From Alphaproteobacteria bacterium (GTDB lineage: Bacteria > Pseudomonadota > Alphaproteobacteria > Bin65), in the NCBI GenBank assembly GCA_021776685.1, contig JAJFFJ010000037.1:1-49697 (forward strand): a stretch of 49,697 nucleotides of DNA, written 5' to 3'. This document shows, in pieces, positions 1 through 49,697 of the stretch. Under the pieces are notes generated by a model. It ran no database searches. It had not been told where the DNA came from and was given only the letters and a program-made list of their open reading frames with translations. Each line of letters starts with the position of its first letter. The first letter of the stretch is position 1. A program made the position numbers and the translations under genes.

Positions 1-1859
1 TCGACGCCCAGCTTTTTGAGATCTTTGGCTGCGAAGCGGCTTTGCAATTTCATCCGGCGAACCACGGGCTGGGGCCTGAAGCTCTCAAACCAGGAAATTT
101 TTGCCGGTTTCCCCTCCAACAGACCTTGACCTTCAACTGACATCGACCGGTTGTTGACGCGAAGCTTCATCCGGCTTTTTGACAAAGTCAAACCCAAGAG
201 AGCCTTGCGCCAGTGAACCTTGGTCAGATCCGCATCCACGCGGATCCCCACATCCTGGAAGGCGACCGGCGAAAAAAGCGATACCCAAACCTGGATTCCG
301 AAATTCACATTGCCGCGGATGGCCAACGGACTAACGCCGATCTTGCGAGCGAACCCGAGTGGCTCGCGGTCAATGATCATTAAGGCCGTCTGCAACTTGC
401 CCTTTACACGCGCCGAGACTTTCAGGTTGCGCACGGCCGACTTGAACCCGACGATATCAACGCTCGCGTTGACCATCTTCAAGTCTTTCAGGTTGGCGCG
501 GTCGATGGAGAATTTCAAAGCTTTGTCGTCAAAGGTCCCCAAACCGGTGGCGCCCGTGATCGGCGGCATATGCCTGAAATAGCGCACTGTCAGGTTAGTG
601 AACCGGAACGCGCCTCGCAGCCGGTGGAGCTTCACGGAGGTTTTCTTGCCGATGTTGGCCTTCAGCGCCACTGAAACGTCGAGACTGTTGACCCGCCCGC
701 CGGAAATATTCGCCACCGTCCAACGGCGGCCGCCCGAAATTGCTCCCTCCGGCCAATAACGCTTCAAGTGATCCGCCGGAAATCCGGACATTGAAACCGT
801 GCCATTGAAATCCACGTCATTGCCGACCCGCCGCGTTTTACCCACCACCTGCAGCTTTGGTCCGCCAAAGTCGATTTGAAGTCGGTTGATGTTCATATCC
901 GCGCCATCGCCACTCACACCACCCGCGAGGACAATGGATTTCACGGGCAGGCCTTTGGTGTAGTAGCCAGGTATCTGCAGCAGGCCATTCTTACCCGCCA
1001 AAGAGAAGCGCGCGGCCCGGATGGCAAAGCTGCGGTCGACGGTCACCTGAAATCGACCACTTAGCGGAAGACGGAACCACTTCAGCGCCGCCATTGGCCC
1101 GCGAGCAGCGCGAAACATTGCCGGGTCCAGCCGTTTGAAGTCAAAGGCAATGGATATCATCCCGGTTCTTGCGTCTTCGGCGCCACGGGCCTTGAACTGA
1201 AGCGCCCGGTCGCGCACAAGCAGATTGAACGCCATATCCGCAACAATCCCGCTTGCCTTGCGGCTCAACTCGGCGTTGAAGTTCGTCGTCCGCCAGGTTT
1301 TGTGGAGATAAGCGTCCTCAACCACCAGCCGGGCGTCGGTGATCTTGATGATCCGTAACTTTGCCAGTGGATTGGCCGAACTGCCGCCGCCTCTCAAGGC
1401 GCTCAACAATCCGGGAACAAACCTTTGCCCCTTTGACTTTGGCCCCCTATCGATACCCAGGGTCACTTTGCCTTTGGCGGAGCGCCTTAACAAAAGTTTC
1501 GGCTGTCGGATCACTACCGACCGGGGTGCAAGGTCGCCCACCAGTAAGCTGCCGGCGTCGAGCTTGATCGCGACGTTGGGCAGGGCAGCGATTGTTGCGC
1601 CGCTCTTCTGCACCACCGACACACCGTGAAGCACAAAGAGCAATCCGTCATCCCAACCCCGCCAGGCGACGACTACCTTCTTCGCCTTGACACGGTATGA
1701 TCCGTTTGACGCACTTAGGCCGCTTTCGATGGCATTGCGAAGAAAGCCGACTTCCATGGGCCCAAGAGAAAGGCGCACGGCCAGACCGCCAACCGCTAGA
1801 ATCACAAGAACGCCCAGAAAAAGGCATCCTTTGAATATGATGCGAAAGACCCTGCTCAT
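1..1859 (-). CDS. AsmA/YhdP-like (DUF3971) envelope protein, 5' part only
   Basis: An open frame with no stop runs on the minus strand from an ATG at 1859 to the window edge, giving about 619 residues of an incomplete protein. The N-terminus has a short basic stretch and one hydrophobic segment (about residues 10-30), like a signal anchor. The rest is rich in beta-strand patterns such as WRGWDDGLLFVLHGVSV and ends its visible part with repeated AKVHW/RGN-like strands, typical of AsmA/YhdP (DUF3971) proteins. Family members bridge the inner membrane and outer membrane and are implicated in phospholipid transport. The gene is divergent from glnE with only about 30 bp between start codons, so the promoters probably overlap coding sequence. 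A short GGAG lies just before the ATG. The family call rests on pattern and context, not a search. Confidence 0.7.
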   Translation of the reverse strand, partial: MSRVFRIIFKGCLFLGVLVILAVGGLAVRLSLGPMEVGFLRNAIESGLSASNGSYRVKAKKVVVAWRGWDDGLLFVLHGVSVVQKSGATIAALPNVAIKLDAGSLLVGDLAPRSVVIRQPKLLLRRSAKGKVTLGIDRGPKSKGQRFVPGLLSALRGGGSSANPLAKLRIIKITDARLVVEDAYLHKTWRTTNFNAELSRKASGIVADMAFNLLVRDRALQFKARGAEDARTGMISIAFDFKRLDPAMFRAARGPMAALKWFRLPLSGRFQVTVDRSFAIRAARFSLAGKNGLLQIPGYYTKGLPVKSIVLAGGVSGDGADMNINRLQIDFGGPKLQVVGKTRRVGNDVDFNGTVSMSGFPADHLKRYWPEGAISGGRRWTVANISGGRVNSLDVSVALKANIGKKTSVKLHRLRGAFRFTNLTVRYFRHMPPITGATGLGTFDDKALKFSIDRANLKDLKMVNASVDIVGFKSAVRNLKVSARVKGKLQTALMIIDREPLGFARKIGVSPLAIRGNVNFGIQVWVSLFSPVAFQDVGIRVDADLTKVHWRKALLGLTLSKSRMKLRVNNRSMSVEGQGLLEGKPAKISWFESFRPQPVVRRMKLQSRFAAKDLKKLGV

Positions 1860-1889
1860 GTCTCCGCCGTTGTCCCCGCGCCGCAATTT

Positions 1890-4800
1890 ATGTGTGTGCG
1901 GCGTCCCATGCTGCCTAGCTTTTTCTACGAGCCAATGACCGACAACATGCCAGCCGGCTATCGCAATTCCCAGAGGCGATTTCCGCCAGCGGCCGGCCGT
2001 CAGGACCTTGCCGAGGCCGGCGAAGCACGGTGGCGCGGCGCCCTCGAGCGGTTACCCGACGACGGCAATGGTGAACGACTTAGAACTATCAGCGAAAATT
2101 CTGAAGGAAGTGCGCTGTTAGAGGCTGTGTTTGGCAACAGTCCCTTCCTTACCCAATGCCTTCTGCGCGACCCCGACATCCTCACGGCCTTCTTTGATAC
2201 AGGCGCAGATCAGACCGTAGACGCCGCTTTGAACGCAATCTCGGAGCGAGAGCTGAGAGCGTCACCCCTCCCACAATTCAACAAGCAGCTGCGAGTCTCC
2301 CGGCGGCGAATTGCTGCCAGCGCTGCGCTGGCCGACCTCACAGGCCTCTGGAAACTGGAGCAGGTGACCGGCGCACTGACCGCGCTGGCCGAACGGTCTG
2401 TCGATGCGGCAATTCGTTATCACTTTGCAAATCTCGCCCGCCGTGGTCTCGATAAAGATGCCCCTGTGCCGGAACTTGCCGGATTATTCGTGCTGGGTAT
2501 GGGCAAGCTAGGTGCGCGCGAACTCAACTATTCCAGCGATATCGATCTGATCGTTCTTTACGAACCCGAGGCCGTGCCGGTCTTTGCACCAATGGATATG
2601 CAGGAGAAGCTGGTTCGCATAACCCGAAATATGGTGGGGTCCATCAACGACCTTACCGACGACGGATATGTTTTCCGCGTCGACCTGCGGCTGCGCCCAG
2701 ACCCGGGCTCAACCCCAGTTGCAATCTCCGTACAGGCGGCAGAAGCCTATTACGAGGCCATGGGCCAGAACTGGGAGCGGGCCGCCATGATCAAGGCCCG
2801 GCCAATCGCAGGCGACCTGGAAGAAGGCAACCGCTTTTTGAAAGGCCTCACGCCTTTTGTTTGGCGGCGCAGTCTCGACTTCTACGCCATTCAGGATGTC
2901 CACTCGATCAAGCGCCAGATCCACGCGCACAAAGGCGGCGGCAGCATCGCTGTTGCGGGGCACAACATTAAGCTCGGGCGAGGCGGGATCCGTGAGGTGG
3001 AGTTTTTTGCCCAGACCCAGCAACTGATATTCGGCGGCCGCGAGCCCGACCTACGGGCATCCGAAACCTGCCCTGCACTTCATGCCCTGGCGGCCTCCGG
3101 TCGCATCGACCAGGGCGCGGCCGACGAGCTGGAGTCCTGCTATCGCTTCCTTCGGGATATCGAACATCGCCTGCAGATGGTCAACGACCAGCAGACCCAG
3201 ACCTTGCCGGATCAAGGTGAGGAACTCGGGGCGTTCGCCCGATTCGCCGGCTACGACGACCTGGCAAGCTTCGAAGCAGCTCTCCTGCACCATCTGCGAT
3301 TGGTCGAAAGTCACTATGAGGCTCTGTTCGAGGATGCACCAAGTCTGTCAAGCGATGGAAACCTGGCCTTCACCGGCGCAGACCACGACCCGGAAACCCT
3401 GGCAACACTATCCCGGCTCGGATACGCCGATCCGGAAACCGTTTCCAGCCGGGTCCGCGCCTGGCACCACGGGCGCTACCGGTCCACCCGCAGCGCACGC
3501 GCTCGCGAAATCCTGACAGAGCTCGTCCCGGCAATTGTTGAAGCATTGGGTCAGACTGCCGACCCGGACCGCGCCTTCGCCCGATTCGATGAGTTTATGG
3601 AGGGGTTGCCCACGGGCGTGCAGCTATTTGCGATGCTTCACGCTCACCCGGTCTTGTTGAAGTTGTTGGCTGAAATCCTGGGCGTTGCTCCCAAGCTCGC
3701 TGACCAGCTCAGCAAACGGCCCGCACTTTTCGAGTATGTCCTGGATTCGGATTTTGCTGCCTCCATGCCCTCCCGGCAGGGATTGTGCGAGGAACTGGCA
3801 GAGATCGTTCGCCCTGCAGAATTCTTCGAAGACGGGCTGGACACGGTTCGCCGCTGGACCGGCGACCGCTGGTTTCAGATTGGGGTTCAGCTTCTGCGCG
3901 GCACCGTGGATGCAGCCCATGCGGGCGCCTGCTACAGCGACGTGGCAGAGGCCGCGATCGAAATTTTATTGCCGTTGGTGCTGGCGGAGTTTGAGAAACA
4001 ACATGGTCAGATCGATGGCAGCCGGTTTGGCATTCTGGCGGTCGGAAAGCTAGGCGCGCGGGAACTCACGGCCACGTCAGATCTCGATCTTGTGTTTATC
4101 TATGACACTCCGGCGGATACGGAACAGTCGAACGGGAAACGGCCTCTGTCGGTCAGTCATTATTTTTCGCGCTTTGCCCAGCGGCTGTTCAACGCGCTGA
4201 CGTCAGCAACCAGCGAAGGTCCGCTTTTTGACGTAGACATGCGCTTGCGACCCTTCGGAGAGCATGGTCCGTTGGCCGCCAGCCTGGAAGCGCTGGCCGG
4301 CTATGTCAGCGAGAACGCGTGGACCTGGGAAAAGATGGCGCTAACCCGGGCGCACTATGTGGCGGGACCAGCCGATCTGGGCCGCGATATAAAGGCGTTG
4401 ATCGACGACATGCATCAGGTGACGCGGCAGGCGCTAAAGCTCGCGGGCAAGGTCAGGCGCATGTGGCAGCGTATTCATGCCGCCCATCCCGCAGAGAGCA
4501 TCTGGCGAATCAAGCACCACCCCGGCGGGATCGTGGATTTGGAATTTCTTGTCCAGTATCTGGAACTTTTGCACGCCAAGGAGTATCCCGGCATCGTCAA
4601 CCCCAACACCGCCGAAGCAGCACGTGCACTGGCCGCTGCCGGCCTGTTGACGGAGGGTCAGCTTACCGACCTGAGCAAGGCGGCAACCCTGTATCAGCAA
4701 GTTCAAACCATTTTACGGCTGAGTACCGGTGGTGATTTTGATCCCAACGCTGCTTCCATTGGGCTCAACGAGGCACTTTTGCGCGCAACGGGCGTCTCTT

Positions 4801-4898
4801 CCATTGGCCAGCTGGAACAGCAGTTGACCGATTGCGCGGCCAACATTGCCGCCTATTTTGAAACCATGGTGGTCGGCATCGCCGACAAGCAAGAATGA
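1890..4898 (+). CDS. glnE: Bifunctional glutamine synthetase adenylyltransferase/adenylyl-removing enzyme
   Basis: GlnE attaches AMP to glutamine synthetase and removes it, under control of PII, so it sets nitrogen assimilation. The two nucleotidyltransferase domains are both visible: GMGKLGARELNYSSDIDL near residues 203-220 (adenylyl-removing half) with VDLRLRPDPGS after it, and AVGKLGARELTATSDLDL near residue 715 (adenylylating half) with DVDMRLRPFGEHG. The Asp-x-Asp metal-binding pairs are intact in both. Length of 1002 residues from the first ATG is slightly above the usual size. That ATG lacks a clear ribosome binding site; in-frame ATGs at 1908, 1935 and 1947 are alternatives and 1935 is plausible. 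It is followed after 16 bp by bcp. Confidence 0.95.
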   Translation: MCVRRPMLPSFFYEPMTDNMPAGYRNSQRRFPPAAGRQDLAEAGEARWRGALERLPDDGNGERLRTISENSEGSALLEAVFGNSPFLTQCLLRDPDILTAFFDTGADQTVDAALNAISERELRASPLPQFNKQLRVSRRRIAASAALADLTGLWKLEQVTGALTALAERSVDAAIRYHFANLARRGLDKDAPVPELAGLFVLGMGKLGARELNYSSDIDLIVLYEPEAVPVFAPMDMQEKLVRITRNMVGSINDLTDDGYVFRVDLRLRPDPGSTPVAISVQAAEAYYEAMGQNWERAAMIKARPIAGDLEEGNRFLKGLTPFVWRRSLDFYAIQDVHSIKRQIHAHKGGGSIAVAGHNIKLGRGGIREVEFFAQTQQLIFGGREPDLRASETCPALHALAASGRIDQGAADELESCYRFLRDIEHRLQMVNDQQTQTLPDQGEELGAFARFAGYDDLASFEAALLHHLRLVESHYEALFEDAPSLSSDGNLAFTGADHDPETLATLSRLGYADPETVSSRVRAWHHGRYRSTRSARAREILTELVPAIVEALGQTADPDRAFARFDEFMEGLPTGVQLFAMLHAHPVLLKLLAEILGVAPKLADQLSKRPALFEYVLDSDFAASMPSRQGLCEELAEIVRPAEFFEDGLDTVRRWTGDRWFQIGVQLLRGTVDAAHAGACYSDVAEAAIEILLPLVLAEFEKQHGQIDGSRFGILAVGKLGARELTATSDLDLVFIYDTPADTEQSNGKRPLSVSHYFSRFAQRLFNALTSATSEGPLFDVDMRLRPFGEHGPLAASLEALAGYVSENAWTWEKMALTRAHYVAGPADLGRDIKALIDDMHQVTRQALKLAGKVRRMWQRIHAAHPAESIWRIKHHPGGIVDLEFLVQYLELLHAKEYPGIVNPNTAEAARALAAAGLLTEGQLTDLSKAATLYQQVQTILRLSTGGDFDPNAASIGLNEALLRATGVSSIGQLEQQLTDCAANIAAYFETMVVGIADKQE

Positions 4899-4914
4899 TC
4901 AGGAGCCAGAAGAC

Positions 4915-5379
4915 ATGAGTGTTGATGTGGGAGACAAAGCGCCGGCCTTTACCCTGCCTACCGACGGCGGAGGCAAGGTCAGCCTGTCGAAGCTCAAGGG
5001 CAAAAAGGTGATCGTCTATTTCTACCCGAAGGACGACACCCCCGGGTGCACGAAGGAAGCTTGCGCCTTCCGCGATACTTTGCCGGACTTCTCCAAGGCA
5101 AACGCGGAAGTCATTGGCATTTCAAAGGACACACCGGCGAAGCATGACAAGTTCAAGGACAAATACGACCTGAACTTCACTCTTGCGTCGGATGAAGATG
5201 GCAAGGTGCTGGAGGCCTTCGGTGTTTGGGTCGAGAAGAATATGTATGGCCGGAAATATATGGGCATCGAACGGGCCACCTTCCTGATCGATGAGAAAGG
5301 CAAGGTCGCGCAGGTCTGGCGCAAGGTGAAGGTGAACGGCCACGTGGAAGCCGTCCTGGAGGCAACGACATCGGCATAG
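4915..5379 (+). CDS. bcp: Peroxiredoxin, Bcp/PrxQ type (thiol peroxidase)
   Basis: The 154-residue protein reduces hydrogen peroxide and organic peroxides through a cysteine thiol in the cytoplasm. The peroxidatic cysteine is C45 in DDTPGCTKE, and C50 five residues later is the resolving cysteine, the arrangement of atypical two-Cys PrxQ enzymes. The thioredoxin-fold strand KKVIVYFYPKD precedes it. The ATG at 4915 is chosen because an AGGAG lies about 10 bases upstream and because the family N-terminus starts here; a longer in-frame opening into glnE is not conserved. The gene starts 16 bp after glnE and is followed by the DUF455 gene, a pairing common in alphaproteobacteria. Confidence 0.93.
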   Translation: MSVDVGDKAPAFTLPTDGGGKVSLSKLKGKKVIVYFYPKDDTPGCTKEACAFRDTLPDFSKANAEVIGISKDTPAKHDKFKDKYDLNFTLASDEDGKVLEAFGVWVEKNMYGRKYMGIERATFLIDEKGKVAQVWRKVKVNGHVEAVLEATTSA

Positions 5380-5408
5380 CCACTCTTTCCGATCTGGCCA
5401 GGGGCGTC

Positions 5409-6173
5409 TTGTGCGAAGGCGACGCCAAACAGAAGGCTGGGCAGTCGCTGCAGGCGGCAGCCCTTTTTCGCGCCGCCCGCCCGCAAATCGGCGACCTGGC
5501 ACCGCCCGATCGGCCAGCTCGGACTGAACGCCCGGCACTTCTCGCGCCTAAAGACATGCCAAAGCGCCGCCTTGGCCGTAGCCCTGAGCAACGGGTCGCC
5601 CTGCTCCACGCCATCGCCCATATCGAACTCAACGCCATCGACCTTGCATGGGATCTTGTTGCTCGATTCCCGGATGAAAACCCGCCCGATGATTTTTATA
5701 CAGATTGGGTCAAGGTAGGCGAAGACGAGGCCAAGCACTTCCTCTTGCTGGAAGAACGCCTGACCGGCCTGGGATCAACATATGGCGACCTGCCCGCGCA
5801 CGATGGGCTTTGGCAGGCTGCCGATGATACTGCCCACGATCTGCTCGCCCGCCTGGCAGTCATCCCTCTCGTCCTGGAGGCGCGCGGCCTGGATGTGACG
5901 CCGGCAATGATCACACGGATGAAGGCTTATGACGATCACGAGACGGCAGAAATACTGGATGTAATCTACCAGGATGAGATTGGCCACGTAGCCATCGGCA
6001 AGCGCTGGTTTGATTGGGTATGCGACAAGCGTGGCTTGCAGCCGGCGGCAGCCTGGCAGGAGGCCGTGCGGACATATTTCAAAGGCAGCGTGAAACCGCC
6101 CTTCAACGAGGCCGCCCGGTCGGCCGCAGGCTTTCCTGTGGCCGCCTATGCGGGCGCACTGAGTGCCAGTTAG
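5409..6173 (+). CDS. DUF455 family ferritin-like protein
   Basis: A 254-residue protein with the helical Glu/His pattern of DUF455 ferritin-like proteins: HAIAHIELNAIDLAWD, GEDEAKHFLLLEERL and YQDEIGHVAIGKRWFDW carry the likely metal-binding Glu and His residues. Its function is not established. The TTG at 5409 is the first usual start codon, but family-like sequence (TLSDLARGVL) continues in frame about 11 codons upstream, back to the bcp stop, with no ATG or GTG there. The true start may be a rare codon, or the frame may be translationally coupled to bcp. Its stop abuts the stop of the convergent SDR gene with no gap. Confidence 0.85.
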   Translation: MCEGDAKQKAGQSLQAAALFRAARPQIGDLAPPDRPARTERPALLAPKDMPKRRLGRSPEQRVALLHAIAHIELNAIDLAWDLVARFPDENPPDDFYTDWVKVGEDEAKHFLLLEERLTGLGSTYGDLPAHDGLWQAADDTAHDLLARLAVIPLVLEARGLDVTPAMITRMKAYDDHETAEILDVIYQDEIGHVAIGKRWFDWVCDKRGLQPAAAWQEAVRTYFKGSVKPPFNEAARSAAGFPVAAYAGALSAS

Positions 6174-6875
6174 CTAGAAATTCTCACCCCAGGGCCGGAG
6201 CTCCACTTCCCACGACCAGGCGCTGCGATGTTGGCGATGGACATGCAGATAGGATTTGGCAATCTCGTCCGGATGCAGGAGACCGTCTTCGCCCCGATCG
6301 GCTGAGCGCGAATCGGTGGTGTCGCCGATACCACCATCGATCACAAAATGGCCCACATGGATATTTTTGGGCGCCAGCTCGCGGGCCATGGACTGGGCCA
6401 GGCCGCGCAGGCCGAACTTGCCCATCGCGAAACTGGAAGAATTCGCATAGCCCTTCACGGAAGCAGAGGCGCCGGTAAACAGGATTGTTCCGCTGCCCTT
6501 TTCCAACATGAGCCGCGCAGCCTGCTGGCCTACAAGGAAGCCACCAAAGCAGGTGATTCGGAGCGCCTGGCGCACATCTTCCGGCGGCAGATCAACTACC
6601 GGACCACGGACCCGGCCGCTTGGGTTGTAGACAACGATGTCAGGGGTACCGAGATCCCCAACAAATTCCTGGAACAATGTTTCAACCTGGCTGGGCTCTG
6701 CGGCATCGCAGTTGTAGGTTTTGGCCCCGGTTTCCTTCGCCAGATCCGCGATCTTGTCTGTATTGCGCGCAGCCAGGCCAATCGCCATGCCCTCACTGGC
6801 GAACAACCGGGCCAGCGACGCGCTCAGCTTCTCGCCAACCCCGACAATCAACGCCACTTCCCTGCTGTCTGCCAT
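6174..6875 (-). CDS. Atypical short-chain dehydrogenase-like protein with altered catalytic motifs
   Basis: The 233-residue protein has an SDR fold pattern: an N-terminal VALIVGVG strand, ARNTDKI after beta-2, and a C-terminal IHVGHFVIDGGI. Key SDR motifs are changed. The glycine-rich loop reads GVGEKLS instead of the usual three-glycine pattern, and the catalytic YxxxK is FAMGK (F149, K153). The catalytic Ser region TGASAS is kept. This fits a known SDR side branch with Phe at the Tyr position, so enzymatic activity is uncertain. The ATG at 6875 has AAAGGAA upstream. It lies 34 bp after prfB and is probably co-transcribed. The substrate is unknown. Confidence 0.8.
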   Translation of the reverse strand: MADSREVALIVGVGEKLSASLARLFASEGMAIGLAARNTDKIADLAKETGAKTYNCDAAEPSQVETLFQEFVGDLGTPDIVVYNPSGRVRGPVVDLPPEDVRQALRITCFGGFLVGQQAARLMLEKGSGTILFTGASASVKGYANSSSFAMGKFGLRGLAQSMARELAPKNIHVGHFVIDGGIGDTTDSRSADRGEDGLLHPDEIAKSYLHVHRQHRSAWSWEVELRPWGENF

Positions 6876-6909
6876 CTTTCGTTCCTTTGCTAGATCGGTT
6901 CCCGATGAC

Positions 6910-8026
6910 CTAATCTTTCGTTGTGTCCCCGCCAACCCTTGACGCCAGGCTCGCTTCCAGAAATTCATCCAGGTCGCCATCAAGCACCCCCTGGGCGTTG
7001 CCTTTTTCCACGTTGGTACGCAGGTCTTTCACCATCTGGTAGGGATGCAGCACATAGGACCTGATCTGGTTGCCCCAACCGATTTCGCCTTTCTCGGCAT
7101 GTTCCGCCTGGGCAGCGTCCTCGCGCTTTTGCAACTCCAACTCGTACAGACGCGCGCGCAGCAGGTTCCAAGCTTCCGCTCGATTTCGATGCTGGGAGCG
7201 GTCGTTCTGGCACTGAACCACAATCCCGGTTGGCGCGTGGGTCAGTCGGACGGCGCTGTCCGTCTTGTTCACATGCTGCCCGCCAGCACCCGACGCCCGA
7301 TAGGTGTCGGTCCGCACATCGCTTTCAATGACCTCAATCTCAATGTCATCGTCGATCTGCGGATACACCCAGACCGATGCAAAACTTGTGTGCCGCCGTG
7401 CGTTTGAATCGAACGGCGAGATGCGCACCAGCCGGTGCACACCGCTTTCCGTTTTCAACCAGCCATAGGCGTTAGGACCCTGAATCCTGAGGGTTGCGGA
7501 TTTAAGACCAGCCTCTTCTCCGGCGCTCGCTTCCAGCCACTCAACCTTGTAGTCGTGGTTTTCCGCCCAGCGCCCATACATGCGCGACAACATCTCGGCC
7601 CAGTCCTGGGATTCGGTCCCCCCGGCGCCGGCATGAATTTCGAGGAAACAGTCGTTGCTGTCCGCTTCACCGGAAAGAAGGCTTTCGAGTTGCTTCTTCT
7701 CTGCAACCGTTGCGAGAGCGCGGATGGCAGCTTCCGCCTCCATCAGCGTATCGGCGTCGTTCTCTTCCTCGGCAAGCTCGATCAGGCCCACGCTGTCATC
7801 AAGCTCCTGCTCGAAGGCCCGGAATTCGCCCAGGCGCTTTTCCAAGGCAGTTCGTTCGCGCATCAAACCTTGCGCGGCATCGGAATCATTCCACAGGTCG
7901 GGGTCTTCGGCCTTTCGATTCAGCTCGGTCAGGCGCGCTTCGGACCCGTCCGGGTCAAAGATGCCTCCTCAGCAGTTCAATCGACTGCTGGATCTGCTCA
8001 ATGGCGTTTTGGGTTTCTGCTTTCAT
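6910..8026 (-). CDS. prfB: Peptide chain release factor 2, expressed by +1 programmed frameshift
   Basis: RF2 recognises UGA and UAA and triggers peptide release. The frame from the ATG at 8026 reads 23 codons ([11 protein letters not shown]... ending LLRRHL) and meets an in-frame UGA at 7957-7955. Skipping one base continues in the second frame as DPDGSEARL and gives a 371-residue protein. The GGQ motif ([12 protein letters not shown]) and the SPF stop-codon recognition tripeptide (RISPFDSNA) are intact. The site AGGAGG, CAT, CTT, TGA, C matches the classic RF2 autoregulatory frameshift site. The mRNA continues into the SDR gene 34 bp downstream. Confidence 0.96.
7955..7969 (-). promoter_or_regulatory. 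prfB programmed +1 frameshift site
   Basis: On the minus strand the sequence is AGGAGG (7969-7964), CAT, CTT (7960-7958), TGA (7957-7955), C. The internal Shine-Dalgarno sits three bases before the CTT slippery codon, the same spacing as in E. coli prfB. Low RF2 slows termination at UGA and allows slippage into the RF2 frame, so RF2 controls its own synthesis. Confidence 0.95.
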
Positions 8027-8060
8027 CGGCGGGACATCATTCACCAGAGATAAATAAAGT

Positions 8061-8090
8061 CAGGGAGCGGCCTTTGCCCGCCGCTCCCTG
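8061..8090 (-). terminator. Rho-independent terminator after mrcA
   Basis: Perfect 11-bp inverted repeat CAGGGAGCGGC / GCCGCTCCCTG with an 8-nt loop. Read on the minus strand it is followed by the T-rich ACTTTATTTA. It lies 19 bp past the mrcA stop and separates mrcA from prfB. Confidence 0.8.
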
Positions 8091-8109
8091 CATGACATTC
8101 CAGATGTCT

Positions 8110-10530
8110 CTAATAGGTTCCGCCGGTGCCGTCCAGATTTCCTCCACCGGATTTTGACGGGCCAGCATCATCCTCGATGCCCCTCTTGCCGGGGATCACA
8201 TAGTGATAGCCGTTGCCGATCTTCTTGGTGACCAGACCAGCAGGCACATGGAAGGGCACCTTTGGTCGTCCACGCAGCGCCTTTTCCATGAACAGTTTGA
8301 AGATTGGCGCCGCGGTGCGACCGCCCTGTTCGCGGTGGCCCAGGCTCTGCTGCTTGTCAAACCCCACCCAGACAGCAACGACCAGCTCCGGCGAGAAGCC
8401 GACGAACCAGGCATCCATGACATTGTTCGTCGTGCCTGTCTTGCCGCCCAAGGGCCTGTTGAGGCTGGCCACCGCCCGGCCTGTGCCCCGCAGGACAACA
8501 CCCTGCAGCATATTGACGATCTGATAGCAAATACGAGGATCGGCAACATTTTCCCTGTTGTCGGCAAGCACAGGCATACTCTGGCTCTTCCATTGAGCTG
8601 TCTTGCAGTTCACGCATGGCCGCGAGTCGTGGCGGAAGATTGTCTTGCCGTATCGGTCCTGAACCCGGTCAATCAGGGTCGGCACAATGCGTTTGCACCC
8701 GTTCGACAGCATGGAATAGGCCGTCGCCATCTTCATCGGTGTGGTCTCATAGGCGCCAAGCGCCATGGCAAATTCGGCATTGACCTTTTTATAGATGCCA
8801 AAATTCTGGGTCATCTCGGCAACCCGGTCCAGACCAGCCCGCTGCGCGACCCGGATCGTCACCAGATTGCGCGACATCTCCAAGGCACGCTGAAGTGGGA
8901 TCGGCCCCAGGAATTTTCCGCCGGCATTTCGGGGTTTATATTTGCCGAAGCCGTCGATCTTCACGACCACAGGCGCGTCCAGAATTATGCTGTAAGGCGT
9001 GAATCCCGCATCCAGCGCGGTCAGATAGACGAACGGCTTGATCGAACTGCCCGGTTGCCGTTTGGCCTGGGTGACTGTGTTGAACTGGCTGATCCAGAAG
9101 CTAAACCCGCCCGTCATGGCCAGGACCCGACCGTTGTGCGGGTCCATTACGACGATAGCGCCGGTGACTTCCGGGATCTGGCGCAGGGTAAACGTGTTGG
9201 CCGGATAAGGCTTCCCGGCACTGGTTACTGTAACCTTCTCGACCAAAATCACGTCGCCGAGTTTGAGAACCTGGCCAACCTTTTGCGGAATTGGCCCAGC
9301 GCCTGTCTTGATGGTTTTGCCGTCCCACTTGTACGCCAATTCTTTCTGGGGACGCGCCCACTGTACTTCCGCGAGAGGTATGCTGCCACGGCTACCATCA
9401 GCAAAGCCAACTGTCGCTGCCTTCGCGGTCACTTCCAGGACCATGGCCATGGGCCACGAGCCATGACCTTTGGGTGGCTCCACCTTGGACAGCTTCTTTT
9501 TCCAGCCTTCTGCCCAACTCTCGCCCTTGCCCTCTTTCAGGTTTGTGACAGGACCGCGATAGCCGTGGCGGCGGTCATATGCCACCAGCCCATTGCGCAA
9601 TGCGTCGTCTGCGAATTTCTGAAGCCTGGTGTCGAGAGTCGACCGAATGACATACCCACCTGAGGTCATTTTCTTTTCGCCATACTTGGCGAGCATCTCA
9701 CGGCGCACCTCTTCGACAAAATATTCCTGGCCGAGGCTGATATAGGGCGGTTCCTTGATCGTCTTGAGCGGCGATTTCATCGCGGCCGCTGCCTCGGCGG
9801 CGGTAATGTAACCGTCGTCACGCATACGCGTGATCACATAGTTGCGGCGGCGGAGCGCAATCTTTGGCGCTTTTTCCGGATCGTACCGACTCGGCGCCTG
9901 CGGCAGACCGGCGAGAAATGCTGCTTCCGCAACCTTCAATTCGCGAAGATCCTTGCCGAAATATGCCTGCGCCGCGGCGGCAACCCCATAGGCGCGGCGG
10001 CCCAGGAATATCTGGTTCATGTAGAGTTCGAGGATCTGCTTCTTGCTGAGATTCTTCTCGATCCGCCAGGCAAGGATGAATTCTTTGATCTTTCGCTCAA
10101 TGGTTTTTTCGCGCGTCAGCAGGAAGTTCTTCGCTACCTGCTGCGTGATGGTCGAGCCGCCAACCACCCGTTTGGACGTGGCGGTGGTCCAGGCTGCCCG
10201 GAGCAGACCCAGAAAATCGATCCCAGAATGGGTGAAGAATCGCTGATCCTCCGACGCGATAAAGGCGTGGATGACCCGCTTGGGAATACGCGCGTAGGGC
10301 ACAAAGATGCGTTTTTCTGAGGCAAATTCGCCGATCAGGCGGCCGTTGCCAGCGTAAAGCCTGCTGACGATCGGCGGCTCGTAATCCGCTAAGTTCTCGA
10401 AATTCGGCAGATCACGGCCATAATGCCAGAAGGCATAGAAGATGCCGGCGGTCGCCAGGATCAAGAGTATGATCGTCGTGCTCAGGAGCCGAAGTATCCA
10501 CCGCCCAGCAGTGCGCTTTACCCACGCCAT
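8110..10530 (-). CDS. mrcA: Penicillin-binding protein 1A (class A, glycosyltransferase and transpeptidase)
   Basis: The 806-residue enzyme polymerises lipid II and cross-links peptidoglycan in the periplasm. It has one N-terminal membrane anchor (about residues 15-38). The GT51 glycosyltransferase domain shows EDQRFFTHSGID and GGSTITQQVAKNFLL. The transpeptidase domain shows SSIK in RQPGSSIKPF (near residue 495), SRN in MSRNLVTIRV, and KTG in GGKTGTTNNVMDAWF. An OB-like insert lies between the domains. The ATG at 10530 is chosen; an upstream in-frame TTG at 10557 with GGAG four bases before it would add nine residues and is also possible. Its neighbours amiC and prfB on the same strand form the usual alphaproteobacterial order. 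Confidence 0.95.
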   Translation of the reverse strand: MAWVKRTAGRWILRLLSTTIILLILATAGIFYAFWHYGRDLPNFENLADYEPPIVSRLYAGNGRLIGEFASEKRIFVPYARIPKRVIHAFIASEDQRFFTHSGIDFLGLLRAAWTTATSKRVVGGSTITQQVAKNFLLTREKTIERKIKEFILAWRIEKNLSKKQILELYMNQIFLGRRAYGVAAAAQAYFGKDLRELKVAEAAFLAGLPQAPSRYDPEKAPKIALRRRNYVITRMRDDGYITAAEAAAAMKSPLKTIKEPPYISLGQEYFVEEVRREMLAKYGEKKMTSGGYVIRSTLDTRLQKFADDALRNGLVAYDRRHGYRGPVTNLKEGKGESWAEGWKKKLSKVEPPKGHGSWPMAMVLEVTAKAATVGFADGSRGSIPLAEVQWARPQKELAYKWDGKTIKTGAGPIPQKVGQVLKLGDVILVEKVTVTSAGKPYPANTFTLRQIPEVTGAIVVMDPHNGRVLAMTGGFSFWISQFNTVTQAKRQPGSSIKPFVYLTALDAGFTPYSIILDAPVVVKIDGFGKYKPRNAGGKFLGPIPLQRALEMSRNLVTIRVAQRAGLDRVAEMTQNFGIYKKVNAEFAMALGAYETTPMKMATAYSMLSNGCKRIVPTLIDRVQDRYGKTIFRHDSRPCVNCKTAQWKSQSMPVLADNRENVADPRICYQIVNMLQGVVLRGTGRAVASLNRPLGGKTGTTNNVMDAWFVGFSPELVVAVWVGFDKQQSLGHREQGGRTAAPIFKLFMEKALRGRPKVPFHVPAGLVTKKIGNGYHYVIPGKRGIEDDAGPSKSGGGNLDGTGGTY

Positions 10531-10698
10531 ATCAATACTAACCTGTTGGGGGGACAATCGCTCCGCCGCCGTGCGCGGCCAGCACTTTGTCCCCTGTTCA
10601 TGCCCGTTTGATTTCTACGTTCGTGACTGTGCCCATATCTATCTGACCGAAGTGTGGCGGCCACAAGACAAACTGGCAAGGCGCTGTCGTGAACTGCC

Positions 10699-11934
10699 TC
10701 ATTTGCGCCCGGCCGATGCCGCTGGACGATGACCGAAATACCTGTTGATTGCAGCGGCGACCGCCCGCGCCACCCGCCGCATGTGCCGGTCGTTGACCAT
10801 GCGCCGGGAATCCCGCCGGTTGGTGAGAAAACCCAGCTCCAACAACACCGACGGCAAGTCAGGCGCGCGCAAGACCGCAAACTGTGCGGACCGTACCGGG
10901 CGGGGTGCCAGCCGCGTGACGCCCTTCATTTCTCGCACCACGTAGCGAGCAAAAATTCGCGACTTCCGTTGCGTATCCCGGCGCACCAGATCGCGCAGAA
11001 TATTTGTGACGCCGCTCGGATGCCCCGAAAGGTCAATGCCGGCGACTGCATCGGATCGGTTTTCCCGCCGCGCCAGCGCCGCAGAGCCTTTATCAGTTGC
11101 GACATTCGAACGGGTGTAAGCGGTCAGGCCACGGGTCTTCACTGCCGGATTCGAATCTGCATGTATGCTGATAAACAGCTTGGCGCCTTGCTTTCGCGCC
11201 ATCGCGTACCGCCGACGCAACGGCACATACACGTCGGAGGTCCGGCTGAAGGCCACGCGATACCGGCCATCGGTCAGGATTTCCGTCCGCAAGCGGCGCG
11301 CAAAGCGAAGTACGATGTTTTTCTCCTTGAGCCCGAACTTGCTGATCGCGCCAGGATCTGCGCCGCCATGCCCGGGATCAATGAAAACCAGGGGCCTTGA
11401 ATCCTTGGCTGAAGATTTCTTGTCTGGCGGGGCCTTGTGCGGCTTGGGCTTTTGCGGCGCTGATACGGCCCGGCGACGGCGCATAATCCGCTCAAAGGCA
11501 TCTTCGCTTACCGGCTCCAGATCAATCACGATTCGCCAACTTCGCGTCCGCTCATTGGGCGACAGGAAAAAGCTCTTCTGAACCCGCATCGGCCGCCGGG
11601 CTTCCAGCAAGAGCCTGTACACCTTTGGGCCGGAAGCGCCAAACCGAAGCGACGACAGAGGCGATGACGCACCGAACGACATCTTCCGCGCGATGATCCA
11701 GTCCACCTTCGGCATGTCCACAACCACACGGTAGGGCGGCCCAAGTTCGAAAGCGCGGTACTTGATCGGTCCGGAGAGGTTAAGCACCAGCCGGGTGATG
11801 CCTTCCTGGGTGCCAATTCTGATGCTCGTCACGCGGGGCGGGTCAGCCGAACGCGCCCCGCCGGCTCCACCCACAATGATGGCCGCGACGCAGAATATCA
11901 GCGGTATTAGTCTGCCGGCCATCGCCTGGATCAA
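10699..11934 (-). CDS. amiC: N-acetylmuramoyl-L-alanine amidase with AMIN domain
   Basis: The 411-residue periplasmic zinc amidase cleaves the amide bond between MurNAc and the stem peptide and helps split septal peptidoglycan. It has a signal peptide ending near ARSADPP, then an N-terminal AMIN domain (about residues 35-140, with LVLNLSGPIKYRAFEL) that targets the protein to the wall. A Pro/Lys-rich linker follows. The amidase_3 domain carries FIDPGHGGADPGAIS (zinc His), the Glu region, SIHADSNP (zinc His) and LLELGFLTNRRDSRRM (catalytic Glu). It lies 168 bp upstream of mrcA on the same strand. The gene is divergent from rne across 551 bp. An ATG four codons downstream is an alternative start. 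Confidence 0.93.
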   Translation of the reverse strand: MIQAMAGRLIPLIFCVAAIIVGGAGGARSADPPRVTSIRIGTQEGITRLVLNLSGPIKYRAFELGPPYRVVVDMPKVDWIIARKMSFGASSPLSSLRFGASGPKVYRLLLEARRPMRVQKSFFLSPNERTRSWRIVIDLEPVSEDAFERIMRRRRAVSAPQKPKPHKAPPDKKSSAKDSRPLVFIDPGHGGADPGAISKFGLKEKNIVLRFARRLRTEILTDGRYRVAFSRTSDVYVPLRRRYAMARKQGAKLFISIHADSNPAVKTRGLTAYTRSNVATDKGSAALARRENRSDAVAGIDLSGHPSGVTNILRDLVRRDTQRKSRIFARYVVREMKGVTRLAPRPVRSAQFAVLRAPDLPSVLLELGFLTNRRDSRRMVNDRHMRRVARAVAAAINRYFGHRPAASAGRK

Positions 11935-12485
11935 TCCTCAGTTCGCCGCGGTGAAGGTCCAATTCGCGGCTAAGAGACTCCTCATGAACTTATACTGTGT
12001 AAATGACGCAGGTCGTCCATTCCTCATTTGCCAATTGTACTCGCACCTTTGGACGGCTATGTTTTCCATGATGTCTCGGCGTGCGGCTCCTTTGGATTTC
12101 CGATGGATACCCGCAGCGTCATGCAGATTGTCGGCGAACGTCGGCGCAGGAACACCAAAAGGTTTCCGAGCGCCAGCGAGAGCAGCCGCAGATGCAGGGC
12201 GCCAGGCCAGAGAGACGCGAAACAGATTCGAAACCGCCGGATGTGGCACAGCCCCGGCGCTGATTGGTTTTCAGAAGGCCTGCACTACCATCTACGGATG
12301 GACTTGCCGGCCTGGAGCAAGCACCGAAGACCTGGACACCTGACGCCAGGAATCGGTGCAATTGGCGACGTATACGGGCTAGGAGTCTACCCTTCAGCCG
12401 CGTCGCCGGTGGTTTCGCCAACATTCGGGCCAGTCGGCTCGCCGCAACCTTTGCGGCGCGTCAGCCATGGTCCGTGGAGAAAATC
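11935..12485. other. Intergenic region between amiC and rne, probable promoters and rne leader
   Basis: This 551-bp gap between two divergent genes should hold both promoters and a long rne 5' untranslated region. In other proteobacteria the rne leader is a hairpin-rich target through which RNase E limits its own mRNA. Frames of about 100 codons cross this region on both strands, but none has a family pattern or a good ribosome binding site. No specific promoter could be assigned with confidence. Confidence 0.4.
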
Positions 12486-15400
12486 ATGGCGAAACGTATG
12501 CTCATCGACGCGACCCACACGGAAGAAACCCGTGCGGTCATCGTCAGTGGAAATCGACTGGAAGAATTCGATTTCGAGTCCACCACGAAAACCCAGCTCA
12601 AAGGCAATATCTACCTGGCGAAGGTCACCCGGGTCGAACCGTCACTGCAGGCGGCATTTGTCGACTATGGCGGCAACCGCCACGGCTTCCTCGCTTTCAG
12701 CGAAATTCATCCCGACTACTACCGCATCCCTGTAGCCGATCGCGAAGCCCTGCTGGCTGAGGTATCCAACCAGCGGGACGACATCGACATCGACGACAGT
12801 GGCGTCGAAGAAATCGACGACGATGAGGCTGGCATGGACACGACGTCGCCGCATGACGACGACGGCGCAGCCCATGAGGGCGGGATCGAGGCGACCAGCA
12901 CCGATGAGGCTGATGCCGAAGACGGCGAAGGCGATGAGAAAAACGACCAGGCCGAAGACACGGACCCTGGCGACGATGCCGAAGGTCGGTCCGTTGCCGC
13001 CGATGCCTCTGATGGCAACGAAAACGCTGAAGGCGCTCCAGCCGAAGTGAGCGAAGCAGCTGGAGACACCGAAGAGAACGCCGCCGAAACATCGGATGGC
13101 GATCCAGAAGGCACGACCTCCGAAAACGACGATGACGACGGTGACGACGGTGACAAGGGCCCCTCCTACGCGCGCATGGATCAGGAGGACGCCGCTGTCA
13201 CCAGCAAAAAGCCAGATGGGCCGGAGGATGAAGGCGCTGGAGAGCCTACTGAGGACTCGAGCCAGGACGCGGGCGCAAACGAAGGCGCCGACGAAGCAAA
13301 CGATGACGCGGATGCCGCAGCGACCACCGCAGCTCAAGATCAAAACGGAGACCACGCGCCGTCTCCCGCCCAGGCGGACGACGGGGATGACGCCGTTGCG
13401 TTATCCTCTGAGGGCGACAATGCCGAGCCTTCAGACGCCTCGGAATCGGCGACCAATGATGATGCTGGCGGCCCAGCCAAGCAGCGAGAAAGCCGGGAAG
13501 AGAGTCGTGACCGCACGCCATCGTCCCGCCGCCGCCGCGGACGAGGCCGGCGTGATCGCGATGCCGAGTCGGTAGGCGGGGAAGACGCTGAGGAGTTCAG
13601 TCGCAGCAAGGCCTGGCATCGGAGGTACCGAATTCAGGAGGTCATTTCTCGCCGGCAAATTCTGCTGGTTCAGGTGGCCAAGGAAGAGCGCGGCAACAAG
13701 GGTGCAGCGCTTACCACTTATATTTCCCTGGCCGGGCGCTATTGCGTGCTGATGCCCAACACGCCGCGTGGCGGGGGTATCTCACGGAAGATTGCCAACC
13801 CAAAGGACCGGCGCAAAATCAAAGAGATCGTCGACGGCCTCAATATTCCGTCCGGGATGGCGGTCATTGTGCGTACGGCTGGCTCAGAGCGCACCAAGGC
13901 TGAGATCCGGCGAGACTATGAATATCTGCTGAAACTGTGGGACGAAATCAGGGAGCGGACCCTGATATCCACCGCACCCAGCCTGATTCACGAAGAAGCC
14001 AATCTGATCAAACGCTCCATCCGCGACCTCTACTCCAAGGACATCGACGAAGTCCTGGTGGAAGGCGAAGACGGCTACAAGACGGCCAAGGGCTTCATGA
14101 GGCTCCTGATGCCGAGCCACGCCAAGCGGGTGAAGATTTACAAGGAAGAGGCGATGCCGCTGTTCCACCGGTATCAGGTGGAATCGCAGATCGACAATAT
14201 TTACATCCCGACAGTGCAGCTCAAGTCGGGCGGCTACATCGTGCTCAACGCCACTGAGGCGCTGGTCGCGATCGACGTCAACTCCGGCCGGGCAACGCGG
14301 GAACGTAATATCGAGGAAACCGCCTATCGCACAAATCTCGAAGCTGCCGATGAGATCGCCCGGCAACTGCGCCTCAGAGATCTTGCCGGCCTAATTGTCA
14401 TCGATTTCATCGATATGGAGGAAGGCCGCAACCGCTACAATGTAGAGCGCCGCCTCAAAGAGGCCATGAAGCACGACAGGGCGCGCATCCAGCTGGGCCG
14501 CATCAGCGCATTTGGCCTGCTGGAAATGTCACGCCAGCGGCTGCGGCCGAGCATTGCCGAGATCAGCGCCCAGCCCTGCCCCACCTGTGGTGGTTCCGGT
14601 GTGGTGCGGTCAATTGAATCGTCCGCGCTTCAGATCCTGCGCGCGATCGAGGAAGAGGGCATGCGGCAGCGATCCACTACGCTGACGGTGTCAATGCCGC
14701 CTGAAGTTGCCTTTTACATTATGAACAACAAGCGCCCGGCCCTGACGGAGATTGAGGCGCGCTATGAATTGACTGTCTTCCTGCGCGGCGACGACAAGCT
14801 CGTACCGCCTGCGCATGAAATCGCTGTGGGGGATGGTGACGATGAGGCTGCGCCCCCGCCAACCTCCCGGCGGAAATCAGATGTCGGCGACGAGCAGGAT
14901 CGGGGCAGGAAGCGCCGCAGCCGCCGACGCCGGCCGCGGTCCGACGAAGAAGACGAGGCCACGCCCGTTGAAGCCACAGAGCCCGACGCGGACGATGGCG
15001 ACGAAGATGACGACAATGACGATCGTGGCAACCGGCGAGGGTCGCGCCGACGCGGACGGCGAGGCGGCCGAAAGCGCACAAAGCGGACCGACGGTGAACA
15101 GACAGACAGCGATGCACCCGAGGCGGCAGTAACCGACACCGCAACGGAAACAGCAGCTGACGCGGTCGCAGGCAATGCTGACGCTGCTGACACGGAAGCG
15201 GGCGAAGAGCAGCGCGCCCCGCGTCGCCGTCGCCGCCGCCGCACCTCGGGCAGATCGCGGGATTCTGAAGCAGAAACGACTGAGTCGACTCCGAATGCAG
15301 GAAGCGACTCACCCGTCGATGCGAAATCAGATCAACCTGCCGAAACCGTTCAGGATACACTGGAGCCTTCTGCGGCTTCAGACCATTCCCCGGCCGATGA

Positions 15401-15593
15401 AACACCTTCAGTTCCCGCTCCTGTCGAAACTTCTGCCACCGCCGACGAACCGGCGGCGCAGGAGCTTGTCGATACGGCAGAGGCATCCAGCCCGCCAGAT
15501 ACCAGTTCGGAGAGCAGTGCAGACAACACCCCGGACAGCACACCGGGCAAACGCCGCGGCGGGTGGTGGAGCTTCGGCAAGAACGGGTCCTGA
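12486..15593 (+). CDS. rne: Ribonuclease E with a long acidic insert in the S1 domain
   Basis: The 1035-residue endoribonuclease processes rRNA and tRNA and starts mRNA decay. The start MAKRMLIDATHTEE at 12486 has GGAG seven bases upstream. The S1 RNA-binding domain begins at about residue 36 (GNIYLAKVTRVEPSLQAAFV), is interrupted near residue 98 by about 280 Asp/Glu/Ala-rich residues, and resumes near residue 379 with RYRIQEVISRRQILLVQV. Catalytic aspartates are in AIDVNSG (near 597) and VIDFIDM (near 640). The Zn-link cysteines are in CPTCGGSG (near 698). The C-terminus has arginine-rich blocks and long acidic low-complexity stretches, the degradosome scaffold region. An acidic S1 insert is known in alphaproteobacteria, but this one is long. 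Confidence 0.95.
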   Translation: MAKRMLIDATHTEETRAVIVSGNRLEEFDFESTTKTQLKGNIYLAKVTRVEPSLQAAFVDYGGNRHGFLAFSEIHPDYYRIPVADREALLAEVSNQRDDIDIDDSGVEEIDDDEAGMDTTSPHDDDGAAHEGGIEATSTDEADAEDGEGDEKNDQAEDTDPGDDAEGRSVAADASDGNENAEGAPAEVSEAAGDTEENAAETSDGDPEGTTSENDDDDGDDGDKGPSYARMDQEDAAVTSKKPDGPEDEGAGEPTEDSSQDAGANEGADEANDDADAAATTAAQDQNGDHAPSPAQADDGDDAVALSSEGDNAEPSDASESATNDDAGGPAKQRESREESRDRTPSSRRRRGRGRRDRDAESVGGEDAEEFSRSKAWHRRYRIQEVISRRQILLVQVAKEERGNKGAALTTYISLAGRYCVLMPNTPRGGGISRKIANPKDRRKIKEIVDGLNIPSGMAVIVRTAGSERTKAEIRRDYEYLLKLWDEIRERTLISTAPSLIHEEANLIKRSIRDLYSKDIDEVLVEGEDGYKTAKGFMRLLMPSHAKRVKIYKEEAMPLFHRYQVESQIDNIYIPTVQLKSGGYIVLNATEALVAIDVNSGRATRERNIEETAYRTNLEAADEIARQLRLRDLAGLIVIDFIDMEEGRNRYNVERRLKEAMKHDRARIQLGRISAFGLLEMSRQRLRPSIAEISAQPCPTCGGSGVVRSIESSALQILRAIEEEGMRQRSTTLTVSMPPEVAFYIMNNKRPALTEIEARYELTVFLRGDDKLVPPAHEIAVGDGDDEAAPPPTSRRKSDVGDEQDRGRKRRSRRRRPRSDEEDEATPVEATEPDADDGDEDDDNDDRGNRRGSRRRGRRGGRKRTKRTDGEQTDSDAPEAAVTDTATETAADAVAGNADAADTEAGEEQRAPRRRRRRRTSGRSRDSEAETTESTPNAGSDSPVDAKSDQPAETVQDTLEPSAASDHSPADETPSVPAPVETSATADEPAAQELVDTAEASSPPDTSSESSADNTPDSTPGKRRGGWWSFGKNGS

Positions 15594-15641
15594 GCCAACC
15601 GGCGGGGCCCAGGCCCGCCCAGGCCCACTGTCACCCACCTG

Positions 15642-16787
15642 TCAGCGCAACCATTCCGCCAGGCGCGCGACGGCCATGGCCATTTCCGCTGTTGGGCCCG
15701 CGAATGAAAAACGCATGGTTGACTGCCCCCGGGCGGGGTCGAAATCCAGCCCGGGTGTCGCCGCAACACCGGTTTTCGCCAGCATGCGCTGACAGAATGC
15801 CTTGCTATCATTCGTCAGGTGCCGGATATCGGCATAGATGTAGAACGCGCCGTCCACCGGCGCCAGGTCGGTGAAGCCGGCCTTTGGTAACTCATTCAGC
15901 AAAAGCGTCCGGTTTGCCGCGTAGAGGTCCAGATTCTGCTGCAGTTCGTCGTGACAATCGAAAGCCGCCACCGCGGCATGCTGGGACAATGTCGGCGGCG
16001 AAATGAAGAGATTCTGGGCCAGGCATTCCACCTGGCGCATCAGGTCTTCGGGCATCACCATCCAGCCCAACCGCCAGCCGGTCATCGAGAAATATTTCGA
16101 AAAGCTGTTGATGATGATCGCGTCGCGGGTATGCGCCAGCGCGGTTTCCGCCGAGGTCTCATAAGTGATGCCATGGTAGATTTCGTCAGAGATCAGGCGC
16201 ACGCCTTTTTGGCGGCACCAGTCGACAATCTCTGGCCAGACCTCCGCGGGCACCATGGTCCCGGTCGGATTCGCGGGACTGGCGATGATCAGCCCGTCGA
16301 TCCTGCCGGCGGTCTCGAGAAGCGGCACGTCCGGCTGGAACCGGGACTCCGCGCTTGCCGGGAGCCCCACAACTTCGACGCCCAGGGCCTCAAGGATGTT
16401 ACGGTAAGCCGGGTAGCCGGGCTCGACGATCGCGACCCGATCACCTGGATCGAACGCAGCGAGGAACGCCAGACTGAATCCGCCAGACGATCCTGTCGTG
16501 ACAATGACCTGATTCATTGCCACATCCATGCCATACCAGTCGCGATAATGGCCTGCAATTCGCTGGCGAAGTTCGGGAATCCCAAATGAATCCGTATACC
16601 CCAGACGGTCGGTGCGCAGCGCCCGTTCTGCTGCTGCAAGAACGCCTTCCGGCGCGGACGTCCCTGGCTGTCCAACTTCCAGATGCAGCACGTTGCCGCC
16701 GGCAGCCTCGCGCGCATTGGCGGCACGCATGACGTCCATTACGATGAAGGGCGAGATATGCCCGCGTTCGGCGACCTTAAGAACCAT
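15642..16787 (-). CDS. Class I/II PLP-dependent aminotransferase
   Basis: The 381-residue fold-type I enzyme transfers amino groups, probably with aspartate, glutamate or aromatic substrates; the substrate is not certain. The PLP-binding Lys is in INSFSKYFSMTGWRLGW. The Asn of SPANPTG and the Asp/Tyr of RLISDEIYHGI contact the cofactor, and the phosphate-binding Arg is in GWRLGW. The start is the ATG at 16787 (MVLKVAERGHISPF); the open frame continues upstream to 19223 with no family sequence and is only a shadow of the opposite-strand genes. It is divergent from the M48 protease gene and converges on rne. Confidence 0.9.
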   Translation of the reverse strand: MVLKVAERGHISPFIVMDVMRAANAREAAGGNVLHLEVGQPGTSAPEGVLAAAERALRTDRLGYTDSFGIPELRQRIAGHYRDWYGMDVAMNQVIVTTGSSGGFSLAFLAAFDPGDRVAIVEPGYPAYRNILEALGVEVVGLPASAESRFQPDVPLLETAGRIDGLIIASPANPTGTMVPAEVWPEIVDWCRQKGVRLISDEIYHGITYETSAETALAHTRDAIIINSFSKYFSMTGWRLGWMVMPEDLMRQVECLAQNLFISPPTLSQHAAVAAFDCHDELQQNLDLYAANRTLLLNELPKAGFTDLAPVDGAFYIYADIRHLTNDSKAFCQRMLAKTGVAATPGLDFDPARGQSTMRFSFAGPTAEMAMAVARLAEWLR

Positions 16788-16913
16788 TGGTGACTCACGA
16801 TTTTGTGTGTTGCGGCGAATGGTGGGGACGCACACTAGAGGGCAGCCGAAATACAATCTAGGGCAATCCCCGACCACACTGTCGGCGGACCCGATCCTGG
16901 ATACCCAGCGTTG

Positions 16914-18269
16914 ATGAAAAGCGTCATGCACCGGAACCTGTTTCACTTTGTATTGTGTATCGCGCTGGCCTGGGCGAGTCCTGGCCTGGCCCAGCGTGCG
17001 CCTTTGCGCCTGATTCGTGACGCCGAGATTGAACGCACTCTGAAGATTTATTCCCGCACGATCCTCCGGCAGGCCGGGTTGTCCAGCGCCGTGCAAATTC
17101 ACGTAGTCAATGATTCGCGCATCAATGCATTCGTGGCCGGCGGCCGGCACATGTTCATCAACACCGGGCTGCTCATGGAAGCAGACGGCGCCGGTGAAGT
17201 GATGGCGGTCATCGCCCACGAGACCGGTCATATCGCCGGCGGGCACCTGATCCGCTTGCGAAGCGCAATTCGGGAAGCGCAGATCAAGAGTATTATCGCT
17301 GCATTGTTGGGCGCCGCCGCCGGCGTCGCAGCGCGCGATACACGGGTTGCGGCCGGCGCTATCAGCCTTGGTTCCAGCTTGGTTCGCGGCACATTCTTTC
17401 GCTACACCCGCACCCAGGAGCAGGCGGCAGACCAGTTTGCACTCACCGCCATGCGGCGGGCGGGAATTTCGCCGGTCGGGCTGACGAAGCTGCTGAACAG
17501 GCTGATCAACCAGGAAGCCCTGCTTGTCAGCCAGCAGGACCCTTACATCAGGACCCATCCGCTGACTCGCGCGCGGCTTGACCATGTAGAAGACAATATC
17601 AAGAAATTCGGCCCCGGGCCGCCGACACCTGCCCATTTGGAGCGTCTGCACAAGCGCCTGCGCGCCAAGCTTGTGGGCTTTTTGCTGAGCCCCTCCCAAG
17701 TGCATCAACGCTATGAATCCAACCCGCGCTCGGTCGAGGCGCGCTATGCTACTGCTGTCGCCTATCACCGGCAGCACGAACTTGACGATGCGCTCAAGCA
17801 GATCAACAGCCTGATAAATCAATTTCCCAAAGACGGCTTCTTCCATGAGCTGAAAGGCCAGATCCTGTTCGAGAGCAGTCAGATTCGACAATCTGTCAAA
17901 GCCTTCGACAAGGCAGTCAAATTGTTGCCGAACGAGCCGTTGGTTCGGGTCGGCCTTGCCCAGGCACAGTTGCAAACCGGCGACCGGCGCTTGATCGATG
18001 TCGCCCTTGGTCACCTGATCGTGGCCACGCGTACGGAAAAAAATTCCCCCCTTGCCTGGCGACTGATGAGCGTCGCCTATGGACGCAAGGGTCAGCTTGG
18101 TAAATCCGCCTGGACGTTGGCGGAGTATTTCCTGCTGGTGGGGCCGCGCGGTGATCTTGTCAGGAGCATCAAACGCGCGGACAAGTTGCTTCGGCGCGGC
18201 ACGCCCGCCTGGCGCAGAGTCCAGGACATCAAACTTGTCGTGAAAGCAAGCCGGCGCCGACGCCGCTAG
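16914..18269 (+). CDS. Periplasmic M48 family metalloprotease with TPR-like C-terminus (BepA-like)
   Basis: The 451-residue protein has a signal peptide (cleavage near SPGLAQ) and a zinc metalloprotease domain with HETGH (H102, E103, H106) and the third ligand Glu in TRTQEQAADQFAL. The C-terminal half (from about residue 260) has helical repeats such as ALKQINSLINQFPKDGFFHELKG in short blocks, read as TPR units. Family members such as BepA act in outer membrane protein quality control, including LptD maturation. The ATG at 16914 is chosen; a TTG directly before it is also possible. It is followed 51 bp later by a DsbA-like protein, which also works in the periplasm. Confidence 0.9.
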   Translation: MKSVMHRNLFHFVLCIALAWASPGLAQRAPLRLIRDAEIERTLKIYSRTILRQAGLSSAVQIHVVNDSRINAFVAGGRHMFINTGLLMEADGAGEVMAVIAHETGHIAGGHLIRLRSAIREAQIKSIIAALLGAAAGVAARDTRVAAGAISLGSSLVRGTFFRYTRTQEQAADQFALTAMRRAGISPVGLTKLLNRLINQEALLVSQQDPYIRTHPLTRARLDHVEDNIKKFGPGPPTPAHLERLHKRLRAKLVGFLLSPSQVHQRYESNPRSVEARYATAVAYHRQHELDDALKQINSLINQFPKDGFFHELKGQILFESSQIRQSVKAFDKAVKLLPNEPLVRVGLAQAQLQTGDRRLIDVALGHLIVATRTEKNSPLAWRLMSVAYGRKGQLGKSAWTLAEYFLLVGPRGDLVRSIKRADKLLRRGTPAWRRVQDIKLVVKASRRRRR

Positions 18270-18320
18270 CCCGAACGACCACATCTGTATAAAACGGTCA
18301 AAGCAAAGGAAGGACCGCAT

Positions 18321-19112
18321 ATGACTATCGCAAAATGGCTGACCATCGCCACCACCGCCGCCTTTATTGGCGCGGCTCCAGGGGCGCAGGCCGCGGAAGG
18401 TAAATCGAACGGCAAGACCTTCAATACTAAGCAGAAGGGTGAAATTCGCCGTTTGGTCCGTGATTATTTGATTAAGCACCCCGAGGTGATCGTCGAGGCG
18501 ATGCAGGAGTATCGCCGGCGCCAGACCCAACAGCGGGAACAACGGGCCCAGGCTGCAATCAAGGACAACCGCCTCGCACTGTTGCAGGACAAACACAGCG
18601 TCGTCGCCGGAAATCCGAAAGGCAATGTCACGATTGTCGAATTCTTCGACTACCGCTGCGGCTACTGCAAGGCTGTGAAACCGCAGCTCGACAAAGTGCT
18701 CAAGAAGGACCGCAATATCCGCGTGGTCTATAAGGAGTTTCCGATCCTGGGGCCGGTCTCCACCTATGCATCCCGCGCCGCGATTGCGTCGCGCAAGCAG
18801 GGCGACGACATGTATCGCAAATACCACGATGCGTTGATGGTTGCCCGGCAGCTGTCGCCAGCAATCGTGATGACCATCGCCAAGCGGGTCGGCCTTGATA
18901 CCGACAAACTGGCCAAGGACATGAATGATCCTTCGGTCACGGAAGTCATCCGCCTCAATCATGCGCTGGCGCAGAGGCTCGGCATCCGTGGGACACCCGC
19001 CTTCGTCATCGGCAACGAGATGGTCCCGGGCGCCATCGGCACTGCGCAATTCGCTGCAAAGGTTGAAGCCGCCCGCGCCGCTTGCAAAAAGGCCAAAGCC
19101 ACCGTTTGCTGA
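18321..19112 (+). CDS. Periplasmic DsbA/ScsC-like thiol-disulfide oxidoreductase
   Basis: The 263-residue protein has a signal peptide ending at AQAAEG and a helical N-terminal segment rich in Gln/Arg, as in ScsC and Com1-type proteins, where this part can drive oligomerisation. The thioredoxin domain carries CGYC (C113-C116) in FFDYRCGYCKAV and the cis-proline loop RGTPAFVIG. Two more cysteines (ACKKAKATVC) lie at the extreme C-terminus and may form an extra disulfide. AAGGAAGG sits before the ATG. It probably forms or isomerises disulfides in envelope proteins and may share transcription with the protease upstream. Confidence 0.9.
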   Translation: MTIAKWLTIATTAAFIGAAPGAQAAEGKSNGKTFNTKQKGEIRRLVRDYLIKHPEVIVEAMQEYRRRQTQQREQRAQAAIKDNRLALLQDKHSVVAGNPKGNVTIVEFFDYRCGYCKAVKPQLDKVLKKDRNIRVVYKEFPILGPVSTYASRAAIASRKQGDDMYRKYHDALMVARQLSPAIVMTIAKRVGLDTDKLAKDMNDPSVTEVIRLNHALAQRLGIRGTPAFVIGNEMVPGAIGTAQFAAKVEAARAACKKAKATVC

Positions 19113-19172
19113 CCCCGATCCGCGTGCCTGCATTGGGTTATTTGTCGCCCTGATCTCTGTCATCTCCTGATG

Positions 19173-19190
19173 GACTCGACCAGTCGAGTC
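19173..19190. promoter_or_regulatory. 18-bp palindrome upstream of cystathionine beta-synthase
   Basis: GACTCGAC CA GTCGAGTC is a perfect 8-bp inverted repeat with a 2-bp centre, ending 14 bp before the start codon at 19205. A two-base loop is too tight for a good RNA hairpin and there is no T run, so a dimeric repressor site is more likely than a terminator. The regulator is unknown. Confidence 0.45.
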
Positions 19191-19204
19191 GCTAAAGTTG
19201 CGCC

Positions 19205-20602
19205 ATGTCTGATGCCACCGCACAAGTCACTGCACCGCCACCGGTTGCCGATATTCTGCACTTGATCGGCAATACGCCGCTGATCGAAGCACGCAACCTT
19301 GATGCCGGCCTTTGCCGTCTGTTCCTGAAGCTCGAAAGCATGAATCCCGGCGGCTCGATCAAGGACCGGGTTGGTCTCGCCATGATCGAAGCGGCGGAAG
19401 CCGCGGGCGAACTCCCACCCGGCGGCACCATCATTGAGGCCACCGCCGGCAACACCGGCATCGGCCTCGCGTTGGCGGCGGCAATCAAAGGCTACCGCCT
19501 GATCCTGGTCATCCCCGACAAAATGAGCCCCGCCAAGATCTTCCATTTGAAGGCGTTGGGCGCCGAGGTCCACATGACCCGGTCCGACGTCACCAAGGGC
19601 CATCCCGACTACTACCAGGACGTCGCCGCCCGGCTTGTCGCCGAAACCCCCGGTGCCTGGTGGGCCAATCAGTTCGGCAACGACGCCAATCCTGCGGCCC
19701 ACGAAGCCGGCACGGCCCCCGAGATCTGGGACCAGATGGATCATGACATCGACGCCATCGTCTGCGGGGTGGGCTCCGGCGGCACGATCACCGGCATCGG
19801 CCGCTACCTGAAGTCCGTCTCACCGGAGACCGATGTGATCCTTGCCGACCCGGAAGGCTCGATCCTCGCCGACCTGGTCAATACCGGCACAGCCGCTGAG
19901 ACTGTCGGTAGCTGGGTCGTCGAAGGCATTGGCGAAGACTTCGTCCCACCCGTCTCCGACATGAGCCTCGCCAACCGCGCCTATACCATTCCGGACAAGG
20001 AAGCGCTGGAAGCCTCCCGCGAACTGCTCGCCCGCGAAGGCATCATGTCCGGCTCATCCACCGGCACCTTGCTGGCCGCGGCGCTCCGCTATTGCCGGGA
20101 GCAGACCACGCCCAAGCGGGTGGTGACCCTGGTCTGCGATGGCGGCAACAAATATCTCTCCAAACATTTCAACGACTACTGGATGCGGGACCAGGGCTTT
20201 CTCGAAAGCCCCACCACCGGCGACCTGCGTGACCTGATCGGCCGGCGCAGCACCGAACATGCGGTGGTCGCCGCCGGGCCCGACGAGACCCTGAATTCCG
20301 CCTTCGGCCGCATGAAGCTGCACGACATTTCGCAGCTTCCGGTCATGGAGGACGACCGGATCATCGGCCTGCTTGACGAGGAGGACATCCTCGTCCGGGT
20401 GATCGATGATAGCACCCGGTTCGATGACACGGTGCGCGAGGCCATGACCGAGCGGCTTGAGACGATTGACGCTTCCACACCGGTTGAGGACCTGTTGCCG
20501 GTCTTCGCCGAAGGCCGGGTCGCGATTGTCACCGACGACGATCAGTTTCTGGGCTTGATCACCCGCATCGATCTGCTGAACTATCTGCGCCGCCGTCTGT
20601 AA
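19205..20602 (+). CDS. Cystathionine beta-synthase with C-terminal CBS domain pair
   Basis: The 465-residue cytoplasmic enzyme condenses serine (or a related substrate) with homocysteine to cystathionine, the first step of reverse transsulfuration. The PLP Lys is K53 in GGSIKDRVG. EATAGNTGIGLA is the substrate loop and GVGSGGTITGIG binds the PLP phosphate. Residues from about 345 onward form two CBS motifs (DISQLPVMEDDRIIGLL and the terminal VAIVTDDDQFLGLITR), which sense nucleotides or SAM in relatives. A short perfect palindrome lies just upstream. The cystathionine gamma-lyase gene 1.3 kb away completes the pathway to cysteine. A cysteine synthase role is possible, but the CBS pair and the neighbour favour this call. 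Confidence 0.9.
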   Translation: MSDATAQVTAPPPVADILHLIGNTPLIEARNLDAGLCRLFLKLESMNPGGSIKDRVGLAMIEAAEAAGELPPGGTIIEATAGNTGIGLALAAAIKGYRLILVIPDKMSPAKIFHLKALGAEVHMTRSDVTKGHPDYYQDVAARLVAETPGAWWANQFGNDANPAAHEAGTAPEIWDQMDHDIDAIVCGVGSGGTITGIGRYLKSVSPETDVILADPEGSILADLVNTGTAAETVGSWVVEGIGEDFVPPVSDMSLANRAYTIPDKEALEASRELLAREGIMSGSSTGTLLAAALRYCREQTTPKRVVTLVCDGGNKYLSKHFNDYWMRDQGFLESPTTGDLRDLIGRRSTEHAVVAAGPDETLNSAFGRMKLHDISQLPVMEDDRIIGLLDEEDILVRVIDDSTRFDDTVREAMTERLETIDASTPVEDLLPVFAEGRVAIVTDDDQFLGLITRIDLLNYLRRRL

Positions 20603-20626
20603 AAGGCAGGCGCTGGCCCTTTCTGC

Positions 20627-21166
20627 CTATTCCGCCGCGACCGCGTCGCCGGCGTCCTTTGGCAGATAGTTCCGCCACCGCGCCTCCACCGCCCGCGCCA
20701 ACCCGGGACGCAGGCCAAGGGCGAAGGCCACTTCGCTCAGCAGGAAGACCGGCGCGATGAAGATCTGCAGCAGGTTGTCCATGAGCGCGGGCTTTCGCCC
20801 CTCGAAAACATGGCCGACCAGCTGGATGATCCAGCCACCCACGAACAGAATGCCGAAGAGCGTCCAGACCACGCCCACCCCCTGCCCCGGCAGCCACTCG
20901 GCAAGGATCACCGCCGGTACGAACGCCAAAGAGGTGGCGAGGCCGAAGGGCGGATCCATGACCACCCAGAAGACCATCACAGCGAGCGCGAAGGCCGCCG
21001 CCAGGGTCACGCCATGGCCGCCCACGGCAAACAGCGGCACCAGCGCCATGGGCAGCAGCAGCGACACGGCGATGGCCGGCACACCGACATAGTGTGTCGC
21101 TTTGTTGCGGCCATCCCGGTGATAGGACGTGTACATGGCCATCTGTTCGACAAAGAAAGACTTCAT
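20627..21166 (-). CDS. Mpo1-like (DUF962) membrane protein
   Basis: The 179-residue protein has four or so hydrophobic segments and the family features HRDGRNKATHYVGVPA at the N-terminus and QLVGHVFEGRKPALMDN in the second half. These supply the conserved histidines of the DUF962 family. The yeast member Mpo1 is an iron-dependent dioxygenase in alpha-oxidation of 2-hydroxy fatty acids. GGAGGAC lies just before the start. It is followed on the opposite strand by the end of the cystathionine beta-synthase gene (24-bp gap) and preceded by the flavin reductase gene on its own strand. Confidence 0.85.
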   Translation of the reverse strand: MKSFFVEQMAMYTSYHRDGRNKATHYVGVPAIAVSLLLPMALVPLFAVGGHGVTLAAAFALAVMVFWVVMDPPFGLATSLAFVPAVILAEWLPGQGVGVVWTLFGILFVGGWIIQLVGHVFEGRKPALMDNLLQIFIAPVFLLSEVAFALGLRPGLARAVEARWRNYLPKDAGDAVAAE

Positions 21167-21202
21167 GGCGTCCTCCTAAACCTGATCAGGACCAAGCCGT
21201 CC

Positions 21203-21697
21203 CTAGCCGTCCTCGGCGATCTGGGCGATCTGGGCATAGCGTCCACGGTAATACAGCAGCGGGTCGCCTTCGCCCTTGTGTTCAAACGACTCCACACGGC
21301 CGACGATGATGATGTGGTCGCCCGCGTCGTGCACGTCATGCTTGGCGCATTCGAAGATCGCCAGCGCATTGCGGAAGGCGGGGCAGCCGTTATCACATAC
21401 ATCGTAAGTGATATCGTTCCATTTGTCGGTGGAGGGCCGGGCAAAGTGGTTCGACTGTTCCTGCTGGTCCGCGCCAAGAATGTTGATGACGAAGTGCTCG
21501 CTATTTTCGAAATGGCCGAAGGAATAGCTCTCGCGCCCCAGGCAGAACAGCACCAGCGGCGGGTCCAGGGACACCGAGCTGAATGAGTTGGCGGTCAGGC
21601 CAATGGGCTCGCCGTCATCAGACATGGTCGTGATAATCGTGACACCGGTCGCGAAGTTGCCAAGTGCGTCTCGAAATTTGCGTACATCGTCAGACAT
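21203..21697 (-). CDS. Flavin reductase family protein (FMN-binding split barrel)
   Basis: The 164-residue protein matches the small reductase component of two-component flavin monooxygenases. It has FATGVTIITTMSDDGEPI and GLTANSFSSVSLDPPLVLFC near the N-terminus, the strands that bind flavin, and HFVINILGADQQE after them. Such enzymes reduce FMN or FAD with NAD(P)H and hand it to a partner oxygenase. No oxygenase component lies next to it. The ATG at 21697 begins MSDDVRKFRDALGNF. The Mpo1-like gene follows 36 bp later on the same strand. Confidence 0.88.
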   Translation of the reverse strand: MSDDVRKFRDALGNFATGVTIITTMSDDGEPIGLTANSFSSVSLDPPLVLFCLGRESYSFGHFENSEHFVINILGADQQEQSNHFARPSTDKWNDITYDVCDNGCPAFRNALAIFECAKHDVHDAGDHIIIVGRVESFEHKGEGDPLLYYRGRYAQIAQIAEDG

Positions 21698-21873
21698 GCG
21701 GTCCCCTGAAGTGTGCCTGTAGTCGACAGTTTCTATGTTTAGACCGGCCTGCCGCCGCCGTCAAAAGCCCGGCGCATCCGCCGCAGGAGGGGGCTGGCGG
21801 CAATCCTGTACCCGCCGCCCTCGAGTCCGCTATAAGCAGGCCCATATTGCCGACAGACCGACATCCCGACGCT

Positions 21874-21921
21874 GATCGAAATCCAGGTCGAAATCCTGGC
21901 CGAAATCCTGATCGAAATATT
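21874..21921. repeat. Four tandem 12-bp repeats upstream of cystathionine gamma-lyase
   Basis: Four head-to-tail 12-mers read GATCGAAATCCA, GGTCGAAATCCT, GGCCGAAATCCT and GATCGAAATATT. The array ends 23 bp before the TTG start of the gamma-lyase gene, so it lies in its leader or promoter. Confidence 0.75.
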
Positions 21922-21944
21922 GCGTCCAGCCGAAGGAGAGCCCG

Positions 21945-23087
21945 TTGAAATTCGACACCAAGGTGGTCCACGCCGCCATCACGCCCGACCAGACCACCGG
22001 CTCGATTCTGCCGCCCATCTACGAGACCGCCACCTTCGTTCTGGAGGAAGTCGGCAAGGACAAGGGCTTCGACTACACCCGCGCGTCCAACCCGACCCGC
22101 CAGGTGCTTGAAGAGAATCTGGCCGCCATCGAGGGCGCGGACTATGGCATCTGCTTCGCCTCCGGCATGTCCGCCGTCGACAGCGTGATGAAAATCCTGT
22201 CCTCCGGCGACCATGTGGTCTGCTCCGACGATGTCTATGGCGGCGTCTCCCGTCACTTTAACCGCATTCTCACCCGCTTTGGCCTCAGCTTCACCTATGT
22301 GGACACGTCCCAGCCGGAGACAGTGCGCCAGGCGATCCGTCCCGAGACCAAGATGCTGTGGGTGGAGACGCCCACCAATCCGCTGATCAAGGTCACCGAC
22401 ATCGACGCCATGGTCGAAATCGCCAAGGAGGCCGGTCTGCTGCTGGGTGTGGACAGCACCTTCGCCACCCCGGTCTACCTGCGCCCGATCGAGCGTGGCG
22501 CGGACATCGTCGTCCACAGCACCACCAAATATCTTGCCGGCCACAACCAGATTATCGGCGGCGCGGTGCTCACCTCGCGCAAGGACATCTACGACGAGAT
22601 GAAGTTCGTCCAGAAGTCTGTCGGAGCCGTGCCGAGCCCGTTTGACTGCTGGCTGACCCTTCTGGGCCTCAAGACCCTGTCGCTCCGCATGGAGCGGTGC
22701 AGCCAAAGCGCCCAGAAGATCGCCGAATATCTGGAGGCACACCCGAAGGTTTCGCGCATCTCCTACCCCGGACTGCCGTCCCACCCGCAACATGACATCG
22801 CCAAAAGGCAGATGGACGGCTTCTCGGGCATGATGTCCTTCGAACTTACCGGTGGCCTGGAAATGGGCCGCAATCTGATGAACGGCATGAAACTCTGTGC
22901 GCTGGCCGAGAGCCTGGGCGCGGTCGAGACCATGATCACTCACCCGGCGACCATGACCCATGCGGACGTGCCGGCGGATGAGCGCAACGCCCGCGGCTTG
23001 ACCGACGGATTGGTCCGCCTCTCGGTCGGCATCGAGGATGTGGAAGACCTGATCGCCGATCTGGAGCAGTCCCTGGCGGCGGCCTGA
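21945..23087 (+). CDS. Cystathionine gamma-lyase / Cys-Met metabolism PLP enzyme
   Basis: The 380-residue enzyme belongs to the Cys/Met metabolism PLP family (fold type I). Cystathionine gamma-lyase splits cystathionine into cysteine, 2-oxobutyrate and ammonia. The PLP Lys is K195 in HSTTKYLAGHNQ. YTRASNPTRQVLEENL and CFASGMSAVDSVM are family signatures. The start is TTG at 21945 with GGAGAG about seven bases upstream; the N-terminus MKFDTKVVHA is typical. With the synthase at 19205 it forms a reverse transsulfuration pair. Cystathionine gamma-synthase activity cannot be ruled out by sequence. Confidence 0.9.
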   Translation: MKFDTKVVHAAITPDQTTGSILPPIYETATFVLEEVGKDKGFDYTRASNPTRQVLEENLAAIEGADYGICFASGMSAVDSVMKILSSGDHVVCSDDVYGGVSRHFNRILTRFGLSFTYVDTSQPETVRQAIRPETKMLWVETPTNPLIKVTDIDAMVEIAKEAGLLLGVDSTFATPVYLRPIERGADIVVHSTTKYLAGHNQIIGGAVLTSRKDIYDEMKFVQKSVGAVPSPFDCWLTLLGLKTLSLRMERCSQSAQKIAEYLEAHPKVSRISYPGLPSHPQHDIAKRQMDGFSGMMSFELTGGLEMGRNLMNGMKLCALAESLGAVETMITHPATMTHADVPADERNARGLTDGLVRLSVGIEDVEDLIADLEQSLAAA

Positions 23088-23106
23088 CATCAACGGGAAT
23101 TTGCGG

Positions 23107-23826
23107 TCACTTCAGTAAAGATTGGGCCTTTCCCCCGGCTTCCCCGCTGACGTTCCCGCTAAGAGGCCCGCTGGCGGTCCCGCTACCGGCCACACTTCGT
23201 CGGATTGATGCCGTGCCCATGAACAGCCGCGCGCGCAGGCTGGCGCCCGCAGGCAGGGGATCCGGCCGGGTCTCGGCCAGGCGACGCCGGGCGCCGGCGA
23301 TCAATGCCTCCACCGCCGCCGCCTCACTCGCTTCTCCACTGGCGGCCTGGCGGTCCTCCGGATCGACGCCTTGGCGGTCGCCACGGCGCGCCGCGCGCTG
23401 CAAGGGTCCCAGAATTTCGGCTTCTTCCAAGGCTTCTGGGTCGGTATCCGCCATGTCGCTTTGCCCCCCACGGCTGATATAGCCGCCAATCTGGGCCATC
23501 AGGCGCAGCGCCTGGATCGCAGCATTGAGGCGTCCTTCCCCCATGGCCGCGTGATAGAGCGTCTCAAGGCGTTCCAGCAACAGCTCCCGGTCGAGGGCGC
23601 GGGCCCGGGCGCGGATTTTTTTCAATGTTGCGATATGTTGCTGAATGTTGCCATCGGCGAGCAGCTTAGAGCCCTGCGAGCGCGCGGAATGTTCAGAATA
23701 ACCGGCATGACGCGCCGCCGCCGCGGCGTTTGGCAGTTCGTCATAGGATTCGCAGAAAGCTTCCTGCCGGGCATTGAGCGCGGCGGCTGGCGGCAAATTG
23801 GGACGTTCAAGAAATTGGGACGACAT
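23107..23826 (-). CDS. Terminase small-subunit-like DNA-binding protein
   Basis: The 239-residue protein begins with a pattern seen in phage terminase small subunits: ALNARQEAFCESYDELPNAAAAARHAGYS followed, after a break, by SARSQGSKLLADGNIQQHI. That is a helix-turn-helix that binds DNA. The middle is helical (RELLLERLETLYHAAMGEG) and the C-terminal third is a low-complexity Gly/Ser/Ala tail. No large terminase, portal or capsid gene lies nearby, so this is a stand-alone copy, perhaps a phage relic reused by the host. Its function is unknown. Confidence 0.7.
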   Translation of the reverse strand: MSSQFLERPNLPPAAALNARQEAFCESYDELPNAAAAARHAGYSEHSARSQGSKLLADGNIQQHIATLKKIRARARALDRELLLERLETLYHAAMGEGRLNAAIQALRLMAQIGGYISRGGQSDMADTDPEALEEAEILGPLQRAARRGDRQGVDPEDRQAASGEASEAAAVEALIAGARRRLAETRPDPLPAGASLRARLFMGTASIRRSVAGSGTASGPLSGNVSGEAGGKAQSLLK

Positions 23827-23910
23827 TGTCGGACTCCAAAGGTACAGAGGGAGTCCAGCAAATAGGATTTATTACCTTATTTTCAATGCCCGCGACGCAC
23901 CTGAAGGGTC

Positions 23911-23990
23911 TGCAATGATGTCCGCTCTTTACCTCAAAGCGGGCATTTAGGCGGCTCGTTGGGGTCGTCCGCTTGTGACCCAATGCGGAC
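23911..23990. repeat. Palindromic dispersed repeat with two hairpins
   Basis: Two nearby inverted repeats are visible. The first runs 23918-23946, with ATGTCCGCT and AGCGGGCAT arms. The second runs 23967-23990, with GTCCGC and GCGGAC arms. The minus strand reads SALGHKRTTPTSRLNARF, which resembles the spurious SALGxKRT peptides that recur across alphaproteobacterial genomes. That is recollection of a pattern, not a search result. It is best treated as an intergenic repeat, not a gene. Confidence 0.55.
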
Positions 23991-24082
23991 AAAGGAAGAT
24001 AACGAAATGTGTTTTTCAATGCCAATCCTGAACAGAAGTCATCTGAAATCCACGCGGCACTTGATCAGGCAGGTCATGGGTA

Positions 24083-24292
24083 TTGGGGCAGATTAAGACA
24101 TTGGCCGCAGCAGCTGTCGCCCGTGTGGCAGGCGGCAGCTATCTGCTACATATTTGGCCGAGGTCAATTGCCGAAGCCCTTTGGCAAGCCGGTCCCGATG
24201 CAGACGACCTTAAGATAGCCAGGGCGACCGATTTTTTTGCCGTCGACTTCAATCCAGAACTTGCGCGGGCAGTGTCAGAGCAAATTGCTTGA
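24083..24292 (+). pseudogene. Possible gene remnant truncated at the IS6 left end
   Basis: A 69-residue frame from a TTG (LAAAAVARVAGGSYLLHIWP... ending RAVSEQIA) reads across the left end of the IS element and stops 20 bases inside it. It has no ribosome binding site and no family that I recognise. The coding-like amino acid composition suggests the end of an older gene interrupted here, but chance is possible. Confidence 0.3.
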
Positions 24293-25071
24293 GCTGTAGT
24301 TGGGCATTCCATAGCTTCGGGCGATGCGCAATCCCTTCCGCTATTTCAACAGCTCGCCCGAAATCATTCGCCTCACGGTGATGATGTACATCCGCTATCC
24401 CAGGTCGCTCAGACAAGTCGAAGATATTCTGACCGAGCGCGGTATCGATATCTGTCACGAATCGGTGCGTTTCTGGTGGAACCGATTTGGCCCGCTATTC
24501 GCTTCGGAGCTCAGGAAGCGGCGCGTGCAACAGCAACGACACTACTCCCGTTGGCGCTGGCATCTGGACGAGGTGTTTGTGAAGATTAACGGGGAGACGC
24601 ACTATCTCTGGCGGGCGGTGGATCATGAGGGCGAAGTACTAGAGGTCTTTGCCACAAAACATCGAGATCGCGCGGCGGCGCTTAAGTTTCTGAAGCAGAC
24701 AATGAAACGCTATGGCCGGCCGAAAGTACTCGTGACCGATCGTCTTCGATCATACCGGGCTGCAATGATGGTGATCGGCAACGCAGCGTCTCAGATGTGC
24801 GGGCGTTGGCGCAACAATCGGGCGGAAAATTCGCATCAGCCGTTTCGAAGACGTGTAAGCGCGATGGCGAAATTCCGGGAAAGGATAACCCTTCAGAAGT
24901 TTGCCGCCGCCCACGCCTCGATTCACAACCATTTCAATTTAGAGCGCCATCTTATCGGACATGAAATATTCAAGCAAAATCGCTTTATCGCCCTGGCTGA
25001 GTGGCGACAGCTGGAGGCCTAGAACGCTAGGCCGATCTGGCCACTTTCGCCCTGATTGCCTTAGTCTGACA
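24273..25071 (+). mobile_element. IS6-family insertion sequence, about 799 bp
   Basis: The element is built around one complete IS6 transposase. The proposed ends are the imperfect inverted repeats TGTCAGA (24273-24279) and TCTGACA (25065-25071), matching at 9 of the first 11 bases. The 799-bp length suits the family. The eight bases flanking each end differ (GCGGGCAG left, ATCTCCGA right; left read as 24265-24272), so no target duplication is visible, which suggests later recombination. The right end abuts exactly the 46-bp repeat that starts at 25072. Confidence 0.65.
24324..25022 (+). CDS. IS6-family transposase, intact
   Basis: The 232-residue DDE transposase has an N-terminal helix-turn-helix (LRQVEDILTERGIDICHESV) and the catalytic triad D82 (WHLDEVFVKING), D139 (VLVTDRLRSY) and E168 (NNRAENSHQPFRRR). 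The spacing between the second D and E is normal for IS6. There is no frameshift, so the element may still be active. IS6 elements move by copying and leave cointegrates, which fits the duplicated fragment beside it. Confidence 0.93.
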   Translation: MRNPFRYFNSSPEIIRLTVMMYIRYPRSLRQVEDILTERGIDICHESVRFWWNRFGPLFASELRKRRVQQQRHYSRWRWHLDEVFVKINGETHYLWRAVDHEGEVLEVFATKHRDRAAALKFLKQTMKRYGRPKVLVTDRLRSYRAAMMVIGNAASQMCGRWRNNRAENSHQPFRRRVSAMAKFRERITLQKFAAAHASIHNHFNLERHLIGHEIFKQNRFIALAEWRQLEA

Positions 25072-25117
25072 ATCTCCGATTGGTCCTGACAACTGACCGG
25101 CGTCGATTGCTCTGGCG
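25072..25117. repeat. 46-bp direct repeat, copy A (next to IS right end)
   Basis: This segment matches 26893-26938 at 42 of 46 bases in the same orientation. Copy B is the 3' end of the basic secreted protein gene; copy A encodes, on the minus strand, the same tail (RQSNRRRSVVR then TNRR instead of AHRR). Copy A starts at the first base after the IS. Confidence 0.8.
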
Positions 25118-25188
25118 TCCGCTCTGGCATCCCGCACAATCCCTTGGCAATCTACGCCTCATTGTAGCGCCATTGGCAGACGAAGAAA

Positions 25189-25218
25189 CGGCCGGGCCCC
25201 ACCAGCGAAGCCCGGCCG
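25189..25218 (-). terminator. Rho-independent terminator after torF-like gene
   Basis: A 9-bp stem CGGCCGGGC / GCCCGGCCG with a 12-nt loop lies about 20 bp after the porin stop. On the minus strand it is followed by TTTCTTCG. Confidence 0.75.
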
Positions 25219-25239
25219 CATCGCTATGTCCTGCTGGAG

Positions 25240-26007
25240 CTAGAACGTTCGAGACACCGTGAAGATTGCTGTGGCGCCGCATAGGCTGGTCCCACCGAAA
25301 CAGCGGGCACGCGACACACTGGTATCCACATATTTGAGGCTCAAGCCAAAGCCCTTGACTTCCGCGCTGATTCCGACGCCCCAGTCCCAATAATCCGGCG
25401 TGCCGAAGATCGCGTTTCGGCGAATCGCTTGATAACCGACATTTGCCTCAATCGTTGGCTTGTATTTCTTGAGGGAGGATATTGGCAGCGGTACCGACGC
25501 GTTGGCGTAGGTGTAGATACCGGTTCCCGACGCCCCGAAATAATTCGGCGAGATGTTGACGCCGACCGTCGCGCTCATGAATCCAAAGTCATACCCGATC
25601 GATGGGCCCACTTCGAAAAAGTCATAGTTCAACCTCGTCGCGGCCCCGGGGTAATAGTAGTAGATGAATTGGAGCTTCCAAGAAAACTTGCCGATACCGC
25701 CGCCAACACCGCCGTAGAAGTCTATCTCCACCTGCGCTTGGTCGCCGTCGGCGAAGTCGACGTTGGAGCCCCAAACCCCGGCATTTAGCGTAAGATATTT
25801 CGTCAGTCCATATTCCCAATCAAAGCCGCCCTGCAGCGCCGGTACATCCTTCGTCTGGGAAATGCCGCGAAAGCGGTAGTCCGTGGTGATGGCGACGTTT
25901 GCCGAGAAGGTCCCTGGAAATCCGTCATCCTTTGTGTCCGCGACGACAGGCGAAGAAACCCCTGCTGTCACAAAGCCCGCGGCAATCGCGGTGCATATTT
26001 TCTTCAT
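25240..26007 (-). CDS. TorF-family putative outer membrane porin
   Basis: The 255-residue protein has a signal peptide ending at SPVVAD and a beta-barrel pattern with many aromatic-flanked strands. It has the TorF signature at the mature N-terminus, FSANVAITTDYRFRGISQT, and LQGGFDWEYG after it. It ends in Phe, as outer membrane barrels usually do. Family members are thought to be outer membrane channels; the substrate is not known. The ATG at 26007 has GGAGACA upstream; longer in-frame extension to 26139 lacks a signal sequence. A strong terminator follows. Confidence 0.88.
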   Translation of the reverse strand: MKKICTAIAAGFVTAGVSSPVVADTKDDGFPGTFSANVAITTDYRFRGISQTKDVPALQGGFDWEYGLTKYLTLNAGVWGSNVDFADGDQAQVEIDFYGGVGGGIGKFSWKLQFIYYYYPGAATRLNYDFFEVGPSIGYDFGFMSATVGVNISPNYFGASGTGIYTYANASVPLPISSLKKYKPTIEANVGYQAIRRNAIFGTPDYWDWGVGISAEVKGFGLSLKYVDTSVSRARCFGGTSLCGATAIFTVSRTF

Positions 26008-26858
26008 GGAAGTGTCTCCCGTATTGTTGCGTGTTCGTCGCTTTCTGCCGAAAGCAACTGCCATCTGCCTTTCAAATACCGTGCCAAACCGGGAAGTGGC
26101 CAAAAATTGTGCGGCGCAGCATCTGTATTTGCACTGCATTATCAGGGAAGCGAATGCGCTAAAGCGATTGCCGGCAAAATGGGGCGGGTTACATACCCAC
26201 CGGCTTGCCTACCTATTGGGCAGCGACTTGCACATTGGCCGCGCGGCGTGCATCCAATTTAATCACTTGAAATCATTGCATAAAAATTGACCAACGCTGC
26301 CTCAAATCAAGGCACGCCTAAAGCCATACTGCCAAATATCTTCTCTACCGCCCGCCGCGGAGATCGGGATGCAGGCTGTGGCCAGCGCCCGTCACACAGC
26401 GCCGCATCAATAGGCCGGACACATGGCAGCACTGACGAGCTCTGCATCTACATCAAAAGGCCTTGCCAAACGGGAGACGTCCACAAATGGCTACAAGCTG
26501 ACCTTCAATCGACCGCTGGTCTCGTCCGCTTCAAGGGGTGAAGCGGTCAACATCGCTGGATTGCCCAGTCTTGCTTCAGGAGCAAAGGTTTCGATTGCCT
26601 TGGGCGGACGTCCATTCCTGAACCATTTCAGACAACATCAAACCTGCCATTTGAGGCTCCAATAGGCGACGACTGCGCGAACGCACATTGAGGACTGGCA
26701 GGGCTCATCATGGGGGGCGCGGATTGAAACGGCAGGCTGCAGAGGAGGAACCAGGTCATTTTTCGTTGGGCTGGAATGCGCCTTTAACCTTTGACGCCAT
26801 CGGAAGACTTTAGAAGGGGGGCCAACCTCAAGACCCGCGGCGGGCCAAATCGAAGCGA
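26008..26858. other. Long intergenic stretch without a recognised gene
   Basis: Over 800 bp between the porin gene and the 3' end of the basic protein gene hold only short overlapping frames on both strands, with no family pattern, signal peptide or good ribosome binding site. The porin promoter should lie at the low-coordinate end. The stretch may be decayed DNA brought in with the IS region. Confidence 0.4.
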
Positions 26859-26884
26859 GGGAGGGACCTGTGACAGCCCCTCCC
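26859..26884 (-). terminator. Possible terminator after basic secreted protein gene
   Basis: GGGAGGG (26859-26865) and CCCTCCC (26878-26884) form a 7-bp stem with a 12-nt loop just past the stop codon. The T-rich part after it is weak (CGCTTCGATTT). Confidence 0.4.
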
Positions 26885-26890
26885 CGAACA

Positions 26891-27397
26891 TTATCTCCGA
26901 TGGGCTCTGACAACTGACCGGCGCCGATTGCTCTGGCGAGTGTTCTGGCGATTGCTCTGGCGCGTGCCAGGTTGCCGGGCGCCGATCTTGCCTTTGCAGC
27001 CGCGCTTCGCGATGCACTTGAACATTCTTCCAAATTGTTTGCCGGTTTTTTTGGTGGCACGCCCGAAAGCCTTGGCTTTGCGACCGATTGCCCTGCCGGC
27101 GCGTTTGGCAGCACCAGCGATGACACGGCCATCATGCTTGCCGATGACCTTGCCTCTACGCCCGACCCACCGGCCGCCACGCCCGACAGCTTTGCCGCCC
27201 CGCTTGAAGACCTTGCCGGTTTTCTTGCCTGCGCGCCCAACTTTTTTCGCGGCCTTTTTGATGCTCTTGAAGCCCAAGGCCTCCGCCTCGGAAACGAAGG
27301 CAACACTGGACACGGTTGTGATTGCTGCAGGAGCAGCGATGCCGACACCGAGTGAAATCGCGGCGGCGGCGAATACTGAAGCCATCTTGTTTTTCAT
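26891..27397 (-). CDS. Lys/Arg/Gly-rich secreted basic protein of unknown function
   Basis: The 168-residue protein has a signal-like N-terminus (MKNKMASVFAAAAISLGVGI, with a likely cleavage near FVSEAEA). The mature part is extremely basic, built from short units such as KKVGRAGKKTGKVFKRGGK and GRAIGRKAKAFGRATKK. Two cysteines sit in KCIAKRGCKGKIG, and the C-terminus repeats Arg/Gln/Ser/Asn units (RQSNRQNTRQSNRRRS). I do not recognise the family. Its charge suggests binding to nucleic acid, LPS or another polyanion, which is inference. The ATG at 27397 is chosen since AAGG lies nine bases upstream. Its 3' end is duplicated as a fragment beside the IS6 element. Confidence 0.6.
   Translation of the reverse strand: MKNKMASVFAAAAISLGVGIAAPAAITTVSSVAFVSEAEALGFKSIKKAAKKVGRAGKKTGKVFKRGGKAVGRGGRWVGRRGKVIGKHDGRVIAGAAKRAGRAIGRKAKAFGRATKKTGKQFGRMFKCIAKRGCKGKIGARQPGTRQSNRQNTRQSNRRRSVVRAHRR
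26893..26938. repeat. 46-bp direct repeat, copy B (3' end of basic protein gene)
   Basis: This is the parental-looking copy of the repeat at 25072-25117. It codes for the last residues and stop codon of the basic protein on the minus strand. Downstream of it the minus strand continues normally. Confidence 0.8.
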
Positions 27398-27832
27398 CGT
27401 CTGCATCCTTGTGTCTAAGGTTGACCCGGCAAACGAGAACCCCGCCCCCAGGAATTGCCGGAGACTACAGAAGCGCTCATGCACTGAGACTGAACCGGAC
27501 GTTCATCTGAAGTTCACGCAAGGCAGACCGGGGGGCTTTGATTTCAGCGTGCTGAATAATATGTCGGCTTCTGGCTACAAGCTGTTGAAGATATCGGTTG
27601 AGAGCGCAAAGCGGCCCTCAGCGTCGGTTTGTCCAACCTTGCCCTGGACGCTAATTCCCGCGGCGTCTGATGAATACGACTCCAATGAACAGGCGGTGGC
27701 CTTTGTTGGTGTTTCCTCAATGGCAGCTGGATTCTATGGGTGGCGCAATTTCAAAAATTCCTGACGTAAATCAAGGAAAACGCTATCAAAATGTACTGCT
27801 GTCCTCCCGATTGAGCGAATCAGGAGGGGAAA
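27398..27832. other. Intergenic region between two divergent secreted-protein genes
   Basis: No gene is recognised in these 435 bp. The part near 27833 holds an FNR-like half-matched box and the ribosome binding site of the next gene. Confidence 0.4.
27761..27774. promoter_or_regulatory. Weak FNR/FixK-like box
   Basis: CTGAC-GTAA-ATCAA resembles TTGAT-N4-ATCAA with the right half intact and the left half imperfect. It lies about 59 bp before the start of the small cationic protein gene. Confidence 0.25.
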
Positions 27833-28147
27833 ATGAAATCAAAAATCACTCTGGCACTAGCAATCATCGCGCTGGTCGGCGCGTTTCTGCCCATGAGTAC
27901 CGGGTCCGCAAATGCGGCCGTTAGATGCTGGCATGCAAAAAGATGTGTCCCGAGCCTTTATGAAGACAGATGCTATGATACCGGCACCCATGGTTTGAAC
28001 AGAAACGCGTGGTATCGGAAGAATGGCTTCAGGACAGGCTGCGTGCGGGGGCCGAGAGGTGCGGTGAATAACTGGGCCAACGGATGCCGACGTATGTTTA
28101 GCAGGTACTATAAGGTGAGACGTCGGCCAAAGAGGTGCGTCAGGTAA
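27833..28147 (+). CDS. Small secreted cationic Cys-containing protein, unknown
   Basis: The 104-residue protein has a clear signal peptide (MKSKITLALAIIALVGAF, cleavage near ANAAVR). The mature part has six cysteines (in RCWHAKRCVPS, RCYDTG, GCVRGP, GCRRMF and RCVR), so it could be disulfide-bonded in the periplasm, and it ends in a strongly basic YKVRRRPKRCVR. The ribosome binding site AGGAGGGG is strong. I do not recognise the family. Confidence 0.65.
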   Translation: MKSKITLALAIIALVGAFLPMSTGSANAAVRCWHAKRCVPSLYEDRCYDTGTHGLNRNAWYRKNGFRTGCVRGPRGAVNNWANGCRRMFSRYYKVRRRPKRCVR

Positions 28148-28211
28148 CAATCCGGGCGATTATTTCATTCGGCGCTACAGCGGTGAATCCGCATATCGAG
28201 ACCGCGGACGA

Positions 28212-28442
28212 TCAGCTGCAGCAGGCCGCGTCCTGCTGTATCGGCGGACAGGGAACCGTGCCGTAGGAGCAATAGACGCAACAATCGCCCTGGAGCGGTT
28301 TGAGCACCACGCCACATCCAGGGCAGTCATAGAAATACTGGCAGGCATCGGTTGGCATCACGTCCGTTGCCTGATGGCCGCAGTCCGGGCAGGTCAGCAT
28401 CGATTCAAGGATGACTTCAGAAACGCCTGTCTGGATTGTCAT
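28212..28442 (-). CDS. GDCCVxC domain protein of the mercury locus
   Basis: The 76-residue protein has ten cysteines: TCPDCGH, DACQYFYDCPGCGV, GDCCVYCSYGTVPCPP and AACCS. The GDCCVYC motif defines a family of small thiol-rich proteins, some of them selenoproteins, that occur with mer genes; here all positions are Cys. The two CPxCG pairs look like a zinc-ribbon that could also hold mercury. AAGGAG lies before the ATG at 28442. It sits downstream of merT on the same strand but has its own MerR-type promoter 163 bp upstream. A role as a cytosolic Hg(II) buffer or carrier is inferred. Confidence 0.85.
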   Translation of the reverse strand: MTIQTGVSEVILESMLTCPDCGHQATDVMPTDACQYFYDCPGCGVVLKPLQGDCCVYCSYGTVPCPPIQQDAACCS

Positions 28443-28570
28443 GGGGCTTCTCCTTCAGATGGCGCAGCGAGATATCGGCCTACACATTTGGCTCGTCTTC
28501 CTTGGGTGCCCGAGCCCACAGGTGTTCCGGCTTCCGCCTGCTCCCGTTCGCGCAGATTGGCTCCATCCAT
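28439..28570 (-). CDS. Possible 43-residue leader ORF overlapping the GDCCVxC start
   Basis: In the leader between the second mer promoter and the GDCCVxC gene, an ATG with a GAAGAG-type ribosome binding site opens a 43-codon frame. Its stop overlaps the next start as ATGA, which would allow translational coupling. The peptide (MDGANLREREQAEAGTP...) has no recognised pattern, so it may be chance. Confidence 0.2.
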   Translation of the reverse strand: MDGANLREREQAEAGTPVGSGTQGRRAKCVGRYLAAPSEGEAP

Positions 28571-28604
28571 CTCTCTTCACTCTCCGCTTCGTGCGATTGC
28601 TTGC

Positions 28605-28635
28605 ACCTTGATCCCTGTATGTACTCCAGACTCAA
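28605..28635 (-). promoter_or_regulatory. MerR-type promoter/operator for the GDCCVxC gene
   Basis: On the minus strand a -35 of TTGAGT (28635-28630) and a -10 of CAAGGT (28610-28605) are separated by 19 bp holding CTGGAGTACATACAGGGAT. The long spacer and CAAGGT resemble the classic mer promoter (TTGACT, 19 bp, TAAGGT). It shares TTGAGT-CTG, AGT and TACAG at identical positions with the merB promoter. Confidence 0.65.
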
Positions 28636-28677
28636 ACACTTTCTCCCTTGCGCCGCGGCGCCCGCTGCATCTCACGA

Positions 28678-29106
28678 TTACAGCATCGAGATCAGCCAAT
28701 CTTCGTAGTAGGGATAGGCAAAGGCCAGCAGCGCGAACGCTGCCGAAACCCAAAGCATCACCTGAACCAGGACAGACGAGAGCCGAAATCTCTCAGCTTC
28801 ACAGGCTTTGCCCTGCGCACACAAAATCCGCGGACGCAGGTAGACGAGATAGGCGCCCCCTAAAAACACCAGCAATGCGGCGATGGCGAAATATTCGCGA
28901 TATGGCGCCAGCGACATGAGATTGCTGGCAAAGGCACCGCCGAGGCCGAGCCCCATCAAGATGAGCGGCAAAGCGCAGCACGAAACCGCCAGCAGTCCGA
29001 CAAGTACCCCGCCGAAAGAAACCAACCCCGACGTGGTATTGCCGACCGGTTCCAGCTCCATCGCATCGACGGGTTGTCCGCTGCTGCCCATTTCCGTACC
29101 TGTCAT
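28678..29106 (-). CDS. merT: Mercuric ion transporter MerT
   Basis: The 142-residue inner membrane protein moves Hg(II) into the cytoplasm. Three hydrophobic helices are visible. The first carries the conserved Cys pair in LAVSCCALPLILMGLGLGG, and the cytoplasmic loop carries the second pair as LCAQGKACEAERF. The N-terminus has a longer polar stretch than usual. AGGAGA lies before the start at 29106, 33 bp after merB. No merP gene is present next to it. Confidence 0.9.
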   Translation of the reverse strand: MTGTEMGSSGQPVDAMELEPVGNTTSGLVSFGGVLVGLLAVSCCALPLILMGLGLGGAFASNLMSLAPYREYFAIAALLVFLGGAYLVYLRPRILCAQGKACEAERFRLSSVLVQVMLWVSAAFALLAFAYPYYEDWLISML

Positions 29107-29139
29107 TGGTGTCTCCTGTTGGATCGGTTTTGGTGGGCG

Positions 29140-29802
29140 CTAGAACTGCATGTCGGGATAGCGCAGGCGGTTTCGTTGTCGGGCCAGGTCGACGGCTTGG
29201 TTCAGCGACAGTACCGTGGCGCCCGTATCGCCGACGCCTGCCGCATCAAATTCAGGACGCGAGGCGTAGAGGCTGATGTGATTGCAGAAGGCGCCCCGGA
29301 GATCATCGCGGCACTGATCCAGATCCGGCACGAGCCAGGACATCACGCAGCTCTCCGGGTCGGCTTCGACACTCCCGCCAGTCCCGATCCTGGCCGTCAG
29401 ATCCTGGCCCGAATGAGGGCATTTCGTCTGAAGCCGAGCTTCCAGGCCAATGATCTCGGGCAGGAACAAGGCGTCGAAGACACACCAAGTAAAGAGCTGC
29501 TTGCCGCCGAAAGAAAACCGATGACGGGTGGGCGACAAACTCAGCCCTATAAATGCGGTGACCAGACCTTCCCGGTCGCGTTCAAAGGTCGACGCTGGCA
29601 GACTGGAAAACCAGTTTTCGACGTCAGCCTGATCGACGTTCAGTGTGTCGGCGATTTGGCGAGGACTGACGGGCCGGCCGCCGGCGAGGAGGCGGTAGGT
29701 GGAGACCGACAGGCCCTGAATCACTTGTGTATCGGCGCCAATATAGGTGCCGGAAATTATTGTCGAGATTTCTGCCTGCCCGGCCATTTCAGGCACCATC
29801 AT
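29140..29802 (-). CDS. merB: Organomercurial (alkylmercury) lyase MerB
   Basis: The 220-residue enzyme cleaves the carbon-mercury bond of organomercurials to give Hg(II) and a hydrocarbon. The catalytic triad of Cys-Asp-Cys is visible: Cys and Asp in FTWCVFDALFLPEI (C96 and D99 in the reference MerB) and the second Cys in RGAFCNHISLYAS (C159). The helical N-terminal domain and SLSPTRHRFSFGG are also present. ATG ATG at 29802 and 29799 follows GGAGG, so the start is set there and not at an upstream TTG. The MerR-type promoter lies about 55 bp upstream. It is first in the operon with merT. Confidence 0.9.
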   Translation of the reverse strand: MMVPEMAGQAEISTIISGTYIGADTQVIQGLSVSTYRLLAGGRPVSPRQIADTLNVDQADVENWFSSLPASTFERDREGLVTAFIGLSLSPTRHRFSFGGKQLFTWCVFDALFLPEIIGLEARLQTKCPHSGQDLTARIGTGGSVEADPESCVMSWLVPDLDQCRDDLRGAFCNHISLYASRPEFDAAGVGDTGATVLSLNQAVDLARQRNRLRYPDMQF

Positions 29803-29853
29803 CGACCTCCATGGGGACAAGGGAACTGCGACCCCTTTCTCGCTTATGTGCCG

Positions 29854-29884
29854 AATATCGTGTCTGTACCAACTACAGACTCAA
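29854..29884 (-). promoter_or_regulatory. MerR-type promoter/operator for merB-merT
   Basis: The -35 TTGAGT (29884-29879) and -10 GATATT (29859-29854) are 19 bp apart on the minus strand. A perfect 7-bp dyad, GTCTGTA and TACAGAC around CCAAC (29862-29880), lies between them. This is the layout of MerR-family promoters, where the regulator untwists an over-long spacer. It also faces merR across the divergent gap, so MerR could repress its own gene. Confidence 0.85.
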
Positions 29885-29978
29885 GGTTTTTGTCGGTCAC
29901 AAGATTGTGCAACCCGGTTGGAAGTATGACCCGCGGCGTTAAACCATGTATTTACTACGGAGTTGGAGCGACCCGCTA

Positions 29979-30389
29979 ATGGACATGATCATGAAACGAA
30001 GCGAGCTTGCGCAGGCCACCGGCTGTAATCTGGAGACTGTTCGCTACTACGAGAATATTGGCGTGATGCCGCCGCCACGCCGCTCGGAAAACGGCTATCG
30101 GGTCTATGAAGAAGAAGACCGGAAACGGCTCAACTTTGTCATGCGCGGCCGGGAACTTGGATTCAATCTGGAAGAGATCAAGGGATTGCTGGCGCTGTTG
30201 GATACAGACAGCGTGACCTGCGCAGAGGTCTATACCCGCACGGAAAACCATCTGACTTCTGTCAGACAGAAAATCCGAGCCCTCAAGAAATTGGAGAAGG
30301 TGCTGGCGGAGACCGCTTCAAAATGCACCGGCACCGATGCGCCGGAGTGCCCGGTGATCGATGCCCTGGCGGGCGAAATGCCGGGGTGA
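29979..30389 (+). CDS. merR: MerR-family mercury-responsive regulator
   Basis: The 136-residue regulator has the winged HTH (LAQATGCNLETVRYYENIGV, then RSENGYRVYEEEDRKRL), a dimerising coiled coil (SVRQKIRALKKLEKVLAET) and three cysteines placed as in mercury-binding MerR: one in DSVTCAEVY before the coil and two in SKCTGTDAPECPVIDAL after it. These three bind Hg(II) across the dimer. The start at 29979 has GGAG ten bases upstream; ATGs two and four codons later are alternatives. It is divergent from merB. Confidence 0.9.
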   Translation: MDMIMKRSELAQATGCNLETVRYYENIGVMPPPRRSENGYRVYEEEDRKRLNFVMRGRELGFNLEEIKGLLALLDTDSVTCAEVYTRTENHLTSVRQKIRALKKLEKVLAETASKCTGTDAPECPVIDALAGEMPG

Positions 30390-30409
30390 GCTAACCGGCG
30401 CGTCCGGCT

Positions 30410-31480
30410 TCACCGCCCGTGGCGCAAATCCGGATGGAGGCTGCGGCCGAGAATATGGGTGCTGTTGCCGAGCACGTCAGCGCTGTGACCGACGATCAGC
30501 GGGTCCGGATGGCCGACCACATGATTGTCCTTCTTGGGATAAGGCAGCGATGACAGAAAATGCTTCATGGTGTTCAGGCGTGCGCGTTTCTTGTCGTCGG
30601 ACTTGATGATCGTCCAGGGCGCGTCCGCCGTGTCGGTATAGAAGAACATCGCCTCCTTGGCCTCGGTATAGTCATCCCACTTGTCGAGGGAGGCCATGTC
30701 CACCGGCGACAGCTTCCACTTTTTCAGCGGCTGCTCCTTGCGGGACTCGAATCGGCGCAGCTGCTCCTTGCGGGTCACCGAGAACCAGTATTTGAACAGC
30801 ATCGCGCCGCTGCGCACCATCATGCGCTCCAGCTCCGGCGCCTGGCGCATGAATTCCAGGTAGTCGTTGGGGGTGCAGAAGCCCATCACCCGCTCGACCC
30901 CGGCGCGGTTGTACCAGGAGCGATCGAACAGCACGATTTCGCCGGCGGACGGCAGCTGGCTGATATAGCGCTGGAAGAACCACTGGCTCTGCTCACGCTG
31001 GGTCGGCTTGTCCAGCGCCACCACACGGGCGCCACGGGGATTCAGATGCTCCATGAAGCGCTTGATGGTGCCGCCCTTGCCGGCGGCGTCGCGGCCCTCG
31101 AACAACAGGATGATTTTCTGGCCGGTCTCCCGCACCCACTCCTGCACCTTGAGGAGCTCGATCTGCAGCTCGGCCTTGTGCCGCTCATAGGCCTTGGTCG
31201 CCATCTTGGCCCGATACGGGTATTCGCCATTTTCGAATACCCGGCGGATGGCGGCACGGTCCCGGCGCATCTCGGCGATGCGGTGACTGCCACTCCCCTG
31301 CGCGGCCTCGTCATCGCTTCCCGGCGAGAGCGCGTCGTCGCGGTCGAGAATATTCGGCACCGGCGGCGTGTCGCCTTCGGCTGCACCGCCGTCTGTACCG
31401 TCATCGATACTGTCGGCAGCACTGTCGGCGGCATTGTCGGCGGCGTTGGCCGGTGGCAGGTCGGACTTGTGGCTGGCCAT
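30410..31480 (-). CDS. ppk2: Polyphosphate kinase 2, class I
   Basis: The 356-residue kinase uses polyphosphate to phosphorylate nucleoside diphosphates, or makes polyphosphate. The Walker A is LFEGRDAAGKGGTIK, Walker B-like residues lie in IVLFDRSWYNRAGVE, and the lid region is in VTRKEQLRRFESRKEQP. WKLSPVD and DDYTEAKEAMFFYTDT are typical of the family. Unlike short relatives it carries an Asp/Ala/Gly-rich N-terminal tail of about 65 residues that looks disordered. The ATG at 31480 has GAGGGA upstream. An FNR-like box lies about 72 bp before the start. It converges on merR with a 20-bp gap. Confidence 0.93.
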   Translation of the reverse strand: MASHKSDLPPANAADNAADSAADSIDDGTDGGAAEGDTPPVPNILDRDDALSPGSDDEAAQGSGSHRIAEMRRDRAAIRRVFENGEYPYRAKMATKAYERHKAELQIELLKVQEWVRETGQKIILLFEGRDAAGKGGTIKRFMEHLNPRGARVVALDKPTQREQSQWFFQRYISQLPSAGEIVLFDRSWYNRAGVERVMGFCTPNDYLEFMRQAPELERMMVRSGAMLFKYWFSVTRKEQLRRFESRKEQPLKKWKLSPVDMASLDKWDDYTEAKEAMFFYTDTADAPWTIIKSDDKKRARLNTMKHFLSSLPYPKKDNHVVGHPDPLIVGHSADVLGNSTHILGRSLHPDLRHGR

Positions 31481-31551
31481 GGAATTTCCCTCACTTTGGG
31501 TACGTGCGATACCAAACCCACAAGTCTTAGGCATTATTCCCGAATGACCAC

Positions 31552-31565
31552 TTGATTTGCGTCAA
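31552..31565. promoter_or_regulatory. FNR/FixK-like box between ppk2 and GST genes
   Basis: TTGAT-TTGC-GTCAA matches TTGAT-N4-ATCAA at 9 of 10 positions. It lies 72 bp before ppk2 and 151 bp before the GST gene. At that distance it could sit near -41 of a ppk2 promoter, as activating FNR sites do. Confidence 0.5.
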
Positions 31566-31716
31566 GCCAAAGCGGAATTGACCCAGCGCAACGTTCCAGA
31601 GCCTCTCTGCAGCGGCGGGTTTTTCTTGATCGGCGCAGCCGGTGCGGGGCACATGTTAGCTTGTATATGTCGGCTCAAACCGCCGACGCCATCCCCTGCC
31701 CGCAACGGAGCCCCCG

Positions 31717-32445
31717 ATGCTCGATTTCTATTACTGGCCGACGCCCAATGGCTGGAAGGTCTCCATTCTGCTCGAAGAATTGCGGGACGAGATTGGCCTC
31801 GACTACACCCTCCGGCCGGTGAACATCGGCAAGGGCGAGCAGTTCACGCCGGAGTTCCTGGAGATCAGCCCGAACCACCGCATGCCGGCGATTGTCGATC
31901 ACGACCCGCCGGCGGACTGGGGCAGCAACCCGGTGGCGATTTTTGAGTCGGGCGCGATCATGCTCTACCTGGCGGAGAAGACCGGCACGTTCATGGCGCC
32001 CGGCCCGCGCGGCCGCAAGGAGACCCTGGAATGGCTCTTTTGGCAGACCGGCAACCAGGGGCCCATGGCCGGGCAGCTCAGCCACTTCGTCAACTACGCC
32101 ACCGGCGGCCAGGACTATGGCAAGGAGCGTTACGGCCGGGAATATGACCGCTGCGCCGGGGTGCTGGAGCGGCGGCTCGACGGGCGCGACTGGATTGTGG
32201 GCGACGACTATTCCATCGCCGACATGATGTGCTGGCCGTGGCTGCTGATCGCCAAGCCCTTGACCGCCTCTCTCGACGAATTTCCCAACGTCGCCGCCTG
32301 GCGCAAGCGTATCAAGGACCGGCCGGCCGTTCAGCGGGGCGTCGATGTTGGCAAGGAGCTCCGCCGTAAGGCCCCGCCCGACGAGGAAGAACGCAAGATC
32401 CTGTTCGAGCAGACCGCGGCGACGGCAGGACAGCAAGCCAGCTGA
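31717..32445 (+). CDS. Glutathione S-transferase, YfcG/YghU-like
   Basis: The 242-residue protein has a thioredoxin-like N-terminal domain (MLDFYYWPTPNGWKVSILLE, SPNHRMPAIVD, AIFESGAIMLYLAE) and an all-helical C-terminal domain with DWIVGDDYSIADMMCWPW. Cis-Pro in RMPAI and Ser in FESGA bind glutathione. The Asn/Gly in TPNGWKV sits where nu-class enzymes such as YfcG have Thr/Asn instead of a Tyr or Ser nucleophile; such enzymes show disulfide-bond reductase activity. Its substrate here is unknown. Confidence 0.88.
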   Translation: MLDFYYWPTPNGWKVSILLEELRDEIGLDYTLRPVNIGKGEQFTPEFLEISPNHRMPAIVDHDPPADWGSNPVAIFESGAIMLYLAEKTGTFMAPGPRGRKETLEWLFWQTGNQGPMAGQLSHFVNYATGGQDYGKERYGREYDRCAGVLERRLDGRDWIVGDDYSIADMMCWPWLLIAKPLTASLDEFPNVAAWRKRIKDRPAVQRGVDVGKELRRKAPPDEEERKILFEQTAATAGQQAS

Positions 32446-32569
32446 CGGGACGCCGGTTCGACTCCCCAGATCCGAAAACCGAAAATGTCGTTTGACGGGC
32501 TGATGGCAGCTGCGGCACGATTTGCGGCATCTGGCGGTTGAAGACGACCGGAGATGATGGAGATCTAAT

Positions 32570-33046
32570 TTGCGATTTTTCCTTCTTTCGAGGCCAAAGG
32601 TGTCAGCCACATCCTTGACCATTGCCACCAGCCTGTCGATTGCAGTCCCTATGGCTCTACTGGCCGCCTCGCCGGCCGCAGCGCAAAATCACCCATTGGC
32701 CGGGCGCTGGTCCTGTAGCCAGGCGGTCCACAACACCCGAAACAATTTTCGCTCCCTGGCCCAGTTTGCCCTGGCCCTCTATCCAAATGGCCGCTTCCAG
32801 GCCCAGGGCACCGTGCGGGGTGGTATGGGCGTCTCGCGGTTTGCAGCCCAAGGCACCTGGCGCGTTTCTCGCGATCGCGGCGCGTGGTGGCTCAGCGCCA
32901 ACGGCGCCCAGGTTACGCAATTCAGCACCGGCCAGCGCATCCGCGGTCGGCACGCAACATTCGGCCGAGTCTACAACACGCGCTATGTGGCTTGGCGAAA
33001 CCTGGCGCCCGGTGGCATGCAAATCACGCTGGTCTGCAGACGCTAG
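32570..33046 (+). CDS. Secreted protein of unknown function, beta-rich
   Basis: The 158-residue protein has a signal peptide with cleavage near SPAAAQNHP. The mature part starts PLAGRWSCSQA and alternates strands with Gly/Arg turns, like small lipocalin-type or copper-resistance-like beta barrels. Two cysteines (WSCSQ and TLVCRR) could pair. The start is TTG at 32570 with GGAG seven bases upstream. I do not recognise the family. Confidence 0.7.
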   Translation: MRFFLLSRPKVSATSLTIATSLSIAVPMALLAASPAAAQNHPLAGRWSCSQAVHNTRNNFRSLAQFALALYPNGRFQAQGTVRGGMGVSRFAAQGTWRVSRDRGAWWLSANGAQVTQFSTGQRIRGRHATFGRVYNTRYVAWRNLAPGGMQITLVCRR

Positions 33047-33071
33047 GACAGATCTTCGGTCCCCTCCCCCG

Positions 33072-34097
33072 CTACATCCACCGCGCCTGCCATGCCTCCA
33101 GCACTTCCGGATTGCGGGCGATGGCCGGGGCTTCCCCCGCCGCGAGGCGCCTTAGATTTTCGAGCAGCGCTGTGGCCATGGAGCCGAACAACGCACGGGT
33201 GTGACCCACATTGTGCGGGGTCAGGATCACGTTGGGCAGATCGCGCAGCGGGCTGTCGCCGGGCAAGGGCTCGATCTCGAAGCAGTCCAGTGCGGCGCCG
33301 GCCAATTGACCTGACGCCAACGCCTCGACCATCGCGGCTTCATCCACCAGGCTGCCGCGGGCAGTGTTGACCAACAGTGCGCCCGGTTTCATCTGGGCCA
33401 GGCCGGCCCGGTCGAGGACCCCTCTCGTCTCCGGCACCTCGCGCAGATGCAGGCTGAGGATATCGCTTTCAGCCAGCAGCGTTTCCCGGTCGACAAAGGT
33501 CACCGGGCCATCGGTCTCACCCGGCGCGCGGCTGCGGGTGCTGGCGATCAGGCGCATGTCCCAGCCGGCGAGCCTGGCCGCCACCCGTTCTCCAATCGGC
33601 CCATATCCCCACAGGCCAACGGTCTTGCCCCGCAGCATCAGACCAGGACCCGCCGCGGGGTTGCGCCAGCCGTCACGGATCGCCCGGACGGTATGATCCA
33701 GCACGGGCACCCGGTAGGCCAGCGCCAGCAGCAACGCGAGGGTGCTCTCTGCCATGCTGGTGAACTGTTCGTCCGTACCACCGTGGGCGACGATGATCGC
33801 CCGGCGGGCGGCTTCCGGCAGGTCGAAGCTGTCAACACCGCCGACGGGACTGACCAACGCCCGCAGCCTCGGCGCCTGATCCATCATCGCGGCTGTCACC
33901 GGCGCCCGTGGGGCGGCAACGATGATCTCCGCCGCTGCCAGCGCATCCCCGGCCACATCCGCCAGGCCGCCTGCGCCCGGACCATGCATCACCCGCCGCG
34001 GCACCACCCGCACCTGATGGCCAGCGGCGCGCACCATTTCGGCCGCCGGGCGCAACAAACTCCACACATCGGGGTCACGGAAAAACAGAATATTCAT
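33072..34097 (-). CDS. D-2-hydroxyacid dehydrogenase family protein
   Basis: The 341-residue NAD(P)-dependent enzyme belongs to the D-isomer hydroxyacid dehydrogenases. The Rossmann motif is VGLWGYGPIGERVAARL (GxGxxG). The catalytic triad is Arg in LLVNTARGSLVDE, Glu in FEIEPLPGDSP and His in ILTPHNVGHT. The position after the second beta strand is ASTRSRA, where Arg suggests NADP preference; this is inference. The physiological substrate is not evident. The start MNILFFRDPD is at 34097. Confidence 0.9.
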   Translation of the reverse strand: MNILFFRDPDVWSLLRPAAEMVRAAGHQVRVVPRRVMHGPGAGGLADVAGDALAAAEIIVAAPRAPVTAAMMDQAPRLRALVSPVGGVDSFDLPEAARRAIIVAHGGTDEQFTSMAESTLALLLALAYRVPVLDHTVRAIRDGWRNPAAGPGLMLRGKTVGLWGYGPIGERVAARLAGWDMRLIASTRSRAPGETDGPVTFVDRETLLAESDILSLHLREVPETRGVLDRAGLAQMKPGALLVNTARGSLVDEAAMVEALASGQLAGAALDCFEIEPLPGDSPLRDLPNVILTPHNVGHTRALFGSMATALLENLRRLAAGEAPAIARNPEVLEAWQARWM

Positions 34098-34291
34098 GGG
34101 CAGCCTGGCGCAGCATGTTGGAACCAGCCGGCGTCGAAGAATGCCGGAGCGCCTGCCCTATACACGGAAGCGGCGGCCCTGTCCGCCCGGAATTGGGGCG
34201 TGCGGCGGGCTTTTCGGCGGCGTCATGGTTAACAGTCCCGTAAAAATACGTGGTTAATCAAATATTAGGGTCTGGGCGTCATTGTGGCGTC

Positions 34292-34603
34292 ATGCGCTGG
34301 TCCCACAAAAGACCTGACAGTCCCTCGGCAGCGCCGGTCTTCGGCCTGGCGGCCCTGTTCCTGCCGCTGTTCCTGTTCCTCCTGGCCGAACATGCAGGCG
34401 CTGCTGAAGGATGTCGCGAGGCCTCCCGCGCCAAAGTCACCCGCACATACAAGCGTTGCCTCCGTCTTTGCCCACCGCCGTCAAATTTCCGCGGCCGCAG
34501 TTTCTGCTTCAAAGATTGCAAGTCGTGGTTTTACACCGCGCACCGCCAGGAAAAGATCTGCAAGCTGCCCTATATTCTCGAAAAGACGCAGCAACCCTCC
34601 TAG
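34292..34603 (+). CDS. Small secreted Cys-rich protein, unknown
   Basis: The 103-residue protein has a signal peptide (VFGLAALFLPLFLFLLAEHA, cleavage near AGAAEG) and six mature cysteines in GCREASRAK, RCLRLCPPP, FCFKDCK and ICKLP, so disulfides are likely. The ATG at 34292 is chosen because it directly precedes the signal peptide; a GTG at 34250 would add a hydrophilic tail. Family not recognised. Confidence 0.65.
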   Translation: MRWSHKRPDSPSAAPVFGLAALFLPLFLFLLAEHAGAAEGCREASRAKVTRTYKRCLRLCPPPSNFRGRSFCFKDCKSWFYTAHRQEKICKLPYILEKTQQPS

Positions 34604-34653
34604 CGGGTTAAACGTCCATCTGCTATGCCGTGCCCGGCAACGGGAGCGCGACC

Positions 34654-34851
34654 ATGACAGAGTATGAACGCGAGATGCTGGCGGCACTGCAAGCCATCCG
34701 CGAGACCCTGGGCGACATCCACCGGGACCTTGCGGACCTTCGCGTGGCCCAGGCCCAATCTGGCGCCCATGTGCGGGAACAGATAACCGGCGGCAGCGCC
34801 ACTTTCAGCGACCTGACCCAAAACAAGCACCTCCCGAAACGGCTCGGTTGA
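34654..34851 (+). CDS. Small helical cytoplasmic protein, unknown
   Basis: The 65-residue protein MTEYEREMLAALQAIRETLG... has a heptad-like pattern over residues 3-40, suggesting a coiled coil. GGGAG lies eight bases before the ATG. No cysteine, signal peptide or family is recognised. It lies 43 bp before the DUF952 gene. Confidence 0.55.
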   Translation: MTEYEREMLAALQAIRETLGDIHRDLADLRVAQAQSGAHVREQITGGSATFSDLTQNKHLPKRLG

Positions 34852-34894
34852 TGTTGTCGCCTGTTGCCGAAACGGTTCCCACCGCGGCTGCCTC

Positions 34895-35251
34895 ATGAAA
34901 CCGGATCTGATCTATCATATCTGCCGGCGTGACGAATGGCAGGCGGCAGAGGCCGCCGGCGCCTATGGCGGTTCCTCCCAGGATCAGGCCGATGGCTTCA
35001 TCCATTTCTCAGACGGTGCGCAGGTGGTCGCCAGTGTCGCCAAACACCGGGCGGGACAGACCGGTCTGGTTCTTCTAAGCGTCGATCCGGACACACTGGG
35101 TGCAGCGCTCAAGTGGGAACCCTCCCGCGGCGGTGCGCTGTTTCCGCATCTTTATGGAGCATTGCCGTTATCGGCCGTCAAACAGGTCGATGACCTGCCT
35201 CTGGGTAATAACGGCCGGCACATTTTTCCTGCCGGATTTGATGTGGGGTAA
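34895..35251 (+). CDS. DUF952 family protein
   Basis: The 118-residue protein matches DUF952: it starts with LIYHICRRDEWQAAEAAG, has DQADGFIHFSDGAQV in the middle and ends LYGALPLSAVKQVDDLPLG. The fold is related to ADP-ribosyltransferases, but no function is established. The length is normal for the family. Confidence 0.88.
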   Translation: MKPDLIYHICRRDEWQAAEAAGAYGGSSQDQADGFIHFSDGAQVVASVAKHRAGQTGLVLLSVDPDTLGAALKWEPSRGGALFPHLYGALPLSAVKQVDDLPLGNNGRHIFPAGFDVG

Positions 35252-35541
35252 CCGACGACCTCGCGTCCGCCGGTAGGCCCGCTAATGCCCGGGCGCTGCG
35301 CCTACCTGGATTGTAATAGGACAAGGAACGATCCACGCGCAGATGAAAATCCACCCCAAAACTGTTAAAATAAATAAAAATCGTGCGACTAGATAAAAAA
35401 CAAAATTAAAACACAGCATTTCTCGAATAATTATTGAATAAGATCGAATCACATTTAATGAGTCTCTATTGAATTCTCAAAATATATAACCATATTTTAC
35501 ATATTCGTGGTTAAACACGACTATAATATAGGAATTTCATC
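35252..35541. other. AT-rich upstream region
   Basis: From about 35340 the base composition falls sharply below that of the neighbours, with many A and T runs. No gene is seen in it. The part from 35427 is homologous to 37360-37473. Confidence 0.6.
35427..35541 (+). repeat. AT-rich leader, paralogous copy 1
   Basis: It begins ATAATTATTGAATAA and ends TAGGAATTTCATC at the ATG. The same blocks occur in order and at nearly the same spacing (103 versus 102 bp from first block to the AGGAATT) at 37360-37473. Confidence 0.7.
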
Positions 35542-35691
35542 ATGTCATTTAAAGATTGGTCACAGTCACAGGACAAGAACAGCAAAAACAAATCACAGGG
35601 CGATTCGAAGGCCGCACCGGCAGATGAAAAAGCCGTGCCGATCGTCGACAAAGCGCCGGCAGAAGCAGCGCCGGCGCCAAAGTCAACCTAG
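35542..35691 (+). CDS. 49-residue hydrophilic small protein
   Basis: The frame MSFKDWSQSQDKNSKNKSQG continues with Ala/Pro/Lys residues and ends in PAPKST. It follows an AGGAA ribosome binding site at suitable distance. The composition suggests a disordered protein. The second copy of this leader and gene at 37360 onward is decayed, and the codon-by-codon match between them supports this being a real gene. The function is unknown. Confidence 0.6.
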   Translation: MSFKDWSQSQDKNSKNKSQGDSKAAPADEKAVPIVDKAPAEAAPAPKST

Positions 35692-35764
35692 GCCTCAAGG
35701 CGAAGGCAACTCCCGGTCTTCCGCCCAGCAGCCCTGCCCTGAACAATCATGCGTGGCCAGTTCG

Positions 35765-36052
35765 ATGACGGTACGCACAACCTCGAAGACCGTAACTTTT
35801 CACGATGTCTTCACCATTGCCGGCCACCGCGAGAAATTCCCCGCGGGGGACTATTGCATTGAAACCGACGAAGAGCTGATCGAGGGCCTGTCATTCCCCG
35901 CTTACAGGCGCCTTCTGACCCTTTTGTGTTTCAACGCAGAGGCAAGCGGCGCGGGCGTCACGCAGTTCCTGAATATCGACCCTGAAGAGCTTGACGCGGC
36001 CCTGGAACGCGACCGGGAGGGCGCCGGGGCGGCTGCGGCCACCGCCGAATAG
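35765..36052 (+). CDS. Small conserved-looking protein, unknown function
   Basis: The 95-residue protein MTVRTTSKTVTFHDVFTIAG has a two-part pattern: beta-like VTFHDVFTI... FPAGDYCIETDEELIEG, then SFPAYRRLLTLLCF. It resembles small uncharacterised alphaproteobacterial proteins with a KTVTF...TDEELIEGLSF pattern, from memory. The ATG at 35765 starts the pattern; the open frame upstream is the shadow of the previous gene. Its ribosome binding site is weak. Confidence 0.6.
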   Translation: MTVRTTSKTVTFHDVFTIAGHREKFPAGDYCIETDEELIEGLSFPAYRRLLTLLCFNAEASGAGVTQFLNIDPEELDAALERDREGAGAAAATAE

Positions 36053-36145
36053 CCGGCATGGGTGCAGCAGGAATCAAGAGAACCCACAGCGCTGACCGAC
36101 AACAGGTCACTGTCGCGCAGATGACACTTCCAGAAGGAATCACAA

Positions 36146-36322
36146 ATGTATCTATCTCCGCCTATCACGGTAGTGGCCATCCTGGCGCTTGGCATTACCG
36201 CGACCGTCGCTCTCGTGCCGGCATCCCCGCTCGCATCCGCCGATGTTGCACTATCTGCTTCTGAATCAACGCCCGCGGGAAATCAGATCGACCGGACATC
36301 GGGTCCTGGCCGGAAGGAGTAG
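36146..36322 (+). CDS. 58-residue small exported or membrane peptide
   Basis: A short frame, MYLSPPITVVAILALGITAT, has a hydrophobic N-terminal segment and a possible signal cleavage after LASAD. AAGGA precedes the ATG. Its 3' end contains GGAAGG, which serves as ribosome binding site for the seven-repeat protein three bases later, so the two are probably translated together. Function unknown. Confidence 0.5.
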   Translation: MYLSPPITVVAILALGITATVALVPASPLASADVALSASESTPAGNQIDRTSGPGRKE

Positions 36323-36325
36323 CAC

Positions 36326-37102
36326 TTGAAGATACTTCGAGGCCGGAAGGCTTTCCCCACAACACTGCTGCTTGGCTGCGCCATTCTGGTTTCGTCACCG
36401 GGAACCATCCTCGCCCAACGGAACATGGCCGCCGTCCCCGACAACGCCCACGCCAGGAAATATGGCGGTGGGTGGGATTGTGACTGGGGCTTCAAGCAGG
36501 TGCGAAGAGTATGCGTGGTGGTTCGGGCCCCGCGGCACGCTCATGTCATATCCTATGGAAACGACTGGGAATGTGACCGGGGATTTGTCAAATCCGCCGG
36601 ACGGTGCGTCCCGGTGAAAGTGCCGGCAAACGGATATCTGACTGGGCAGTCCTACAAACCGGGCTGGCAATGCAAGCGCGGCTATCGGCCGGGCGCAGGC
36701 GCCTGTGTCGCGATCCCTGTGCCCCGAAACGGGTTTTTATCCGAAGAAGGCGACCGTTGGGACTGCAAGCGTGGGTTCCGAAAAGTCGGCGCCACCTGCG
36801 CTGCAATCAAGGTTCCCACCAACGGCTTTTTGACCGGAAAGACCTACGGGACCGGATGGAAGTGCAATCGCGGCTATCGCCAGGTGGGCAAGCGCTGTAC
36901 CCGCATCGATGTGCCCGCCAACGCCATCCTTGAGGAGCAATCCTATGGCCGGGGCTGGAAATGCCGCCGGGGTTACCAGACCGCCAAGGGGCGGTGCGCC
37001 GCGGTAAAGCTGCCGAAGAACGCACATCTGACCCACTCGGGCAATGCCTGGGAATGCAACCGGCCGTTTCGAATTCGACAGAATAAGTGCGCCCGGCCCT
37101 AG
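36326..37102 (+). CDS. Secreted protein of seven Cys/Trp repeats
   Basis: The 258-residue protein has a signal peptide (TLLLGCAILVSSPGTILAQ) and then seven tandem units of about 31-33 residues. Each unit has the plan VPxNAxL, a short variable stretch, GxxWxCxRGY or GF, six or seven residues, then Cys and a hydrophobic pair. Examples are GWQCKRGYRPGAGACVAI and GWKCNRGYRQVGKRCTRI. Each unit has exactly two cysteines, so one disulfide per unit is likely. The start is a TTG at 36326 with GGAAGG upstream. I know of similar repeats only in uncharacterised alphaproteobacterial envelope proteins; the function is unknown. It follows the 58-residue exported peptide by three bases. Confidence 0.75.
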   Translation: MKILRGRKAFPTTLLLGCAILVSSPGTILAQRNMAAVPDNAHARKYGGGWDCDWGFKQVRRVCVVVRAPRHAHVISYGNDWECDRGFVKSAGRCVPVKVPANGYLTGQSYKPGWQCKRGYRPGAGACVAIPVPRNGFLSEEGDRWDCKRGFRKVGATCAAIKVPTNGFLTGKTYGTGWKCNRGYRQVGKRCTRIDVPANAILEEQSYGRGWKCRRGYQTAKGRCAAVKLPKNAHLTHSGNAWECNRPFRIRQNKCARP

Positions 37103-37359
37103 CCGGATCCGAAGGCGCAATGGATGAACTGGCGCTTGCCTCATGGAAACCTGTCTCAGATGCACGTTTCCCGATGCCGGAGGCCCCGTCCGGGCGTCAC
37201 AGGCCGCTGGGCGCCTAAAATGCCCACTTGGCCTGACCACTTGGAAGTAGCCGAGCATTCCTAGCGGCCTGGCAAATTTTGAAGGTAGGATGCGACAATA
37301 CAAGACAGGTTTTTCGAGTTTCAAAATAGAATTCCGTACTCCATCGCGGGTTTTTCCAC

Positions 37360-37473
37360 ATAATTATTGAATAAATCTGCACCACATTTTGCGGTATCCT
37401 ATTGAATATTCGAATTAAAATACCATGTATTATATAATTATGAACGCGCGCAGTAAAAAATAGGAATTATAAC
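37360..37473 (+). repeat. AT-rich leader, paralogous copy 2
   Basis: It shares ATAATTATTGAATAA, CACATTT, CTATTGAAT and TAGGAATT with copy 1, in the same order and near-identical spacing. Confidence 0.7.
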
Positions 37474-37620
37474 ATATAATTCAGGGAATGGTCGCGTTCG
37501 CCAAAGGAAGCCGGCAAACACAAAAACCGACGACCGTTTCAAAATCGAGAATGTCGGCGCGCCCGGCCGAAGTCAGGTCCGACTCCACAATATACGACCC
37601 GCCGCTGGATTATTGACGTC
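37474..37620 (+). pseudogene. Decayed copy of the 49-residue small protein gene
   Basis: Aligned without gaps to 35542, the start ATG is ATA and codon 2 TCA is TAA, while the following codons read FREWSRS against FKDWSQS. Lys codons at positions 15 and 17 are also kept. Similarity fades after about codon 18, so the right boundary is approximate. Confidence 0.6.
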
Positions 37621-37686
37621 GTGTGCCAACAACGCGCCTCTCGATGCCGCCGGCCAGAAACCAACCAGATTTCAGGAAACTGATCC

Positions 37687-38001
37687 ATGAGCTCAAGAAA
37701 ATTCGATTTGGGAAGAAGGCAGGCGCCAGCTGTCGCGCCGACCGTCACCACAGCAGCTTCCAGAGCGGCTGACGCGGCCTTTCGGAAAAAGGATCAGGCA
37801 GCTGCCATGTCTGACTATGAAAAAGAGAAAAAGGCCGAGCGGAAAAAGATAGAAAACCTTCGGGCGCTGCGGCTGGAAAAAGAAGCGGTCGATCGTGAGG
37901 AAGCGGCGCGAGAGGCAAAGGCGAAAGCCTCCGCGAAAAAGAAAACTGCGGCGAAGAGAAAGCCCAAGGCTGCCGCCACAGCAAGCGGCGCCGGCGCTTG
38001 A
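37687..38001 (+). CDS. Ala/Lys-rich coiled-coil small protein, unknown
   Basis: The 104-residue protein has a long charged helix (YEKEKKAERKKIENLRALRL) and an Ala/Lys tail (KASAKKKTAAKRKPKAAATA) like those of nucleic-acid-binding proteins. There is no signal peptide. A usual ribosome binding site is not obvious. Family not recognised. Confidence 0.55.
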   Translation: MSSRKFDLGRRQAPAVAPTVTTAASRAADAAFRKKDQAAAMSDYEKEKKAERKKIENLRALRLEKEAVDREEAAREAKAKASAKKKTAAKRKPKAAATASGAGA

Positions 38002-38111
38002 TTCCCGCTCCTGCGGCGCCACAGCGGACGGCAAAGCTGAATGACCCGGCGGATCAGCCATGCCTAATCCCGAGGCGTTGATTCTGCCAAACATCATGAA
38101 AGGGGTGCGTA

Positions 38112-38531
38112 ATGCCCCCGCCTCCCGGATTTTCGCTTGCCCAGTCCGAATTCAATGATTTTCTCTTCGAATTCGTTGTCGATGAAAAGGATGGCCACTA
38201 TCTGACGGTTATCTCGGCCCTGGCGCGGCTTGATCTCAATCCATGGGACGAAGCCGCCCGCCTCGCGCAGCTGCCAAGGGCAGGCGCGATCGATGAGCTG
38301 ACGGCCGTGATTCGGGATCAAGAGACTGAGGACTGGCAGCCCACCGATCCGCGATCCATCGCGACGCGCCTGGTGGACTTCCTGCCCAAATACCGCGCAG
38401 CCTCCGCCACCCCCAGGCCGCCGGGCGTCACCAAAACCAAGAGGCCAAAATCAGCCCCCCGGGAAATTTTGATGTGGCTGGTGTTTGCCACCGTGGTGGT
38501 CGTCGTCGTGTGGAGCCTGAGCCCCGGCTAA
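38112..38531 (+). CDS. C-terminally membrane-anchored protein, unknown
   Basis: The 139-residue protein has a soluble helical domain (residues about 8-95, FSLAQSEFNDFLFEFVVDEK), a Pro/Lys linker and one C-terminal membrane helix (ILMWLVFATVVVVVVWSLS). This is the layout of tail-anchored proteins with the domain facing the cytoplasm. AAGGGG lies before the ATG. Family not recognised. Confidence 0.6.
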   Translation: MPPPPGFSLAQSEFNDFLFEFVVDEKDGHYLTVISALARLDLNPWDEAARLAQLPRAGAIDELTAVIRDQETEDWQPTDPRSIATRLVDFLPKYRAASATPRPPGVTKTKRPKSAPREILMWLVFATVVVVVVWSLSPG

Positions 38532-38755
38532 TCCCGACCCCTTCAACCGAACTGCCTCTGGCGCACTGGCCCCAATTTTATGTTTGTCCAGCATTCCAAT
38601 GCAGGTCCTACGCAGCCGGAAGTACGAGCCGCGCGGAGTTGATGTTGGGTGGTTCTTCGAGCCATGATGGAAACGGAAGGAACGTTGCCGGCCCCCGCTC
38701 TGTACTTTAGAGAGGGCGGTAAAGTTCGCCGCCGTTACAGCCGAAAGGGAGCCAC

Positions 38756-39019
38756 ATGAAACTCAGACATATTCTGCCCGCGACTCTCCTCGCCATTGTC
38801 GCGTCCTCCGCCGCCCACGCGGCCTGCAGCCACAACGGCATTTCCTACAGTGCCGGCGCCAAGCGCTGCTACAGCGGGTGGTATGAGGTTTGCACCGTCG
38901 CCGGCTACTGGAGGGCCATTGGTCAGTGCCGCAAGGATGACAACAAATCCGGCCTGAAAGAAGGTCAGGTCAGTGGCAAGGTGGCTGTCGACCCCACAAA
39001 ACTGAAGAAAAAGAACTGA
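38756..39019 (+). CDS. Small secreted Cys-rich protein, unknown
   Basis: The 87-residue protein has a signal peptide ending AAHAAC. Mature residues ACSHNGISYSAGAKRCYSG, CTVAGYWRAIGQC form a compact four-Cys unit with a YS-x-GA-x-C plan, followed by a charged tail. AAAGGGAG lies before the ATG. It is similar in style to DUF1496-type periplasmic proteins, but that is a guess. Confidence 0.65.
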   Translation: MKLRHILPATLLAIVASSAAHAACSHNGISYSAGAKRCYSGWYEVCTVAGYWRAIGQCRKDDNKSGLKEGQVSGKVAVDPTKLKKKN

Positions 39020-39171
39020 CGTCTGCTTCGGGTTTCCCGTCAGCTGTCGACCTGGCGTCACCTGTGGCCAGCTGGGGTCAATCCCGGTTTTCATAGACTG
39101 CGGGTTTGGGCGTTTGGATTTGAGTGCCGGGCCGCGGATTCGCTGCCTGTAAATTCTGTCCTATGCCGAAG

Positions 39172-39310
39172 TTAGTTCCGCGCTTTCTGCGCGGCGCTGT
39201 CTCCCATCTCGGGCACGTCATGGTCGAAGAGGCCGAATGAGCGGCTGGTCTCGTGGATCAGGACAGGCTTAATCACCGCATCCAGTGCCTGGCCCCGATC
39301 TGCTATAGCC
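39172..39310 (-). pseudogene. Truncated, inactivated copy of the zincin-like peptidase gene
   Basis: The frame reads DRGQALDAVIKPVLIHETSR then SFGLFDHDVPEMG, which aligns with DRNERLEDVIEHVLIHEIGH then HFGLSDDDMHALE of the intact gene at 40346-40804. The zinc motif HEIGH has become HETSR, so the second zinc His is gone. Only the last 45 or so residues are present. The fragment lies on the other side of the phosphoesterase gene from the intact copy. Confidence 0.8.
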
Positions 39311-39392
39311 CGGTTTACTATGGATTGCGCCGGTGACGTGTTGCGTATGCGTCTGCCAAGCATGACCCACAGACCCATCCCCCCCGAGGAAC

Positions 39393-40316
39393 ATGTACGA
39401 CATCATCGGCGACATTCACGGCTATGCCGACGAGCTGGAGACCCTGCTCGATAAACTCGGCTACGCCCAGACCGGTGGTGTTCATCAGCACCCGGAACGT
39501 ACCGTCATATTCCTCGGCGATTTCATCGACCGCGGGCCTCATCAGCGGCGAACCCTGAACATCGTACGCGGTATGATCGATGCGGGCGCCGCGCTCGCGG
39601 TGATGGGCAACCACGAATATAACGCCATCGTCTATTTCACGCCGTCCGACGACGGCGGCCATCTGCGCGGCCGCAATCACAAAAACAAAAAGCAGCACGC
39701 TGCGTTTCTCAAGGAATATGAAGGCGACCCCGCTGCGTGGGCGGACGCCATCGCGTGGTTCAGAACCCTGCCCCTGTGGCTCGACCTGGACGGTATCCGT
39801 GTGGTGCACGCCTGCTGGGACAAGGCCCTCATCGACCGGCTGTCGGCCAGGTACGGCGCCAGTCCGCGGCTCGACGACGACCTGCTCGACACGTCCGCCG
39901 ATCCCTACGACTGGCAGTTCCACGCCATCAGGACACTGCTCAAAGGCAAGAAGATCAAGCTCCCCTCCGGCCATTCAATCACGGACAAGGAAGGCCATGT
40001 CAGGCATGAAATACGGGTCCGCTGGTGGGACAATGCCGCGACCTACAGGGACGCCTACATGGGACCGGAACACGCGCTGATCCATATTCCGGACGAACCC
40101 ATCGACGGCGATCATGTGATTGATTACAGCCACACGGAGCCGCCGGTCTTTCTGGGCCATTATTGGTTCGAGGGAACGCCGGCGCCGCTCGCGCCCAACA
40201 TCGCCTGCGTCGACTACAGCGTCGCCAGGGAGGGCGGCAAGCTCACCGCCTACAGGTGGGATGGCGAGACAACCCTTGAGGCTGCCAAGTTCGTGAGCGT
40301 ACCGCGACAGAGCTGA
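39393..40316 (+). CDS. Metallophosphoesterase (calcineurin-like, PrpE/ApaH type)
   Basis: The 307-residue phosphatase has all the metal-binding blocks of the family: MYDIIGDIHGYADEL, VIFLGDFIDRGP and AVMGNHEYNAI, with later His residues in RVVHACWD and FLGHYWFEG. Such enzymes act on phosphoproteins or dinucleoside polyphosphates; the substrate here is unknown. GAGGAAC precedes the ATG. It sits between the broken and intact copies of a small metallopeptidase gene. Confidence 0.9.
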   Translation: MYDIIGDIHGYADELETLLDKLGYAQTGGVHQHPERTVIFLGDFIDRGPHQRRTLNIVRGMIDAGAALAVMGNHEYNAIVYFTPSDDGGHLRGRNHKNKKQHAAFLKEYEGDPAAWADAIAWFRTLPLWLDLDGIRVVHACWDKALIDRLSARYGASPRLDDDLLDTSADPYDWQFHAIRTLLKGKKIKLPSGHSITDKEGHVRHEIRVRWWDNAATYRDAYMGPEHALIHIPDEPIDGDHVIDYSHTEPPVFLGHYWFEGTPAPLAPNIACVDYSVAREGGKLTAYRWDGETTLEAAKFVSVPRQS

Positions 40317-40345
40317 CACAGCGCAGGACGGTGCGCGCGTGCTCC

Positions 40346-40804
40346 CTACCCGCCCCGCTCTTCCCGCTCAGCCTTATCTTCCAGCGCGTGCATGTCGTCG
40401 TCGGAAAGGCCGAAATGGTGGCCGATCTCGTGGATCAGCACATGCTCGATAACATCTTCCAATCTTTCATTCCGGTCCGCGGCATAGGCGAAGATCGGCT
40501 GGCGATAGAGAAAGATCAGGTCGGGTCGCCCACCGCTCATCTGCACCGAACGCTCCCCCACCGGGACACCGGTATAGAGCCCCAGCAGGCCCCAACGTGA
40601 CTCGATGCCCATGCGCATGAGCGTCTCCGGGTCGGCGAAATCCGGCGTCTGGATGATCACGTCTGTCAGGTAACGGCGAAAACCCGCCGGCAGCGCTGCC
40701 TTGGCCCGGGCAACGGTCGCCATGAAGGCGTCATCGTCCACCGCCACGATCTGGCGTGGCGGCGCGGTCTGCGGCATGCGGGAAGCGGCGTGGGGTCGAT
40801 CCAT
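40346..40804 (-). CDS. Zincin-like metallopeptidase (PF06262 type)
   Basis: The 152-residue protein has HEIGHHFGLSDDD, the HExxH zinc motif plus a downstream Asp, as in small zincin-like peptidases formerly called DUF1025. Upstream blocks DPETLMRMGIESRWGLLGLY and PDLIFLYRQPIFAYAADR match the family. The ATG at 40804 (MDRPHAASRM) is chosen over an upstream frame extension. Substrate unknown. A degenerate fragment of a paralogue lies about 1 kb away. Confidence 0.88.
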   Translation of the reverse strand: MDRPHAASRMPQTAPPRQIVAVDDDAFMATVARAKAALPAGFRRYLTDVIIQTPDFADPETLMRMGIESRWGLLGLYTGVPVGERSVQMSGGRPDLIFLYRQPIFAYAADRNERLEDVIEHVLIHEIGHHFGLSDDDMHALEDKAEREERGG

Positions 40805-40880
40805 GCAGGATAGATAGGGAGGGTTGCGCCCGGTTCCAACCAATCTGGTTGCTGCGACCTATCCCTCGGCACTCTCTAAC

Positions 40881-42074
40881 CTACAGCGCCCGGCCGATCA
40901 GTTCGCGCATGATTTCGTTGGTGCCGGCGTAGATGCGGTGAACGCGGGCGTCGGCCCAGGCGCGGGCAATCCAGGTCTCCCACATATAGCCCTGACCGCC
41001 GTGCAGCTGCAGGCACTGGTCGAGCGTGCGGTCGGCCAATTCCGTCACCCACATCTTGGCCATGGCCGCCTTTTGTGGGTCGAGCTCGGCGCGGGCATGC
41101 TCTGCGATGCAGCGGTCCATGAACTCGCGGCCCACCGCAGCCTCCGTGGCGATATCAGCCAGCTTGAAACGGGTATTCTGGAAGTCGAAGACCGTCTGGC
41201 CAAAGGCCTTGCGCTCCTTGGTGAACTGGATCGTCTGCTCGAGTGCGGACTCAACCATGGCGATGGAGCGAACGGCGACGATCAGCCGTTCCTGGACCAG
41301 GCCGTTCATCAGATAGCGCCAGCCGTCATTCTCTGCGCCCAGCAGATTCTCAGCCGGCACCCGCAGGTCTTCAAAATAGAGCAGCCCGGTGTCCTGTGCC
41401 TTGTTGCCGATTTTCTTCAGGTTCTTCGATTTGACGTAGCCGGGGCTGTCCGTGTCCACCAGCAGCAGGGAGACGCCGCGGGCGCCCAGCGTCGGGTCGG
41501 TCTTGCACACCAGCAGGGTCAGGTCGCCGATGATCGAATTGGTGATGTAGATCTTGGAGCCGTTGACAACATAGTCGTCCCCATCTCGCACAGCGGTGGT
41601 GCGGATGCCCTGCAGATCGCTGCCCGTGTCCGGCTCGGTCATGGCGATGGAGGCGATGATCTCGCCCGACGCCATGCCGGGCAGGTAGCGCGCTTTCTGG
41701 TCATCGGTGCCAAACTTGATCAGGAAGGGCGCCACGATATAGCTGTGCAGGTCCCAGGCGGGCGCAGCCAGGCCCAGGCGGCCCAGTTCCTCCAGCACAA
41801 CGGAGTCATAGAGGAAGCCGGCTTCAGAGCCGCCATAGGCTTCCGGAATAGATGTGCCCAGCAGCCCTTCCTCACCCGCCCGCAGCCAGATTTCCCTGGG
41901 GGTCTGGCCGGCATCTTCCCAGGCGGCGTATTCCGGCACGACTTCAGCTTCGAGGAAGCGCCGGACGCTGTCGCGGAAGATATTATGCTCGGCCTCAAAA
42001 ATTGCGCGCGGAAACCCGCGGGTCGTGCCGGCACCGGGCCGGGTATGACTTGAAGCTGGGGCGTCGTCAGGCAT
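40881..42074 (-). CDS. Acyl-CoA dehydrogenase, long-chain type
   Basis: The 397-residue flavoenzyme introduces the first double bond in fatty acid or related acyl-CoA oxidation. It has IASIAMTEPDTGSDLQGI (FAD and substrate loop), VNGSKIYITNSIIGDLTLL, and the C-terminal HGGQGYMWETWIARAWADAR with IYAGTNEIMRELIGRAL. The catalytic base is probably the Glu in NGLVQERLIVAVRSI, the position used by the long-chain and isovaleryl subfamilies. The ATG at 42074 has AGGAG upstream. No partner beta-oxidation gene lies nearby. Confidence 0.93.
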   Translation of the reverse strand: MPDDAPASSHTRPGAGTTRGFPRAIFEAEHNIFRDSVRRFLEAEVVPEYAAWEDAGQTPREIWLRAGEEGLLGTSIPEAYGGSEAGFLYDSVVLEELGRLGLAAPAWDLHSYIVAPFLIKFGTDDQKARYLPGMASGEIIASIAMTEPDTGSDLQGIRTTAVRDGDDYVVNGSKIYITNSIIGDLTLLVCKTDPTLGARGVSLLLVDTDSPGYVKSKNLKKIGNKAQDTGLLYFEDLRVPAENLLGAENDGWRYLMNGLVQERLIVAVRSIAMVESALEQTIQFTKERKAFGQTVFDFQNTRFKLADIATEAAVGREFMDRCIAEHARAELDPQKAAMAKMWVTELADRTLDQCLQLHGGQGYMWETWIARAWADARVHRIYAGTNEIMRELIGRAL

Positions 42075-42398
42075 GTCAGGGCTCCTGGGCCAAGGTTGCC
42101 GCGGTAGATGGGCGGCGCTCAAACTTAATCGGACAAATTACGGAAAACCACAGCCGCGTAACTCTTGTCGAGTTTGTCTTTGCCTGGGCGCTCGCCAATA
42201 TTCACACCAGAAACCAGACCGTCACTATTTTGCCTAATTGGCCACTTTCTCCGCGTTTACCATTCTTTAGCCTTGCCAAGCCGAATCGCGCCAATAAGAT
42301 AGATAAAAGCGCCGCCACGTCCGGGAACATGTTCCAGGGTTAGGCGGCGGGTTCCTGATGGAACCAAGGCTGGAACTGAAAGAGTCGACGCGTCAGGC
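42075..42398. other. Intergenic region between acyl-CoA dehydrogenase and bpt
   Basis: No gene is seen in these 324 bp; it should hold two divergent promoters, which I could not assign. Confidence 0.4.
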
Positions 42399-43118
42399 AT
42401 GACCACACAGACCGCCAAACTTCCGAGATTCTTCTACCGCATGCCGCCGCGGCCCTGCCCCTATTTGGGCGGCCGGACGGAACAGAACATCTTTACCGAG
42501 CTGGCCGGCCCGAACACACCGCACCTCTATGATGCCCTGACCCAGGCGGGTTTCCGCCGGTCGCACAATGTTGCCTATCGGCCGGCCTGCCCCGGCTGTC
42601 AGGCCTGCGTGCCGGTGCGGGTGGTCGTCGATGACTTCACACCTGGCAAATCCTTGAAACGGGTGCTGCGGCGCAATACCGGTGTTACAGAGATCGTGAG
42701 TCCGGCAAGGTCCACGCCAGAGCAGTTCCAGTTGTTCACCCGCTACGTCGCCTCCCGCCATGGCGACGGGGAAATGGCGGGCATGTCCTACATGGACTAT
42801 ATGGCGATGGTGCAGGACAGCCCGTTGAAGACCTTCATGACGGAGTATCGCCTGCCCGATCGGCGGCTGGCAGCTGCCTGTCTGGTCGACCGTCTGAACG
42901 ACGGCCTGTCGGCAGTTTACTCCTTCTTTGATCCGGACCTGGCACATCAGAGCCTGGGCACCCACATCATCATGCAGCTGATTGACCAGTGCAAACGCGC
43001 GGGCCTGCCCTATCTCTATCTTGGCTACTGGATCTCCGGCAGCCGCAAGATGGCGTACAAGTCGCGCTTTCAGCCGCTTGAAGGGCTGAGCCAGCACGGC
43101 TGGTCGCGCCTGACCTGA
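42399..43118 (+). CDS. bpt: Bacterial aspartate/glutamate leucyltransferase (arginyltransferase family)
   Basis: The 239-residue enzyme transfers leucine from leucyl-tRNA to N-terminal Asp or Glu, marking proteins for ClpSAP degradation (N-degron pathway). It has the N-terminal Cys cluster PRPCPYLGGRTEQNIFTEL and RPACPGCQACVPVRV, then YMDYMAMVQDSP and YSFFDPDLAHQSLGTHII and the terminal YWISGSRKMAYKSRFQP. Length is normal for the family. Confidence 0.92.
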   Translation: MTTQTAKLPRFFYRMPPRPCPYLGGRTEQNIFTELAGPNTPHLYDALTQAGFRRSHNVAYRPACPGCQACVPVRVVVDDFTPGKSLKRVLRRNTGVTEIVSPARSTPEQFQLFTRYVASRHGDGEMAGMSYMDYMAMVQDSPLKTFMTEYRLPDRRLAAACLVDRLNDGLSAVYSFFDPDLAHQSLGTHIIMQLIDQCKRAGLPYLYLGYWISGSRKMAYKSRFQPLEGLSQHGWSRLT

Positions 43119-43209
43119 CCAACTGACACCCCGCAAGTGTGGGTACGGGCCAGTGCGGGGTGACCGCGCTGCCGATCCGCTGCCGACGCTTGGCAACAGA
43201 AAGCAATTT

Positions 43210-44292
43210 ATGAAACGTCGTGCGTTCCTGACTGGCGCCGCCGCTGGCGGCATTGCTGCGGCCAGCCTTCCCGCACCTGCAATCGCGCAAGGGCGGCGCG
43301 AACTGAAAATGGTCACGTCATGGCCGGCCCGCTTTCCGGGCCTGGGCACCGGCGCGCAACGGCTGGCGGAGCGCATCGGCAAGGCGACCGAAGGACGGTT
43401 GACCGTGCGGGTCCTCGCGGGGGGCGACTTCGTCCACCCGCTGAAGTGCAACGACGCCGTCCAGCAGGGCGTCGCCGACATGTATCATTCCTTCGACTAT
43501 TACTATGGCCTCAAGGCGGCCGCCTATCTGTTCTTCACGTCAGTGCCATTTGGCTTTACGGCCAACGAGATCGACGCCTGGATTCACTGGGGCGGCGGCC
43601 AGAAGCTGTGGGACGAGGTGGGTGCGTCCTTCGGCATCAAGCATCTGCCGGCGGGAAACACGGGCAGCCAGATGGGCGGCTGGTTCATCAAGCCCGTCAC
43701 CAAGCTCGCCGATTTCAAGGGCTTGAAAATCCAGATGCCCGGCCTGGGTGGCGCCGTCATCAACGCGCTGGGTGGCCGGGCGCTCACCATGGGCGGGGCT
43801 GATATTCTGCCGGCCCTGCAGGCCGGCACGCTTGATGCAGCGGAGTGGGTCGGGCCGTGGAACGACCTTGCCTTCGGGTTCCACAAAGTGGCGAAGAATT
43901 ATTACTATCCCGGCTTTCATGAGCCCGGAGCGGTCGTCTCTGTGGGCCTCAGTCGCAAGCTGTGGGACGGCCTGGGCGCCGGCGACCAAACGATTATCGA
44001 AAGCGCTTGCCTGGCAGAAAACAATCTGGGATTCGCGGAATTCAATGCCAACAACAATCGGGCGCTGCTCACGCTGACACGCCGACACGGCGTACGCCTG
44101 CACCAATTCAAAGACGATATTTACAAACAGATCGGCACCGCTGCGAAGGACGTGCTGGCAAAGGCCGGTGCGGCCGATCCTCTGAGCAAGAAGGTCTACG
44201 CCAGCTTCATGGCGTTCCGAAAGCAGGCCGTCGCCTGGACCCGGATGTCCGATCAAACCTATGCCAACAAGCGCGACCTGGTGAAGTTCTAG
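43210..44292 (+). CDS. TRAP transporter solute-binding protein, TakP/DctP-like (paralogue 1)
   Basis: The 360-residue protein has a Tat-like signal (MKRRAFLTGAAAGG) and the TakP-like plan: SWPARFPGLGTGAQ, SVPFGFTANEIDAWIHWGGG, LPAGNTGSQMGGWFIKPV and DAAEWVGPWNDLAFGF. TakP-type proteins bind 2-oxo acids with sodium. Unusually, the position of the conserved substrate-carboxylate Arg is Gln here (GLKIQMPGLGG, Q175; paralogue 2 has R178). So its ligand may differ. The ribosome binding site is weak. It is followed by a hairpin and then its paralogue. Confidence 0.9.
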   Translation: MKRRAFLTGAAAGGIAAASLPAPAIAQGRRELKMVTSWPARFPGLGTGAQRLAERIGKATEGRLTVRVLAGGDFVHPLKCNDAVQQGVADMYHSFDYYYGLKAAAYLFFTSVPFGFTANEIDAWIHWGGGQKLWDEVGASFGIKHLPAGNTGSQMGGWFIKPVTKLADFKGLKIQMPGLGGAVINALGGRALTMGGADILPALQAGTLDAAEWVGPWNDLAFGFHKVAKNYYYPGFHEPGAVVSVGLSRKLWDGLGAGDQTIIESACLAENNLGFAEFNANNNRALLTLTRRHGVRLHQFKDDIYKQIGTAAKDVLAKAGAADPLSKKVYASFMAFRKQAVAWTRMSDQTYANKRDLVKF

Positions 44293-44318
44293 GTGGCCCG
44301 CGGCCGACGACGGCCACC
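44292..44318 (+). terminator. Possible terminator between the two binding-protein genes
   Basis: GGTGGCC (44292-44298) and GGCCACC (44312-44318) form a 7-bp stem overlapping the stop codon of paralogue 1, followed by GACGTTTCTTC. Weak to moderate. Confidence 0.45.
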
Positions 44319-44345
44319 AGACGTTTCTTCTCTGTATTCAGCACC

Positions 44346-44370
44346 ACCTTCGCGCCAGTTGCGCGAAGGT
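44346..44370. promoter_or_regulatory. Perfect 10-bp inverted repeat between dctP paralogues
   Basis: ACCTTCGCGC and GCGCGAAGGT are separated by CAGTT. There is no T run after it, so it could be an operator, an mRNA-stabilising stem or part of a terminator pair with the stem at 44292. Confidence 0.6.
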
Positions 44371-44524
44371 AACCAACTCCTGTAGATTGGGCCACATCAC
44401 GGCGCTGTCGACGCGTGCGGCTGCGACCGGGAGTGGAGCGGAACTAATAAATGAATGCCGGGGCAAGGCGTTCTGGCGATTTCGGCTTCACGGGAGGTAC
44501 ACACGTCAACAAGGGAAACGTTTG

Positions 44525-45619
44525 ATGAAACGTCGTTCATTTTTGACCGGTGCTGCTGCGGCCACCGGTGCGGTAGCAGCCGCCTCGTCTTTTCCGAAAC
44601 CGTCTCTGGCGCAGAAGCGCATCACCGCCGTCATGGTCACCACATGGCCGCGTGATTTTCCGGGCCTCGGCACCGGCGCCCAGCGTCTGGCCAAGCGACT
44701 GAATGCCGCCACCGAAGGCAAGATCAAGGTTGAGTATTACGCCGCCGGCGAGCGCGTTGGCGCATTTGCGTCCTTCGACGAAGTCGCCTCCGGCAAGGCG
44801 CAGATGTATCACGCCGCCGACTATTACTGGAAAGGCAAACACCCGGGCTGGGCCTACTACACGGCAGTGCCGTTTGGTCTGACCTATGCAGAGATGAACG
44901 CCTGGATCCAGTGGGGCGGCGGTCAGCAGCTCTGGGACAAGGTCGCGGGTGGCTTCGGCCTCAAGTGCCTGCGTGCAGGCAACACCGGCGTGCAGATGGG
45001 CGGCTGGTTCCGCAAGGAAATCAACTCCGCTGCCGACCTCAAGGGTCTGAAGATGCGTATTCCGGGCCTGGGCGGTGACGTCATGGCCAAGCTTGGCGCC
45101 TCTCCGGTTTCGCTTCCGGGCGGTCAGATCTACGAAAATCTGGTTTCCGGCGCCATCGATGCCACCGAGTGGGTTGGCCCCTGGAATGACGCTTTCATGA
45201 AGTTCTACGAAGCGGCCAAATACTACTACTATCCGGGCTTCCACGAGCCAGGTTCAATGTTGGCCCTCGGCATGAACGCGTCCTGGTGGGGCAAGCTGTC
45301 CAAGAACGACCAGGCCATCATCGAGGCCATTGCGCTGTCCGAGAACGACATCATGATGGGCGAGTTCAACTACAAATCCGGTGGCGCGCTGAAGACGCTC
45401 GTCAAGGATCATGGCGTCAAGCTGCGCCAGTTCAACGATGACGTTTACGACGCCTTCGCCAAGGCATCTGAAGAAGTCTTCGAAAAGGTCCGCGGACACA
45501 GTGCGCTGGCCAAAGCGGTTGACGACAGCTTCCGTGCCGCCCGTAACACATTGGGTGGCTGGACGAAGATCTCTGATCAGGCCTACCTGGCCCAGCGTAA
45601 CCGCGCGCTGAAGCTGTAG
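44525..45619 (+). CDS. TRAP transporter solute-binding protein, TakP/DctP-like (paralogue 2)
   Basis: The 364-residue protein has a Tat-like signal (MKRRSFLTGAAAATG) and keeps the family residues: GNTGVQMGGWFRKEI and GLKMRIPGLGGDVMAKLG (R178, the usual carboxylate-binding Arg), and DATEWVGPWNDAFMKFYEAA. It is clearly a paralogue of the preceding protein, with many shared blocks. A 2-oxo acid or related carboxylate is the likely ligand. AAGGGAAA lies before the ATG. A strong hairpin follows it. Confidence 0.92.
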   Translation: MKRRSFLTGAAAATGAVAAASSFPKPSLAQKRITAVMVTTWPRDFPGLGTGAQRLAKRLNAATEGKIKVEYYAAGERVGAFASFDEVASGKAQMYHAADYYWKGKHPGWAYYTAVPFGLTYAEMNAWIQWGGGQQLWDKVAGGFGLKCLRAGNTGVQMGGWFRKEINSAADLKGLKMRIPGLGGDVMAKLGASPVSLPGGQIYENLVSGAIDATEWVGPWNDAFMKFYEAAKYYYYPGFHEPGSMLALGMNASWWGKLSKNDQAIIEAIALSENDIMMGEFNYKSGGALKTLVKDHGVKLRQFNDDVYDAFAKASEEVFEKVRGHSALAKAVDDSFRAARNTLGGWTKISDQAYLAQRNRALKL

Positions 45620-45638
45620 TCTGGCACGGCATTTCAAA

Positions 45639-45675
45639 GGGACAGGTGTGGAGCCAAACCGCTCCACACCTGCCC
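45639..45675 (+). terminator. Strong hairpin between binding protein and permease genes
   Basis: A 12-bp perfect stem (CAGGTGTGGAGC / GCTCCACACCTG, 45643-45654 and 45661-45672), extended by GGG/CCC past one bulge, ends in TTT. It sits 20 bp after the binding protein stop and 79 bp before dctQ, so it is placed to reduce permease expression or protect the upstream mRNA end. Confidence 0.75.
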
Positions 45676-45753
45676 TTTGTGCCGGACCACCGCATGGCTG
45701 GCTAACAGTCTGCGCGGTGGCGCCACTCTGCCAGCCCAACAGCCAGCATTGCG

Positions 45754-46842
45754 TTGCCCTTGGCTACTGAACCAGATAACAGCCCCGCCCTGTCGACCAC
45801 TGCGCCGACGGCTGCCGATGGCTGGCTTCAGCCCGCGACCAGGATATTTGCCCTGTGTGCGGCGGCGCTGGGATTCATTTTTGTTCTCAATTCATATTTG
45901 ACCTATTGGCAGGGCTGGCCCGGCGCCGAGGGCATCATCGGCCACTATGGCCTGTTCGGGTTCGAGCCCCCGGATAAGCCCATCAAAGATGGCGATTTTA
46001 TCTATGGCTACATCCAGCTGCTGTTCAATCTGCTGACCATTGCGGGCATCGTCGTTTATGTGATGCGCAACCGCCACAAGACCCTGCTTGTAGACGCCGA
46101 ACAGCTGTCCCGCATATCCGCCTACATCGCACGGTCTTCCTTCTGGGCCGTGTTGCTGGTGGGGTTGGCCGATGCGGTGATCTCCTTCCTGCAAGTCGAG
46201 GGCTTCCTGGATGAAGTTGTCGGCAAGGAACTCGCGAAGGATCTGGGCGTTGCCCGAATCAGAGGCGGCTGGGTACACATGCCGCTAATCGCTGTCGGGC
46301 TGGTTATCGGCTTCTTCAACAAATCGCTTGGCTTCATCTGGCTGGCGCTGTTGGTGGTGATGGCCGAACTGCAGATCGTGCTGCTGCGCTTCATCTTTTC
46401 CTACGAGCAGGCCTTCATGGCCGACCTCGTGCGCTTCTGGTACGCGGCGATATTCCTGTTCGGCAGCGCCTACACCCTGTTGCATGAAGGCCATGTGCGG
46501 GTAGATGTGCTTTATTCCGGTTTCAATGCCCGGCGGAAGGCCTGGGTAAATACCCTCGGTGCGATCTTCCTGGGTGGACCAGTTTGCTGGATCGTGCTGA
46601 CCATGGGCCTGGCCAACAACCTGAGCGTGATCAGCGGACCGATCATGAGCTACGAAATCTCACAGAGCAGCTTCGGCATGTATGTGAAGTACCTGCTGGC
46701 GGGCTATCTGCTTGTCTTCGCACTGACCATGCTGCTTGAGTTCATGGCTGCATTGCTGCGGAACGCGGGCGTTTTACTGCGGGAAGACGACGCGCTGGAA
46801 CGGGTCAGGGAAACCGCCCATGAAGAGCCGGTCCATGCTTGA
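45754..46842 (+). CDS. TRAP transporter small permease, enlarged DctQ
   Basis: The 362-residue membrane protein is about twice the usual DctQ length. The C-terminal half (from about residue 225) has the DctQ core, with RFWYAAIFLFGSAYTLLHEG, HVRVDVLYSGF and the last helix VKYLLAGYLLVFALTMLLEF. The N-terminal half adds about four extra hydrophobic segments (residues 29-50, 80-104, 126-147, 171-215). The start TTG at 45754 is uncertain and has a weak ribosome binding site. The gene overlaps nothing and is 25 bp before dctM. Confidence 0.88.
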   Translation: MPLATEPDNSPALSTTAPTAADGWLQPATRIFALCAAALGFIFVLNSYLTYWQGWPGAEGIIGHYGLFGFEPPDKPIKDGDFIYGYIQLLFNLLTIAGIVVYVMRNRHKTLLVDAEQLSRISAYIARSSFWAVLLVGLADAVISFLQVEGFLDEVVGKELAKDLGVARIRGGWVHMPLIAVGLVIGFFNKSLGFIWLALLVVMAELQIVLLRFIFSYEQAFMADLVRFWYAAIFLFGSAYTLLHEGHVRVDVLYSGFNARRKAWVNTLGAIFLGGPVCWIVLTMGLANNLSVISGPIMSYEISQSSFGMYVKYLLAGYLLVFALTMLLEFMAALLRNAGVLLREDDALERVRETAHEEPVHA

Positions 46843-46867
46843 CCGCGGGGGCAGAGAGTAGCAGCAC

Positions 46868-49537
46868 ATGGAAATCCTGTTTCTCATCCTGCTGATTCTG
46901 CTGATGGCCTTCGCGCTGGGGTCAGGCTATCCGGTTGCCTTTGCCCTGCCTGGCTCTGCGATCCTGTCAATTCTGATCGCCGGTGTTGCCGGCTATTTGT
47001 TCGACGGCAATGTAAAGGCCTATTTCCACGGATCGAGCGGGCCGGTCGAGTGGCTTAACTCCGGCGTCTCGAATTTCCGAACGGTCTACTGGGTGGCGGA
47101 GCGCGACACCCTTATTGCGATTCCGCTGTTTGTCTTTATGGGCATCATGCTCGAGCGGTCTAAGATCGCCGAAGACCTGCTGATGACCATGGCCTCGCTG
47201 TTCGGGCGGATCCCGGGCGGTCTGGGCGTCTCCGTGGTCTTCGTGGGCGCGCTGCTGGCGGCCACCACCGGCATTCTGGGCGCAACGGTTGTTGCCATGG
47301 GCCTGATCTCCCTGCCCGTGATGCTGCGGAACGGCTACAGCCCTGCGTTGGCAACGGGCACCATCAGTGCGTCCGGTACGCTGGGGCAGATCATTCCTCC
47401 ATCGATCGTGCTGATCATCCTGGCGGATCAGCTGTCCAACGCCACCGACCAGGCGCTCACCCTCCGTCAGGCGGAATACAAGCTGGGCAATGTCAGCGGC
47501 GCCATGCCGTCGGAGTACGGCCTGACCTCTGCGAGCGCCGGCGACATGTTCCTCGGCGCGTTCTTCCCAGGGCTCGTCTTGGTGGGTCTTTACGCGGCGT
47601 TCATTCTGGCCATTGCCTTCATCCGAAAGGGGTCGGCGCCGCCGATCCCGCGCGAAGGCAAATTCGATTTCGCATTTGCCCGCCAGGTCGTCCTGGTGCT
47701 GGTGCCGCCGCTGACGCTGATCTTCGCAGTACTCGGGTCGATCCTGCTCGGCATTGCCACCGTCAACCAGGCCGGCGCAATCGGCGCAACCGGCGCAATG
47801 ATCATGGCGGGCTACCGGCTCACGCAAGGTCAGCGGGGTACGTTCTATCCGGCGATTTTGGCGGTCGTCTCGATCGGCGCGATCATCTTCGTGCTCAGCA
47901 CCTACACCATCAACGTCAAGAATATGACCACCAGTGAGGATGACTTTGCTGTGGCGCTTGCCGCCATCGCGGTTATCGGCCTGCTTGTCTCTGTGATCTG
48001 GAGTGGCTGGCGGGTCTTCAAGATCGACGACACCCTGCGCTACGTAATGTTGGAAACCACCAAGACTACGGCGCTGGTATTCATCATCCTGATCGGCGCC
48101 GCCATGCTGACCTCCGCCTTCCGCGCCTTCGGCGGTGAAGATCTGGTCCGCGAATTCCTGTTCGACATGCCCGGCGGCTTTCTGGCGAAGTTCGCCGTGG
48201 TGATGGGCGTCATCTTCTTTCTCGGCTTTTTCCTCGACTTCATTGAAATCGCGGTGGTCGTTGTGCCCATCGTGGCGCCGATCCTGCTGGCCGACCCATC
48301 CGCCAACATCACTGCCGTCTGGCTGGGCGTGATGATCGGCGTCAATATCCAGACCTCGTTCCTGACGCCGCCGTTTGGATTCGCGCTCTTCTATCTGCGG
48401 GGCGTCGCGCCGGCGTCGGTCAAGACCATTGATATGTATAAAGGCGTGGTGCCTTTCATTTCACTACAGCTGGTCGGCCTGGTCATTGTGGGCCTGTATC
48501 CGACGCTGGTGAACTATCTGCCGAATCGCATCTCACTGACGGGCGATACTGCGCCACCGCCACGAAACCCCCGTCTGCAACGCTGCATCGAACAGCGAAA
48601 CTTCGTGATCTACGACCGGGACGGCAAGACGATCCGCGCCGCCATTACGCGGATGGAAAAGGTCGATGTCTCCTACCTGCCGGATGAGCGCAAGGGTGAG
48701 CTGAAGGGCGCGCTACAGAATGCCCGCCGGGTGTTCGACCGCATCACCGCCGTCCGCAAAGCGGAAGCCGCGCTCGCGGCGGCCATCCCGGCCTACGAAC
48801 CGATTCATCGCGACGTCCGGCTGCAGCAACGCCGGATGAAGGGCATCGACAACAAAATTGAAAACCTGAAATCGAACCTCCAGCGCGCCACCCGTGATGG
48901 CGCTGCCGGTGCAGCCGAAAAAGGCGAAATCGAAAAAGCCATAGCCGCACTGAAGGTGGACCGGGCGGAACTAGCCAAGAAGATTCCCAAGAACTGGCGT
49001 CAGACCCGACGGACGTTTCTGGCGGTTGCGAAGCGGGAAAGGCTGTCGCGGCTGATCTATCGGCGCACCGCTGACAATGCCTATGAGCCCGTTCTGGAGT
49101 TCCGAAAGCTGATGGCTTCGGCCGCGGGTATGAAGCAGTTGAAACCTGAAATGGATGGCTTGCGCGGCGTGGTCGCCAGTGACAAGCCCGCCAAGGCACG
49201 CATGGACACCCTCATCGCGGTGGAACGCAAACTGCGCAAGGTAGCCGGGACAAGTGCGATCCAGTCACGCCTGTCCCAAGCTCGGCGCGAACTTCGGCGC
49301 CAGAAACCTCGCCAGGAACGGATAACCAAGGCGGTGAACGAGGCGCTGGTCATGTTCGACATTGAACTGAAGTGGCGGGAAGCGGCGCGTCTGCGTCTTA
49401 CCAAACCGCTCACGCAGTACGACGACGCCATCAAGCATACCATCGGCCTTCGGCTTCAGGTGCACCTGCCCGCCGAACAGGTCGGTGACGTCGCCACCTG
49501 CCTCTCCCACCACCGGGACATCTCGCTGGACTTCTAG
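46868..49537 (+). CDS. TRAP transporter large permease DctM with long C-terminal extension
   Basis: The 889-residue protein has the DctM transport domain in residues 1 to about 550: SGYPVAFALPGSAILS, the IPLFVFMGIMLERSKIAEDL region, SASGTLGQIIPPSIVLIILA and LTPPFGFALFYLRGVAP. Residues about 275-385 contain extra hydrophobic segments (FYPAILAVVSIGAIIFVLS, ALAAIAVIGLLVSVIWSGW) within the usual repeat. Residues about 555-889 form a charged, mainly helical extension with coiled-coil stretches (ENLKSNLQRATRDG, RKLRKVAGTSAIQSRLSQAR), likely cytoplasmic. The extension has no recognised domain. The stop overlaps that of the convergent GST gene. Confidence 0.9.
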   Translation: MEILFLILLILLMAFALGSGYPVAFALPGSAILSILIAGVAGYLFDGNVKAYFHGSSGPVEWLNSGVSNFRTVYWVAERDTLIAIPLFVFMGIMLERSKIAEDLLMTMASLFGRIPGGLGVSVVFVGALLAATTGILGATVVAMGLISLPVMLRNGYSPALATGTISASGTLGQIIPPSIVLIILADQLSNATDQALTLRQAEYKLGNVSGAMPSEYGLTSASAGDMFLGAFFPGLVLVGLYAAFILAIAFIRKGSAPPIPREGKFDFAFARQVVLVLVPPLTLIFAVLGSILLGIATVNQAGAIGATGAMIMAGYRLTQGQRGTFYPAILAVVSIGAIIFVLSTYTINVKNMTTSEDDFAVALAAIAVIGLLVSVIWSGWRVFKIDDTLRYVMLETTKTTALVFIILIGAAMLTSAFRAFGGEDLVREFLFDMPGGFLAKFAVVMGVIFFLGFFLDFIEIAVVVVPIVAPILLADPSANITAVWLGVMIGVNIQTSFLTPPFGFALFYLRGVAPASVKTIDMYKGVVPFISLQLVGLVIVGLYPTLVNYLPNRISLTGDTAPPPRNPRLQRCIEQRNFVIYDRDGKTIRAAITRMEKVDVSYLPDERKGELKGALQNARRVFDRITAVRKAEAALAAAIPAYEPIHRDVRLQQRRMKGIDNKIENLKSNLQRATRDGAAGAAEKGEIEKAIAALKVDRAELAKKIPKNWRQTRRTFLAVAKRERLSRLIYRRTADNAYEPVLEFRKLMASAAGMKQLKPEMDGLRGVVASDKPAKARMDTLIAVERKLRKVAGTSAIQSRLSQARRELRRQKPRQERITKAVNEALVMFDIELKWREAARLRLTKPLTQYDDAIKHTIGLRLQVHLPAEQVGDVATCLSHHRDISLDF

Positions 49538-49697
49538 GCTGCTGCCCCGCCGGGGCCGATGCCTGCATAGGCCCGTTTATGCGCAGGGCGCGCGGTCAGG
49601 CGCCGATAATAATCGTCAAGGACTGGATAATCACCGATAAGACCGGTGAAGCTGGCCATGAAACAGCTGTGGCCGACGATGATGTCTGCCCCGGAAA
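49534..49697 (-). CDS. Glutathione S-transferase, 3' end only
   Basis: The last 54 codons of a minus-strand gene run off the window edge. The visible part GHSCFMASFTGLIGDYPVLD and YYRRLTARPAHKRAYAGIG matches the C-terminal helical domain of GST proteins. Its TAG stop (49536-49534) overlaps the dctM stop by three bases, so the two genes converge. Confidence 0.75.
   Translation of the reverse strand, partial: SGADIIVGHSCFMASFTGLIGDYPVLDDYYRRLTARPAHKRAYAGIGPGGAAA

Follow-up and report, generated by a model that had tools for sequence, protein, structure and literature searches.

Gene content of the locus

The window, by which we mean the whole stretch of 49,697 nucleotides of alphaproteobacterial DNA that was analysed, contains merB, merT and a gene for a small GDCCVxC-domain protein on the minus strand, together with a divergent merR (Table 1). 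The merB product scores 146 bits against PRK13239, under the cut-off of 193, and its WCxxD and FCxH cysteine motifs align with solved MerB; the merT product has an SCC motif in its first membrane segment. A gene for an IS6-family transposase lies a few kilobases from the mer locus, at 24324–25022, which is consistent with mobility of the region.

Table 1. Features of the mer locus, in window coordinates
Feature	Position	Strand	Basis
GDCCVxC-domain protein, 76 aa, cysteine-rich	28212..28442	minus	NF041374, 100.8 bits (cut-off 40)
Putative P2 leader, ~155 nt	28443..28598	minus	ends in Shine-Dalgarno-like AAGGAG (28455–28450); sequence read directly
P2, putative second, weaker MerR-type operator/promoter	28635–28605	minus	TTGAGT CTGGAGTACATACAGGGAT CAAGGT (-35, 19-bp spacer, -10), read directly
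merT, mercuric transporter	28678..29106	minus	Pfam PF02411, 67 bits (above cut-off)
merB, organomercurial lyase	29140..29802 (probable start 29799 or 29802)	minus	Pfam PF03243, 76 bits
P1, putative MerR-type operator/promoter of merB-merT	29884–29854	minus	TTGAGT CTGTAGTTGGTACAGACAC GATATT (-35, 19-bp dyad-bearing spacer, -10), read directly
merR, Hg-type MerR regulator	29979..30389 (probable start 29979 or 29991)	plus, divergent from merB	TIGR02051 best family

No protein encoded by the genome, which is 98.9% complete, matches MerA above the cut-off: the best candidate reaches 378.6 of the required 454 bits and has neither the N-terminal signature nor the C-terminal cysteine pair of MerA. Likewise, no MerP was found in the genome with the curated family model. 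Lacking merA, the locus is not a complete broad-spectrum mer operon (merB plus merA). Since neither MerA nor MerP passes its model, merB is unpaired, and the GDCCVxC protein is a candidate for its Hg(II)-handling partner.

Across 74 relatives of the GDCCVxC protein, 19 alignment columns are invariant, ten of which are cysteines. Its predicted fold is a confident model (pLDDT 86) that has no significant match among solved structures in the PDB (best E 0.67), so that no function follows from the fold, and no literature on “GDCCVxC” was found. The ten invariant cysteines, together with a confident model that lacks a PDB match, suggest a metal-binding protein, and nothing more specific than that. 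In Proteobacteria and Bacteroidetes alike, GDCCVxC genes are preceded by merT, merTP or merF; they also occur in other metal settings, for instance next to ars-like genes, and the protein is therefore not strictly a mercury protein. MerA was found within 6 kb of GDCCVxC in one of 80 named loci (L076–L155). Among 385 genomes of the class, 60 encode a GDCCVxC protein over the cut-off and 34 a MerA; as only 11 encode both, GDCCVxC systems mostly do without MerA. Three GDCCVxC matches (G305:C9, G216:C26, G131:C160) contain one in-frame TGA each and are possible selenocysteine forms.

Two MerR-type operator/promoters

By reading the sequence, we confirmed the two promoter-like elements of the initial annotation, including their coordinates, the -35 box and spacer length that they share, the CTG, AGT and TACAG common to both spacers, the two -10 boxes and the orientation toward lower coordinates. 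P1 lies in the gap between the divergent merR and merB, the same place as the operators of relatives, and its dyad is a perfect 7-bp one (GTCTGTA-N5-TACAGAC). The dyad of P2 is imperfect, with the consensus broken at one position in each half-site; of 12 dyad positions in the relatives' operator, P1 matches 11 and P2 matches 10. Although its -10 box is poor, P2 keeps the -35 box, both outer half-sites (CTG and TACAG), the 19-bp spacing and a workable distance to a Shine-Dalgarno sequence and ATG. The leader, put at about 160 bp in the initial annotation, measures about 155 nt, and GDCCVxC is the first gene downstream of P2. By eye, P1 and P2 have no likeness beyond the operator core, and we rejected the idea that P2 is a recent copy of P1.

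A joint pattern, TTGASTCTGNAGTNNNTACAG, was derived from P1 and P2 themselves, and tests based on it are hence partly circular. At up to three mismatches, P1 and P2 are its sole matches in the window (0.07 expected from shuffles), and across the 4.54-Mb genome they are its only exact matches; sites with three mismatches are, genome-wide, no more numerous than in the reversed control. For a non-circular test, we built a weight matrix on 33 operators of relatives, none from this genome (P1 and P2 were thus excluded), and scanned the window and the relatives' loci with it, while the remaining genome was covered by pattern searches. P1 scored 32.9 bits (exact p per position 1e-11) and P2, the second-best distinct matrix site in the window, 18.9 bits, compared with 1.7 bits for the best unrelated site there. 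A score as high as that of P2 occurred at none of 5 million random positions, and the far flanks of the relatives' loci contained no matrix site of at least 16 bits in 343,000 positions. The P2 score is nevertheless lower than any leave-one-out score of a training site (26.5–44.6 bits), these sites having been preselected with at most one dyad mismatch. Measured against the simple consensus of the relatives, TTGNNN-CTGTAG-N3-CTACAG, P1 has one mismatch and P2 two. Judged by position and sequence, P2 is a real site, yet weaker than every training site.

Operators in related loci

In alphaproteobacterial relatives, the interval that separates merR from merT or merF holds sites resembling TTG[A/C]NN-CTGTAG-N3-CTACAG-N4-TANNAT. 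In about 29 merB-less loci, a single operator is followed by a gene for a transporter, which is merT or merF (at times succeeded by merP) or encodes some other small membrane protein, and GDCCVxC comes next; none of these loci has operators ahead of both the transporter gene and GDCCVxC, and in no other examined locus does an operator stand immediately 5' of GDCCVxC without an intervening gene. A second operator before GDCCVxC is not a general feature, and none was found conserved in relatives: theirs is a single one ahead of merT or merF, and in loci with two, the second serves merT.

Three relatives whose MerB is related to that of the window (40–44% identity) have at least two CTGTAG-N3-CTACAG operators and one MerR gene, the operators dividing merB from merT. 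G017 has one operator beside merR facing merB and another between merB and merT; G246 has an operator on either side of merR, one for merB and one for merT; and the Bradyrhizobium plasmid CP069301 has operators before merB and before merT, plus others. Sites of G017 and G246 were part of the matrix training set, while those of CP069301 were not. The matrix had no match in G291 and G566, two merB loci of the class that are more distant. In the alphaproteobacterial merB loci L206 (7704, 8900), L207 (7137, 7617) and L210 (4114, 4844, 5794), two or more MerR-type operators separate merB from merT-merA. Splitting among several putative operators thus recurs in the closer merB types, and control of more than one operator by a single MerR would apparently be the usual layout for alphaproteobacterial loci with this type of merB. 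The window resembles G017, G246 and CP069301 in its one MerR gene, its related MerB and its two or more operators of the same class; in those three, however, the second operator lies ahead of merT, with merA further on, whereas that of the window lies ahead of GDCCVxC and merA is missing. Going by sequence likeness, the window is a variant of the multi-operator merB locus in which the second site has moved to GDCCVxC.

In L010, a locus from the same family as the window genome, merP occupies the gap between merT and GDCCVxC where the window has P2, and the origin or retention of P2 is therefore probably tied to the loss of merP. P2 probably came, or was kept, as merP was lost and merB was put ahead of merT. 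Scanning the P2 leader for reading frames revealed nothing MerP- or MerF-like, which rules out a relic of either gene within it.

The MerR regulator

TIGR02051 is the best family for the merR product (123.1 bits, E 8e-36), although the score is under the cut-off of 150.85; the CueR model comes next at 121.5 bits, with a cut-off of 147.4. Its best solved relative is 4ua1, with whose three cysteines the cysteines of the VTC, SKC and PEC motifs align. Alignment to 4ua1 and CueR thus reveals a three-cysteine Hg(II) site, with a cysteine where CueR has serine and where the genome's own CueR-like protein has alanine. The MerRs of the related loci have the same triad, and the triad favours Hg rather than Cu as the predicted ligand of this MerR. 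No other Hg-type MerR was found in the genome, and this neighbouring protein provides an encoded cognate regulator.

Proposed transcription units

In the established mechanism, MerR sits on an over-long spacer, and Hg(II) causes an untwisting that permits transcription to start. Applied to the window, this would mean that without Hg(II), MerR bound within the over-long spacers keeps RNA polymerase inactive, and that upon Hg(II) binding by MerR the spacer is untwisted so that the -35 and -10 boxes become aligned. P1 would be an ordinary divergent mer operator driving merB-merT. P2 would be a lower-affinity site of the same class, adding an Hg-induced GDCCVxC transcript, with its leader and good Shine-Dalgarno sequence, to the read-through from P1. 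We consider it probable, at roughly two chances in three, that one MerR acts at both operator/promoters, P1 and P2, and that P2 is the secondary one, which adds Hg-induced transcription of GDCCVxC. This model is built on sequence, position and likeness to the relatives' operators, from which we infer MerR binding, the response to Hg, promoter strength and read-through.

The initial annotation had suggested that P2 may head a separate, later-activating unit. We found no terminator-like site between merT and P2, which makes read-through from P1 into GDCCVxC likely, and the P1 transcript would probably extend in part into that gene; a full separation is thus not upheld. The sequence holds no timing information, and what a weaker operator predicts is lower occupancy, which need not mean later induction: weaker binding at P2 can mean a higher leak or a lower induction, and does not imply an order in time.

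Of the other readings, the best survivor is that P2 is a decayed, inactive relic of a rearrangement (of a merT- or merF-proximal operator, for example), and that GDCCVxC is transcribed only by read-through from P1, as in relatives. The low matrix score and imperfect dyad of P2 fit such decay, as do the failure to see a terminator between merT and GDCCVxC and the co-transcription of merT or merF with GDCCVxC from one operator in relatives. However, decay should not spare just the -35 box, the outer half-sites and the spacing, all of which are intact in P2 together with the workable distance to the start of the gene, and we regard the relic as rather improbable, at perhaps a third of the standing of an active P2.

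It is very unlikely that P2 serves a MerR-family sensor of the CadR or PbrR kind, which would place GDCCVxC in a Cd/Zn/Pb response. The operator class of P1 and P2, the alphaproteobacterial mer type CTGTAG-N3-CTACAG, is also the CadR motif: CadR of Pseudomonas prefers CCTGTAGTTACTACAGG, which has the same core and is nearly identical to P2 (PMC12301328), and the core alone therefore cannot separate Hg from Cd/Zn. The right half of P2, TACAGGG, is even slightly closer to CadR than that of P1, and the ars-like neighbourhoods mentioned above indicate that GDCCVxC genes are found with other metal genes too. The genome, at 98.9% completeness, holds four MerR-family genes and no more: one CueR-like, two non-metal and the merR of this locus. 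CadR, PbrR and ZntR were not found in it, on which ground we rejected control of P2 by CadR or ZntR; control by CueR was likewise rejected, as 8 of the 14 positions in the CueR consensus are not matched by P2. Since the only other metal-type gene of the family is CueR-like, the MerR of the locus is the likely regulator of both P1 and P2, P2 being a weaker site. Elsewhere, operator-like sites of the same class lie by other MerR-family or metal genes, possibly of CadR/PbrR type (L095 6654, L219 6314, L078 8928).

A chance resemblance of P2 is the least credible reading: about four other, unrelated sites scattered over the genome also fit the simple consensus of the relatives at up to two mismatches, but the matrix gives P2 an exact p of 2e-8 per position, or ~5e-6 for the whole 236-bp gap when only the appropriate strand is counted, and the genome's two exact matches to the joint pattern share one locus.

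The proposal that one MerR controls both sites therefore stands in part. MerR-type operators, a sole and adjoining Hg-type MerR and the similar layout of related merB loci argue for it, while the full split of the regulon is not borne out. The spacer of 19 bp, within the 19 or 20 bp of MerR-regulated mer promoters, had been taken as the mark of MerR control; alone it is insufficient, as it is the dyad that identifies the site, and CadR prefers the same dyad (PMC12301328).

A merB locus without merA

MerB is encoded without MerA in many genomes, and it has been stated as an open question how the cells survive the Hg(II) that is released (PMC8261052). The locus is a case of this kind, with merB, merT and GDCCVxC and a plausible MerR operator ahead of each. 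A speculative and, in our estimation, unlikely extension is that MerR doses GDCCVxC from its own promoter so that the protein takes up Hg(II) released by MerB, an end-point that would stand in for reduction by MerA. If P2 works, GDCCVxC stands directly within the mercury response, as a testable candidate. Moreover, the recurrence of multiple operators in related merB loci offers a simple annotation rule for such loci.

Comparison with known mer systems

TnMERI1, from Bacillus megaterium MB1, has several mer transcription units under MerR, separate merB units among them, with more than one operator/promoter; the presence of merB3 and merR2 genes in it is confirmed in the literature. Compared with the window, its operators are of the Gram-positive kind and its gene content is different.

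The window resembles Tn501/Tn21 in its one MerR, its divergent regulator gene and a dyad between -35 and -10 boxes set 19 bp apart, the spacing of the Tn501/Tn21 mer operator-promoter (PMC11049809). Unlike these transposons, it has a second putative operator inside the locus and no merA, and P1 and P2 each miss 7 of the 14 positions of the Tn501/Tn21 dyad, TCCGTAC-N4-GTACGGA.

Of the same operator class is the Methylobacterium-like mer cluster of pMR68 from Pseudomonas K-62, whose putative mer operator, GCACCTGTAGCCGCTACAGGTTG, has the same dyad as the window class (TTGCAC, dyad CTGTAGCCGCTACAG, -10 CATAAT; PMC3737084). In pMR68, however, merT-merP-merF-merA-merB1 form one operon with one mer operator, before merT1, and no GDCCVxC promoter is described (PMC3737084).
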